From an uncultured Clostridia bacterium (GTDB lineage Bacteria; Bacillota; Clostridia; UBA1381): a stretch of 47,388 nucleotides of DNA. The notes beneath the pieces are model-generated. The model did no database searches and had not been told where the DNA came from. It worked only from the letters and a program-made list of their open reading frames with translations. The translations under genes and the position numbers were made by a program. Positions 1 through 47,388 of this stretch are shown here, one piece after another. Numbering within the stretch: the first letter of the stretch is position 1; every line of letters begins with the position of its first letter. The DNA is taken from positions 1-47,388 of the forward strand of contig CANPXG010000013.1 in NCBI GenBank assembly GCA_947585795.1, given 5' to 3'.

Positions 1-686
1 ACTTGGCCTGTTATATAATCGGACTTTTCCGATGCTAAAAATAAAATTACCTTCGCCGCGTCCTCGGGTGTGCCGATGCGTCCGAGAGGGATTTCATTTT
101 TTAACGCGTCCATATCCTCGTCCGTCAGGTGCTTGTTCATGTCCGTGTCTATAACGCCCGGAGCAACGCAATTTACCGTTATTCCGGACAAGCCGAGCTC
201 GCTTGCGAGTGCCTTCGTAAAGCCTATTACAGCCGCTTTTGACGCGCTGTAGTGTACCTCGCAGCTGCCGCCCGTAACGCCCCACATTGAAGAAATGTTT
301 ATTATTTTACCGCTTTTTCTCGAAATCATGTCGCCCACGAACGCTTTTGTGACAAAAAACATGCCTTTTACGTTCGTGTTGAATATGTTGTCCCAATCTT
401 CCTCGGAAATATCGGTAAATAATTTTATCTGCGAAATGGCGGCATTGTTTACGAGAATGTCTATGCTTCCGTAGTTATCGTGTATAAAAGCGTACATTTT
501 TTCTACTTCGGCTGCGTTTGAAATATCGCATTGTACGGGTATTGCTCCCGTTTTTTCACTTATTTTTTGGGCTTTCGCGGTGCTTTTTTTGTAATTTAGG
601 AATACCCTGTAACCGTTTTTTGTAAAAAGGTTCACACATTCCGCGCCTATTCCGCGGCTCCCGCCCGTTATCAGAACGTTTTTCAT
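1..686 (-). CDS. SDR-family oxidoreductase, FabG-like (partial, C-terminus off the window)
   Basis: A short-chain dehydrogenase/reductase read from 686 leftward that runs off the window before any stop. The translation opens MKNVLITGGSRGIGAE, the Rossmann NAD(P)-binding glycine motif. It then shows the NNAA motif, ISSMWG carrying the catalytic Ser, and YSASKAA carrying the Tyr-x-x-x-Lys pair, so the catalytic set is complete. The last visible residues, near SDYITGQ, are the family's usual penultimate motif, so only about ten residues should be missing. FabG-type enzymes reduce 3-oxoacyl-ACP, but this subfamily also covers many sugar and alcohol dehydrogenases, and no fatty-acid genes lie next to it, so the substrate is open. 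Its ATG overlaps the ppk stop codon in an ATGA, which points to translational coupling downstream of polyphosphate kinase. Confidence 0.9.
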   Translation of the reverse strand, partial: MKNVLITGGSRGIGAECVNLFTKNGYRVFLNYKKSTAKAQKISEKTGAIPVQCDISNAAEVEKMYAFIHDNYGSIDILVNNAAISQIKLFTDISEEDWDNIFNTNVKGMFFVTKAFVGDMISRKSGKIINISSMWGVTGGSCEVHYSASKAAVIGFTKALASELGLSGITVNCVAPGVIDTDMNKHLTDEDMDALKNEIPLGRIGTPEDAAKVILFLASEKSDYITGQ

Positions 687-2758
687 GATCGTTTCTCCTT
701 ATTTTCTTCGTTTTGAGCGCTTTTTTTCAGGGCTTTTTCCATATAATATTCCTGACAGTCGAGTTTTTTGTCGTTTTGTTTGTTTTTCTTGTAAATGCCG
801 TCAATTTGGATATGTGAGCGCATTGTGTCCTTTAATTGGATGTCGAGAATTTTTATTACCTCTTTTTTAAGGTCTTTATCGTCGATCGGGAACATTATTT
901 CCACGCGTCTGTTGAAGTTTCTTTGCATCCAGTCCGCGCTCGAACAGAAAACGTTTTCCGCGCCGTTGTTGTAAAAGTAGTAAATTCTCGTGTGTTCCAA
1001 AAAACGTCCCACGATGGAGCGTACCGTTATGTTTTCGGAAAGTCCCGATACTTTGGCGCGCAGCGCGCATATGCCGCGGACTATTAGGTCTATTTTTACT
1101 CCCTCGCGGCTCGCTTTGTAAAGGAGAGCGATTATATCGGGATCCACGAGTGAATTTAGTTTTGCGATTATTTTTGCTTTTTTGCCCTCTTTTGCGTTTT
1201 TTATCTCGTTTTCTATCATTTCGACCGTTTTTTGTCTGAGCCATAACGGTGCCAATATGAGTTTGTTCCAGTGAGTCGGTTCGGAAAAGCCCGAGATCAT
1301 GTTGAAAAAGGTTCCCGCGTCCGCGCCTATTTCTTTTGAGCATGTGAGAAGTCCGATGTCGCTGTAGAAATCAGCCGTTATGTCGTTGTAATTACCGGTT
1401 CCGAGGTGGACATATCTCATTATGCCGTCGTTTTCGCGGCGTACTATTTCCGTTATTTTGGAATGGGTTTTAAGTCCTTTAAGTCCGTATATGACGTGGC
1501 AGCCCGATTTTTCGAGTTTGCGTGCCCAAATTATATTGTTTTCCTCGTCAAAGCGGGCTTTAAGTTCCACGAGCACGCTTACCTGTTTGCCGTTTTCAGC
1601 CGCGCGTGAAAGAGCTTCTATAATGGGTGAATGACCGCTTACTCTGTATAAGGTCTGTTTTATCGCCAATACGTTTTTATCGGAAGCGGATTTTTTTATT
1701 AAGTCCACGACGGTTGAAAAGCTGTCGTACGGGTGATACAAGAGAATATCCTTTTCGCGGATCTTTTCAAATATGTCGCCGCATTGAAGTTCTTTGCGTA
1801 TTTGCGGTTTAAACGGTTTATATTTGTATTTGTCGTAGTTTTTTTCGCTGTAAATTTCGTTTAAAAAGGTGAAATCTATAGGTCCGTCTATTTTATAGAC
1901 ATCGTCCTTTTTTATATTAAGTTCCTCGCGAAGCGTTGAAAGAAGCTCGTCTTTTATATTTTTGTCGACCTCAAGGCGAATTACCTCGCTTCTTTCTCTT
2001 TCTCTAAGACTTTTTTCTATTTCCAAAAGCAAGTCCTCGCTGTCGTCCTCGTCTATAGGAATATCGGCGTCGCGCATTACGCGGTAGGGGTAGGAGCATA
2101 CAACGTCGTAGCCCATAAACATCATATTTAAGAAGTCCTGTACTATTTCTTCTATGAGTATATATGTGTTTTTACCATTCTCGGACGGCAGCTTAACAAC
2201 TCTTTTAAATACGGACGGTATCTGGACGGTGGCGAAAGTTTGTTTGTTTTTACCCTTTCTTATGAGCGCGCATATATTTAAAAATTTGTTGTGTATGAGT
2301 GGAAACGGTCTTGACGAGTCCACCGCCATCGGTGTGAGGACGGGATATATTTCTTCTTTAAAGTACTTTTCCGTAAATTCTCTCTGTTTTTTTGAGAGTT
2401 TATGTCTGTTTGTTATGAATATATTTTCCCGTTCCAGCTCTTTTTTGATGTTGTTTGTATATATGCTGTACTGTTTTTCAACCATACCGTGAGTTTTTTC
2501 GGATATTTTTTTAAGCTGATCGGAGGGAGTAAGTCCGGCGGCGTCTTTTTTATTGTAATCGGATACCTGCATGTTTTTAAGAGAGGCTACGCGCACCATA
2601 AAAAACTCGTCTAAGTTGGAGCTCGTTATGGATAAAAATTTCATTCTTTCAAATAAGGGATTTTTGTCGTCGTAAGCTTCGTTTAGGACACGAAAATTAA
2701 AATCGAGCCACGAAAGTTCCCTGTTTATATAATTTTCACTCTTTTTTAAATCCTTCAT
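683..2758 (-). CDS. ppk1: Polyphosphate kinase 1
   Basis: PPK1 reversibly polymerises the gamma-phosphate of ATP into inorganic polyphosphate. The 691 residues match the family length of about 690. The N-terminus carries NRELSWLDFNFRVLNEA, typical of the PPK1 N domain. The two catalytic-domain histidines are visible: His432 in KTHSK, which by homology is the autophosphorylated residue, and His589 in LEHTRIYYF. GTGNYND, a phosphate-binding phospholipase D-like motif, follows the first. The C-terminal ~35 residues are Lys/Glu/Asn-rich and low in complexity. A purine-rich AAAGGGG site precedes the ATG, and a good promoter lies at 2799-2827. It is divergent from dnaA and overlaps the downstream SDR start by four bases. 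Confidence 0.96.
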   Translation of the reverse strand: MKDLKKSENYINRELSWLDFNFRVLNEAYDDKNPLFERMKFLSITSSNLDEFFMVRVASLKNMQVSDYNKKDAAGLTPSDQLKKISEKTHGMVEKQYSIYTNNIKKELERENIFITNRHKLSKKQREFTEKYFKEEIYPVLTPMAVDSSRPFPLIHNKFLNICALIRKGKNKQTFATVQIPSVFKRVVKLPSENGKNTYILIEEIVQDFLNMMFMGYDVVCSYPYRVMRDADIPIDEDDSEDLLLEIEKSLRERERSEVIRLEVDKNIKDELLSTLREELNIKKDDVYKIDGPIDFTFLNEIYSEKNYDKYKYKPFKPQIRKELQCGDIFEKIREKDILLYHPYDSFSTVVDLIKKSASDKNVLAIKQTLYRVSGHSPIIEALSRAAENGKQVSVLVELKARFDEENNIIWARKLEKSGCHVIYGLKGLKTHSKITEIVRRENDGIMRYVHLGTGNYNDITADFYSDIGLLTCSKEIGADAGTFFNMISGFSEPTHWNKLILAPLWLRQKTVEMIENEIKNAKEGKKAKIIAKLNSLVDPDIIALLYKASREGVKIDLIVRGICALRAKVSGLSENITVRSIVGRFLEHTRIYYFYNNGAENVFCSSADWMQRNFNRRVEIMFPIDDKDLKKEVIKILDIQLKDTMRSHIQIDGIYKKNKQNDKKLDCQEYYMEKALKKSAQNEENKEKRS

Positions 2759-2798
2759 TTTAAAAATTCCCCTTTAAAAACACTTTTATATTTATTTT

Positions 2799-2827
2799 AT
2801 TATATATAAATATTTGAAAAAACTCAA
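2799..2827 (-). promoter_or_regulatory. Sigma-A promoter for ppk1
   Basis: Read on the minus strand: -35 TTGAGT (2827-2822), a 17-bp spacer and -10 TATAAT (2804-2799), about 40 bp before the ppk1 ATG. It lies back to back with the dnaA promoter, separated by 8 bp. Confidence 0.65.
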
Positions 2828-2835
2828 TATTTTTC

Positions 2836-2864
2836 TTGATTTATTTGGGGAAATTTGATATGAT
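2836..2864 (+). promoter_or_regulatory. Sigma-A promoter for dnaA (extended -10)
   Basis: TTGATT (2836-2841), exactly 17 bp, then TATGAT (2859-2864) preceded by TGA, which gives an extended -10 element. It leaves a leader of roughly 75 nt before the dnaA ATG. No match to the DnaA box TTATCCACA was seen in this intergenic stretch, so classic DnaA autorepression is not evident here. Confidence 0.65.
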
Positions 2865-2944
2865 TAAGTGTAGACTTGAAAGTGCTGTCATATGTTTGTT
2901 TTTTACAGAATATGTCAAAAATATTTAAAAAAGGAGGAAGTGAA

Positions 2945-4279
2945 ATGAATATGGAAATAACCGAAATTTGGGACAAAACTCTCGTAAGTATAAAAAACAG
3001 CATAAATTCACCCGTAGGCTATAATGTACATATAAAAGCCTCTGTTCCCGTTTCTCTTATTAATTCCGTTTTTACAATTTCAGTTCCTACATCTATAAAT
3101 AAGAATATAATAGAATTCAGATACAGAGATTTGATAGAAGCGTCGCTTGAAAAGGTGACGGGAGATAAGCTGTCGATCAAGATAGTTGTAAATGACGAAG
3201 ATGAGGGTGAAAAGGAAGAAAATAAGAAAACAGACGTTTTTAATAACAGTGAAATAAGCCTTTACGCGGTAAATCCCCGTTACACGTTTGAAAATTTTGT
3301 CGTCGGCTCATCAAACAGCGTGGCATATGAGGCGGCAAAGCGCAGCGCAGAATCGCCAGGGCAGCTTGATAACCCTCTTTTCATTTACGGTAACAGCGGA
3401 CTCGGTAAAACACATCTTCTGCACGCTGTCGGAAATAAAATAAAAGAAAATTACCCCGACGCGAATATTATATGCGTACCGTGCGAAAGGTTTACGAATG
3501 AGTTTATAGTAGCCATACGTGAAAAGACCACGGACAAATTCAGGAGTAAATATAGAAGCGCCGATGTTCTTCTTGTCGATGACGTACAGTTTTTGGAGCA
3601 TAAGGAAGCTGTTCAGGAGGAGTTTTTTCACACATTTAACGAGCTGTTTTCACTCGGAAAGCAGATAGTAATGACGAGTGACCGCCGTCCGACGGAACTT
3701 AAAACTCTCACTACAAGAATGAAGTCAAGGTTTGGACAAGGATTTACCATAGATATATCTCTGCCCAACTATGAAACGAGAATAGCTATTCTTCAAAATA
3801 AAGCTCTCGCTCACAATGTAAATATTGACGAGGATATTTTGGGATATATTGCCGACAATATACGTTCCAGTATAAGAGAACTTGAGGGAGCACTTTTAAA
3901 TTTGATATCAATGTCCGAGATAAAGGACTGTGAAATTACGATGGACTTTACCAAAAAAACTCTTGAATCCGTAATTTCCAACAACGACGCAAAAATAAGC
4001 GTGCCTTCTATAATAAAGAAGGTAGCTCTTTATTACAATATCTCCGAAAAGGACATAACCGGAAAAATAAAAACGAAAGAAATAGCGCTTCCGCGCCAGG
4101 TGGCTATGTATCTGTGCCGCAAGCTTTTAAACATGAACGACACGTCAATATCGAAACATTTTGAAAAAGACAGAACTACCGTTAAACATAATATAGAAAA
4201 GATAGAAACGGAAATAAATGTAAACGAATCTCTTAACTCTGATGTAACGTATATAATGAGAGATTTGGAAGAAATGTGA
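2945..4279 (+). CDS. dnaA: Chromosomal replication initiator DnaA
   Basis: AAA+ initiator that binds oriC and opens the duplex. Domain I opens at MNMEITEIW. A variable acidic linker follows (DEDEGEKEENKK). The ATPase domain starts near NPRYTFENFVVGSSN, with Walker A GNSGLGKT at about residues 149-156 and Walker B VLLVDDVQFL. The C-terminal DNA-binding domain has ALPRQVAMYLCRKLL and the signature region DRTTVKHNIEKI. I chose ATG 2945 over the upstream in-frame ATG at 2876 because AAGGAGGAAG at 2931-2940 sits seven bases before it and the resulting 444 residues fit the family. dnaN follows after a 266-bp spacer that looks like the origin. Confidence 0.98.
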   Translation: MNMEITEIWDKTLVSIKNSINSPVGYNVHIKASVPVSLINSVFTISVPTSINKNIIEFRYRDLIEASLEKVTGDKLSIKIVVNDEDEGEKEENKKTDVFNNSEISLYAVNPRYTFENFVVGSSNSVAYEAAKRSAESPGQLDNPLFIYGNSGLGKTHLLHAVGNKIKENYPDANIICVPCERFTNEFIVAIREKTTDKFRSKYRSADVLLVDDVQFLEHKEAVQEEFFHTFNELFSLGKQIVMTSDRRPTELKTLTTRMKSRFGQGFTIDISLPNYETRIAILQNKALAHNVNIDEDILGYIADNIRSSIRELEGALLNLISMSEIKDCEITMDFTKKTLESVISNNDAKISVPSIIKKVALYYNISEKDITGKIKTKEIALPRQVAMYLCRKLLNMNDTSISKHFEKDRTTVKHNIEKIETEINVNESLNSDVTYIMRDLEEM

Positions 4280-4545
4280 GTGTTAATAAGTGCGTTAATA
4301 AGTGCGTTGATAAGTTTTGGGGAAAGGAGAGAAGGGAAGTTGTAAATGGTGAAGTGTGGTAAAGGTGTGGTAAAATGTGTTAATCAAAATGTGCCTATTT
4401 CCCTGAGTTTGGGATAGATATACCTTTTATGCATGTGGCTTATTATTATTATTAAATTATATATTATTTTATATATATGTATATATATATCAGATGATGT
4501 GAAAAGAAAAGTGTGGAACAAATTATACCTGAGGAGGAAAGGTAA
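4280..4545. other. Candidate oriC between dnaA and dnaN
   Basis: This 266-bp spacer has two clusters of short direct repeats followed by an AT-rich stretch. GTTAATAAGTGC occurs at 4282-4293 and 4294-4305, with a third variant GTTGATAAGTTT at 4306-4317. GTGTGGTAAAG and GTGTGGTAAAA are tandem at 4354-4364 and 4365-4375, followed by TGTGTTAAT. All face the same way and are one to three bases from the DnaA box TGTGGATAA, at 11-12 bp spacing, close to a helical turn. From about 4435 to 4492 the DNA is almost only A and T, including five TTA units, a plausible unwinding element. The position between dnaA and dnaN is where many Firmicutes carry oriC. No perfect DnaA box was found, so function is inferred. 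Confidence 0.5.
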
Positions 4546-5679
4546 ATGAAAATTGTATGTAATAAACCTCAGCTTGTGGAGGTTATAAATACGGTGCAAA
4601 GAGCTATAGCTCCGAAAACTGCTCTGCCTATTTTGGAATGTATAAAAATAGACGCGGCGGGTGATGGAAATGTTGTATTTACGGGAAATAATATTGATTT
4701 GTGTATAGAGTATAATACGAAGTGTACCGTAACGGAGGGCGGAACGATAGCGCTTGCTTCTAAGATGTTCGGGGAGATAGTAAGACGTTTACCCGAGGGC
4801 GACGTTACTATAAGCGTAAACCCTTCTAATTATGTTACGAAGATAAAGAGTGGATCGAGTGAGTTTAATATACAGGGAATTTCACCGGAGGAGTTTCCTT
4901 CGGCTCCGGTATTGGATGAAAAGTTTAGGTTTTCTATGTCGGAGAACAGTTTAAAGAAGGTAATAAGGAAAACTATAGCGTTCGTGGCTCAGAATGAGGG
5001 TAAAAAACCCGTTCTTACCGGAGCGTTGTTTGAAATAAAGAATAATGTTCTTAATGTTGTCGCTTCCGATGGACACAGACTTGCTGTTGTTAAGGAGGAG
5101 ATAAAGAAGAATACGGAGAATAATAAGTTTATTGTGCCCGGACTTACCTTAAGGGAGCTTCTTAAGGTGTTGAAGGACGAAGAGGATAAGGTAGATATTA
5201 TAGTTTCGGACAGAACGGTATTGATGGACTTCGGTAATTATCAGGTTTATTCAAGACTTTTGGACGGTGAGTTTTTGAAGTATGAGGCTATTATATCGGC
5301 TGTAAATACCTTGAGTGTGGTGGCGGAAAAGAGATATATAGTTGATAGCTTGGAAAGAGCGCTGCTTCTTATTAATGATGATATTTCCGCAAAGTCGGAA
5401 AATAAAATACCGGTGCGGTTTAATATAGCTTATAATAAGATAGACGTGTCGTGTATAACGGGTAAGGGACAGGTAAATGATACCGTTCCGGTGGAGCTCG
5501 AGGGCGGTGAGCTTATAATAGGATTTAACTGTAGATTTTTGCTCGACGCTCTTTCGGCTTGTGATGAGGATAAGGTGAAGATGGAGTTTTCGGCTCCGAC
5601 AAGCGGCTGCTTTATAAGGAGCAGTAAGGACGATGATTCGTATGTGTATATGATACTTCCGGTAAGACTGTATAATTAA
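4546..5679 (+). CDS. dnaN: DNA polymerase III beta subunit (sliding clamp)
   Basis: The ring-shaped processivity clamp that tethers DNA polymerase III. The 377 residues have three similar clamp folds. Recognisable parts are the N-terminal KTALPILECIKI, the middle VLTGALFEIKNNVLNVVASDGHRLAVVKEE, typical of bacterial clamps, and the C-terminal SCFIRS/DDSYVYMILPVRLYN-type ending that closes the peptide-binding pocket (the family ends in MPVRL). GAGGAGGAAAGG sits just before the ATG. It follows dnaA and the candidate origin in the usual order and may be co-transcribed with the four downstream genes, since no terminator was seen before 8754. Confidence 0.97.
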   Translation: MKIVCNKPQLVEVINTVQRAIAPKTALPILECIKIDAAGDGNVVFTGNNIDLCIEYNTKCTVTEGGTIALASKMFGEIVRRLPEGDVTISVNPSNYVTKIKSGSSEFNIQGISPEEFPSAPVLDEKFRFSMSENSLKKVIRKTIAFVAQNEGKKPVLTGALFEIKNNVLNVVASDGHRLAVVKEEIKKNTENNKFIVPGLTLRELLKVLKDEEDKVDIIVSDRTVLMDFGNYQVYSRLLDGEFLKYEAIISAVNTLSVVAEKRYIVDSLERALLLINDDISAKSENKIPVRFNIAYNKIDVSCITGKGQVNDTVPVELEGGELIIGFNCRFLLDALSACDEDKVKMEFSAPTSGCFIRSSKDDDSYVYMILPVRLYN

Positions 5680-5692
5680 GACGGAGAATGAT

Positions 5693-6322
5693 ATGAAAAT
5701 TAAGACTTTAAATAATTTTTACAGTGATGAAAATACATATATCGTGTATGATGAAAATACGAAGAACGGAGTCGTTATAGATCCAGGGTATAAGGATAGC
5801 GGGATTTTGAAGTCCGCGTCCGATGACGGAGTGAATATAAGGTATATAATGATAACTCACTGTCATTATGATCATATAGAGTATCTTGAAGGTCTTCGCG
5901 AAAAAACGGGAGCAAAGCTTGTGAGCAGTAAAAATTGCAGTGATAATATAGGAGATCCCGATATTAATTATTCTGTGTCGGGGCTTGGAGAGGCTATTTG
6001 CGCGAAAAAGAGTGAAATTATTTTGTCCGACGGTGAGGAATTTAATGTGGACGGGATGAATATAAAGTGTATTTATACTCCCGGTCACACGAACGGCGGC
6101 GTTTGTTATCTGTTTAACGGTGAAAAATTGTTTTCGGGTGATACTTTGTTTTTAAGGAGTATAGGTAGGAGCGATTTGCCGACGGGTGACGGTGAGGAGC
6201 TTGTAAGGTCGATAAAAAATAAGTTGTATACTCTCGATGAAAATATAACGGTGTATCCGGGACACGGCGGACAAACGACAATAGGATATGAGAAGAAATT
6301 CAATATGTTCGTAAAGGGCTGA
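5693..6322 (+). CDS. Metallo-beta-lactamase-fold hydrolase (glyoxalase II-like)
   Basis: A 209-residue MBL-fold protein of the size seen for stand-alone hydroxyacylglutathione-hydrolase-like enzymes. The dinuclear metal site is intact: THCHYDH at residues 55-61, a later His in TPGHTNGG, the bridging Asp in FSGDTLF, and the last His in YPGHGG. Family members hydrolyse thioesters or related bonds, and the substrate here cannot be told. It starts 13 bp after dnaN and ends 4 bp before hemZ, so it belongs to the same transcription unit. The RBS GGAGAATG is modest. Confidence 0.85.
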   Translation: MKIKTLNNFYSDENTYIVYDENTKNGVVIDPGYKDSGILKSASDDGVNIRYIMITHCHYDHIEYLEGLREKTGAKLVSSKNCSDNIGDPDINYSVSGLGEAICAKKSEIILSDGEEFNVDGMNIKCIYTPGHTNGGVCYLFNGEKLFSGDTLFLRSIGRSDLPTGDGEELVRSIKNKLYTLDENITVYPGHGGQTTIGYEKKFNMFVKG

Positions 6323-6326
6323 TAAT

Positions 6327-7778
6327 ATGCTTATCGTTCAGAACGGTTATGAATGTGATTACGAAATGAAGCTTTTTTATAAGCTTTTTTTCGGTGAGGA
6401 TGAAGATGTAACGGTATATTCGAATTTGAATTATGAAGATAAGACCGTGAATGTGTATACCGAGATAATATATGGCTCGGATGTGTATTTTGATGATTAT
6501 TATTATAAATTTGACGCTGAAAATGAGAAAAAGCAGTTTATAAAAAAGATATTTACGGCTTCATGTACGAAGTCGTTTTGTCATGCGGCGAAAAAAATAA
6601 AGGACGTGAATTTACCGTGGGGAGTTATGTGTGGTATACGTCCGGCAAAGATAGTGCGGTCACTTATGGAGGAAGGTCATGACCGAAGTGAGATAAGAGA
6701 AATATTAAGGGATATTTATGAGGTGTCGGACGAAAAAACAGACCTTGCTATGGAAGTCGCGGAAAATGAAATTAAGCTTCTTAAGGATATAGGTAAAAAC
6801 AGCGTGAGCGTGTATATAGGGATACCTTTTTGTCCCACGCGATGTCTTTATTGCTCGTTTGTATCGACGGATATAAGAGTAAGCGGGAAATATATGGACG
6901 AGTTTGTTGAAAAGCTGCTTTTGGAGATAGATAAAACGGCGGAGATAGTGAGGAAGATAAACTCGTATGTTGAGAATATATACATAGGCGGTGGTACGCC
7001 GACGACTTTGTCGTCTTGTCAGCTTAAGGCGGTGTTTGAGAGGCTTAGGAAAAATTTTGATTTTGATAAAATAAAAGAGTTTACGCTTGAGGCGGGCAGA
7101 CCTGATACTATTACCGAGGAAAAGCTTATCGCGGCAAAAGAGGGCGGAGTGAACAGAATAAGTATAAATCCGCAGACTATGAATGACGTTACGCTTAAAA
7201 AGGTCGGAAGAAAACATACGTGTGAAATGGTAAGAAACTGTTTTAAAATGGCGCGTGAGGCGGGATTCGATAATATAAATATGGATTTGATAGCGGGACT
7301 TCCGGATGAAACGGTAGATATGTTTAAGTATAGTCTTGACGAGGTTATAAAATTAGATCCCGAAAATATAACGGTTCATTCTATGGCGGTAAAACGCGCG
7401 GCGTCGCTCAGGTTTACCGATACGGAGCTTACAAAGGCGAGGTATATGAATGAAATGCTTTCGTATACGCAGAAGAGGATGAAGGAAACGGGGCGTAAAC
7501 CGTATTATATGTACCGTCAGAAAAATATTTCCGGTAATCTTGAAAATGTAGGTTACTCGAAGGACGGGTTTATGAGCGCTTACAACGTGAATATAATGGA
7601 GGAAAAACAGACTATAATAGCGCTCGGCGGCGGTGGAAGCACTAAGCTTGTGATGGGTGATAAAATAGAGAGGATATTTAATTTTAAGGATCCGCTTGAA
7701 TATATAAAAAGATTTGATGAGATCCTTGATAAGAAGGATGAAATAGTAAAAATACTCGGAGGTGAAAAAAATGGCTGA
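6327..7778 (+). CDS. hemZ: Radical SAM coproporphyrinogen III oxidase-like protein HemZ
   Basis: HemZ-type radical SAM protein (483 residues). The 4Fe-4S/SAM motif FCPTRCLYC places Cys169, Cys173 and Cys176 in the CxxxCxxC pattern. YIGGGTPTTLSS follows as the SAM-binding GGGTP motif, then the HemN-like segment EFTLEAGRPD and RISINPQTMND. An N-terminal ~150-residue region with WGVMCGIRPAKI is characteristic of HemZ and absent from HemN. The family is annotated as oxygen-independent coproporphyrinogen oxidase, but no other heme gene is in the window, so the reaction is inferred from family only. Its last codons overlap the start of the DnaC-like gene by eight bases. Confidence 0.85.
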   Translation: MLIVQNGYECDYEMKLFYKLFFGEDEDVTVYSNLNYEDKTVNVYTEIIYGSDVYFDDYYYKFDAENEKKQFIKKIFTASCTKSFCHAAKKIKDVNLPWGVMCGIRPAKIVRSLMEEGHDRSEIREILRDIYEVSDEKTDLAMEVAENEIKLLKDIGKNSVSVYIGIPFCPTRCLYCSFVSTDIRVSGKYMDEFVEKLLLEIDKTAEIVRKINSYVENIYIGGGTPTTLSSCQLKAVFERLRKNFDFDKIKEFTLEAGRPDTITEEKLIAAKEGGVNRISINPQTMNDVTLKKVGRKHTCEMVRNCFKMAREAGFDNINMDLIAGLPDETVDMFKYSLDEVIKLDPENITVHSMAVKRAASLRFTDTELTKARYMNEMLSYTQKRMKETGRKPYYMYRQKNISGNLENVGYSKDGFMSAYNVNIMEEKQTIIALGGGGSTKLVMGDKIERIFNFKDPLEYIKRFDEILDKKDEIVKILGGEKNG

Positions 7779-8754
7779 TGAAACTATCGTGAACAGAATA
7801 ATGAGTGAGTATGAAAATATGTGCGCCGCTGCGGCGGAAAAGAGAAAAAAACGCGTTGACGAGGTGAATAAAAAATTTCCGAGGCTTGGTGAGATAGATA
7901 AGGAGATTTTTAGACGCGGTCTTGACAATGTGAATAATATTCTTAAAAATCCCGAAAAAAAGGACGAGTATAATAAGGATTTTAAGGAAAATTTAAAAAA
8001 ACTTGAAAATGAAAAACAAAAAATAATTAACGAGAACAATATTCCGTCAGATTACGATAAGTACGAGTATGCTTGTGATATTTGCGGCGACACGGGATAT
8101 GAGCCAAGCGGAAAAAGGTGTAAGTGTTTTGAGCAAAAGCTTATTAACGAGGCTTACTCGATGTCTAATATGGCGGATATTATTAAAAGTCAGAATTTTG
8201 ACACGTTTTCTTTTGATTATTATTCAAAAGAGTCAAGCGACGGACTTATTTCACCGTATGAAAATATGGTTAAAATTTATAATAATTGTAAAAGCTTTTG
8301 TGAAAGGTTTGACACGGAAACAAAAGGTATGGTTTTTTACGGTCCGACGGGGCTCGGTAAAACCTTTCTTTCGGGAGCAGTCGCGAAAGAGCTTATGGAC
8401 AGGGGAAAGACAGTCGTATATTTGAGAGCAGCAAGGCTGTTTTCCGTGTATGAGGATTACAAGTTCGGAAGAAATACCGACAAAAACGTTATAGATAATA
8501 TTTACAATACCGACCTTCTCATAATAGATGATTTGGGCACGGAGGTTCAGGATAAAAAAAATCTTTCGTTTTTGTTTGACGTTGTGAATGAAAGAACGGC
8601 GAACGGTAAAAAAATCATTATAAGCACAAATCTTGAAATAAGTGAAATTACGAAGCTTTACAGTATGCGCTTTACGTCGAGGCTGTATGAATATTTTATG
8701 ATGTACAGGTTTTACGGTGAGGATATAAGAATACAGAAATTAAAAAATATATAA
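7771..8754 (+). CDS. DnaC/DnaI-like helicase loader ATPase
   Basis: A replicative-helicase loader type AAA+ ATPase, 327 residues from ATG 7771. A Glu/Lys-rich N-terminal ~95 residues leads into a zinc-knuckle-like set of cysteines, C102, C105, C117 and C119 (CDICGDTG...CKC). The ATPase core follows, with Walker A GPTGLGKT at 191-198 and Walker B LLIIDDLGTE. STNLEI is the sensor 1 position, and MRFTSRLYEYF holds the arginine finger region. The track-favoured GTG at 7762 is less likely, because GGAGGTG at 7759-7764 serves as the RBS for the ATG at 7771. Firmicutes loaders work with a DnaD-type protein, and one lies at 16965. It ends in a shared hairpin terminator. Confidence 0.85.
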   Translation: MADETIVNRIMSEYENMCAAAAEKRKKRVDEVNKKFPRLGEIDKEIFRRGLDNVNNILKNPEKKDEYNKDFKENLKKLENEKQKIINENNIPSDYDKYEYACDICGDTGYEPSGKRCKCFEQKLINEAYSMSNMADIIKSQNFDTFSFDYYSKESSDGLISPYENMVKIYNNCKSFCERFDTETKGMVFYGPTGLGKTFLSGAVAKELMDRGKTVVYLRAARLFSVYEDYKFGRNTDKNVIDNIYNTDLLIIDDLGTEVQDKKNLSFLFDVVNERTANGKKIIISTNLEISEITKLYSMRFTSRLYEYFMMYRFYGEDIRIQKLKNI

Positions 8755-8778
8755 AAAAAGCGGTTTGACCGCTTTTTT
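8754..8778. terminator. Bidirectional terminator between the dnaC-like gene and pheA
   Basis: An 11-bp perfect stem, AAAAAAGCGGT (8754-8764) with ACCGCTTTTTT (8768-8778), and a three-base loop TTG. T-tracts on both strands fit termination of the converging transcripts. Confidence 0.85.
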
Positions 8779-9595
8779 AATTTGCAAATTTGTAAGAACC
8801 CAAAAATTTGTAAAATGGCGTGTTTTGGCGAACCTTGTCGAGGGCGAAGTATATTGTCGCGTCGTCTATGTTGCCGTCAATGTCGATGAAAAATACGTAT
8901 TTGCCGAGTTTGTCCTTCATCGGTCTTGATTCTATTTTTGTCATATTTATTTTTTCCTTCGCCAAGAGTTCGATAGCGCCGTAAAGACTTCCCGCCTTAT
9001 TGTCGAGAGCAAATACGATAGAGGATTTATCGTGGTCGGTCACTTCCGTGTTTTGATTTTTTTCTATAATTACAAAACGCGTCGAATTGTTTACGTCGTC
9101 GCCGCAGTCGGCGTAAAGTATTTCAAGTCCGTAAAGCTCGGCGCTCGACGGCGAGCCGATACACGCGACGCTTCCGTCCGACGCTGCCGCGCGTTTAGCC
9201 GCCGCCGCGGTAGATTCCGCAAACTCTATTTTCGTTTCCGAAAATTCGTGTGAGAGCAGCCTCGAGCATTGTCCTATCGGCTGCGGGTGCGACGTTATTA
9301 CTTTTATATCCTTTTTTTTTGTACCCTTTTTCACCATAAGATTTTCGCTTATGTGGAGTATATATTCGCCGGTGATAAACAAATCAACATCGAACGCGAG
9401 CGCGTCGAGCGTAGTGTTTATGCTTCCGTCGATCGAATTTTCTATCGGTACTATCGCCCTGTCCACCTTACCGTTTTGTACGGCGAGGATACAGGAGTAT
9501 ATAGTCGAAAATTCTTTTATTTCTTCTTTTCCGCGCGACCACTCGATAGCCGCTTGGTGTGAAAACGTCCCGTTGGGACCGAGATAACCTAACAT
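8777..9595 (-). CDS. pheA: Prephenate dehydratase
   Basis: Converts prephenate to phenylpyruvate, the committed step to phenylalanine. The 272 residues match a monofunctional PheA with no chorismate mutase domain. The N-terminus GYLGPNGTFSHQAA is diagnostic. The catalytic Thr sits in STRFVII (Thr172). Residues ~191-265 form a C-terminal ACT domain with ESRPMK (222-227), which in the family binds phenylalanine for feedback inhibition. It lies 12 bp after aroF in the same direction, so the pair is an aromatic operon. Confidence 0.96.
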   Translation of the reverse strand: MLGYLGPNGTFSHQAAIEWSRGKEEIKEFSTIYSCILAVQNGKVDRAIVPIENSIDGSINTTLDALAFDVDLFITGEYILHISENLMVKKGTKKKDIKVITSHPQPIGQCSRLLSHEFSETKIEFAESTAAAAKRAAASDGSVACIGSPSSAELYGLEILYADCGDDVNNSTRFVIIEKNQNTEVTDHDKSSIVFALDNKAGSLYGAIELLAKEKINMTKIESRPMKDKLGKYVFFIDIDGNIDDATIYFALDKVRQNTPFYKFLGSYKFAN

Positions 9596-9607
9596 AATTA
9601 TATTTCC

Positions 9608-10627
9608 TTAAAGTAATTCTTTATTTACCGCTTTTGCTATCGGATCAAGCTCTTTCATGAGTTTGTCAAAGTTTTCGGGAGTAAGCGACTGCGCTCCGTC
9701 GGACGCGGCTTTTTCGGGACAGTTGTGAACTTCGATCATAAGACCGTCCGCGCCCGCCGCGACAGCTCCCTTGGCTACCGCGGGAACGTATTTATACGTG
9801 CCGGTGGCGTGTGAGGGATCCGCGATTATCGGCAGGTGTGAAAGTTCCTTTGTAACGGGTATTGCGCTTAGGTCAAATGTGTTTCGCGTCGCCGTTTCGT
9901 AGGTCCTTATGCCTCTTTCGCAAAGAATAACGTTTTCGTTGCCCTCAGACATGATATATTCCGCCGCCATAAGCCATTCCTCTATCGTGCAGGCAAGACC
10001 GCGTTTTAAAAGTACGGGTTTATCACCTTTTCCGACCTCGCGCAAAAGCTTAAAGTTTTGCATGTTTCTCGCGCCTATTTGTATTATGTCGGCATACTTT
10101 GCGACAAGTTCCACGTCGCGCGTGTCAACGACCTCGGTGCATATAGGCATACCGAGTTCCTTGCCGCTGTTGTACATTATTTTAAGACCGTCATCCTCAA
10201 GTCCCTGGAACGAGTACGGTGACGAGCGCGGCTTGAACGCGCCGCCGCGAAGTATATTCGCGCCGGACATTTTTACGGCTTTGCTTACCGTCGTAAACTG
10301 TTCCTGACTTTCAATAGCGCAGGGACCGGCGAATACCGCAAGTTTTTTGCCTCCGACCGTAATGCCGTAACCCACGTCTATTACGGATTGTTCCTTTTGA
10401 AGCTCCTTCGACGCGAGTTTGTACGGCTTCATGATAGGCACGACGTTTTCAACGCCGTCCATAGTCAGTATTTGGTTCATGCTTAGAAGTCTTTTATCGC
10501 CTATCGCGCCTATTACCGTCTTTTTTTCACCGTAGATGGGGTGTGTCTGAAAACCGAATTCCGCCAAAAGCTTTTCAACGCTGTCTATTTCCTTTGCGGA
10601 AGCGGAGTCCTTCATAATGATAATCAT
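9608..10627 (-). CDS. aroF: 3-deoxy-7-phosphoheptulonate synthase (DAHP synthase, type I beta)
   Basis: Condenses phosphoenolpyruvate and erythrose 4-phosphate, the first shikimate-pathway step. The barrel shows GPCAIES at residues 101-107, [14 protein letters not shown] near 127-140, the metal-site Cys and His regions, and [11 protein letters not shown] near the end. The first ~80 residues, opening [20 protein letters not shown], form a ferredoxin-like regulatory domain typical of type I beta enzymes of the AroA/AroF (Thermotoga-like) group, which in relatives senses aromatic end products. Length 339 is normal. The MIIIMK start matches family N-termini. A strong promoter is at 10665-10693. 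Confidence 0.95.
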
Positions 10628-10664
10628 TTGTCATTCATTCCTTTTTCATTGTTTTTTCTACTAC

Positions 10665-10693
10665 AGTATAACAAAAAAATATAACTTTGGCAA
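10665..10693 (-). promoter_or_regulatory. Sigma-A promoter for aroF-pheA
   Basis: Minus strand: TTGCCA (10693-10688), 17 bp, TATACT (10670-10665). The leader before the aroF ATG is only about 30 nt, so no attenuator or T-box is possible downstream of this promoter. Confidence 0.7.
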
Positions 10694-10702
10694 TATGAAA
10701 AT

Positions 10703-10725
10703 AAAAAAACCGCGCGGCGGCGGTT
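10703..10725 (-). terminator. Terminator of the XRE regulator gene
   Basis: On the minus strand AACCGC and GCGGTT (10725-10720 with 10713-10708) form a six-base-pair stem rich in G and C, followed by a T-run (10709-10703). It overlaps the stop codon of the upstream XRE gene and insulates it from the aroF promoter. Confidence 0.65.
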
Positions 10726-10939
10726 ATTTTACAGGCTCGGAATTGTCGGTACGACCGAGAATGTAATCGGTGGAGGTATTGTAATAGTCGGCGAGAGCGA
10801 TAAGCATCGATACGGGAATTTCCCTGAGTCCTCTCTCGTAACGCGCGTATACCTGCCTGTTGCACGTTAAATAGTCCGCAATCTCTTGCTGTGTCTTGTC
10901 ATTATCGGTTCGTAAATCATATAATCTCTTAAAAATCAT
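10724..10939 (-). CDS. XRE-family helix-turn-helix repressor
   Basis: A 71-residue single-domain lambda-repressor-like regulator. The helix-turn-helix covers TQQEIADYLTCNRQVYARYE, and ADYYNTSTDYILGRT is the family's closing helix. I start it at ATG 10939, because AGAGGTGG lies five bases before it. The longer frame to 10966 would begin inside the promoter. The gene diverges from the GerMN-domain gene. The shared control region has palindromes based on GGTAC/TGGTA that overlap both promoters, which suggests the protein represses itself and its neighbour. It has no ligand or metal domain, so its signal is unknown. Confidence 0.85.
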   Translation of the reverse strand: MIFKRLYDLRTDNDKTQQEIADYLTCNRQVYARYERGLREIPVSMLIALADYYNTSTDYILGRTDNSEPVK

Positions 10940-10950
10940 ATAACCACCTC

Positions 10951-10979
10951 TTGACAATGGTACCATATGGTACTATAAT
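10951..10979 (+). promoter_or_regulatory. Perfect consensus sigma-A promoter for the GerMN gene
   Basis: TTGACA (10951-10956), 17 bp, TATAAT (10974-10979), both hexamers perfect. A 14-bp perfect palindrome, GTACCATATGGTAC (10960-10973), fills the spacer, so a bound repressor would cover both hexamers. A promoter this strong usually needs a repressor to be useful. Confidence 0.8.
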
Positions 10980-11012
10980 GTAAATAATAATGGTATCAAA
11001 CGGTACCATTAT
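10957..11012. promoter_or_regulatory. Operator cluster for the XRE regulator
   Basis: Three nested inverted repeats sit here: ATGGTACCAT (10957-10966), GTACCATATGGTAC (10960-10973), and the 9-bp arms ATAATGGTA (10987-10995) and TACCATTAT (11004-11012) around an 8-bp gap. All share the half-site TGGTA. They overlap both divergent promoters. Binding by the adjacent XRE protein is inferred. Confidence 0.55.
10972..10999 (-). promoter_or_regulatory. Promoter of the XRE regulator
   Basis: Minus strand: TTGATA (10999-10994), 16 bp, TATAGT (10977-10972). It overlaps the -10 of the divergent promoter, so the two transcription starts exclude each other or are controlled together. Confidence 0.5.
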
Positions 11013-11037
11013 ATTATACGTGATCGGGGTAAGTTTT

Positions 11038-11550
11038 ATGAAAAAGAAAGGTTTTAATTGGATTTATGTAGCTTTAGCCGTGGTTTTGCTGACGGTGTGC
11101 GCGAGCGTGTTTTTAATTACGCGCGCGGCAAGCTTACAGACGGAGGAAATAAATATATATTTTGTTGACGCGGAAAGCATGCGTCTTACTCCCGTAAAGA
11201 CGACCATACCTAACGCCGATACGGAAAGGACGGCGCGGTATGTGCTTGACGCGTTGATCGAAGGTCATGACGACAATCCAAAAATTTTACGGCTTGTCCC
11301 GCGCGATGAGAGTTGTATGACGGTGAAGGTAAAGGATAAGATCGCGTATGTTGATTTAAAAAGCAGTATATTAAAAACTCATCCCGACGGACGTGATTTT
11401 GAAATTTTGACGGTTTATTCGATCGTAAATTCACTGACGAATGTTGACGGTATCGTAAATGTTCGATTTACCGTTGACGGTGAAAGGAAAAAAGATTTTA
11501 TGGGTTATGTGGATATGCGCGAAACGTTTATACCGGATTATTGTGTGTAA
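11038..11550 (+). CDS. GerMN-domain membrane-anchored protein
   Basis: A 170-residue protein with one N-terminal membrane segment (WIYVALAVVLLTVCASVFLI) and an outside domain matching GerMN, the domain of the spore-germination protein GerM. It shows the pattern of an early strand (INIYFVDAE), a helix with ARYVLDALIEG, then VPRDESCMTVKVKDKIAYVDL and the ending LTNVDGIVNVRFTVDGE. The start is ATG 11038, after GGGGTAAG. The in-frame ATG at 10990 lies inside the operator region and has no RBS. Expression looks governed by the adjacent XRE repressor rather than by an obvious sporulation sigma factor, so a role in germination is not shown here. Confidence 0.75.
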   Translation: MKKKGFNWIYVALAVVLLTVCASVFLITRAASLQTEEINIYFVDAESMRLTPVKTTIPNADTERTARYVLDALIEGHDDNPKILRLVPRDESCMTVKVKDKIAYVDLKSSILKTHPDGRDFEILTVYSIVNSLTNVDGIVNVRFTVDGERKKDFMGYVDMRETFIPDYCV

Positions 11551-11560
11551 GTTTTATGTA

Positions 11561-11593
11561 AAAGGAGCGTATCGGTTGATACGCTCCTTTTTG
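11561..11593. terminator. Bidirectional terminator
   Basis: AAAGGAGCGTATC (11561-11573) pairs perfectly with GATACGCTCCTTT (11578-11590) around GGTT, followed by T residues. On the minus strand it ends in an A-to-T tract as well. It serves the GerMN gene and the converging lipoprotein gene. Confidence 0.85.
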
Positions 11594-11594
11594 A

Positions 11595-11951
11595 TCATTT
11601 GTCTGTATCGACTGCGTCGCCGACAGCGTCACCCGCGTCCTTTACGGCGTTGCCCGCGCCGTCGGCAATGTCACCAGCCGCGTCGCCGACATCTTTTACG
11701 GCGTTGCCCGCCGCGTCGCCGACGTCTTTTGCCGCGTCACCGGTATCCTTCGCCGCGTTGTCCATGTCGTTTTTCATGTTCTTGTCGCTTGTGTCGTCCT
11801 GTATCTTGCCGTTTGTCGTGTCGCTCACGTTGCCGTTATCGGTGGCTTTGGGAACTGTTGATTTTTGAGCGTTGTTCGTTCCGTTCGCGCCGCATGACGC
11901 GAGTATTGCCGTTAAAACGACGGATAATATAACCAATTTTATGCTTTTCAT
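11595..11951 (-). CDS. Small lipoprotein with 11-residue Gly-Asp-Ala repeats
   Basis: A 118-residue lipoprotein. The signal peptide ends in the lipobox LASC (Cys20). A Ser/Thr/Asn-rich spacer follows, and from about residue 69 the sequence becomes an 11-residue repeat: TGDAAKDVGDA, AGNAVKDVGDA, AGDIADGAGNA, VKDAGDAVGDA. The pattern recalls the amphipathic 11-mers of late-embryogenesis-abundant and similar proteins, but I cannot assign a family. The DNA is correspondingly repetitive (gcgtcgccgac-type units), so repeat number may vary between strains. AGGAGGAAATAAAGC precedes the ATG. It converges on the GerMN gene through a shared terminator. Confidence 0.75.
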   Translation of the reverse strand: MKSIKLVILSVVLTAILASCGANGTNNAQKSTVPKATDNGNVSDTTNGKIQDDTSDKNMKNDMDNAAKDTGDAAKDVGDAAGNAVKDVGDAAGDIADGAGNAVKDAGDAVGDAVDTDK

Positions 11952-12044
11952 GCTTTATTTCCTCCTATTTTGTTTTATAATACACCGTTATTATTATCAA
12001 TATTCTCTTTTTTATAAGCATATTTTTAATTTTAATACTTTTTG

Positions 12045-12073
12045 GGAACAAAAAACATTTTATATTCGTCTAA
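12045..12073 (+). promoter_or_regulatory. ECF-sigma-like promoter for the copper-amine-oxidase-domain gene
   Basis: GGAAC (12045-12049), 17 bp, CGTCTAA (12067-12073), about 50 bp before the ATG. The GGAAC/CGTC pair is the usual signature of ECF sigma factors acting on envelope genes. No convincing sigma-A promoter was found in the same stretch. Confidence 0.35.
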
Positions 12074-12121
12074 TATTGTGTAAAGGTAATTACCGAAAAA
12101 AATAAAAGGGAGAATATTGAA

Positions 12122-13288
12122 ATGAAAAAACTAATTGCTTTACTGACAGTTTCGGCAATGCTCGCGTCCGGCGCGGTCGTGTTTGCCGAGGGGGAGGAAA
12201 TTCTTGACGGTACGATAGATACGGTGCAGGGAGATATAATGCTCATAAATGAAACGGGAACGGAAATTCCCGTGGCTGACGGCGCGGTAAGCGCGGTAAC
12301 AGGTTCTTATGTGTATAAGGACGTTGTTGTTACGGATGTGAAGGACGATATGGTTTCGACCGTTCTCGCGGGCAGTGAGGACGCGGCGGCGGTCAAGAGT
12401 GAGGATGAAAAAATCGCGGCTCAGGAAAACGTTGTAAATTATATCGTTTCGGATCAGACGCTCGTGTTCTCAAAGGCTTCGGGTGATGCTAAGACGTTGA
12501 AGGATGTTAAAGTGGGAGATCAAATCGGCGTTTATACCGGCGCGTATGAGCCGGCGGTGCTTATGCTGCCGCCGCAGCTTAAGGCGAACATCATAGTTAT
12601 TTATGATAATCTTGAGTTTGACTCATTGAGAATGACCGACGCGGACACTTATCTCGATAAGGACGGCGTGCTCACGAACGCGGCGAATACGCTTGCGTTG
12701 AATATTGATGATTCTACGGAAGTTGTAAATATGGCGGGTGAGAAAGCGTCGGCGGCCGAGCTTGCGAGAAAAGATTTGCTCGTGTTCTACGGTAACTCGA
12801 CAAGAAGTATACCCGCGCAGACAACTCCGACAAAGATAGTTGTTTTGGGTGAGAATGAGATCGCGCTCGCCAACATAGACGCGGCTGCGGAAGCTGTTCC
12901 CGAGGTAACGCCTGCTCCGGAAGCGTCGCCGAGTGCAAACGTAACAGAAATAAAGGTGGGCGATAAGTCCGTAACGAACGTTTATAAGAAGGGTGACATT
13001 GATATGGTGCCGCTTCGTGAAATCGCGGAGGCGCTTGGATTTACCGTTGATTGGGACGGTGAGCTTAGAGCAGTTATGATTAACGGCGGTATGTACAGCC
13101 TGAAGATAGGTGAGAACAGCTACGTTAAGGGTAAGATGGCTCCGTTGGAGCTTGGTGCGGCTCCCGAGATTACGAATGACCTCACGTATGTGCCCGCGAA
13201 CTACTTCGCGGAAGTGCTTGAGTGCGGCACGGAGGCGGCAGGTTCGGTTATGACGATAACCGCGCCGTCGGCTCAGATTGGGGAGTAA
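12122..13288 (+). CDS. Secreted protein with a copper-amine-oxidase N-terminal (stalk) domain
   Basis: 388 residues. A signal peptide ends near GAVVFA (about residue 22), and the mature protein starts EGEEILDG. The middle ~230 residues resemble beta-rich secreted clostridial proteins (GTIDTVQGDIMLINETG) and are not assigned. A Pro/Ala-rich linker (PEVTPAPEASPSA) leads into a C-terminal copper-amine-oxidase-N-like domain, MVPLREIAEALGFTVDWDGE through YVPANYFAEVL. That domain is common in Clostridia surface proteins and has no catalytic copper site, so this is not an oxidase. The RBS is AAGGGAG. An ECF-type promoter upstream hints at envelope-stress control. It converges with the toxin-antitoxin pair through a shared terminator. 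Confidence 0.8.
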   Translation: MKKLIALLTVSAMLASGAVVFAEGEEILDGTIDTVQGDIMLINETGTEIPVADGAVSAVTGSYVYKDVVVTDVKDDMVSTVLAGSEDAAAVKSEDEKIAAQENVVNYIVSDQTLVFSKASGDAKTLKDVKVGDQIGVYTGAYEPAVLMLPPQLKANIIVIYDNLEFDSLRMTDADTYLDKDGVLTNAANTLALNIDDSTEVVNMAGEKASAAELARKDLLVFYGNSTRSIPAQTTPTKIVVLGENEIALANIDAAAEAVPEVTPAPEASPSANVTEIKVGDKSVTNVYKKGDIDMVPLREIAEALGFTVDWDGELRAVMINGGMYSLKIGENSYVKGKMAPLELGAAPEITNDLTYVPANYFAEVLECGTEAAGSVMTITAPSAQIGE

Positions 13289-13322
13289 GTGGAGTAGGTG
13301 AAAAAATAATTTTAATTAAATC

Positions 13323-13350
13323 AAAACCGCCTGATCGTCAGGCGGTTTTT
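13323..13350. terminator. Bidirectional terminator
   Basis: AAAACCGCCTGA and TCAGGCGGTTTT form a 12-bp perfect stem around TCG, with an extra T on the plus strand. It serves the converging copper-amine-oxidase-domain gene and the toxin gene. Confidence 0.85.
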
Positions 13351-13353
13351 GTG

Positions 13354-13665
13354 TTAAATAAATTTAATATAATTTTGTCTGCCGTAGAAAAAACGCACGA
13401 CATAAACAATATTTTTTGATTCGTTTACTCGATAAATAAGCACATAATTATTTATTATCGTTTTTCTGTATCCGTCCTTACGCAAACGGCTGTCGCCGCA
13501 ATACGCGTACATGAATGGGTTCTCGGCAAGGTCTTTGTAAACCTCCTCAATTTTGGCGAGCAAGTTTTTCGCAGCAACAGGATTTTTTAATGAATTTACG
13601 ATATAACCCAAAACACTGTCTATATCATCATGCGCTTCAGCCGAGATAATAACATCATATTTCAT
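13354..13665 (-). CDS. RelE/ParE-family toxin
   Basis: A 103-residue type II toxin. It opens MKYDVIISAEAHDDIDSVLGYI, the usual first strand and helix of the RelE/ParE fold, and has GYRKTIINNYVLIYRVNE and IVYVVRFFYGRQ near the end, matching the family core. RelE relatives cut ribosome-bound mRNA, and ParE relatives poison gyrase. The sequence alone does not separate these, though the Arg-Phe-Phe-Tyr-Gly-Arg ending fits both. The start is ATG 13665, after TAGGAGCAA, rather than the upstream ATG at 13701. It overlaps the antitoxin's 3' end by 11 bases, the normal order for Phd/YefM systems. Confidence 0.85.
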   Translation of the reverse strand: MKYDVIISAEAHDDIDSVLGYIVNSLKNPVAAKNLLAKIEEVYKDLAENPFMYAYCGDSRLRKDGYRKTIINNYVLIYRVNESKNIVYVVRFFYGRQNYIKFI

Positions 13666-13915
13666 ATTTGCTCCTAAGTGTATCAAGTGAATTTTTTGCA
13701 CTCATAACACGATTGGTATCAATTGCCTTTTCACTTTGTTTGATTTTTTCATAAATATCGTTTATATACGCCATCTTTTCGTATAGTTCTATATTCATAA
13801 TAACCATATCACCGTAGCCGTTTTTGGTTATAAACAACGGTTCGTTTAAGCTGTGACACATTTCAGATATTGCACTTGTATTTTTTAAATCCTTGATGGG
13901 TATAATATGCGGCAT
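13655..13915 (-). CDS. Phd/YefM-family antitoxin
   Basis: An 86-residue antitoxin. The N-terminal DNA-binding half is typical of Phd/YefM: IIPIKDLKNTSAISEMCHS, then EPLFITKNGYGDMVIMNIELYEKM. The C-terminal half (KIKQSEKAIDTNRV...) should wrap the toxin. AAGGAGGTTGAT lies before the ATG. The promoter upstream carries inverted TGGTA repeats that fit autoregulation by the toxin-antitoxin complex. Confidence 0.9.
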   Translation of the reverse strand: MPHIIPIKDLKNTSAISEMCHSLNEPLFITKNGYGDMVIMNIELYEKMAYINDIYEKIKQSEKAIDTNRVMSAKNSLDTLRSKYEI

Positions 13916-13931
13916 AATATCAACCTCCTTC

Positions 13932-13969
13932 TATGGTATTATTGTACCATAATTATACCATAACGTCAA
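13932..13969 (-). promoter_or_regulatory. Promoter and operator of the toxin-antitoxin pair
   Basis: Minus strand promoter: TTGACG (13969-13964), 17 bp, TACAAT (13946-13941). Overlapping it are a 7-bp perfect inverted repeat, TATGGTA (13932-13938) with TACCATA (13945-13951), and a further half-site TACCATA (13956-13962), 11 bp on. This spacing fits dimers bound on one face of the helix. Confidence 0.65.
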
Positions 13970-14041
13970 GCGTATTATTCCTCCTAACGAAATATCGTAT
14001 ATCGCCAGCTACTGCCGTATTCTCGCGAATTTTGATTAGTA

Positions 14042-14075
14042 AACAAATATCCACCCGTGGGGGTGGATATTTGTT
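14042..14075 (-). terminator. Terminator of the sugar-binding lipoprotein gene
   Basis: AACAAATATCCACCC (14042-14056) pairs perfectly with GGGTGGATATTTGTT (14061-14075) around GTGG, a 15-bp stem directly after the 14087 stop. A short T tract follows on the plus strand, but little follows on the minus strand, so the direction is inferred from the gene. Confidence 0.65.
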
Positions 14076-14086
14076 ATTTTTCAAAA

Positions 14087-15217
14087 TTAGTATCCTATGT
14101 ATGTTTTCAGCCAGTCGTTGGTGACGTAGTTTTGGATGTCGCCGTACTGTTTCGGAGCTACATCGTATATATTTTCGATAGTCGTATTTTCTTTGAGCAT
14201 ATCGCGCGTAATAAGTGACGCGGGCATTTCGATATAATTCGTCGCTTTGTCCGTCACGGGATCTTTTATATCCCCGTAATCGCCGCTTAACTCGAGAGCA
14301 AGTATTCTTATTCCCTGTTCACCGTTCGCTTTGAAATCCGTGCAGGCGCAAGCCGCCCAACTTGAGCCTTCCTCAAGCATACACTGTATATCTGCGCCGC
14401 TTAGATCCACAGAAACGATGGGGATGTTAAAACCCAACTCCTTTATGGCTCTGTAACAGCCGCGCGCGTAAACATCGTATGCCGCCCATACCGCGTCTAT
14501 ATCTCCTTCGCCGTATGACGCAAGGGTTTCTTTCATTACATTGTACATGGATTCCTCGGCATTGTTATAATCTGTGGGCGCTATAACCGCAACCGTGTTT
14601 ATTTTTCCTTCGTCTGCATATTTTTTGTAGCCGACTTCGCGTCTGTCAAAGGCGGCAATATAATCCGGTATCCAAACCTTTAATATATTCACCGGCTTTT
14701 TGTCGGGGTACAGCTGTGTGCAGGTATAATCCAAAAGCTCCTCGGCAAGTCCCGCGTCGTCCTGGAAAAACTGTGTTACTCCCTCGATGGTTTGCGCTTC
14801 TCCGTTCTCATCCTTAAACTGTGTGTCAAAGGTTACGATTTTAAGGTCAGGATATTCTTGTAACAAATCAGACAAAAACCTGTAGGAATACGCTTCGCCG
14901 CCGTGTGACAAGAACAAGCCGTCATAGCCGCTTTCGGCGCAGTCTGTTATTTGTTTTTTAAAAACTTCGTCATCTCCGTCGGAATAGAACACGTCACACG
15001 TCATGCCGAGCTTTTGTGCCGTTTCGACGCATTGATCCGCGCAAAGCTCAAAAATATCGCTTGACGGCATATTCAGTATGTACGCCGCCTTTTTGCCGTA
15101 TACCGGAGAGGCTGCCTCGGCGTTTTCGTTACCCTGTTCATTATTGCTCGTCTGTAGCGAGCCGCAGCCGCTTAGGAGCAGGATCGCCATAATTAAAAGA
15201 CATATTGTTTTTTTCAT
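14087..15217 (-). CDS. Sugar-type ABC transporter substrate-binding lipoprotein (orphan)
   Basis: A 376-residue lipoprotein with a lipobox LLSGC (Cys18) and a Ser/Asn/Glu-rich spacer. The body resembles periplasmic binding protein type 1 of the ribose/galactose family: an early strand (AAYILNMPSSDIFELC), a hinge, FLSHGGEAYS, DAVWAAYDVYARGCYRAIKELGF (the domain-swap region of LacI/RbsB folds), and VSVDLSGADIQ. In relatives it captures a sugar or autoinducer-like ligand for an ABC importer. No permease or ATPase gene is nearby, so the partner is elsewhere or it acts as a sensor. It follows the Cys-rich 64-residue gene by 14 bp. Confidence 0.8.
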   Translation of the reverse strand: MKKTICLLIMAILLLSGCGSLQTSNNEQGNENAEAASPVYGKKAAYILNMPSSDIFELCADQCVETAQKLGMTCDVFYSDGDDEVFKKQITDCAESGYDGLFLSHGGEAYSYRFLSDLLQEYPDLKIVTFDTQFKDENGEAQTIEGVTQFFQDDAGLAEELLDYTCTQLYPDKKPVNILKVWIPDYIAAFDRREVGYKKYADEGKINTVAVIAPTDYNNAEESMYNVMKETLASYGEGDIDAVWAAYDVYARGCYRAIKELGFNIPIVSVDLSGADIQCMLEEGSSWAACACTDFKANGEQGIRILALELSGDYGDIKDPVTDKATNYIEMPASLITRDMLKENTTIENIYDVAPKQYGDIQNYVTNDWLKTYIGY

Positions 15218-15231
15218 GTTGTACCTCCGTA

Positions 15232-15426
15232 TTATTTTATTATTTTGTGATCTCTTGCAAGGTTTTCTATGCTTCTGTCGTAGGTTGCTTCGGCTTCAGC
15301 CGAAAAAAAGCATCCCGGTACGCCTTCGTTATTGTCCCTGTGGTGCGCTACGCAGGCGCAGCATTTACCGTGCCTCGGACAGTCATAAGTGCAGGGACAG
15401 GGTCTTTTGTTGTCACAACCGTTCAT
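15232..15426 (-). CDS. Cys-rich small protein, DUF6485-like
   Basis: 64 residues with eight cysteines, seven in the first 40 residues, including PCTYDCPRHGKCCACV, and the ending TYDRSIENLARDHKIIK. I match this by memory to DUF6485, a small clostridial family of unknown function whose clustered cysteines suggest a metal or iron-sulfur site. There is no signal peptide, so it is cytoplasmic. AAAGGAGGAAAC precedes the ATG, and a promoter sits at 15450-15478. It is the first gene of a two-gene unit with the substrate-binding lipoprotein. Confidence 0.65.
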   Translation of the reverse strand: MNGCDNKRPCPCTYDCPRHGKCCACVAHHRDNNEGVPGCFFSAEAEATYDRSIENLARDHKIIK

Positions 15427-15449
15427 TTTTGTTTCCTCCTTTTTGTTTT

Positions 15450-15478
15450 ATTATACTACTTCACGGCTCAAAACACAA
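15450..15478 (-). promoter_or_regulatory. Promoter for the DUF6485-like gene and lipoprotein gene
   Basis: Minus strand: TTGTGT (15478-15473), 17 bp, TATAAT (15455-15450), in the 89-bp gap after the upstream methylase gene. Confidence 0.6.
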
Positions 15479-15515
15479 TAGCGTTGTATGGCTTGTGTGG
15501 CGCAATAGTGTGTTT

Positions 15516-16874
15516 TTATGTGCTTTTTATTCTCGCGTATTTTGGGAAGCGGTTTTTGAGTATCCCGCCCGACGCTTTGCCCCAGCCTATGGGAAAACCG
15601 TTTATTGTCACGGCGCACCAGCCGTTTTCCGTACATTCGATCGTTTCGCCGGACAGATATTTTTTTAAGTCGCTGTCAGACACTTTAAAGTCGATCGTGT
15701 TTTTTATATCCGTGCCCGAAAGCGCCAACGCGAGCGCGTGCGACGGCTCGAAACGGTTTTTGCGGCATATTCCGAGGTGAAGTCCCGCGCGCAGCGTTTT
15801 TATTTTGTCTATGTCTATACCGCGCGGCTTTAAGTACAAGTTTTCGCCAAACAGACAAAATTCGCCGTCGAGCGTCACGTTTAAAAATTTCCTCTCAAAT
15901 TCGCGGTACAGCTTTTCACCCTCGCACGGCACGGCGGTATTTTTGCGCGTATCTTTTGCGGCAGCGTCGTCAAGACTTCTGAAAAGCGCGACAAAATGTC
16001 CCTCGCCGTCGTTTTTGTGCGGGAAAATGCGGCGCGTGTTTTTCATGTCGTAATTCGAGCGCGACCATTCCGTGACGCCCTCGGAAACCATGTCCAAATT
16101 TTGTGGCTTTACAAGTTCCACGTTGTGATTTTCAAGCATGTACGCGCATACCTGTTCGTTTTCCTCCGGCGCGAACGTGCAGGTAGAATAGACGATGTAT
16201 CCGCCGCCGCGCAGCATTTTCACGGCGCAGTCGAGTATGTGCTTCTGACGCTCGCCGCATGAGATAGTGTGCTCCGTGCTCCACTCGTCCGCCGCCTGCG
16301 GTTCCTTGCGGAACATACCCTCGCCGCTGCACGGCGCGTCAACTATTATTTTGTCGAAAAAATGAGGGTATTTTTCCGCGAGCCTTTGCGGTGTTTCGTT
16401 TGTTACTATCGCGTTTTTAAGTCCAAAACGCTCCACGTTGGACGACAGCACCGCCGCGCGGTTTTTTACTATCTCGTTCGCGACGAGTATGCCGTCCTTG
16501 CCGAGCCGTGCGCCCGCCTGCGTCGCCTTACCGCCCGGCGCGGCGCACAGGTCGAGAACGTAATCGTCCCCGTTTATCGGCAGCGCGGACACCGTGGACA
16601 TAGCCGACGGTTCCTGGAAATAAAAAAGTCCCGCGATATGGTAGGGGTGGCTGCCGGAAATTACCGACTTGTCGGCGTAGTATCCGTCAGCGCACCACGG
16701 CACGCTTTTAAGGTCGGCGAACAGTGCCGATATTGCGTCTGCCGCGCCTTTTTTCGACGCGTTCACGCGTATGCCGGTAAATATCGGGGTTTCGTCCATA
16801 GAACGCATAAAAGCGTCATATTCGTCCTTCAGCATATCCTTCATGCGAAGCTTAAATTTTTCGGGAAGATCCAT
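15516..16874 (-). CDS. rRNA (cytosine-5)-methyltransferase, RsmF/NOL1-Sun family
   Basis: A 452-residue SAM-dependent m5C RNA methylase. The methyltransferase domain has DLCAAPGGKATQ (SAM motif I), IVDAPCSGEGMFRKEP with the family's conserved Cys and the RsmF-type GEGMFRK, and YSTCTFAPEENE with the catalytic Cys. A C-terminal ~150-residue part with SGGIL and NGWCAVTINGFPIGWGKASG matches the RNA-binding region of RsmF-like proteins. The family modifies 16S or 23S rRNA, and the exact target is unknown. AAGGAG precedes the ATG. A hairpin with a T-rich tail lies just upstream of that site and may end transcription from dnaD or attenuate this gene. Confidence 0.85.
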   Translation of the reverse strand: MDLPEKFKLRMKDMLKDEYDAFMRSMDETPIFTGIRVNASKKGAADAISALFADLKSVPWCADGYYADKSVISGSHPYHIAGLFYFQEPSAMSTVSALPINGDDYVLDLCAAPGGKATQAGARLGKDGILVANEIVKNRAAVLSSNVERFGLKNAIVTNETPQRLAEKYPHFFDKIIVDAPCSGEGMFRKEPQAADEWSTEHTISCGERQKHILDCAVKMLRGGGYIVYSTCTFAPEENEQVCAYMLENHNVELVKPQNLDMVSEGVTEWSRSNYDMKNTRRIFPHKNDGEGHFVALFRSLDDAAAKDTRKNTAVPCEGEKLYREFERKFLNVTLDGEFCLFGENLYLKPRGIDIDKIKTLRAGLHLGICRKNRFEPSHALALALSGTDIKNTIDFKVSDSDLKKYLSGETIECTENGWCAVTINGFPIGWGKASGGILKNRFPKYARIKST

Positions 16875-16890
16875 AGTAATTTCTCCTTAA

Positions 16891-16918
16891 ATAAAAGAGG
16901 TCGGATGCTACCCGACCT
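16891..16918 (-). terminator. Terminator or attenuator before the RsmF-like gene
   Basis: Minus strand: AGGTCGG (16918-16912) pairs with CCGACCT (16904-16898) around a 7-nt loop, followed by CTTTTATTT. It stands 47 bp after the dnaD stop and about 10 bp before the RBS of the next gene. Confidence 0.5.
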
Positions 16919-16964
16919 TTGGACGTCATTATGTATAAAATAATAGCCCGTCCCTAAAATATAA

Positions 16965-17915
16965 TCACATTTTATCGCGCATTATTCTTTCGAGCTCGTC
17001 ATAATCGACGTTGTCGTCGTTATAAACGTTAAGCGCGTTCTGTTTGTTCTTGTTTTTAAAATCCTCGTGGTCTTGAGTAGCCTGCGCGACCGTCGTTATA
17101 CCAAGCTCGCTCCAGCGCTTTATAATTGAGTTCATGTACGGGAACGACAGCTTGTTTGTTTGCATAACGCAATACTCGTACGCGAGTCCCACCATGTTTT
17201 CGTCCATGCCGTACTCGTCGCGCCACGTTTTGAGGTAGGTTTCCTCCGTTTTTGAAAAGCTTCTGTCGTTAATGCCGAACAGCTTGCGGAGCGAGTAGAA
17301 GTAACCGCTTTTTTCTTTTTCGTCGGTGATATACTTGTCAGCCGCGTCAATCGTTATTATGCCGTTTTTGTGCCATGACATTGCTACCTTTTCTATATAG
17401 CCCATGCTGCGCTTGTCCTTCGACACGCAATATTCGAGGAGCATGGTTATGACCTCGGGTGAAAGTCCCAGCTCGTCGTAGAACCAGTACAGCGTTTCAA
17501 GGTCGCGGTTGCGCAAAGGTTTACCCAGTATTTCCTGCGACAGCGTGCATAAGTCGGCCAGTGCCTTGTTGCTCGTCATTTCTTCCGCGATTTCTTCAAT
17601 GCTTTTTTTGTTTGTCGTTTCTTTTTCGGCGTGTGTCGGCGAAGTGTCGGGCGAAGCGTCGCCAAAAAGCACGTTTTCCTTGTCGTAGCGAAGCGCACCG
17701 TTTTTGTTCCAGTAGTCAAGGGCGTTTACAACGTCGCTTTCAAGCAGGTTGAGCCTTGATGCGATTTCGCCTGTGGTCATGGATCGTCCTCCGACAGCCA
17801 GTGACAGCGCGAGAAGGTATACCTTTACGTACGCGCCGTTTGCCGCCGGCATCAGATCTTCTATGAAATCCGCCGAAACGGGTATAAAGCCGATATTACA
17901 ATTAAATTTTGGCAT
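16965..17915 (-). CDS. DnaD-domain primosome protein
   Basis: 316 residues of the DnaD/DnaB-like replication initiation family of Firmicutes. The N-terminal part (~1-100) is a winged-helix segment: TGEIASRLNLLESDVVNALDYW. Two DnaB_2-type domains follow, each ending in the family motif: YIEKVAMSW in the first and YMNSIIKRW in the second. The C-terminus is Asn/Asp-rich. In relatives it remodels DNA at the origin and recruits the helicase loader, and the loader here is at 7771. It is preceded by a promoter at 17947-17976 and no co-transcribed gene, and a hairpin lies after the stop. Confidence 0.85.
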   Translation of the reverse strand: MPKFNCNIGFIPVSADFIEDLMPAANGAYVKVYLLALSLAVGGRSMTTGEIASRLNLLESDVVNALDYWNKNGALRYDKENVLFGDASPDTSPTHAEKETTNKKSIEEIAEEMTSNKALADLCTLSQEILGKPLRNRDLETLYWFYDELGLSPEVITMLLEYCVSKDKRSMGYIEKVAMSWHKNGIITIDAADKYITDEKEKSGYFYSLRKLFGINDRSFSKTEETYLKTWRDEYGMDENMVGLAYEYCVMQTNKLSFPYMNSIIKRWSELGITTVAQATQDHEDFKNKNKQNALNVYNDDNVDYDELERIMRDKM

Positions 17916-17946
17916 AATATTTTTCTCCGTGTTATCTGTTTATTAT

Positions 17947-17976
17947 ATTATATATCAAACTTGGGGCAATTGTAAA
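17947..17976 (-). promoter_or_regulatory. Promoter for the DnaD-domain gene
   Basis: Minus strand: TTTACA (17976-17971), 18 bp, TATAAT (17952-17947), within the 75-bp gap to the XRE gene. A second overlapping TATAAT lies 5 bp downstream. Confidence 0.5.
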
Positions 17977-17990
17977 GATATTTTTTTATA

Positions 17991-18308
17991 TTAGTGTTTT
18001 TCTTTGAATTTCAGGAAATCAATGTAGTCGCTGAGCAGCTTTAGAGAATCCTGCGACAGCGTGCTTATATCGCTGAACATTTTTGTTACTGTTTTGTAGT
18101 TGGGAATATCGGTTATTCCCATAAGGTAATCCATGCTCACGTCAAAATGCTCCGCTATTTTTAAAAGTAATTTCTCGTCGCGCGGGAAATGTATACCGCT
18201 TTCGTAAAAGCTTATCATACTGCTCGATACGTTAAGAAGCTTTGCAATATCCTTTTGCTTTTCGTCCTTATCCTCCCTCAACGATTTTAACCGTTCCGCG
18301 AACCCCAT
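17991..18308 (-). CDS. XRE-family transcriptional regulator
   Basis: A 105-residue regulator. The helix-turn-helix is KDIAKLLNVSSSMISFYESG, followed by the phage-repressor-like closing helix AEHFDVSMDYLMGITDIPN. The last ~40 residues (DISTLSQDSLKLLSDYIDFLKFKEKH) form a helical tail, likely for dimerisation. I start it at ATG 18308, with TGGAGGTGAT as the RBS. The GTG at 18326 would add six residues and lies upstream of the Shine-Dalgarno. It diverges from the large membrane protein. The inverted repeats flanking that gene's promoter are candidates for its operator. Confidence 0.85.
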   Translation of the reverse strand: MGFAERLKSLREDKDEKQKDIAKLLNVSSSMISFYESGIHFPRDEKLLLKIAEHFDVSMDYLMGITDIPNYKTVTKMFSDISTLSQDSLKLLSDYIDFLKFKEKH

Positions 18309-18387
18309 AAAATCACCTCCACACACTTTATTTAATATGAAAATAATACAATATATTTAAATTTTATTGTGGTTTAAATTAAGAATA

Positions 18388-18442
18388 TTAATCTTTTTTG
18401 TTGACATTTTAGATATATTAAAATATAATGTAAAAAGATTAA
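18388..18442 (+). promoter_or_regulatory. Consensus promoter flanked by an 11-bp inverted repeat
   Basis: TTGACA (18401-18406), 17 bp, TATAAT (18424-18429), both perfect. TTAATCTTTTT (18388-18398) before the -35 and AAAAAGATTAA (18432-18442) after the -10 are exact inverted copies, centres about 44 bp apart, four helical turns. A regulator bound to both could enclose the promoter. Function is inferred, since AT-rich inverted repeats can arise by chance. Confidence 0.55.
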
Positions 18443-18469
18443 ATATACTGATTTGAGGAGATTTGTGTG

Positions 18470-20272
18470 ATGCGGAAGAGTTTGTTGTTAAAATTTTCGG
18501 CGGCATTTTGCGCCGTGTTTGCCGCAGCGGGTATGCTTGTCGTTATATTTTCAAATATCGTGATTGGCAAAGGCGAAGATGTCGCATATACTGCGGGATA
18601 TGTCTTGGCGGCGGTCGTTTTGACGGGTATGTTCGCGTTTGTGTGCGCGTTCCGTACATCGCGGCGGCGGGCGGAAAGGGCGGTGCTTATTTTAATTTCC
18701 GCCGCGATACTTATTTTGGGTGCGGTGTTTACGCCGTATTCGCCGTGTCACGACTCTCTTGACCTGCACAACGCGCTGTACAATGTGCTGAATAATAAGG
18801 AAATCGACACCTTTTACAGGGCATATATGAATTTTTGGATAAATAATAAACTGACGGTTTACTGTTATATTCCGTTTGTAAAACTGTTTGGCTCGGTAGA
18901 AACGGGTGTTCGCGTATTAAACGGTGTATTGAACGCCGGAGCAGTATTTTTCGCGGCGGGCGCGGTGAAAAATATTGTAAAGAACAGTCGTTTTGAACGG
19001 GCGCTGTTTATTATATCCTTTCTTTCGCCGTTTCTGCTTATGTCCGGTCCGTACATATACCTGCCCGCGCTGTTTCTCGCGGCAGGCGCGGTATTTTTTA
19101 TAACGTTAAACAAACGCGCCGCGCTTGTGCCGTTTTTTATATGCTCATCGCTGCTTTTTATATTGCGTCCGACGTGCTTTGGATTTATTTTGGTATTTGT
19201 GACTGCCGGTGCGTTTTTTAAAATAAAGGATAAAAAAGATTTTTTAAAGGGATTAATTGTGCTTTTTCTTACGATAATACTTGCCTTTCTGTGTAAAAAC
19301 GCTGTCGGGTACACTCTTAATAAAACGGGGACACACAAATATCCTTCAATGCACAACGGCGCGTTTTTGTGGACGACAGAGCTCGGTACGCGGTTAAACG
19401 GAAAGAAAACCGGAACGTGCTTTTATATGTTTTTTGACAAAGACGACGACTTTGACGAAATACAAAATGACTTTAACGGTCTGTGGCTCAAATACTATGA
19501 GGACGAGTTTTACAAAACGAACAAATACGAGGAAATAAAAGAGGAGCAAAAAATTATAGGTGAAAAAATACTTCGCCGTACTCTTAACGCGGGCTTTGCG
19601 GATACCGTAAAAAGACTTTCTTTAAAGACAATAAATTTTTATAGGAATATGTACATACCGTATTTTTATAAACAGAATGTGAACAGCGGTAATTTTAAAA
19701 TATGGAAGAATTACGACAAAAAATATTTTGATTATATGAACATAATTCTTCTGTTGTTCTTTTTCGGTGCGGTGAAAAACGCGGTAAGGGTGTTTAAGCG
19801 CGGCGCGGACGGTACGGTCACGGCGCTTATACTGTCCGCCGTTGCGGTGAATGTTGTTCTTATACTTTTTACCGAGGTGGCGAAAAGGTATATGTTCGAC
19901 TTTTTCACGCCGATGGTAATAAGCGTTGCGGCGCTGTTTGCCGACGGCAAGGAACGTAATATTTCCCGCGCGGAAAAGGTGGTGCTTGCCTCGTTCTTTA
20001 TTATTTTTCTTATTCTTTTTGAAAGAAAGTGTAATATAACGCCGCTTAAAAACGCCGAGCTGACATTTACGCGCGGTGAAAATGTGACGATGACCGTCAA
20101 AATGAAAAGAGCGTGCCGCGAAAATTATATTATAGAGTGCGGCGGCGAACGTATGAGTATTTACGGTAAAAAAGAATTTTCCATAACCTTCCCCGACGAT
20201 ACCTTCGACGCGTTTTCCGTTATCTCTCCGAGTAAAAGCAAGCTTGAATTTTCCTCACAAATAATACGGTAA
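18470..20272 (+). CDS. Polytopic membrane protein, GT-C glycosyltransferase-like
   Basis: About 600 residues with at least ten membrane segments from residue 10 to about 530, then a soluble ~60-residue beta-rich tail. The first long extracellular loop (PCHDSLDLHNALYNVLNNKE) carries acidic residues in the position where GT-C glycosyltransferases (family GT39/PMT-like) have theirs. I have no firm family match, so glycosyl transfer from a lipid-linked sugar is a guess. ATG 18470 follows GAGGAG. The GTG three bases earlier is less likely. A terminator-like hairpin lies after the stop. The gene is next to an XRE regulator and no cell-wall or polysaccharide genes. Confidence 0.55.
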   Translation: MRKSLLLKFSAAFCAVFAAAGMLVVIFSNIVIGKGEDVAYTAGYVLAAVVLTGMFAFVCAFRTSRRRAERAVLILISAAILILGAVFTPYSPCHDSLDLHNALYNVLNNKEIDTFYRAYMNFWINNKLTVYCYIPFVKLFGSVETGVRVLNGVLNAGAVFFAAGAVKNIVKNSRFERALFIISFLSPFLLMSGPYIYLPALFLAAGAVFFITLNKRAALVPFFICSSLLFILRPTCFGFILVFVTAGAFFKIKDKKDFLKGLIVLFLTIILAFLCKNAVGYTLNKTGTHKYPSMHNGAFLWTTELGTRLNGKKTGTCFYMFFDKDDDFDEIQNDFNGLWLKYYEDEFYKTNKYEEIKEEQKIIGEKILRRTLNAGFADTVKRLSLKTINFYRNMYIPYFYKQNVNSGNFKIWKNYDKKYFDYMNIILLLFFFGAVKNAVRVFKRGADGTVTALILSAVAVNVVLILFTEVAKRYMFDFFTPMVISVAALFADGKERNISRAEKVVLASFFIIFLILFERKCNITPLKNAELTFTRGENVTMTVKMKRACRENYIIECGGERMSIYGKKEFSITFPDDTFDAFSVISPSKSKLEFSSQIIR

Positions 20273-20280
20273 TACGACAG

Positions 20281-20305
20281 GGCGGCAGTACGCCGCCTTA
20301 TTTAA
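20281..20305 (+). terminator. Weak terminator after the membrane protein gene
   Basis: GGCGGC (20281-20286) and GCCGCC (20292-20297) pair around AGTAC, then TTATTT. The stem is strong, but the T-run is short and broken. Confidence 0.45.
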
Positions 20306-20345
20306 AAACCGCCGAAAAAAATTCAAAAAAATAACGCGCCGGGTA

Positions 20346-20374
20346 TTGACAGCGCTGTAAATTTGTGATAATAT
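20346..20374 (+). promoter_or_regulatory. Promoter for rpoB-rpoC, with a long leader
   Basis: TTGACA (20346-20351), 17 bp, TAATAT (20369-20374). The ATG is about 170 nt downstream. The leader (about 20381-20549) has no ORF and one possible hairpin, GTACC...GGTAC, near 20392-20410. No rplJL genes precede rpoB here, so this promoter is the likely source of rpoBC. Confidence 0.55.
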
Positions 20375-20549
20375 AATAAACTGTACCTTAGTCTTAAAAT
20401 AGGGGTACTATCCTCTTAATTTCACATTATCATTGTATGTATTATACCACGGATATATACAAAATGCAACCCTGAAATTTTTGGGAAGAAATTTAAGGAT
20501 AAACCAAAAACACTGAACTACTTAAATTATGATGAGGTGATTTTACAAA

Positions 20550-23500
20550 ATGGTGCATGAAGTAGAAGCGGGAAAAAATGTACGTCTGAGCTATTCCAAG
20601 ATCAAAGAGGTTCTTGAAATGCCCAATCTTATAGAGGTACAAAAAAATTCCTACAAATGGTTCCTTGAGGAAGGTCTGAAGGAAATATTCCATGACATCT
20701 CCCCGATCACTGATCACGCGGGAAAGCTTGTTTTGGAGTTTTTTGATTACCGCCTTGACTACAATTCAAAGTACACCGTTGAGGAGTGTAAGGAGCGCGA
20801 CGCGAAGTACGCGGCTCCGCTTAAGGTAAGCGTAAGACTTATCAATACCGAAACGGGTGAAATCAAGGAACAGGAAATCTTTATGGGTGACTTCCCACTC
20901 ATGACGGAGCAGGGAACGTTCATCATAAACGGCGCGGAGCGCGTTATCGTAAGCCAGCTTACGCGTTCACCGGGCATGTACTACGAGTTCGAGCGCGATA
21001 AGACGGGTAAGCCGCTTTACAAGGCTACCATAATTCCGTACCGCGGCGCGTGGCTCGAGTATGAAACCGACTCGAACGACGTTTTCTCCGTAAGGATCGA
21101 CCGCACGAGAAAGCTGCCGGTAACAGTGCTTTTAAGAGCGATGGGACTTGGCACGAACGCGGAAATACTTGATATGTTCGGTGAGGACATAAAGCTTCTT
21201 GCAACATTTGACAAAGATACCACGGAGTCGAAGGACGAGGGACTTCTGGAAATATATAAAAGACTTCGTCCGGGCGAGCCGCTTAACGTGGAAAACGCGG
21301 AGTCGCTTATTATGAATATGTTCTTCGATCCCAAGCGTTACGATCTTGCGAAGGTGGGAAGATATAAGTTTAATAAGAAAATGGCGCTTGCCTCGAGAAT
21401 AAGAGGTAAGGTCCTTGCCGAAGCCGCCGTTGATCCGAGGACGGGTGAGATCATCGCCGACGCGGGTGACACATTGAGCCTCGAGCTTGCCATGAAAATC
21501 GAGAAGGCGGGTATAAATAAGGTAGAGCTTCTTGTCGAGGGCAAGAAGGTCAGAGTTTTCTCAAATAATATGGTACACCTTGACCAGTATATAGATTTTG
21601 AGATCGAAAACTTTCCCGTTCCGACCGTAAGAAAAACGGTAATCGAGGAAATCGTGGCTTCCGCAAAGACGGAGGACGAGTTAAGAGATATGATTTGGGC
21701 GAGAGTGGACGACCTCGCGCCGAAGCATATAATAAGAGATGACATGTTTGCGTCGATAAATTACTGCATGAACCTCGCGAACGGTCTTGGCAGCGTGGAC
21801 GACATCGACCACCTCGGCAACAGACGCGTGCGCTGCGTCGGTGAGCTTTTGCAGAATCAGTTCCGTATCGGTCTTTCGAGAATGGAAAGAACGGTAAGAG
21901 AGAGAATGTCAACGCAGGAGCTTGAAATTATAACGCCGACATCTCTTATAAATATAAGGCCTATTATCGCGACGATAAACGAGTTCTTTGGCTCGTCGCA
22001 GCTGTCGCAGTTCATGGACCAGCCAAACCCCTTGGCGGAGGTAAGACACAAGAGAAGAATTTCGGCACTGGGCCCCGGCGGTCTGTCGCGTGAGAGAGCA
22101 GGCTTTGAAGTCCGCGACGTTCACTATTCGCACTACGGCAGAATGTGTCCGATAGAAACGCCTGAAGGTCCGAACATCGGTCTTATCACGTCGCTCGCGA
22201 CGTTCGCGAGGATCGATCAGTACGGCTTTATCGAAGCGCCGTACCGTAAGGTCGATAAAAAGAATAACATCGTAACCGATGAGATAGTGTATATGACAGC
22301 CGATACCGAGGATGAGTATATCGTCGCGCAGGCGAACGAGCCTCTTGACGATGAAGGTCATTTCCTCGACAAAAAGGTTTCGGCGCGTTACCGTGACGAG
22401 ATTTTGGAGGTTTCGCCCGACAGAATCGACTACATGGACGTTTCGCCGCGTCAGCTCGTATCGGTCGTAACGGCTTGTATACCGTTCCTCGAAAACGACG
22501 ACGCGAACCGCGCGCTCATGGGTTCGAACATGCAGTGTCAGGCGGTGCCGCTTCTTACAACGGATTCGCCTATCGTCGGCACGGGTATCGAACATAAGAT
22601 TGCAAAAGACTCCGGCAGCGCGGTTCTCGCGAAGGAGGACGGCGTGGTTGAGAAGGTCAGCGCGGATACGATAGTAGTTAAGGGTGACAGCGGTATCAAG
22701 CATACGCATAAGCTTATAAAGTTCGCGCGCTCCAATCAGAGTTGCTGTATTAACCAGCGTCCTATCGTTACGGTGGGAGAAAGAGTTAAGAGAAACGACA
22801 TAATCGCGGACGGTCCCGCTATGGACAACGGTGAGCTCGCGCTCGGTAAAAATATTCTCATAGGCTTCATGACGTGGGAAGGTTATAACTACGAGGACGC
22901 CGTTCTGATAAGCGAGGAGCTTGTTAAAAACGACGTGTTCACGTCCATTCATATGGAAGAGTACGAGTGTGAGGCGCGTGACACGAAGCTCGGTCCCGAG
23001 GAGATCACGCGTGACATCCCGAATGTATCGGAGGACGCGCTCAAAGACCTCGACGAGCAGGGTATTATCCGCGTCGGCGCGGAGGTTCACGCGGGCGATA
23101 TACTCGTCGGTAAAGTTACGCCGAAGGGTGAAACGGAGCTTACGGCGGAGGAAAGACTTTTAAGAGCCATTTTCGGCGAGAAGGCGAGAGAGGTAAGAGA
23201 TACCTCGCTTCGCGTTCCGCACGGAGAACAGGGTATAATTATAGATGTTCACAAGTTCACGCGTGAAAACGGCGACGAGCTTTCACCGGGCGTAAACGAG
23301 GTCGTACGCTGCATAATCGCGCAGAAGCGTAAGATCTCGGTCGGTGACAAGATGGCAGGACGTCACGGTAACAAGGGCGTTGTGTCAAGAGTATTGCCGC
23401 AGGAGGATATGCCGTTTTTGGAGGACGGTACGCCGCTGCAGATAGTGCTGAACCCCTTGGGCGTTCCGTCGCGTATGAATATAGGACAGGTGCTTGAGAT

Positions 23501-24356
23501 GCATCTTGGTTACGCGTACAGGTGTTTGAGCCTCAAGACGCGTGAGGAGCTTGAAAACACAATAATAGATGAAAACTTTAAAAAGTGCTTCATGGACGCG
23601 AAGGACAACGCGCGTGAGGGACGTTTTGTAAAGCTTGCGACGCCGGTATTCGACGGTGCGCAGGACGAGGACTTGAAGCTTGCGTTCAAGGAGGCGGGAC
23701 TGCGTCCCGACTTTAAGTCGGTAGTGTACGACGGACGTACGGGTGAGAAGTTTGATAACCCCGTTACGGTCGGCGTGATGTACTACCTGAAGTTGCACCA
23801 CCTCGTTGACGATAAAATTCACGCGCGTTCGACAGGTCCGTATTCGCTCGTTACGCAGCAGCCCTTGGGCGGTAAAGCTCAGTTTGGCGGACAGCGTTTC
23901 GGTGAAATGGAGGTTTGGGCGCTCGAGGCTTACGGCGCGGCTTACACGCTTCAGGAGATATTGACCGTTAAGTCGGACGATATTGTCGGACGTGTTAAGA
24001 CGTACGAGGCTATTGTAAAGGGAGAAAACATACCGAAGTCCGGTGTTCCGGAGTCGTTTAAGGTAATGGTCAAGGAATTGCAGTCGCTCGCTCTCGATAT
24101 AAGAATTTTAAATCACAACATGGAGGAGATCGACATAGACGCTTCCTTTGAAGATGACGACGACAGCGTTGTAAGTGAGGACTTGATGCAGGCGATGGAG
24201 GACAGAGATGGTATCTCCGACACGCTTGAAGAGGACGATCTCGACGACGCAAGTATGGTTTTGGACGATGATTTCGACGATGATGATTTTGACAGCGACA
24301 TCACCGCCGATGACGACGATTCATATGATGACGATTTCGACAGTGACGATTTTTAA
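20550..24356 (+). CDS. rpoB: RNA polymerase beta subunit, with a long acidic C-terminal tail
   Basis: Catalytic core subunit of RNA polymerase. The N-terminus [20 protein letters not shown], the rifampicin region [13 protein letters not shown] with [26 protein letters not shown] and the C-terminal [20 protein letters not shown] are all standard. The RNA-exit and clamp contacts appear complete. Two positions in the rifampicin pocket vary: Pro in DQPNPLAE (E. coli N518) and Arg in EVRHKRR (E. coli T525). The usual resistance positions D516, H526 and S531 are wild-type. After about residue 1195 the protein adds 74 residues, 33 Asp and 5 Glu with a single Arg. Such a tail is not part of the normal core. 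A GATGAGGTG RBS fits the ATG at 20550. Confidence 0.97.
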
Positions 24357-24394
24357 TGTCAGATAACGGAAAAACGTGAATTGGAGGTTTTTAA

Positions 24395-27300
24395 ATGTTA
24401 GAGTTTAACAGCTTTGAAGCAATTAAAATAGGCTTGGCTTCTCCCGACACAATTTTAAGCTGGTCGCACGGCGAGGTCTTAAAGCCCGAAACCATAAACT
24501 ACCGTACCTTAAAGCCCGAAAAAGACGGTCTTTTCTGTGAAAAGATTTTCGGTCCGACGAAGGACTGGGAATGTCACTGCGGTAAATACAAGAAGATAAG
24601 ATTTAAAGGAAAAATATGTGAGCGCTGCGGCGTTGAGGTAACGAAGGCGAAGGTAAGACGTGAGAGAATGGGTCACATCGAGCTCGCGACACCCGTTTCG
24701 CACATTTGGTACTTCAAGGGCGTTCCGTCGTCGATGGGACTTATCATCGACATTTCGCCAAGACAGCTTGAAAAGGTACTGTACTTCGCGGCGTATATAG
24801 TAACCGATCCGGGCGGTACGGGACTTATGCAGAATCAGATATTGACCGAGGCGGAGTACCGCGAGGCTTACGAAAAGTACGGCGATAAGTTTAAAGCGGG
24901 TATGGGCGCTGAGGCTATAAAGACGCTGCTTGAAAGAATAGATCTCGATAAGCTGAGCGCCGAGCTTAAAGAAGAGCTTGAAGCTTCACAGGGACAGAAA
25001 AAGTCGAGAATTATAAAAAGACTTGAAATAATCGAAGCGTTTAGAATTTCGGGTAACCGTCCCGAATGGATGATACTGACGGTCATTCCGGTAATACCGC
25101 CGGAGCTTCGCCCGATGGTACAGCTCGACGGCGGACGTTTCGCGACGTCAGACCTCAATGACCTTTACAGACGTGTAATAAACAGAAACAACAGACTTAA
25201 AAGACTTTTGGAGCTTGGCGCGCCGGACATCATTATCCGCAACGAGAAGCGTATGCTCCAGGAGGCTGTCGACGCGCTTATAAATAACGGCAGACGCGGC
25301 AGAACGGTTACAGGTCCCGGAAACAGACCGCTTAAATCGCTTTCCGATATGCTTAAAGGTAAGCAGGGACGTTTCCGTCAGAACCTTCTCGGTAAGAGAG
25401 TTGACTATTCGGGACGAAGCGTTATCGTCGTAGGACCGGAAATGAAGATATATCAGTGCGGACTGCCGAAGGAAATGGCTATCGAGCTGTTTAAGCCGTT
25501 CGTAATGAAGGAGCTTGTCGCGCGCGGTCTCGCGCACAATATAAAGAGCGCGAAGCGTATGGTTGAGCGCACAAAGCCCGAGGTGTGGGACGTTCTTGAG
25601 GACGTTATAAAGGAGCACCCCGTGCTTCTTAACCGTGCGCCTACGCTGCATAGACTCGGTATTCAGGCGTTTGAGCCAAGACTTGTCGAAGGACACGCCT
25701 TAAAGCTTCACCCGCTTGTATGTACGGCGTACAACGCCGATTTCGACGGCGACCAGATGGCTATACACGTGCCGCTGTCACCCGAAGCGCAGGCGGAGGC
25801 GCGTTTCCTGATGCTGAGTGCGAACAACCTTTTGAAGCCGCAGGACGGTCACCCTGTAACCGTGCCGACACAGGACATGATTTTGGGTTCTTATTACCTG
25901 ACGGTCACAAAAGAGCATTACGACAGGATGATAGACACGATCCTTGCCGACGAGATAAAGCTCGGTTTGCTTAAGGAAAGACTGTCGGCTATGGAGCCGG
26001 AAGCGGATCTCGTGCTCTACAAGGAGTACGAGCCGATAAAGAGCTTCACGAAGCTTGAGGACGCGTTGGAGTACGTAAAGGGACTTCACGAGGTAATGAA
26101 GAACGAAACGAAGATCCACGCGAACCCCATCACCATCGTGCTCCCGCGCTGTTCGGTGCAGATCTCGCTCAAAAAGCTTTTGGACGAGGTAAAGAAGCTC
26201 GTAATAAAGAAATACGCTTCGTTTGACGAGGCGCTGCTCGCGTATGACAACGGCTGCTGCACGCTCCACGAGAAAATACTCGTTGACGTGACAGTTACGG
26301 TAGACGGTGAGCAAAGGTCGAAGATGATAGAAACGACAGTCGGAAGAATTATTTTCAACAATAATATTCCGCAGAAGATTGGATTTGTGGACAGAACAAA
26401 TCCCGAGAACGCGTTCGATCTTGAAATTGACTTTATAGTGGATAAAAAAGCGCTTGAAAAAATAATAGATAAGTGCATAAGAGTATGCGGAACGTCTGAA
26501 ACAGCCGAAGTGCTTGATAAGATAAAGGCTACGGGCTACAAGTATTCGACGCAGGGCGCGATTACCGTCGCGGTGTCGGATATCGAGGTTCCGGAGGAGA
26601 AGCAGGAGATTCTTGCCGACGCGGAAAAGGGTATAGAGGAAATTATGCAGATGTACCAGGCAGGTCTTTTGACGAACGACGAGCGTTACCGTCAGACGAT
26701 CAGGCTGTGGTCAAAAGCGTCCGAGGACGTTTCAAAAGCCATGATGGAGAATTTGGGCGAGTTTAACCCGATATTCATGATGGCGGACTCCGGCGCACGT
26801 GGAAGCGTTAACCAAATTCGTCAGCTTGCCGCGATGCGCGGACTTATGGCTGACACACAGGGACGTACGGTTGAAATTCCTATCCGCGCGAACTTCCGAG
26901 AGGGTCTTAACGTGCTCGAATACTTTATTTCGTCGCACGGCGCGCGTAAAGGTCTTACCGATACGGCGCTCCGTACAGCTGACTCGGGTTATCTGACGCG
27001 CCGACTTGTCGACGTATCGCAGAACGTTATCATCCGTGAGGTTGACTGCGGCACGACCGAGGGCGAATGGGTTTCCGAGATTACGGACGGTAAGGAAAGC
27101 ATCGAGCCGCTGTACGACAGAATTGTCGGACGTACGGCTATGGAGGACGTTATTCATCCCGAAACCGGAGCCGTGCTCGCAAAAGGCGGAGAGCTTATAT
27201 CGGACGACCAGGCGACGGCAATCATAAATGCGGGTATCACGAAGGTTTATATAAGGACGGTTCTTACGTGCCGCAGCAAGATAGGTATCTGCGCGAAGTG

Positions 27301-28195
27301 TTACGGTACGAACCTTGCCACGGGCGACCTCGTAAACGTCGGCGAAGCGGTAGGTATTATCGCGGCACAGTCGATAGGCGAGCCGGGCACACAGCTTACG
27401 ATGCGTAACTTCCACGCCGGCGGCGTTGCGGGCAGTAACGATATTACGCAGGGTCTGCCGCGTGTCGAGGAGCTTTTTGAGGCGAGAAAGCCGAAAGGTC
27501 TTGCGATCATTTCCGAGATTGCGGGTAAAATTACCGTGAACGAGTCGAAGCGTAAGCGTGAGGTTGTCGTTCAGAATGACGAAACCGGTGAGGCAAAGAC
27601 GTATGCGATCCCGTACGGTTCGAGCATAAAGGTACACGACGGCGACGTTATCGAAGCCGGTGACGAGATCACCGTCGGCAGCGTGAACCCGAACGATATT
27701 CTGCATATCAAGGGTCCCCACGCCGTGCAGGTTTATATCTCGCGCGAGGTTCAGAGAACGTACCGTATGCAGGGCGTTGACATCAACGATAAGCACGTTG
27801 AGGTCATAACGCGTCAGATGCTCAGAAAGGTAAGAGTTGAGGAAGCAGGTCAGACCGACCTTCTCATAGGCTCGCTCGTCGATAAATTTGAGCTTGAGGA
27901 AGCGAATAAGCGCGTCGAAGAGGCGGGCGGCACGGAGTTCGCGTCCGCGTCACCGGTGCTTCTCGGTATCACGAAGGCGTCGCTCGCGACCGATTCGTTC
28001 CTGTCGGCGGCGTCGTTCCAGGAAACGACAAAGGTTCTTACCGAGGCGGCGATAAAGGGTAAGATCGACCCGCTTCAGGGACTTAAGGAGAACGTTATTA
28101 TCGGTAAGCTTATCCCCGCCGGTACGGGTATGAGTATGTATAAGGATATTAACATCACCGTTGACGGTGAAGAAGTAGAGGACGAGGAAGCGTAA
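24395..28195 (+). CDS. rpoC: RNA polymerase beta-prime subunit
   Basis: The other catalytic subunit, 1266 residues. The N-terminal zinc site is [20 protein letters not shown] (four Cys). The active-site magnesium loop is [12 protein letters not shown], with the three aspartates intact. Downstream are [20 protein letters not shown] of the bridge/trigger area and the C-terminal zinc set DCGT...[20 protein letters not shown] precedes the ATG, 38 bp after rpoB, in the conserved rpoBC order. A strong terminator follows. Confidence 0.98.
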
Positions 28196-28206
28196 AAAAC
28201 AGCAAT

Positions 28207-28240
28207 AAAAAAGACTGTATCAAGTGATACAGTCTTTTTT
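28207..28240. terminator. Bidirectional terminator between rpoC and ilvD
   Basis: A 15-bp perfect stem from 28207 to 28240 with loop AAGT, arms ending in A6 and T6. It can stop both rpoBC and the converging ilvD operon. Confidence 0.9.
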
Positions 28241-28247
28241 GATGTCG

Positions 28248-29912
28248 TCAATCATCAAGCATAACCGCGCCTTGGATAGCGGAGGATACCATTTTTGAGT
28301 ATCTTTTTAAATATCCCGTCTTGATTTTCGGTTCAAGCGGCTTCCAATTTTCCTTGCGTTTGGCAATCTCCTCGTCCGATACCTTCAGGCTTATACTGCA
28401 GTTATCAATATCTATTGATATAACGTCGCCGTCCTGTACGAACGCGATAAGTCCGCCTTCCGCCGCCTCGGGCGACACGTGACCTATCGCCGCGCCGCGC
28501 GTCGCGCCGCTGAAACGTCCGTCAGTGATGAGCGCAACGTCCTTGTCAAGTCCCATACCGCAGATAGCCGACGTGGGCGAAAGCATCTCACGCATACCGG
28601 GACCGCCCTTCGGTCCCTCGTAGCGGATAACGACAACGTCGCCCTTTACGATTTTACCCTCGTAAATCGCCGCGATAGCCTCTTCCTCGCTGTTATACAC
28701 CTTCGCCGTGCCTTCGTGCTTCAGCATTTCGGGAGCGACTGCGCTGCGCTTAACGACCGAACCGTCCGGCGCGAGATTACCCTTAAGCACCGCGATACCG
28801 CCCGTTTTGCTGTACGGATCGTCGATAGGACGGATAACCGAATAGTCGAGCACGTGAGCGTCCTTTATGTTTTCACCGAGCGTCTTGCCGGTAACTGTGA
28901 TCGTGTCGAGCTTTAACAGATTTTTCTTGGAAAGCTCGTTCATAAGCGCCTGCACGCCGCCCGCCGCGTACAGATCCTGAACGTGGTGGTCGCCCGCAGG
29001 AGCGAGGTGGCAGAGGTTAGGTGTTTCCTTGCTTATCTCGTTCGCGTAGTCGAGCGTGATGGGCGCTTTCGCTTCGTGGGCTATGGCGGGAAGGTGGAGC
29101 ATCGAGTTCGTCGAGCAACCCAAAGCCATATCAACTCTAAGTGCGTTGTATATGGAGTCGGGAGTGATAACGTCGCGCGGCTTTATGTCCTTTTCAATAA
29201 GTTCCATAATCTTCATACCCGCCTGCTTCGCAAGACGTATTCTCTCGGAATACACCGCGGGGATAGTGCCGTTACCGGGCAGCGCCATACCAAGCACTTC
29301 ACATAGGCAATTCATAGAATTTGCAGTAAACATACCCGAGCACGAACCGCACGACGGACATGCCGCCTCCTCGAGATTTTTCAGCTCCGTTTCGTCAATA
29401 CTTCCCGCCTTGAACGCGCCCACTGCCTCAAACGTTGTGTTAAGGTCGCGGAATTTGCCGTTGTAATTTATCGACAGCATCGGTCCGCCGCTGACAACGA
29501 TTGCCGGTATATTAAGTCTTGCCGCCGCGATAAGCATTCCCGGTACGATTTTGTCACAGTTGGGTATTAAAACGAGCGCGTCGAAGCCGTGCGCTATCGT
29601 CATGGACTCTATGGAGTCCGCGATAAGCTCACGTGACGCGAGCGAGTACTTCATACCCTTATGTCCCATCGCGATACCGTCGCACACGCCTATGGCGGGG
29701 AACTCTATCGGAGTACCGCCCGCAACGCGCACGCCCGTCTTAACCGCCTCGGCTATTTTATCGAGATGAATATGACCGGGAATCACCTCGTTTTTGGCGC
29801 TGACCACTCCGATAAGCGGACGGTCAAGCTCCTCGTCCGTAAATCCCGCCGCCTTGAAGAGCGAACGGTGCGGTGTTTTTTCAAGTCCTTTTTTTACCAA
29901 ATCACTGTACAT
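28248..29912 (-). CDS. ilvD: Dihydroxy-acid dehydratase
   Basis: Removes water from dihydroxy acids in valine, isoleucine and leucine synthesis. 554 residues, the family norm. The iron-sulfur cysteines are in [10 protein letters not shown] and [19 protein letters not shown]. The C-terminal [14 protein letters not shown] and [15 protein letters not shown] motifs are intact. AAGGAGGAAAAAG precedes the ATG. It is the last gene of a long minus-strand string, 13 bp after cvpA. None of the other ilv/leu genes is in the window. Confidence 0.97.
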
Positions 29913-29925
29913 TTCTTTTTCCTCC

Positions 29926-30576
29926 TTAACCCTTTATAAAAATTTGCAGTAATATATTATAGTTATATAAATATTTAACAACGTAAGACGAGTCTATAAG
30001 CTCAAACAGACCGCTTTCGGACGGAGCGAAAAGCGCCGTGAGCGCGAGCAGTACAAATACCACAAACAGTATATTCACCGCGCCGAGTATTCCGCCGGCG
30101 AGCTTGTTCACGTTTTTTATCACCGGCGCGCCCGCGATCGCCGTTATTACCGTATACGCCGCCGCGAGTACAAGACGTATCACCACAAACAAGCCCACGC
30201 TCGAGATTATGGATATAAAAACGGACGTAAGCGCTTCGGCGGCGGTTTCGTTTACGGAGGTGACCGCGCCCTGCGCGCTTTCTATGCCGCTGTTTACAAG
30301 CGGCTTTAAAAATTCGGGTAAATTAAGCGCGTCCGGAATGTTCACGCCGCCGCCCGGCGGTAGGTGTATATTTTCGCTTATCCACGCGTGAAGCGTCGCC
30401 GCGAACGAGGACGACGTGAGAAAATCCTTTGCCGGCTCCTTTAAAAGCATTACCGCGGTTATCGTGACAACAAGCGCCGCTATTTTCCACACGGAGCGTA
30501 TAAGTCCTTTTTTATACCCGACCGAAAACGCCGTTATCAGAATCAGCGCGAAAATAATATCAAGAATTATACCCAT
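29926..30576 (-). CDS. CvpA-family membrane protein
   Basis: 216 residues with four likely membrane segments, opening [21 protein letters not shown], the characteristic first segment and Gly-x-x-x-Gly of CvpA. The C-terminal FAPSES region fits the short loop after the last segment. The family is linked in other bacteria to export or cell-envelope maintenance and its biochemical role is unsettled. It sits 8 bp after the DUF5711-like gene and 13 bp before ilvD. Confidence 0.75.
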
Positions 30577-30584
30577 ACTTCCCC

Positions 30585-31985
30585 CTAAAGCGTCACAAGC
30601 TCGATACTGTTCGAGTACACTATCGCGAACGACATATCGGACAAAACGTACAAATCACGTATATCCATCGTCGCCGTGTACTTTGTCATACTCTTTGAAT
30701 TGAGCTTGCCGAAATAAATATCTCTGCCTATGTTGTAAAGAACGTTTTTGCCGCTTATGCCGATAAAATCGGTAACGCCGGTAAGCGTCGCGCTGTCCTT
30801 GAGCGCGCCCTTGGGCGAGTACATGTTTAACATAGGTATATTGCCGTCGTCGAACGACATAAGCTTACCGCCTTCACTGTCAACGGCGGAATGTGTGAGC
30901 TGCACGTTTTCAAACGTGTTGTCATAGAGAAGCTTACCCGACGAGGACACGCCCAAAATTCTGTTGTCGCCGAACGCGTTCAGCGTGTCGTTTGCGAATT
31001 TCACGTCAAAAATAACAGTGTCGTCCGCGTCCACCTTCGCGTAGCTGTCCGTTTCGGTCACGTCGAAAAGCTGTATTGTGCTTTTCGCTCGCTCGTCCGT
31101 GTTGAGAAGCGCCACCGCGACCTTGCGCGACTTTGACGAAATATCCGCGCTTATGACGCTGTCGCTGCCCGAAGCCCACGAGAAAATCTGTGCTCCGGAC
31201 TTGTTGTACACCGATATACCGCCCTTGTATGACGCTTTATCCGTGACTATGACCGCGTCGCCGTTTGAGGACACCTTGGCGGACTCTATAACGTCGGGAT
31301 CCTCCGTTTCGTAAACGAGTTTTTTATCGTTGTAAAGACATATTTTATTTCTTCCGCGCTCCGCGAGGAGTATGTAATTACCCTCCGCCTTAAGTATCGG
31401 ATCGACTATGACCGTATCCTGTGCCCAAGCTTCCGCGCCCGACGTGTCTATGTAAGACAAATGGTTCATACTCGCGCAGAGTATGCCTCCCTTGTACGGC
31501 GCGAACTCCGTATCGTTCGCGTTTTCAAGCGATATGATAACATTCCCCTTAACTTCCGTGCTATACACCGCATCGGGCTTCGGAGTGACCGCCTCCTCGT
31601 ACGAGGGGTTGTCCGAAGGCTTAAACGCCGAAAAAATATTCGAGAAATTTCTCGCGAAGTTACTCTTGTAACTGCCTATTATACCGGAATCTATCGTTAT
31701 AAAAAGCAATACCGCGATCAAGCCTATAATACTTCCGACAATTATGCCCTTTTTCGTGCTTTTCGGCTCGAAAACGGGGGTTTCACCGTCAGGCTCATTG
31801 TCAAAGTCGTCGTATGTACCGTCGTATATATCATCGTACGCACCCTCGTCCGTTTCGGGAACATCGGCGCTTATTTCCTCATCCTCGAGCTCGTCGGTCT
31901 GCGGCGTATTATCGCCGTCACTTTCCGCGTAGCGGATAAGATCGTTTATGGAACCTTCGTTTATAATATCCTTGTCCTTTTTCAA
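30585..31985 (-). CDS. DUF5711-like single-pass protein with an outside beta-propeller-like domain
   Basis: An acidic cytoplasmic N-terminal region (Asp/Glu-rich, ~75 residues) is followed by one membrane segment, IIVGSIIGLIAVLLFITIDSG, near residues 80-100. About 360 residues then lie outside with repeated strand-rich units (YILLAERG..., AVIVTDKAS..., KVAVALLNTDE...) like a six- or seven-bladed propeller. I match it by memory to DUF5711, whose function is unknown. The start is a TTG at 31985, where GAAGGAGGTG lies eight bases upstream. TTG and the truA stop overlap as TTGA, so the two are translationally coupled. The longer frame to 32009 lacks an RBS. Confidence 0.55.
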   Translation of the reverse strand: MKKDKDIINEGSINDLIRYAESDGDNTPQTDELEDEEISADVPETDEGAYDDIYDGTYDDFDNEPDGETPVFEPKSTKKGIIVGSIIGLIAVLLFITIDSGIIGSYKSNFARNFSNIFSAFKPSDNPSYEEAVTPKPDAVYSTEVKGNVIISLENANDTEFAPYKGGILCASMNHLSYIDTSGAEAWAQDTVIVDPILKAEGNYILLAERGRNKICLYNDKKLVYETEDPDVIESAKVSSNGDAVIVTDKASYKGGISVYNKSGAQIFSWASGSDSVISADISSKSRKVAVALLNTDERAKSTIQLFDVTETDSYAKVDADDTVIFDVKFANDTLNAFGDNRILGVSSSGKLLYDNTFENVQLTHSAVDSEGGKLMSFDDGNIPMLNMYSPKGALKDSATLTGVTDFIGISGKNVLYNIGRDIYFGKLNSKSMTKYTATMDIRDLYVLSDMSFAIVYSNSIELVTL

Positions 31986-32716
31986 CGGTAATACACCTCC
32001 TTCAAGCAAAGTCCCTTTGCGGGCGCGGTTATGCCCGCCCTTTCACGGTCGCGGGACGCTATTATGTCAGCCATATCGGCGGGATCTAACTTTCCGCCGC
32101 CGACCGACACGAGCGTGCCGGTTATTATCCGTACCATGTTGTACAGAAACCCGTTACCCGTTATATCTACAGTTATTAAATCGTCTTTGCGCGTCACGTC
32201 GAGCGAGTAAATTTCGCGCACCGTCGTTTTCACGGAAAAACCGCTTGATGCGAACCCTATAAAATCGTGCTCACCCAAAAACGCCGCCGCCGCTTCGTGC
32301 ATTTTCTCGGTGTCGAGCGAGTGTCTGCAGTGCCAAGCGTAACGGCAAAGAATCGCGTCGGGAAACTCACGGTTTAAAATTCTGTAAACGTACCTTTTTT
32401 TCACGGCGCTTCGCGCCGCGTCAAAGTCGTCTTGAGCTTCACACGCGCCAAAGCACACTATATCGCTCGGCAGCGCCGCGTTTAACGCGTAAGGGTACTT
32501 GTCGGGCGGTATGCTCGCGCTTGTATGGAAGTTACAGATGTAATTTTCCGCGTGAACGCCCGCGTCGGTGCGTCCGCAGCCGATAAGCGTCACGTTTTCA
32601 CCCGTGACCTTCTCGACAGCATTTTTGACCGTTTCCTGCACCGTAACGCCGTTTTTCTGTATCTGCCAGCCGTGGTACTCCGTGCCGTCGTATTGCAAAT
32701 TAAGCTTAATATTCAT
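31982..32716 (-). CDS. truA: tRNA pseudouridine(38-40) synthase TruA
   Basis: Makes pseudouridine at positions 38-40 of the tRNA anticodon stem. 244 residues from ATG 32716. The motif LNLQYDGTEYHGWQIQ at the start and the catalytic Asp in CGRTDAGVHA are clear, with YRILNRE and NGFLYNMVRIITGT later. I prefer the ATG at 32716 to the longer frame at 32743, since the family starts just before the YDG motif. No strong RBS is seen there. The gene lies after ecfT, as in many Firmicutes, but ecfA/T here are not preceded by ribosomal genes. Confidence 0.93.
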   Translation of the reverse strand: MNIKLNLQYDGTEYHGWQIQKNGVTVQETVKNAVEKVTGENVTLIGCGRTDAGVHAENYICNFHTSASIPPDKYPYALNAALPSDIVCFGACEAQDDFDAARSAVKKRYVYRILNREFPDAILCRYAWHCRHSLDTEKMHEAAAAFLGEHDFIGFASSGFSVKTTVREIYSLDVTRKDDLITVDITGNGFLYNMVRIITGTLVSVGGGKLDPADMADIIASRDRERAGITAPAKGLCLKEVYYR

Positions 32717-32744
32717 TATACCATTTCCCATATAAAAATTCAAT

Positions 32745-33563
32745 CTAAATTTGTATCAGATACTCCGCCGCGAAAAGCAGCACGCAGGCGACGGTAAAAA
32801 TCACGCAGGCTGCCGCGTCAAGCCTTGTGAAGCGGCTTTCCTTCATGCGCGTGCGCTTCGTGCCGCCCGTGTAGCAGCGCGCCTCCATAGCCGTGGCAAG
32901 GTCGTCCGCGCGCCGAAACGCGCTTACAAACAGCGGCACGAGCAGCGGTACCATAGCTTTTGCGCGTTTTATAATGTTGCCCGTTTCAAAATCCGCGCCG
33001 CGCGCCGTCTGCGCCTTCATAATTTTGTCCGTTTCCTCCGCAAGCGTCGGTATGAACCGTATCGCGATAGTCATCATCATGGCTATTTCCTGTGACGGCA
33101 CTTTTATTTTACCAAGCGGACTTAACAGCTTTTCCAAGCCGTCCGTAAGCTGCAGTGGCGACGTTGTGAGCGTCAGAAGCGACGTGCCTATGAGGAGATA
33201 CAAAAGCCGTATGGTTATCTCCGCACCCGCCGCCGCGCCCTCCTTCGTTATTTTAAGCGTGAACGAAAATATCGGCAAAGACCACAGCGCCTCACCCGGC
33301 GTCATGAACACGTTGAGCACCGCCGTGAATATAAAGATCCACAGCATGGGACGTATTCCCTTTAAAATCACTCTTATCGGCACGTTGCTCATAATGACGA
33401 GCGCCGCCGTGTACGCGGTAAATATCAGGTACGAAACGGGGTTGTCGATCATAAATAGTGCCGCGACGTACAGTATCGTAAACACGATTTTTACCGTCGG
33501 ATCTATCCTGTGCAGCGCCGACGCGCCCGGGATATACCGTCCTATTATTATATCCCTAAACAT
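32745..33563 (-). CDS. ecfT: ECF transporter transmembrane subunit EcfT
   Basis: The membrane scaffold of an energy-coupling factor vitamin transporter. About 272 residues with several hydrophobic segments. The coupling helix motifs are AQTARGADF and the Arg-containing EARCYTGG at the end of the cytoplasmic arms that dock with EcfA. The start is ATG 33563, 8 bases inside the end of ecfA2, with GGGGGTGG as the RBS. The longer frame to 33638 would run inside ecfA2. The substrate-binding S component is not in the window. Confidence 0.9.
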   Translation of the reverse strand: MFRDIIIGRYIPGASALHRIDPTVKIVFTILYVAALFMIDNPVSYLIFTAYTAALVIMSNVPIRVILKGIRPMLWIFIFTAVLNVFMTPGEALWSLPIFSFTLKITKEGAAAGAEITIRLLYLLIGTSLLTLTTSPLQLTDGLEKLLSPLGKIKVPSQEIAMMMTIAIRFIPTLAEETDKIMKAQTARGADFETGNIIKRAKAMVPLLVPLFVSAFRRADDLATAMEARCYTGGTKRTRMKESRFTRLDAAACVIFTVACVLLFAAEYLIQI

Positions 33564-34416
33564 CGCCGCCACCCCCGAAGATCCGCGCGATAGCGTCCGC
33601 CGCGCCCTCCACCGTGTAAATGTTGTCGGGCAGTGCAAATCCCGCGCCGCGCATCGCGTCCGCGAGCAAAGTCATTTGCGGCGCGTCAAGACCTATTTTA
33701 CGCAGACGCTCCGCGTTCGAGAACACCGTTTCCACCGTTCCCTCAAATTCGACGCGCCCCTCGTTCATGACGATAACGTTCTCCGCCGTTTTCGCCACGT
33801 CCTCCATCGAGTGCGACACGAAAAGAATGATCATGTCACGGTTTTCCTCGTGAAGCTTTTTTATTATTGACAGTATATCATCCCGTCCCTTCGGATCAAG
33901 ACCGGCTGTCGGCTCGTCGAGTATAAGCGCCTTCGGCTCCATCGCGAGCACTCCTGCAATCGCCGCGCGCCGTTTTTCCCCGCCCGACAGCTCGAACGGT
34001 GAACGCTCGAGGTACTTTTCACCAAGACCGACAAGGTGCGCCGCGTTTCGGACGCGGCTGTCGATTTCCTCATCATTAAGTCCCATATTACGCGGACCGA
34101 ACGCTATATCTCGGTACACCGTTTCCTCAAAAAGCTGGTGCTCCGGATACTGGAACACAAGTCCCACCGCGCGTCTTGCGCGCTTTAGCTCCGCGCCCGA
34201 CGCGTTAATATCCGCGCCGTCTATCAAAACTCTGCCGCTTGTCGGTTTTATAAGCGCGTTAAAATGCTGTATCAGCGTTGACTTGCCGCTGCCGGTGTGA
34301 CCGATGATCGCCGTCAGAGCTCCGTCGGGGATTTCGAGATTGACGTTTTGTAGCGCGTGTCGCTCAAACGGCGTGCCGACGCCGTAAGTGTAACACAAAT
34401 CCTCCGTTTTTATCAT
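33556..34416 (-). CDS. ecfA2: ECF transporter ATPase EcfA2
   Basis: ABC ATPase with Walker A IGHTGSGKST, signature LSGGEKRR and Walker B ALILDEPTAGLD. The segment TPFERHALQNVNLEIPDG at the N-terminus is typical of EcfA2. It pairs with EcfA1 as a heterodimer that drives the EcfT module. It overlaps ecfA1 by four bases (ATGA) and ecfT by eight, so the three are translationally coupled. 286 residues is normal. Confidence 0.95.
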   Translation of the reverse strand: MIKTEDLCYTYGVGTPFERHALQNVNLEIPDGALTAIIGHTGSGKSTLIQHFNALIKPTSGRVLIDGADINASGAELKRARRAVGLVFQYPEHQLFEETVYRDIAFGPRNMGLNDEEIDSRVRNAAHLVGLGEKYLERSPFELSGGEKRRAAIAGVLAMEPKALILDEPTAGLDPKGRDDILSIIKKLHEENRDMIILFVSHSMEDVAKTAENVIVMNEGRVEFEGTVETVFSNAERLRKIGLDAPQMTLLADAMRGAGFALPDNIYTVEGAADAIARIFGGGGDV

Positions 34417-35258
34417 AAGCCTCGCTCACCCGCCTTTTTCAAAAGCTCCGCAAGACATTCCTCGACCGTGATCACTCTTTTATCTATCTCAACGCCGCGC
34501 TTCGCAAGCTCGCTTGCGAGAAGCGTAATTTGCGGCGCGTCAAGTCCGAGCGACTTTAATTTTTCCGTTTCACGAAAAACGTTTTTCGGCGCGCCGTCAA
34601 GGACAACTTTACCCTCGTCCATAACTATTACGCGCTCCGCTTCGGCGGCTTCGTCCATAAAATGCGTTATAAGCGCCACCGTTATACCCTTTTCTCTGTT
34701 TAACCTCTTCAAAGTTTCAATGACCTCGCGCCGACCTTTCGGATCAAGCATCGCCGTCGGCTCGTCGAGCACAAGTATTTCCGAGTTCATCGCCAGTACC
34801 GCCGCGATTGCGACTCTCTGCTTCTGACCGCCCGACAGCTTCGAAGGCTCCGCCGCCGCGTACTCCGTCATACCGACCGCCTTAAGGCACTCGTCCACGC
34901 GTCTGCGTATCTCCTTGGGCTCCACGCCCAGATTTTCCGGCGCGAACGCGACCTCGTCCTCGACTGCCGCCGCGACCATCTGATTATCGGGATTTTGAAA
35001 CACCATACCCGCCGCGCGGCGTATACGGAACGTGTTATCAGCGTCCGCAGTGTCCATACCGTTTACGTACACCTTGCCGCCCGACGGCAGTAATATCGCG
35101 TTAAAATGCTTCGCGAGAGTCGATTTGCCGCTGCCGTTGCGTCCGAGCACCGCGACAAACGAGCCCTTTTCTATTTTTAAATTAACTTCCTTCAAAACGT
35201 TTTCACGCGCGCCGTCGTCCGCGCGGTACGCGAAGGAAAGATTTTGCGTTTCTATCAT
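34413..35258 (-). CDS. ecfA1: ECF transporter ATPase EcfA1
   Basis: ABC ATPase with Walker A LGRNGSGKST, MVFQNPDNQMVAAAVEDEVAFAPENL typical of EcfA1, the signature LSGGQKQR and Walker B ILVLDEPTAMLD. 281 residues. It is the first gene of the ATPase pair in transcription order. It starts 23 bp after the RlmI-like methylase gene. No S component is adjacent, as in the group II ECF pattern where one module serves several. Confidence 0.95.
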   Translation of the reverse strand: MIETQNLSFAYRADDGARENVLKEVNLKIEKGSFVAVLGRNGSGKSTLAKHFNAILLPSGGKVYVNGMDTADADNTFRIRRAAGMVFQNPDNQMVAAAVEDEVAFAPENLGVEPKEIRRRVDECLKAVGMTEYAAAEPSKLSGGQKQRVAIAAVLAMNSEILVLDEPTAMLDPKGRREVIETLKRLNREKGITVALITHFMDEAAEAERVIVMDEGKVVLDGAPKNVFRETEKLKSLGLDAPQITLLASELAKRGVEIDKRVITVEECLAELLKKAGERGL

Positions 35259-35281
35259 TTCCGCACCCCTTTAAGGCGTAT

Positions 35282-36148
35282 TTACCCGCGCTCCCACCGT
35301 CCGCTGATGCCGCACGGCAGCACAAGTCCGTTTGACTGCATTTTAAGACCTATCTCGTCAGCCGTGATTTTACCGCCGAACCTTTTACCCAATGTCATAC
35401 TGAGCACGTTTATAAGAACTTCGGCGCTAAGTCCCGTCGTGTACGAATTTATGAGGAAAAACAGCGGCTTTTGCGACAGTATTTTCATACAGTCCAGCAC
35501 AAGCGGGTAAAGCTCGTTTTCAATCTTCCATACCTCGCCCGACGGTCCTCTGCCGTAGGACGGCGGATCCATTATAACAGCGTCGTACTCCCTGCCGCGC
35601 CGCTGCTCGCGCAGCACGAACTTTTTAACATCGTCCACTATATACCTTACCGGCGCGTCGCTAAGTCCCGACGACGCGGCGTTTTCCTTCGCCCAAGTCA
35701 CCATGCCCTTCGACGCGTCAACGTGCACGACCTCCGCACCCGCCTTGAGTGCGGCGACTGTCGCGCCGCCTGTGTACGCGAAAAGGTTAAGCACGCGAAC
35801 GCGCCTTGCCGCGCCGCGTATAAGCTCCGAGAACCAGTCCCAGTTGACCGCCTGCTCGGGGAACAGTCCCGTGTGCTTAAAACCCATCGGCTTTATGTTA
35901 AACGTGAGATCGCGGTACGAAACCGTCCAGCGGTCGGGCAGTTTTTTATTTAGGTACTGCCAGCTTCCGCCGCCCGATTTTGAACGGTGGTACCAAGCGT
36001 CCGCCCTGTCCCAGTCGCCGCAGGACTTGTCGCTCCATACCGCCTGAGGATCGGGACGGCGCAGAAGGTACTTGCCCCAATATTCGATTTTTTCACCGCC
36101 CGCGCTGTCGATCAGACGGTAATCCTTCCATTTATCCGCGCACCACAT
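35282..36148 (-). CDS. SAM-dependent methyltransferase, RlmI-like
   Basis: 288 residues of the RlmI/RlmK-like family, without the N-terminal PUA domain that E. coli RlmI has. It shows FKHTGLFPEQAVNWDWF, motif I LNLFAYTGGATVAAL, an acidic residue in VVHVDASKGMVTWAKENA and the NPPY-like DPPSYGRGPSGEVWK. Relatives methylate C5 of a cytosine in 23S rRNA. The target here is unknown. AGGAGAAAAATT precedes the ATG. It heads the long minus-strand string that runs to ilvD. Confidence 0.8.
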   Translation of the reverse strand: MWCADKWKDYRLIDSAGGEKIEYWGKYLLRRPDPQAVWSDKSCGDWDRADAWYHRSKSGGGSWQYLNKKLPDRWTVSYRDLTFNIKPMGFKHTGLFPEQAVNWDWFSELIRGAARRVRVLNLFAYTGGATVAALKAGAEVVHVDASKGMVTWAKENAASSGLSDAPVRYIVDDVKKFVLREQRRGREYDAVIMDPPSYGRGPSGEVWKIENELYPLVLDCMKILSQKPLFFLINSYTTGLSAEVLINVLSMTLGKRFGGKITADEIGLKMQSNGLVLPCGISGRWERG

Positions 36149-36183
36149 AATTTTTCTCCTGTCTGTAGGTTATAGATACAAAT

Positions 36184-36213
36184 ATTTTATCATTTTTCAC
36201 CGTAAGCCGTCAA
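36184..36213 (-). promoter_or_regulatory. Proximal promoter for the RlmI-like operon
   Basis: Minus strand: TTGACG (36213-36208), 18 bp, TAAAAT (36189-36184), giving a leader of about 30 nt before the ATG at 36148. It is downstream of the terminated RNA described next. Confidence 0.5.
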
Positions 36214-36234
36214 TAGAAAAAAGGAACTTATCAC

Positions 36235-36293
36235 AAAAAAGACCGCATAGCGGTCTTTAATCGGATTGTGTATAATACGGCGACCATATGGTC
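36235..36293 (-). ncRNA. Possible short terminated RNA or attenuated leader
   Basis: Promoter P1 (36300-36329) would start transcription near 36293. About 55 nt on, AAAGACCGC (36258-36250) pairs with GCGGTCTTT (36246-36238) around TAT, followed by six T (to 36235). No gene lies in this span, and the stop is placed before the proximal operon promoter. The result would be a short RNA of about 60 nt. I cannot tell a small RNA from a premature-termination leader. The palindrome GACCATATGGTC (36282-36293) lies at the start site. Confidence 0.3.
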
Positions 36294-36299
36294 ATTTTT

Positions 36300-36329
36300 A
36301 ATATACCATATTTGCTTATAATTTGTCAA
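36300..36329 (-). promoter_or_regulatory. Distal promoter P1
   Basis: Minus strand: TTGACA (36329-36324), 18 bp, TATATT (36305-36300). It points into the short terminated segment and toward the RlmI-like operon. Confidence 0.45.
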
Positions 36330-36347
36330 CTTAATTAAAAATAGCTA

Positions 36348-36376
36348 TTCACAAGTTGTTGTTTTTGTGGTAGAAT
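36348..36376 (+). promoter_or_regulatory. Promoter for tyrA
   Basis: TTCACA (36348-36353), 17 bp, TAGAAT (36371-36376) preceded by TGG, an extended -10. The leader is about 25 nt with TGAGGAG as the RBS. Back to back with P1. Confidence 0.5.
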
Positions 36377-36407
36377 GTTGTAAGTAGAAAATAATGAGGA
36401 GATAATT

Positions 36408-37250
36408 ATGAAAATTGCGATAATAGGTTTGGGACTTATAGGCGGCTCTATAGCGCGCCGTCTGCGCGGATTTCACGGCGGCTGCACCGTCGCGGCATAC
36501 AACAGAACGGAGGCAACGCTGCGTCTTGCTCTTCAGGACGGAGCGATAGACGAGGCGTATGAAAACGCGGGCGACGCGATGGACGGGGCGGATCTGATCA
36601 TACTCTGTCTGTACCCGCAGCTTAATATCGACATGGTGCGCGACAATTTGAGCCGCATTAAGGCGGGCGCGGTCATAACGGACGTGTCGGGCGTAAAAAC
36701 GTTTATGGTTGACGAGCTTTCAAAAATACTCCCCGACACTGTCGACTTTGTCGGTGCGCACCCGATGGCGGGACGCGAGGTCGGCGGCTACAAGTCCTCG
36801 ACAGACACGCTTTTTAACAACGCGTCGTTTTTGATTACGCCGACGAAGAACAATAAGCCCGAAAGCGTCGCGCTCGTGCGGGAGCTTGCGGAGTACATCG
36901 GCTGTAAGCATGTCGTAACGACCACGCCCGAGGAGCACGACGAAATAATCGCGTACACATCGCAGCTAATGCACGTCGTCGCGGTCGCGCTGTGCGATAA
37001 CCCGATGATCGAACGCTCAACGTTTTTCAGCGCGGGCAGTCTGCGCGACTGTACGCGCGTCGCGAAAATAAATGCCGAAATGTGGAGCGAGCTGTTTGTG
37101 GAAAATAAGGACGCGCTCGTAAAGCGTATAAGTGAGATGCGCGGCAGCTTGGAAAAGATAGAAAACGCCGTCGCGTCGGGTGACAGAACCACCCTCGAAA
37201 AAATCATGACGCACGCGACAAAACAAAAACTGAAATGGCTGACGGAGTAG
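36408..37250 (+). CDS. tyrA: Prephenate dehydrogenase
   Basis: Oxidises prephenate to 4-hydroxyphenylpyruvate, the tyrosine branch. 280 residues. The N-terminus IAIIGLGLIGGSIARRL is the NAD-binding Gly motif. GAHPMAGREVGGY carries the active-site His, and later YTSQLMHVVAVAL fits the family. No ACT or chorismate mutase domain is present, so feedback by tyrosine would have to act another way. The gene is alone, apart from aroF-pheA at 8777-10627. Repeat DNA follows the stop. Confidence 0.94.
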   Translation: MKIAIIGLGLIGGSIARRLRGFHGGCTVAAYNRTEATLRLALQDGAIDEAYENAGDAMDGADLIILCLYPQLNIDMVRDNLSRIKAGAVITDVSGVKTFMVDELSKILPDTVDFVGAHPMAGREVGGYKSSTDTLFNNASFLITPTKNNKPESVALVRELAEYIGCKHVVTTTPEEHDEIIAYTSQLMHVVAVALCDNPMIERSTFFSAGSLRDCTRVAKINAEMWSELFVENKDALVKRISEMRGSLEKIENAVASGDRTTLEKIMTHATKQKLKWLTE

Positions 37251-37269
37251 GAATAAGGGATGAATGAAT

Positions 37270-37388
37270 AAACCCCTCCGACGCCTACGGCGCCACCTCC
37301 CCTAGTAGGGGAGGCTTGCGTTATGTGCCGCACGCCGTATGGCTCCCCTACTAGGGGAGCTGTCACACGTAGTGTGACTGAGGGGTTT
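37270..37388. repeat. 119-bp palindromic repeat element
   Basis: Ends are AAACCCCTC (37270-37278) and GAGGGGTTT (37380-37388), a 9-bp inverted repeat. Inside are three strong palindromes: CCTCCCCTA/TAGGGGAGG (37296-37314), GCTCCCCTA/TAGGGGAGC (37342-37360) and GTCACAC/GTGTGAC (37362-37378). There is no coding sequence. This looks like a small non-autonomous repeat of the kind scattered in gut Clostridia genomes. Target-site duplication was not clear. Confidence 0.6.
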
Positions 37389-37394
37389 CTACAG

Positions 37395-37509
37395 CCGCCC
37401 GCAAGGGGCGACCCTACACCTGTATTTTATAAATTACGCACCGTAGGGGCGACCCTCGCGGTCGCCCGCATTCAAGTCACACCGTAGGGGCGAACCGTGT
37501 TCGCCCGCA
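37395..37509. repeat. Three short palindromic repeat units
   Basis: Unit 1 (37395-37415) is GCCCGCAAGGGGCGACCCTA, in reverse orientation to the others. Units 2 and 3 (37441-37470 and 37482-37509) both open CCGTAGGGGCGA and close with CGCCCGCA. Each of the latter forms a hairpin, GGGCGACC/GGTCGCCC or GGGCGAAC/GTTCGCCC. They lie just before the RBS of the SLH-PstS gene. Confidence 0.55.
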
Positions 37510-37531
37510 AAAACAGAAAGGATCAACCGCA

Positions 37532-39253
37532 ATGAAAAAAATACTAACCGTTGCCGCAGCGATACTTATACTCACCGCTTCGTCGGTGTGCGCGTCAAGC
37601 ACAAATTATGTGATGTATTACGAAAAAATGCCCGAGGGTTTGGAATGGGGCGACATTTACAAACTTGCCGCGGTCGATAAAGCGACGGGGAAAGTTATTC
37701 CGATAAGCGACTGCACTACGGACTACGGTTACGCGTATGTTCCCGAGGGGACGGAAATCTCGTTTGAAAAGCGCGAAGAAATCAAATTTAACGACATACC
37801 CGAATACGGCGAGCCTGCGGGACTTGACGACTTATCGCGGCGCGGCGTGTTCTCGGGCGACGAGAACGGAAATTTCAACGAAAACGAAATCCTAACGCGC
37901 GCCCAAATGACGGCGCTTTTGGCAAGAATAATCGGCGCGGACGGTGAGGCGGCGGGTGATATGCCGTTTACGGACGTGCCGCAGGATTCGTGGTTCGCCT
38001 CGCCTGTGTATGCGCTTTATAAGCGCGGGATAGTCGCGGGGGACGAAAAATTTAATCCCGACCGCCCCGTGACGCGCGAGGAGCTTGTCACAATGGAATA
38101 CAGGATAATAAAGGAGCTCGGCGGAAATATCAAGGAAAGCGCGGAAACGCCGGAGGGCTGCAAAGATTTTGACGCGGTTTCCGATTACGCGAAAAGCACG
38201 TATGCGGCTATGGACGCGTCGGAATACACGGTTCCGTTCGACTATGACGCCTTCGAGCCGTATATTGACGAGTACGGAAATTTTTATGAAACTCTTAATG
38301 AGCTGCGTCTGCTTGATCCGCAAAGCACCGTCACGCGCGGTGATGCGGCGATGTACCTTTATTATTGTCTGATACTCGACTTTATCAGAAACAACGCGCC
38401 CGCGATTCCGACAGATGCCGCCGCAGCGTTTGACCTCGGCGAGGAAATGCCGCGCATTACGGGTTCAACTTCGTCATATCCTATCACGGAGTCGCTTTAC
38501 GAAGCGCTGTTTGAAAATTACGGAAATCACCCGATGTTCCCGAAAAGCCACGATAAGACGATTGAATCATACAGGCTGCTCATAGACGGCAAGACGGACG
38601 TTATTCTTGTTCCCGATCCGAGCAGCGAGGTTAAGGAGCTGTCGGAGGAAAAGGGCGTGGAGCTTGAATATATCCCAATCGCGGACGAGGCGCTCGTGTT
38701 CTTCACCGCGTCGGACAATCCCGCGGAAAACCTCACAAGCGCGGATATTGAGCGTATCTACATTGATAATTCGGTTACGAACTGGAATGAGATAGGCGGC
38801 TCGGACGCGGGCTTCACGCCGTTTTGCCGCAACAACGACAGTGGCTCTCACGCGCAGATGGAGCAGTTTTTCTTGAAGGGGCGCGAAATAAACGAGAATA
38901 TCCGCCGCGAGCACATGTCGCTTGCGATGTCGGACATCCTCACCGAGGTGGAAGCGTACAATGCGCACAACCCCGGCAGCTATGCGCTCGGGTACAGTAT
39001 GTATTACTATTTTGAAAACAATAAATGGGTTTTGGGAACGGACGAGAACCTGAAGCTGTTGTCGGTTGACGGAGTTAAGCCGACGGCGGAGAGTCTTGCC
39101 GACGGCAGCTATCCTCTCGCTACGCACTACTTCGCAGTAATAAGAAAGGACGAGCCGGAAAGCTCGCCCGCAAGAAAGCTCGCCGCGTTCCTCACAAACG
39201 AGGCGGGACAGGTCTGCATATCAAACGCCGGTTTCGGCGCAAGAGTAAAATAA
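37532..39253 (+). CDS. Surface protein fusing SLH domains to a PstS-like phosphate-binding domain
   Basis: 573 residues. A signal peptide ends near SSVCA (about residue 21). Two or three SLH domains follow: ~90-138 (GVFSGDENGNFNENEILTRA), ~145-200 (FTDVPQDSWFASPVYALYKR) and a weaker third to about 285. SLH domains bind cell-wall polymer in Gram-positives. From about 308 a PstS-like phosphate-binding domain shows GSTSSYPITESLYEALFENY, YIPIADEALVFFTA, NWNEIGGSDA and RNNDSGSHAQMEQFF, the family's phosphate-contact regions. This binder is attached to the wall rather than to the membrane. No pstCAB genes lie nearby, so a transport partner is not shown. Confidence 0.75.
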   Translation: MKKILTVAAAILILTASSVCASSTNYVMYYEKMPEGLEWGDIYKLAAVDKATGKVIPISDCTTDYGYAYVPEGTEISFEKREEIKFNDIPEYGEPAGLDDLSRRGVFSGDENGNFNENEILTRAQMTALLARIIGADGEAAGDMPFTDVPQDSWFASPVYALYKRGIVAGDEKFNPDRPVTREELVTMEYRIIKELGGNIKESAETPEGCKDFDAVSDYAKSTYAAMDASEYTVPFDYDAFEPYIDEYGNFYETLNELRLLDPQSTVTRGDAAMYLYYCLILDFIRNNAPAIPTDAAAAFDLGEEMPRITGSTSSYPITESLYEALFENYGNHPMFPKSHDKTIESYRLLIDGKTDVILVPDPSSEVKELSEEKGVELEYIPIADEALVFFTASDNPAENLTSADIERIYIDNSVTNWNEIGGSDAGFTPFCRNNDSGSHAQMEQFFLKGREINENIRREHMSLAMSDILTEVEAYNAHNPGSYALGYSMYYYFENNKWVLGTDENLKLLSVDGVKPTAESLADGSYPLATHYFAVIRKDEPESSPARKLAAFLTNEAGQVCISNAGFGARVK

Positions 39254-39286
39254 TCGCCCTCGCCTATTAAGCAGGAAATGAAATGA

Positions 39287-39493
39287 TAAATTGTGATTTA
39301 ACGGTGTAAAATCAAAATGCTCTGTATTTCAATTCCCACCGTAGGGCGGGCTGCCCCCAGCCCGCCGCATCCCCGACATGCCGACGGCAACGGTTTTATC
39401 ATTTTCGGATTATTCAAACCGGTAAACGGCGGGGTGAAGGCACCCCGCCCTACAACCGTTGATTGGAATATATCGCTAATAAATCACAATTTA
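39287..39493. repeat. 207-bp MITE-like element with perfect 14-bp terminal inverted repeats
   Basis: TAAATTGTGATTTA (39287-39300) and TAAATCACAATTTA (39480-39493) are exact inverted copies. The similarity continues inward, imperfectly, to the paired GTAGGGCGGG and CCCGCCCTAC. Inner hairpins include GGGCGGGCT/AGCCCGCC (39345-39363). There is no ORF, so it would need a transposase in trans. It ends 28 bp before the queF ATG and provides most of the queF upstream region. Confidence 0.65.
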
Positions 39494-39521
39494 ATCAAAT
39501 AATAACAAAGGAGCAAATACC

Positions 39522-40004
39522 ATGCCGAGAACGAAATCGGAAACGGAAGGTCTCACCCTTCTGGGAAACAAAAAAACAGAATACCGCGATAACTACGCGC
39601 CGGAGGTACTTGAAACATTCGTGAACAAACACCCCGAGAACGACTACATGGTGACGTTTAACTGTCCCGAATTCACGTCGCTCTGCCCGATAACGGGTCA
39701 GCCGGACTTTGCGCGTATCATAATCAACTACATCCCAAACGAAAAAATGGTCGAGTCGAAATCGCTGAAACTGTACCTTTTCAGCTTCCGCAACCGCGGC
39801 GACTTCCACGAGGACTGCGTCAATATTATAATGAAGGATCTCGTAAAGCTGATGCAGCCGAAATACCTCGAAGTTAAGGGCATATTCACGCCGCGCGGCG
39901 GAATATCAATCTACCCGTTCGCGAACTACGGCGAAAAGGGTACGAAATATGAAAAAATCGCTGAAGAAAGGCTTTTCGACAGCTTAAAGGAGAATATGAA
40001 ATGA
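39522..40004 (+). CDS. queF: 7-cyano-7-deazaguanine reductase (preQ0 to preQ1)
   Basis: NADPH-dependent nitrile reductase giving preQ1, the base inserted into tRNA on the way to queuosine. 160 residues, the short single-domain form. The catalytic Cys is in [13 protein letters not shown], the acid in DFHEDCVN, and the QueF motif is [21 protein letters not shown] precedes the ATG. It overlaps queC by four bases (ATGA). It heads a complete preQ1 operon. Confidence 0.95.
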
Positions 40005-40675
40005 TAAAGGAAAAAAAGGCAATCGTTGTTTTGTCGGGCGGTCAGGACAGCACGACGTGTCTGTTCTGGGCGATAGACAAATTCGGCATGGAAAACGTGT
40101 CGGCTGTGGGCTTTGACTACGGTCAGCGTCACAAGCTTGAACTCGAATGTGCGGCGGAGATCTGCGCTGACGCGGGTATCGCGTATAAAGTTATCCCCAC
40201 ACCAATCATAAATCAGCTTAGTGCTAACTCGCTCACGCGTGAGGATATACCCGTTGAGGAAACAAAGCCCGACGGCGCGCCGCCGAATACCTTTGTCGAG
40301 GGGCGTAATCTGTTGTTTTTAAGCTACGCCGCGATTTACGCGAAAACGCACGGCGCGACCGAAATCGTCACCGGCGTGTGCGAGACGGATTTTTCCGGTT
40401 ACCCCGACTGCAGGGATATTTTTGTGAAGTCGCTGAACGTCACGCTCAACCTCGCTATGGATTACAATTTCGTGATACATACGCCGCTGATGTGGATCGA
40501 CAAGGCGGCGACGTGGAAAATGGCTGACGATTTGGGCGTGCTGGACGTTGTGTATAATAAGACGCTCACCTGCTATAACGGCATTAAGGGTATGGGCTGC
40601 GGTCATTGTCCCGCGTGTACGCTCCGCCGCCGCGGATATGAGGAATTTTTGGAGATGAAATCATGTACGAAGTAA
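40001..40675 (+). CDS. queC: 7-cyano-7-deazaguanine synthase
   Basis: ATP-dependent ligase turning carboxydeazaguanine and ammonia into preQ0. 224 residues. [11 protein letters not shown] is the PP-loop, followed by DYGQRHKLE. The zinc cysteines are in [16 protein letters not shown] near the C-terminus. It overlaps queF at the start and queD at the end (13 bp), a strongly coupled operon. Confidence 0.96.
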
Positions 40676-41019
40676 AAAAACGCATTGAAATAAGCGCGGC
40701 ACATTATCTAAAGCTCGATTATGATTCCAAGTGCACGAATCTGCACGGTCACAACTGGCTCGTAACCGTGTATCTGCGAAGCGAAACGCTTGACAAAAAC
40801 GGAATGATAATGGACTTTACGCAAATAAAGGAAAAAATAAAGGACAAATTTGACCACAAGGTAATAAACGACGTTGTGCCCTTCAACCCGACTGCGGAAA
40901 ATCTGGCGAAACACATCTGCGACGCGCTCGCGCCGTACTGTTACCGCGTGGACGTGACGGAAAGCGAAAACAACACCGCGTCGTATTACAAATCCGAAAC
41001 GAAAGCGGTGCTTTTATGA
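40663..41019 (+). CDS. queD: 6-carboxytetrahydropterin synthase
   Basis: Converts dihydroneopterin triphosphate to carboxytetrahydropterin. 118 residues. Zinc-binding histidines are in SAAHYL and NLHGHNW, and the catalytic Cys in SKCTNLHGH. The later DHKVINDV and TAENLAKHI are the family's dimer and acid regions. It overlaps queC by 13 and queE by 4 bases. Confidence 0.94.
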
Positions 41020-41684
41020 AGGTAGTTGAAATCTTTGACAGCATCGACGGCGAGGGCATCCGCGCCGGTGCAGGAGCGACGTTTATACGTCTTGCCGGCT
41101 GCAATCTGCGCTGTACCTACTGTGACACCGCGTACGCGCTTTTCGGCGAGGACGAGCCTTGCGTGTACGAGGAAATGACGGTTGATGAAATCGTAAAAAA
41201 AGTAAATCCGCGCTACAAACGCGTCACGCTCACGGGCGGTGAGCCGCTTGTGCATAAAGACTGCCGCGCTCTCACGGAGCGCCTTATCGAAAACGGCTGC
41301 GAGGTAAATGTCGAAACTAACGGCGCTGCCGACATTACCGACATACCGCGCGGCGGCGGACTTTTTTTCACGATAGACTACAAGCTCCCGTCAAGCGGCA
41401 TGACGGACAAGATGATTTGGAATAACTTCAAAAACCTTACCCCGCGCGACGTTGTTAAATTCGTCGTCGGCAGTGACGAGGACATGGAGCAGACCGTGGA
41501 AATCGTAAAAAAACTGAAAGCAATTTATGATGTGATGCCGCACATATTTATCGGAACGGTATACGGTATGTATGACGCTAAAAAAGCGGTCAGTACGATT
41601 CTTACCGAGGACGCGCTCGCGGACGCGCGTTTCCAGCTGCAAATGCACAAAATAATTTGGGACCCAAACGAGAGGGGAGTATAG
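41016..41684 (+). CDS. queE: 7-carboxy-7-deazaguanine synthase
   Basis: Radical SAM ring-contracting enzyme. 222 residues. IDGEGIRAG matches the family's start, and the iron-sulfur cysteines are in CNLRCTYCD (CxxxCxxC). [10 protein letters not shown] is the SAM-binding part. It makes carboxydeazaguanine for QueC. It overlaps queD by 4 bases and is followed after one base by folE. Confidence 0.95.
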
Positions 41685-41685
41685 C

Positions 41686-42264
41686 GTGAAAAAAGAATTT
41701 GACCACGAAAAAATAGAACGAGCCGTAAAAATGCTCATCGAGGCGATAGGCGACGACCCCGACAGGGAAGGACTTACCGAAACACCCGCGCGCGTCGCCC
41801 GCATGTACGACGAAATATTTGAAGGCATGCGCTACACCAATGACGAGATCGCCGACATGTTCAACAAATGCTTCGAGGACGTAAACTCAAACGACCTCGT
41901 TCTCGTAAAGGACATAGAAGTATTTTCATACTGTGAGCACCACCTCGCGCTCATGTACAATATGAAGTGCCACGTCGGCTACATACCGAACGGCAAAGTG
42001 ATAGGACTTTCAAAAATAAGCCGCATATGCGACATGGTATCGAAGCGCCTCCAGCTACAGGAAAAAATGTGCGCCGACATCGCGTACATTATGCAAAAGG
42101 TCTGCGACACAGAGGACGTGATCGTGATCATCGAGGGCGAGCACAGCTGCATGACCGCGCGCGGCATAAAGTCACGCTCCGCGAAAACGCGCACGGCGGC
42201 GGTGCGCGGACTGTTCGACACCGACCATGACCTTCGCAGCGAGGTCTATAACCTACTGAAATAA
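41686..42264 (+). CDS. folE: GTP cyclohydrolase I
   Basis: Makes dihydroneopterin triphosphate from GTP, the shared entry to folate and deazapurines. 192 residues. [16 protein letters not shown], the zinc site SYCEHHLAL and [14 protein letters not shown] are diagnostic. GTG start at 41686, with GAGGGGAG upstream. In the queF-C-D-E operon it supplies the substrate for QueD, so the operon encodes the whole path from GTP to preQ1. A strong terminator follows. Confidence 0.96.
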
Positions 42265-42271
42265 ACATACA

Positions 42272-42302
42272 AAAATGACGCGCCTTTTGGGCGCGTCATT
42301 TT
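42272..42302. terminator. Bidirectional terminator between folE and rho
   Basis: AAAATGACGCGCC (42272-42284) pairs with GGCGCGTCATTTT (42290-42302), a 13-bp stem with a 5-base loop. It ends the que operon and the converging rho gene. Confidence 0.9.
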
Positions 42303-42306
42303 ACCA

Positions 42307-43635
42307 TCAAAGCGTTTTACCGTAACGCCTTATGACCATATCAACAAACTCCGCGTTCGTCGCGGTATTTTTAAGACAATGCAAAAATCCCTGCATAACG
42401 TCGGAATTTATGTTTTTACCCATTTCGCGGCGAAGCAAACGGTTCGCCTCAAGCTCACGCTTTGAAAGCAGCTCCTCCTCACGTCTGGTACCTGACCTTA
42501 TAATGTCTATCGCGGGGAAGATACGCTTCTCCTGCAAAAACCTGTCGAGCTTAAGCTCCATGTTGCCCGTACCCTTAAACTCCTCAAATATAACGTCGTC
42601 CATACGGCTTCCCGTTTCGACGAGCGCCGTCGCGAGGATAGTGAGGCTGCCGCCCTCCTCTATCTTACGCGCCGCGCCGAAGAACTTTTTCGGCTTAAAG
42701 AGCGCGTCGGGATCAAGACCGCCCGACAGCGTTCTGCCTGTCGGCGTGACCGTGAGGTTGTACGCCCTCGCAAGACGCGTTATCGAATCGAGCAGTATAA
42801 CCACGTCCTTTTTATGCTCAACGAGGCGCGACGCTCTGTCAAGCACCATCTCCGCCAAACGGCAGTGATTTTCGGGCATTTGATCGAACGTGGACGCGAC
42901 CACCTCGCCGTCGATCGACCGCTTCATGTCCGTAACCTCCTCCGGACGCTCGTCGATAAGCAGCACTATCAGCTTCACGTCGGGATAATTTTTCGATATA
43001 GACTGCGCGATTTGCTTTATTATCGTCGTTTTACCCGCCTTCGGCGGCGCGACGATCATACCGCGCTGACCTTTGCCGATAGGCGTTATAATATCTATAA
43101 GCCGCGACGCGATTTTTTCTCTTTCACCGGTGTCGAGCGACAGCTTTTCGTTCGGGTATATCGGCGTAAGTCGCTCGAACTGACGGCGGCGGAACGCAAC
43201 GTCAACCGTGTCGCCGTTTATCGTTTTTATGAAAAGAAGCGGCGAGTACTTGTCGTCGTCCTGCGACAATTTGCAGTCGCCGACGAGCTCGTCACCCATT
43301 TTCAGCCTGAATCGGCGTATCTGCACAGGCGAAACGTATATATCGTGCCTGCTCGGCATATAGCCGTTCACGCGCAGAAAACCAAACCCCTCCTCCATAA
43401 GGTCAAGTATGCCGTGCACCTCGATCGCGTCCGACGGACGCTCGTACTTTTTAAAGGGGACGACAGGCTCTTCTTTTTTTTGCACCGCGGTTTCGCGCGC
43501 CTTTTCACGCGCCTCGCGTATCAAGGCGATGATCTCGTCCTTTCTGAGCGCGGAAATTTTTTCGATACCCAAGCCCTGCGCGATTTGCTTAAGCTCTTCT
43601 TTCGTTTTCTTTTCAAGAATTACATTGTCCTGCAT
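42307..43635 (-). CDS. rho: Transcription termination factor Rho
   Basis: Hexameric RNA-dependent ATPase that ends transcription. 442 residues. The N-terminal helical part (KEELKQIAQGLGIEKISALRKDE) and an RNA-binding cold-shock-like domain lead to the ATPase: Walker A VAPPKAGKTTI, VLLIDERPEEVTDM (Q-loop), DSITRLARAYN, and the R-loop GTGNMELKLDR with the arginine finger region. No long low-complexity insertion is seen. The promoter is the palindrome at 43818-43851 or downstream of it. The upstream leader is about 180 nt. Confidence 0.97.
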   Translation of the reverse strand: MQDNVILEKKTKEELKQIAQGLGIEKISALRKDEIIALIREAREKARETAVQKKEEPVVPFKKYERPSDAIEVHGILDLMEEGFGFLRVNGYMPSRHDIYVSPVQIRRFRLKMGDELVGDCKLSQDDDKYSPLLFIKTINGDTVDVAFRRRQFERLTPIYPNEKLSLDTGEREKIASRLIDIITPIGKGQRGMIVAPPKAGKTTIIKQIAQSISKNYPDVKLIVLLIDERPEEVTDMKRSIDGEVVASTFDQMPENHCRLAEMVLDRASRLVEHKKDVVILLDSITRLARAYNLTVTPTGRTLSGGLDPDALFKPKKFFGAARKIEEGGSLTILATALVETGSRMDDVIFEEFKGTGNMELKLDRFLQEKRIFPAIDIIRSGTRREEELLSKRELEANRLLRREMGKNINSDVMQGFLHCLKNTATNAEFVDMVIRRYGKTL

Positions 43636-43817
43636 AAAAATAAACTCTCTTTCTAAAAAATAGCAACAAAAATATATATCATCATATGTGTTTTTTCAAT
43701 TTGTGAAAATTGCCGTTACGATCCGTCCCCATGACCTTCCTTAACCGAGGGACAAAAAACAAAACAAACTTTTATCAATAAAATGCCAAAAACGTAAGTG
43801 ATAAATATTCATTTTAC

Positions 43818-43851
43818 ATATTGTATCATAAAAAATTTTATGTTACAATAT
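43818..43851. promoter_or_regulatory. 34-bp palindromic bidirectional promoter between rho and the DUF624 gene
   Basis: Two arms, ATATTGTA (43818-43825) plus CATAAAA (43827-43833), and their inverted copies TTTTATG (43836-43842) and TACAATAT (43844-43851), match except one base (T43826 against T43843). Plus strand: TTGTAT (43821-43826), 17 bp, TACAAT (43844-43849). Minus strand: TTGTAA (43848-43843), 17 bp, TACAAT (43825-43820). The same DNA therefore reads as a promoter both ways, or is an operator over a single one. Confidence 0.6.
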
Positions 43852-43898
43852 ATTTTGCGAAATATTTTCAAGAAATTTATTTTTAAGGAGAGATACAT

Positions 43899-44819
43899 AT
43901 GGGACTTTTCGGCGGAAGCTACATGAAACCCGGCAAGGGCGTTGACAAAAACGAGCCGAAGAAAAAAGGCTTTTTCTTATTTTTCGACATAATAGTTCAT
44001 AAATTCACGAAATTTATCGGCTTAAACTGCCTTTACACAATGGCGAGCATTTTATGGATAGCCGCGCTGTTCCTTTTCGCGAACCTGATTTTGAGTGGCA
44101 CAAACATTGTCGAGGGCATCACCGACAACCTTATGTCCGCGAGCGCGGGCATAAGCCGCGAGGAGCTTGCGGGCAGCATACAGGTAATGCTTCAGTTCAC
44201 GTTCGCCATGACCGTGTTCACGCTTTGGGGTTCGGGACCTGCGACCGCAGCATACGCGTATATAACGCGCTGCTTCACGCGCGCCGAGCACGCGTGGGTA
44301 CTGAGCGACAGCGTGGACAAGTTCAAGGAAAATTTTAAGCAGGGCATGTTCGTCGTTATCGTAGACGCGATCGTGCTCGCATTCGGACTTAACGCCGCCC
44401 ACTTCTACTACTCACTCTACGCATCCTCGGGCAGTATTTTATGGATGCTTCTTACTTATATTATGGCACTCGTGTTCATCATATACACGATGATGCACCC
44501 GTACCTGTATCAGATAATGGTCACTTTTGAATGTAAAATAGGCGCGCTTTACAAAAACGCCCTGCTCATCACGCTTGCGAAATTACCCGGCAACGTGTTC
44601 ACGCTTGCCGTCGGCGTACTCGTGCTCGGACTTTTGTTCACGCTTGTGAACCCGCTTGCCGCGTCGCTGTTTATCGCGGTGCTCGGTCTTTGTCTGACGA
44701 GCTACCCCGGCGAGTTTTACGCCGCGCGCGTGATCGAGCGTTCGATTTTGCGCGACATGAAGGAAAAGACGGAAAAACAGCCTAAGATTGAATATATCGG
44801 AGAGGAAGAGGCGGAATGA
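43899..44819 (+). CDS. DUF624 (YesL-like) membrane protein
   Basis: 306 residues with five or six membrane segments. [58 protein letters not shown] and SYPGEFYAA fit the YesL/DUF624 family, found near carbohydrate genes in Firmicutes and of unknown function. The N-terminal ~30 residues are basic and cytoplasmic. AAGGAGAG precedes the ATG. It overlaps mnmG by four bases (ATGA), which suggests coupling to the tRNA modification gene. Confidence 0.75.
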
Positions 44820-46687
44820 TTTTGGGTGAGTACGATGTCGCCGTAATAGGCGGCGGTCACGCCGGCTGCGAGGCGGCTTTGGCGGCGGCGCGTCTTGGCA
44901 TGCGGACGGTAATGTTTTCGATAAGCCTTGACGCCATAGGCAACCTCCCCTGCAACCCGAGCATAGGCGGCACCGCCAAGGGACATCTCGTCCGCGAGGT
45001 GGACGCGCTCGGCGGTGAAATGGGCAAGGCGGCGGACGCGTCGTTTATCCAGTCCAAAATGCTAAACCGCGGCAAAGGTCCCGCGGTACATTCGCTCCGC
45101 GCTCAGATAGACAGAAAAAAATACCACGCGGAAATGAAAAAACGCCTCGAAAACCAAAAAAACCTACACGTAAAACAAGCTGAAATCATCGATATACTCA
45201 CCGAGGAAAACCGCGTCACGGGCGTTGTGACGCACACGGGCGTGACGTACAAGGCGAAATGCGTCATAATCGCAAGCGGAACGTATCTTAAGGGTAAAAT
45301 ACTTATCGGCGACTACGCGCGGGAAAGCGGTCCCGACGGAATGTTCCCCGCGAACGAGTTGTCAAAGAATTTAAAGAGGATAGGCGTAGAGCTTAAGCGC
45401 TTCAAAACGGGTACTCCCGCGCGCGTGCACGCCGACACGATCAACTTTGAAAAACTTGAAACAGAGGAGGGCGACGAGAGGATCGTGCCGTTTTCGTTTG
45501 AAACGGAAAAGACGGGAGAAAACCTTGTAAAGTGCCACATCGTGTACACGAACGAGGAAACCCACCGCATTATTCGCGAAAATCTTCACCGTTCCGCGAT
45601 GTACGGCGGCAAGGTGGAGGGCGTGGGACCGAGATACTGCCCGTCGATAGAGGATAAAGTCGTGCGTTTTGCGGACAAGAAGCGCCACCAGCTTTTTATC
45701 GAGCCCATGGGACTTGACACGAAGGAAATGTACGTGCAGGGCTTTTCGACGAGCCTCCCCGAGGACGTGCAGCTTGAGATGTACCGAAGCGTCGAGGGAC
45801 TTGAAAACGTGGAGATCATGCGTAGCGCTTACGCGATCGAGTACGATTGCTGCAACCCGCTTCGCCTCGGCGCGACGCTTGAATTTAAGGACATAAGCGG
45901 TCTGTACGGCGCGGGACAGTTCAACGGCACGTCGGGCTATGAGGAAGCGGCGGCTCAGGGACTTATCGCGGGAATAAATGCCGCGCTCAAATTAAAGGGC
46001 GAGGAACCGCTTATTTTAAAGCGCTCCGACGGATATATCGGAACCTTGATCGACGACCTGATAACGAAGGGCACGAACGAGCCGTACAGAATGATGACGT
46101 CGCGCAGCGAGTACCGCCTGCTTCTTCGTCAGGACAACGCCGACGAACGCCTTACCCCGATGGGGTACCGCGTGGGACTTATAAGCGAGGAACGGTACGA
46201 GAAATTTCTTAATAAAATGGAAATGATCGAGAATGAGATCAAAAGAGTTTCCGAGGTCGTCGTCCCGCCGAAGGACGCGAACCCGCTTCTTGAAAAATAC
46301 AACACCTCACCTGTAAAAACGGGCATACGCTTAAGCGACATGCTGAAGCGCCCCGAACTCGATTACGATAAGACCGCGCCGGTCGACAGAGAGCGCAAGC
46401 CTTTGCCGGACGCGGTGCGCGAGCAGGTCGAAATAAAACTGAAGTATGACGGATATATAAAGCGTCAGATAGCGCAGGTGGAGCAGTTTAAGAAACTGGA
46501 GGCGAAGCTCCTGCCCGAAAATCAGGATTATTCCGAAATTCACGGTCTGCGCCTCGAGGCAAGACAGAAGCTAAACGACATAAAACCGAAATCGCTCGGA
46601 CAGGCCTCAAGGATATCGGGAGTGTCCCCGTCGGACATTTCCGTGCTGATAGTTTGGCTCGAAAATATGAAAAACAGAACCGAATGA
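44816..46687 (+). CDS. mnmG: tRNA uridine 5-carboxymethylaminomethyl modification enzyme MnmG
   Basis: FAD enzyme that, with MnmE, modifies the wobble uridine of several tRNAs. 623 residues. [19 protein letters not shown] is the FAD-binding site, [25 protein letters not shown] the family signature, and [10 protein letters not shown] and [16 protein letters not shown] are the other conserved blocks. The C-terminal helical part ([22 protein letters not shown]) contacts MnmE and tRNA in relatives. Neither mnmE nor rsmG is next to it. An rRNA promoter starts 87 bp after the stop. Confidence 0.97.
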
Positions 46688-46773
46688 ATAAAATGGAGCA
46701 AAAAGAGGTACAAAACGGCAAAAAATTAATGCAAAATGCCCATAAGATTTTTCAAAAATCTTTAAAAAAAGGC

Positions 46774-46802
46774 TTGACAAGGCAATTTTTACGTGATAAA
46801 AT
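46774..46802 (+). promoter_or_regulatory. rRNA operon promoter
   Basis: TTGACA (46774-46779), 17 bp, TAAAAT (46797-46802). The A/T-rich DNA upstream (46744-46770, AAGATTTTT...AAAAATCTT...AAAAAAA) looks like an UP element. About 510 nt lie between it and 16S. Confidence 0.75.
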
Positions 46803-46807
46803 AAGTA

Positions 46808-47313
46808 AGCTGTCGCAAGAGAGCGAGATGTACATTGAAAGATAGATAGTGCAAGCATTTACGAAGTAAATGCGAACCATACACGACAAAAGCAAGCCGT
46901 AGACGTATGATTTTGCGTAGCAAAAGCATAGGCAGCCATACTGCCGCTAGTCGGAGGCGTTCACGCTAAGCGTGATGCGGAGTGTATGCCGGACGAAGTC
47001 CGGAGGTATTTACTAAGTAAACATTAAACCAAGTCAAAAGAATTTGAGTTTTTTATGACAGTAAACGGATAATAGAAATTAACGTAATGTCAGAGTTAGT
47101 TTTAGGAGCTAACGGAAACGAACTTTTAACTCTCTGAGGAGAGTTTTAGGAATTGATTTACAAGGCGTTTTGCTTGTCATGTGCGTATAGATTTCGTATT
47201 ACAAGGAGATAAGCGGAGCAATACTTGATGTATTGCGAGCATTATCGACGAAGAAATACGGAAGAATAGGCGTGCAGGACAAGTAAACAAGACGCAGTAA
47301 AGCAATTCAAGAT
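46808..47313 (+). other. Structured rRNA leader with mini-hairpins
   Basis: No ORF supported. Five perfect stems with three-base loops, each closed by C and G, occur at 46855-46873 (GCATTTAC gaa), 46911-46925 (TTTTGC gta), 46961-46975 (TCACGC taa), 46989-47003 (CCGGAC gaa) and 47009-47021 (TTTAC taa), plus GGCAG/CTGCC at 46931-46945. Farther on, GCGTTTTGCTTGTC (47165-47178) pairs with DNA at 47278-47295 around a hairpin GCAATAC/GTATTGC (47218-47236). It should fold in the pre-rRNA and may aid processing or antitermination. No classical boxA was recognised. Confidence 0.5.

Positions 47314-47388
<75 letters not shown>

Follow-up and report, generated by a model that had tools for sequence, protein, structure and literature searches.

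The region between a 71-amino-acid XRE gene and a divergent GerMN gene in an uncultured Clostridia bacterium (10951-11012) reads as a divergent switch, in which palindromic predicted operators overlap both divergent promoters and are kept in relatives. The XRE protein is most probably a small autorepressor that binds two operators, O1 and O2, and represses both its own promoter and that of the GerMN gene, with regulator and operators forming an old cassette that has come to lie next to a duplicated GerMN gene. Positions are those of the window, by which we mean the whole 47,388-nucleotide stretch of DNA that was analysed.

The promoter region and its two predicted operators

The features of the locus are as follows.
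9608-10627, minus strand: DAHP synthase gene (aroF-type), conserved neighbour (PF00793 and PF18152; locus compared in 16 genomes)
10727-10939, minus strand: 71-amino-acid XRE (HTH_3) regulator, predicted repressor (PF01381, E 9.2e-12; AlphaFold2 model)
10944-10950, minus strand: XRE ribosome-binding site GAGGTGG (from sequence; AAGAGGTG kept in most of 20 aligned relatives)
10951-10979, plus strand: GerMN promoter, perfect consensus TTGACA-17-TATAAT (from sequence)
10957-10976, no strand: predicted operator O1, ATGGTACCATATGGTACTAT (palindrome; 84% mean pairwise identity in 20 relatives)
10972-10999, minus strand: predicted XRE promoter, TTGATA-16-TATAGT (from sequence; a TATAAT/TATAGT-like block lies just before O1 in most of 20 relatives)
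10990-11009, no strand: predicted operator O2, ATGGTATCAAACGGTACCAT (20 of 23 same-helix relatives carry a second copy, spaced at 32-33 bp)
11038-11550, plus strand: 170-amino-acid protein with an N-terminal hydrophobic segment and one GerMN (Germane) domain (PF10646, E 1.5e-18)

The first-pass annotation had described a consensus promoter with a palindrome inside its spacer, and its coordinates proved right. TTGACA (10951-10956) and TATAAT (10974-10979) are separated by 17 bp, and the spacer contains the perfect 14-bp palindrome GTACCATATGGTAC at 10960-10973. Perfect 12/12 promoters with a 17-bp spacer occur twice in the window, compared with a mean of 0.015 in 200 dinucleotide shuffles, and one of the two holds a perfect palindrome of at least 14 bp in its spacer, a joint occurrence found 0 times in the shuffles; 14-bp perfect palindromes alone are at chance level (4 in the window and 5.2 in the shuffles). 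A second 9-bp inverted repeat and an overlapping promoter for the XRE gene had also been proposed, and both are present: the arms ATAATGGTA (10987-10995) and TACCATTAT (11004-11012) form the repeat, and TTGATA (10999-10994, in O2) and TATAGT (10977-10972, at the edge of O1) can be read on the minus strand with a spacer of 16 bp.

The point missed in that annotation is that the repeats are copies of one 20-bp element, and they are best read as two copies of a single predicted operator, O1 and O2, with a centre-to-centre distance of 33 bp. O1 occupies the spacer of the GerMN promoter and overlaps the predicted XRE -10 element, and O2 covers the predicted XRE -35 element and about +5 to +24 of the inferred GerMN transcript. 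When the bacterium's own assembly (G000, 86.5% complete) was scanned with a pattern derived from O1 and O2, these two were the only sites at 0-1 mismatch, followed by one site with 2 mismatches and five with 3; a genome-wide regulon was rejected on this result, and control is therefore treated as local. The site with 2 mismatches (L003 1500-1520; G000:C29:19507) lies in a short hairpin with GC-rich arms and is probably no operator. Elsewhere in the window, TTGACG-17-TACAAT (13941-13969, minus strand) stands ahead of a Phd/YefM-ParE-type toxin-antitoxin pair (13354-13915, minus strand) and holds two direct ATGGTA motifs that resemble half of O1.

The XRE protein passes the gathering score of PF01381 with 45.3 bits (cut-off 23) over residues 6-60. 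Its AlphaFold2 model (mean pLDDT 92.5) has five helices in a lambda-repressor-like fold that matches many XRE structures at Z 9-12, and places the recognition helix at about residues 28-36. The start of the 71-amino-acid protein at ATG 10939-10937, with GAGGTGG at 10950-10944, is plausible; a longer frame of 80 amino acids begins at 10966, within O1. Membership in a type II toxin-antitoxin system was looked at, and the partner of the XRE gene is by Pfam the GerMN protein. Relatives of the XRE protein in named records are uncultured Clostridia, some of them called Monoglobus.

Operators and regulator in related loci

We compared 110 XRE loci (30 among the genus matches listed and 80 of 271 relatives), which left 105 after 5 duplicates were dropped. 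All 105 were chosen by similarity to the window XRE, their source genomes are mostly metagenome assemblies, and many loci are closely related, which means that the counts lack independence. The recognition helix CNRQVY[AS]RYE is found at 23 of the 105 loci, and the query was the window O1 in symmetrised form; the broken XRE gene of the related genome G015 was counted neither in the same-helix nor in the other-helix group. With up to 5 mismatches allowed, 20 of the 23 same-helix loci have two sites, invariably separated by 32-33 bp, compared with 0.01 in shuffles and 2 of 81 loci with other helices. At up to 6 mismatches the counts are 21/23, 0.02 and 6/81, respectively. Later searches gave 24 further loci, 9 of them repeats and 15 new; nine of the new loci have the same helix, and the operator pair is present at 32-33 bp in eight of these nine, the exception being L226, which has one degenerate site. 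One of the eight (L224) has a stop within the XRE frame. The helix occurs with no site at L007 (from G009, with an XRE protein 80% identical) and L009, and at both loci the XRE gene lies behind another gene of the same strand.

Among 20 relatives, the mean pairwise identity is 0.84 in the 20-bp O1 block and drops to 0.29-0.30 beyond O2, because the divergent genes differ among relatives. The divergent partners of the 23 same-helix loci include the GerMN gene (L004 and L005), a 77-83-amino-acid (R/C)HDF protein (8/23) and others. Taken together, these comparisons show that the predicted operators track the regulator rather than the divergent gene, and the XRE gene with its putative O1 and O2 is an old cassette that is present in many Clostridia.

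These results bear on the proposal of the first-pass annotation that the region is a compact XRE switch controlling the GerMN gene. The regulatory guess is well supported by sequence comparison, with the operator pair kept in most same-helix relatives (20/23 and 8/9), but the comparison does not support the GerMN-XRE pair as the unit: it is found in 3 of 16 genus members, and the XRE gene with its operators stands beside other genes in many species. The predicted unit is the XRE gene with its two operators, and the GerMN gene is a recent passenger or target. It had also been suggested that relatives be compared for joint retention of the pair and the palindromes. The proposal passes this comparison: G005 (L005) retains the pair and both operators, and weakened operators are seen among the relatives in G015 (L027) alone, where the XRE gene is broken.

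The (R/C)HDF protein has its gene divergent to small XRE genes with several types of helix, at L068:3675-3905, L006:1806-2036 and 11 other loci. It is the divergent partner in 13 loci as drawn, at a distance of more than 330 bp in L009 and L140. No Pfam family was found in at least 12 of its 13 members, there being five single weak hits, and there was no convincing PHROG match. As a required co-factor it was rejected: it occurs in 4 of the 16 genus genomes and is absent from G000 and G005 (E 0.001), and is therefore not needed in the bacterium's own assembly.

A phage origin of the cassette was also considered and found no support among the viral, phage and plasmid relatives and the regions read. 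XRE relatives number 20 on viral contigs (best 53% identical), 134 in phage records (best 68%) and 55 on plasmids. The best phage relative, L188, has the helix NRNVYWRYEKG and a divergent promoter of just 9/12, and in the two plasmid regions read the XRE gene follows another HTH gene.

The duplicated GerMN gene and its promoter

The GerMN protein passes the gathering score of PF10646 with 67.9 bits (cut-off 23), and its Germane stretch spans residues 40-151 of 170. A GerMN match is present in all 16 genus genomes, and the window gene is a duplicate of a second copy in the same assembly (G000:C19; 71% identical). An XRE gene with a GerMN gene upstream of the DAHP synthase gene is found in three of the 16 genus members (G000, G005 and G015, the last with a broken XRE gene), and in this lineage the pair sits directly upstream of aroF. 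When 0.9-1.5 kb upstream of aroF was read, 12 of the 15 readable genomes had no XRE gene, GerMN gene or operators there; the sequence of G003 ends at the gene. On the minus strand at 11595-11951 lies a 118-amino-acid lipoprotein-like frame that consists largely of DAAGNAVKDVGDAAGD-type repeats and has no Pfam match, and G001 and G015 have a similar frame close to their DAHP synthase genes.

In the GerMN tree, one clade (support 100/97) holds the two copies of G000, the two copies of G005 and the copy of G015, and the support for a single origin of the three XRE-linked copies is just 71/55. The other 13 GerMN copies follow the gene of a TSCPD-type protein (10 seen as a frame, the remainder by its end), and in 7 of the 13 genomes with a TSCPD-linked copy, spoIIIAA is found on that copy's contig no more than 4 kb away. 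A CATATA[ACT]T box is present upstream of all 13 of these copies and of none of the three XRE-linked copies, and GTAATATT stands 14 bp before the box in 9 of the 13 and in 0 of the 3. Together the two elements resemble the sigma-E consensus of B. subtilis. The genus looks spore-forming, with Spo0A above cut-off in 15 of 16 genomes; SpoIIIAA is above cut-off in 8 of 16, and near-full or contig-cut matches at E <1e-60 are found in 13 of 16.

The first-pass annotation had set the usual tie of GerMN proteins to sporulation against a small XRE repressor, and this contrast needs correcting, in that the window gene duplicates one which has a sigma-E-like promoter behind the TSCPD-protein gene and in some genomes lies near spoIIIAA. 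By these comparisons, the window GerMN gene is a duplicate specific to this lineage, and the gene that it duplicates has, in other members of the genus, a putative sigma-E-type promoter. Its pairing with the XRE gene is recent, and the sequences show the gene to be duplicated and its promoter to have been exchanged. We infer the direction of the duplication, the use of sigma-A and sigma-E, and the timing of expression.

At the G015 locus (L027, G015:C65), the start and roughly 26 initial codons of the XRE gene are missing, and the GerMN gene beside it is intact. Mismatches to the ideal palindrome number 4 in O1 and 4 in O2, compared with 1 and 3 in G000, and the spacer palindrome has 5/7 pairs, compared with 7/7, with a promoter of 12/12 in both. 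G015 would thus be a natural knockout, with the XRE gene broken, O1 decayed and the hexamers intact, a case that is one species and may include an assembly error. The spoIIIAA contig of G015 breaks off within that gene, and G015 is represented here by its XRE-linked GerMN copy.

These data also speak to whether the GerMN gene is a true target. In the alternative, the XRE protein mainly regulates itself and GerMN expression is incidental, the gene having merely landed at the strong divergent promoter of an older cassette. The many other genes that adjoin the cassette, the small number of genus members with the pair (3/16) and the retention of the GerMN gene in G015 despite its broken XRE gene would fit such a history. 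However, the GerMN gene is intact in G000, G005 and G015 (68-88% identity, no stops), the promoter hexamers are perfect in all three, and O1 and O2 are identical between G000 and G005, and we consider incidental expression unlikely.

B. subtilis GerM is described, in an excerpt of a report on it, as a lipoprotein that acts in sporulation and is needed for the SpoIIIAH-SpoIIQ complex (PMC7924749). The window protein shares the GerMN domain with Bacillus GerM but has one such domain, compared with two in GerM according to the same excerpt (PMC7924749). It is not GerM, as tandem GerMN domains are absent. A separate protein of about 315 amino acids with two stretches of similarity is encoded in several of the 16 genus genomes.

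A recurrent promoter layout and its predicted mechanism

Across the 105 loci, divergent promoters with 11-12 of 12 matches are found at 42 (0.74 in shuffles) and perfect ones at 16 (0.02 in shuffles). Divergent promoters of at least 10/12 occur at 60 loci, and the spacer is 17 bp in 59 of the 60, as read by a scorer that settles ties toward 17 bp. A spacer palindrome of at least 6/7 pairs is found in 29 of these 60 promoters, compared with 4.4 in shuffled spacers, and its centre lies 10 or 10.5 bp after the -35 element in 24 of the 29. The combination of a near-consensus divergent promoter and a palindrome at that spot is therefore found at 24 of 105 XRE loci, compared with 0 of 291 control genes of the same loci (31 promoters of at least 10, 0 perfect, 1 palindrome, 0 centred at 10-10.5 bp). 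Of the 29, 15 have a second operator copy at -25 bp and 8 have one at +32 or +33, with several of those 8 no better than chance when judged by O1 similarity alone.

The spacer palindromes vary with the recognition helix (e.g., TGGTACC, TAGTAAA, TAGCGGA and CTCAAATTGTGA types). How similar two helices are predicts how similar their spacers are when the rest of the protein is given (partial rank correlation 0.26, with 0 of 500 permutations as high), and the partial value for the rest of the protein, given the helix, is 0.14. These results show that the predicted operator sequence changes along with the recognition helix. An N-terminal hydrophobic segment is present in 28 of 39 divergent genes of at least 100 amino acids, compared with 79 of 339 control genes of the same loci (Fisher p 2.8e-9); a script selected the divergent genes and 50 of these were then chosen by eye for this count, so that the 39 are partly eye-picked.

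Against generality, 31 of the 60 strong promoters fall below a 6/7 palindrome, and 45 of the 105 loci have no promoter of 10. We also read four XRE paralogues of the bacterium's own genome (L182-L185), one of which has a strong spacer palindrome, and an over-wide general rule for the layout was rejected as the four did not all fit. L182 has a promoter of 11/12 and a palindrome of 4/7, L184 has 11/12 and 5/7, and L185 has no strong promoter within the scored 140 bp. At L183 (G000:C38:2700-3700), a 12/12 promoter with the 7/7 spacer palindrome TTATACCATTATGGTATAA, centred at 12.5, faces a gene with a signal-like start. The sole other perfect TTGACA-17-TATAAT of the window (18401-18429) also lies between an XRE gene (17991-18326, minus strand) and a divergent gene, which encodes a 601-amino-acid membrane-type protein (18467-20272, plus strand); its spacer palindrome is 6/7 and centred 13 bp after the -35 element.

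It appears from these loci that the promoter design, with altered predicted sites, recurs beside many related regulators of gut Clostridia. The broadest reading, which in our judgement is evenly balanced between right and wrong, is a single blueprint across a large set of small Clostridia XRE repressors. It would consist of a near-consensus divergent promoter with a 17-bp spacer, a palindrome centred 10-10.5 bp after the -35 element, a second site at +32/33 or -25, and an operator sequence set by the helix; it would tend to control cell-envelope or secreted proteins and to travel as a cassette, and here it would have taken over a duplicated sporulation-type gene, moving it from mother-cell to vegetative control.

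At the locus itself, binding, dimerization, cooperativity and repression are all predicted from sequence. XRE dimers would bind O1 and O2, which are about three helical turns apart, so that cooperative binding is plausible. Bound at O1, the protein would lie between the -35 and -10 elements of the GerMN promoter and on the XRE -10 element; bound at O2, it would lie over the XRE -35 element and the first transcribed bases of GerMN. Since these positions are over elements of both promoters, binding would block both. When the XRE protein is low or inactivated, the otherwise perfect and very strong GerMN promoter would fire. In the G000/G005/G015 lineage, the duplicated GerMN gene would have come onto the divergent side of the cassette beside aroF, and the move would have replaced mother-cell timing with control by a vegetative-type promoter.

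Other modes of action were weighed. The XRE protein might resemble the controller proteins of restriction-modification systems, activating its own promoter from the distal site at low dose and repressing it at high dose. O2 overlaps the XRE -35 element, which is weaker than the GerMN -35 element, and C.AhdI and C.Csp231I are among the matches of its fold, as are many repressors. However, bound protein should obstruct polymerase at both sites, since each overlaps promoter elements; the ten window proteins scanned with Pfam include no product of a restriction or modification gene; and the 33-bp spacing is unlike that of C-protein sites, which closely abut. Such an activator-repressor is quite improbable. 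O1 and O2 could also act on one promoter only, or activate one. A main role of the palindromes as hairpins in RNA or DNA (a 5' UTR stem or a terminator) is scarcely credible: O2 falls within the predicted 5' UTR of GerMN, where pairing of its 9-bp arms is possible, but O1 lies in the promoter spacer outside the GerMN transcript, the outer operator bases are kept as sequence common to O1 and O2, the sites vary with the recognition helix, and no RNA element is found in 8000-15000 at Rfam gathering scores.

Repression of both promoters by a small XRE protein is a kind of switch that is already known. ImmR of ICEBs1 represses a divergent promoter and controls its own, and it has a C-terminal part and an antirepressor protease. 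CylR2 of Enterococcus faecalis is a repressor whose binding site is an inverted repeat within a divergent promoter region, and it acts on the cytolysin genes with the membrane partner CylR1. The operators of the P22 c2 and 434 repressors are palindromic sites near divergent promoters. ImmR (7t8i) is the closest solved sequence relative of the window XRE (E 7.1e-13; Z 10.7, 35% identity), but the window protein consists of the HTH domain plus a few residues only and adjoins no integrative element among the genes examined. CylR2, a 66-residue HTH protein (1utx, 2xiu), has the same fold (Z 9.8-9.9) at about 22-24% identity. P22 c2 and 434 repressor, for which operator complexes have been solved, also share the fold (Z 10.3-10.5 and 8.9); in contrast to these, the window protein has no CI-type C-terminal domain, two sites are seen rather than three, and the locus is outside a prophage region as far as examined.

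Operators in the spacer position compete with RNA polymerase in engineered promoters, as an excerpt of one study describes (PMC7477573). The core-position operators of that excerpt (PMC7477573) lie between the -35 and -10 elements, like O1, whereas the layout described here is natural and recurs with many operator sequences. In an excerpt of a DAP-seq study of Clostridium thermocellum that included XRE proteins, one of these autoregulates a toxin-antitoxin operon via two strong sites (PMC8457756). The literature searched, partly by title and abstract, yielded no small XRE repressor described with operators in the spacer, with divergent genes or with co-variation of helix and operator, which does not imply that none is published. 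What is new is that one layout is common to operators of many different sequences, and that a duplicated gene of sporulation type has exchanged its promoter.

If true, these loci would form a natural collection of repressors with their operators and promoters that has switched specificity repeatedly while keeping a single layout, and the amino-acid-to-base code of small XRE proteins would become testable from sequence. They would also provide candidate switches for anaerobic gut bacteria. For this organism, a sporulation-type gene would have been duplicated and one copy put under the control of an unrelated promoter that can be tightly repressed; the genome would retain the other copy untouched, and in a related species the repressor gene would already be broken.
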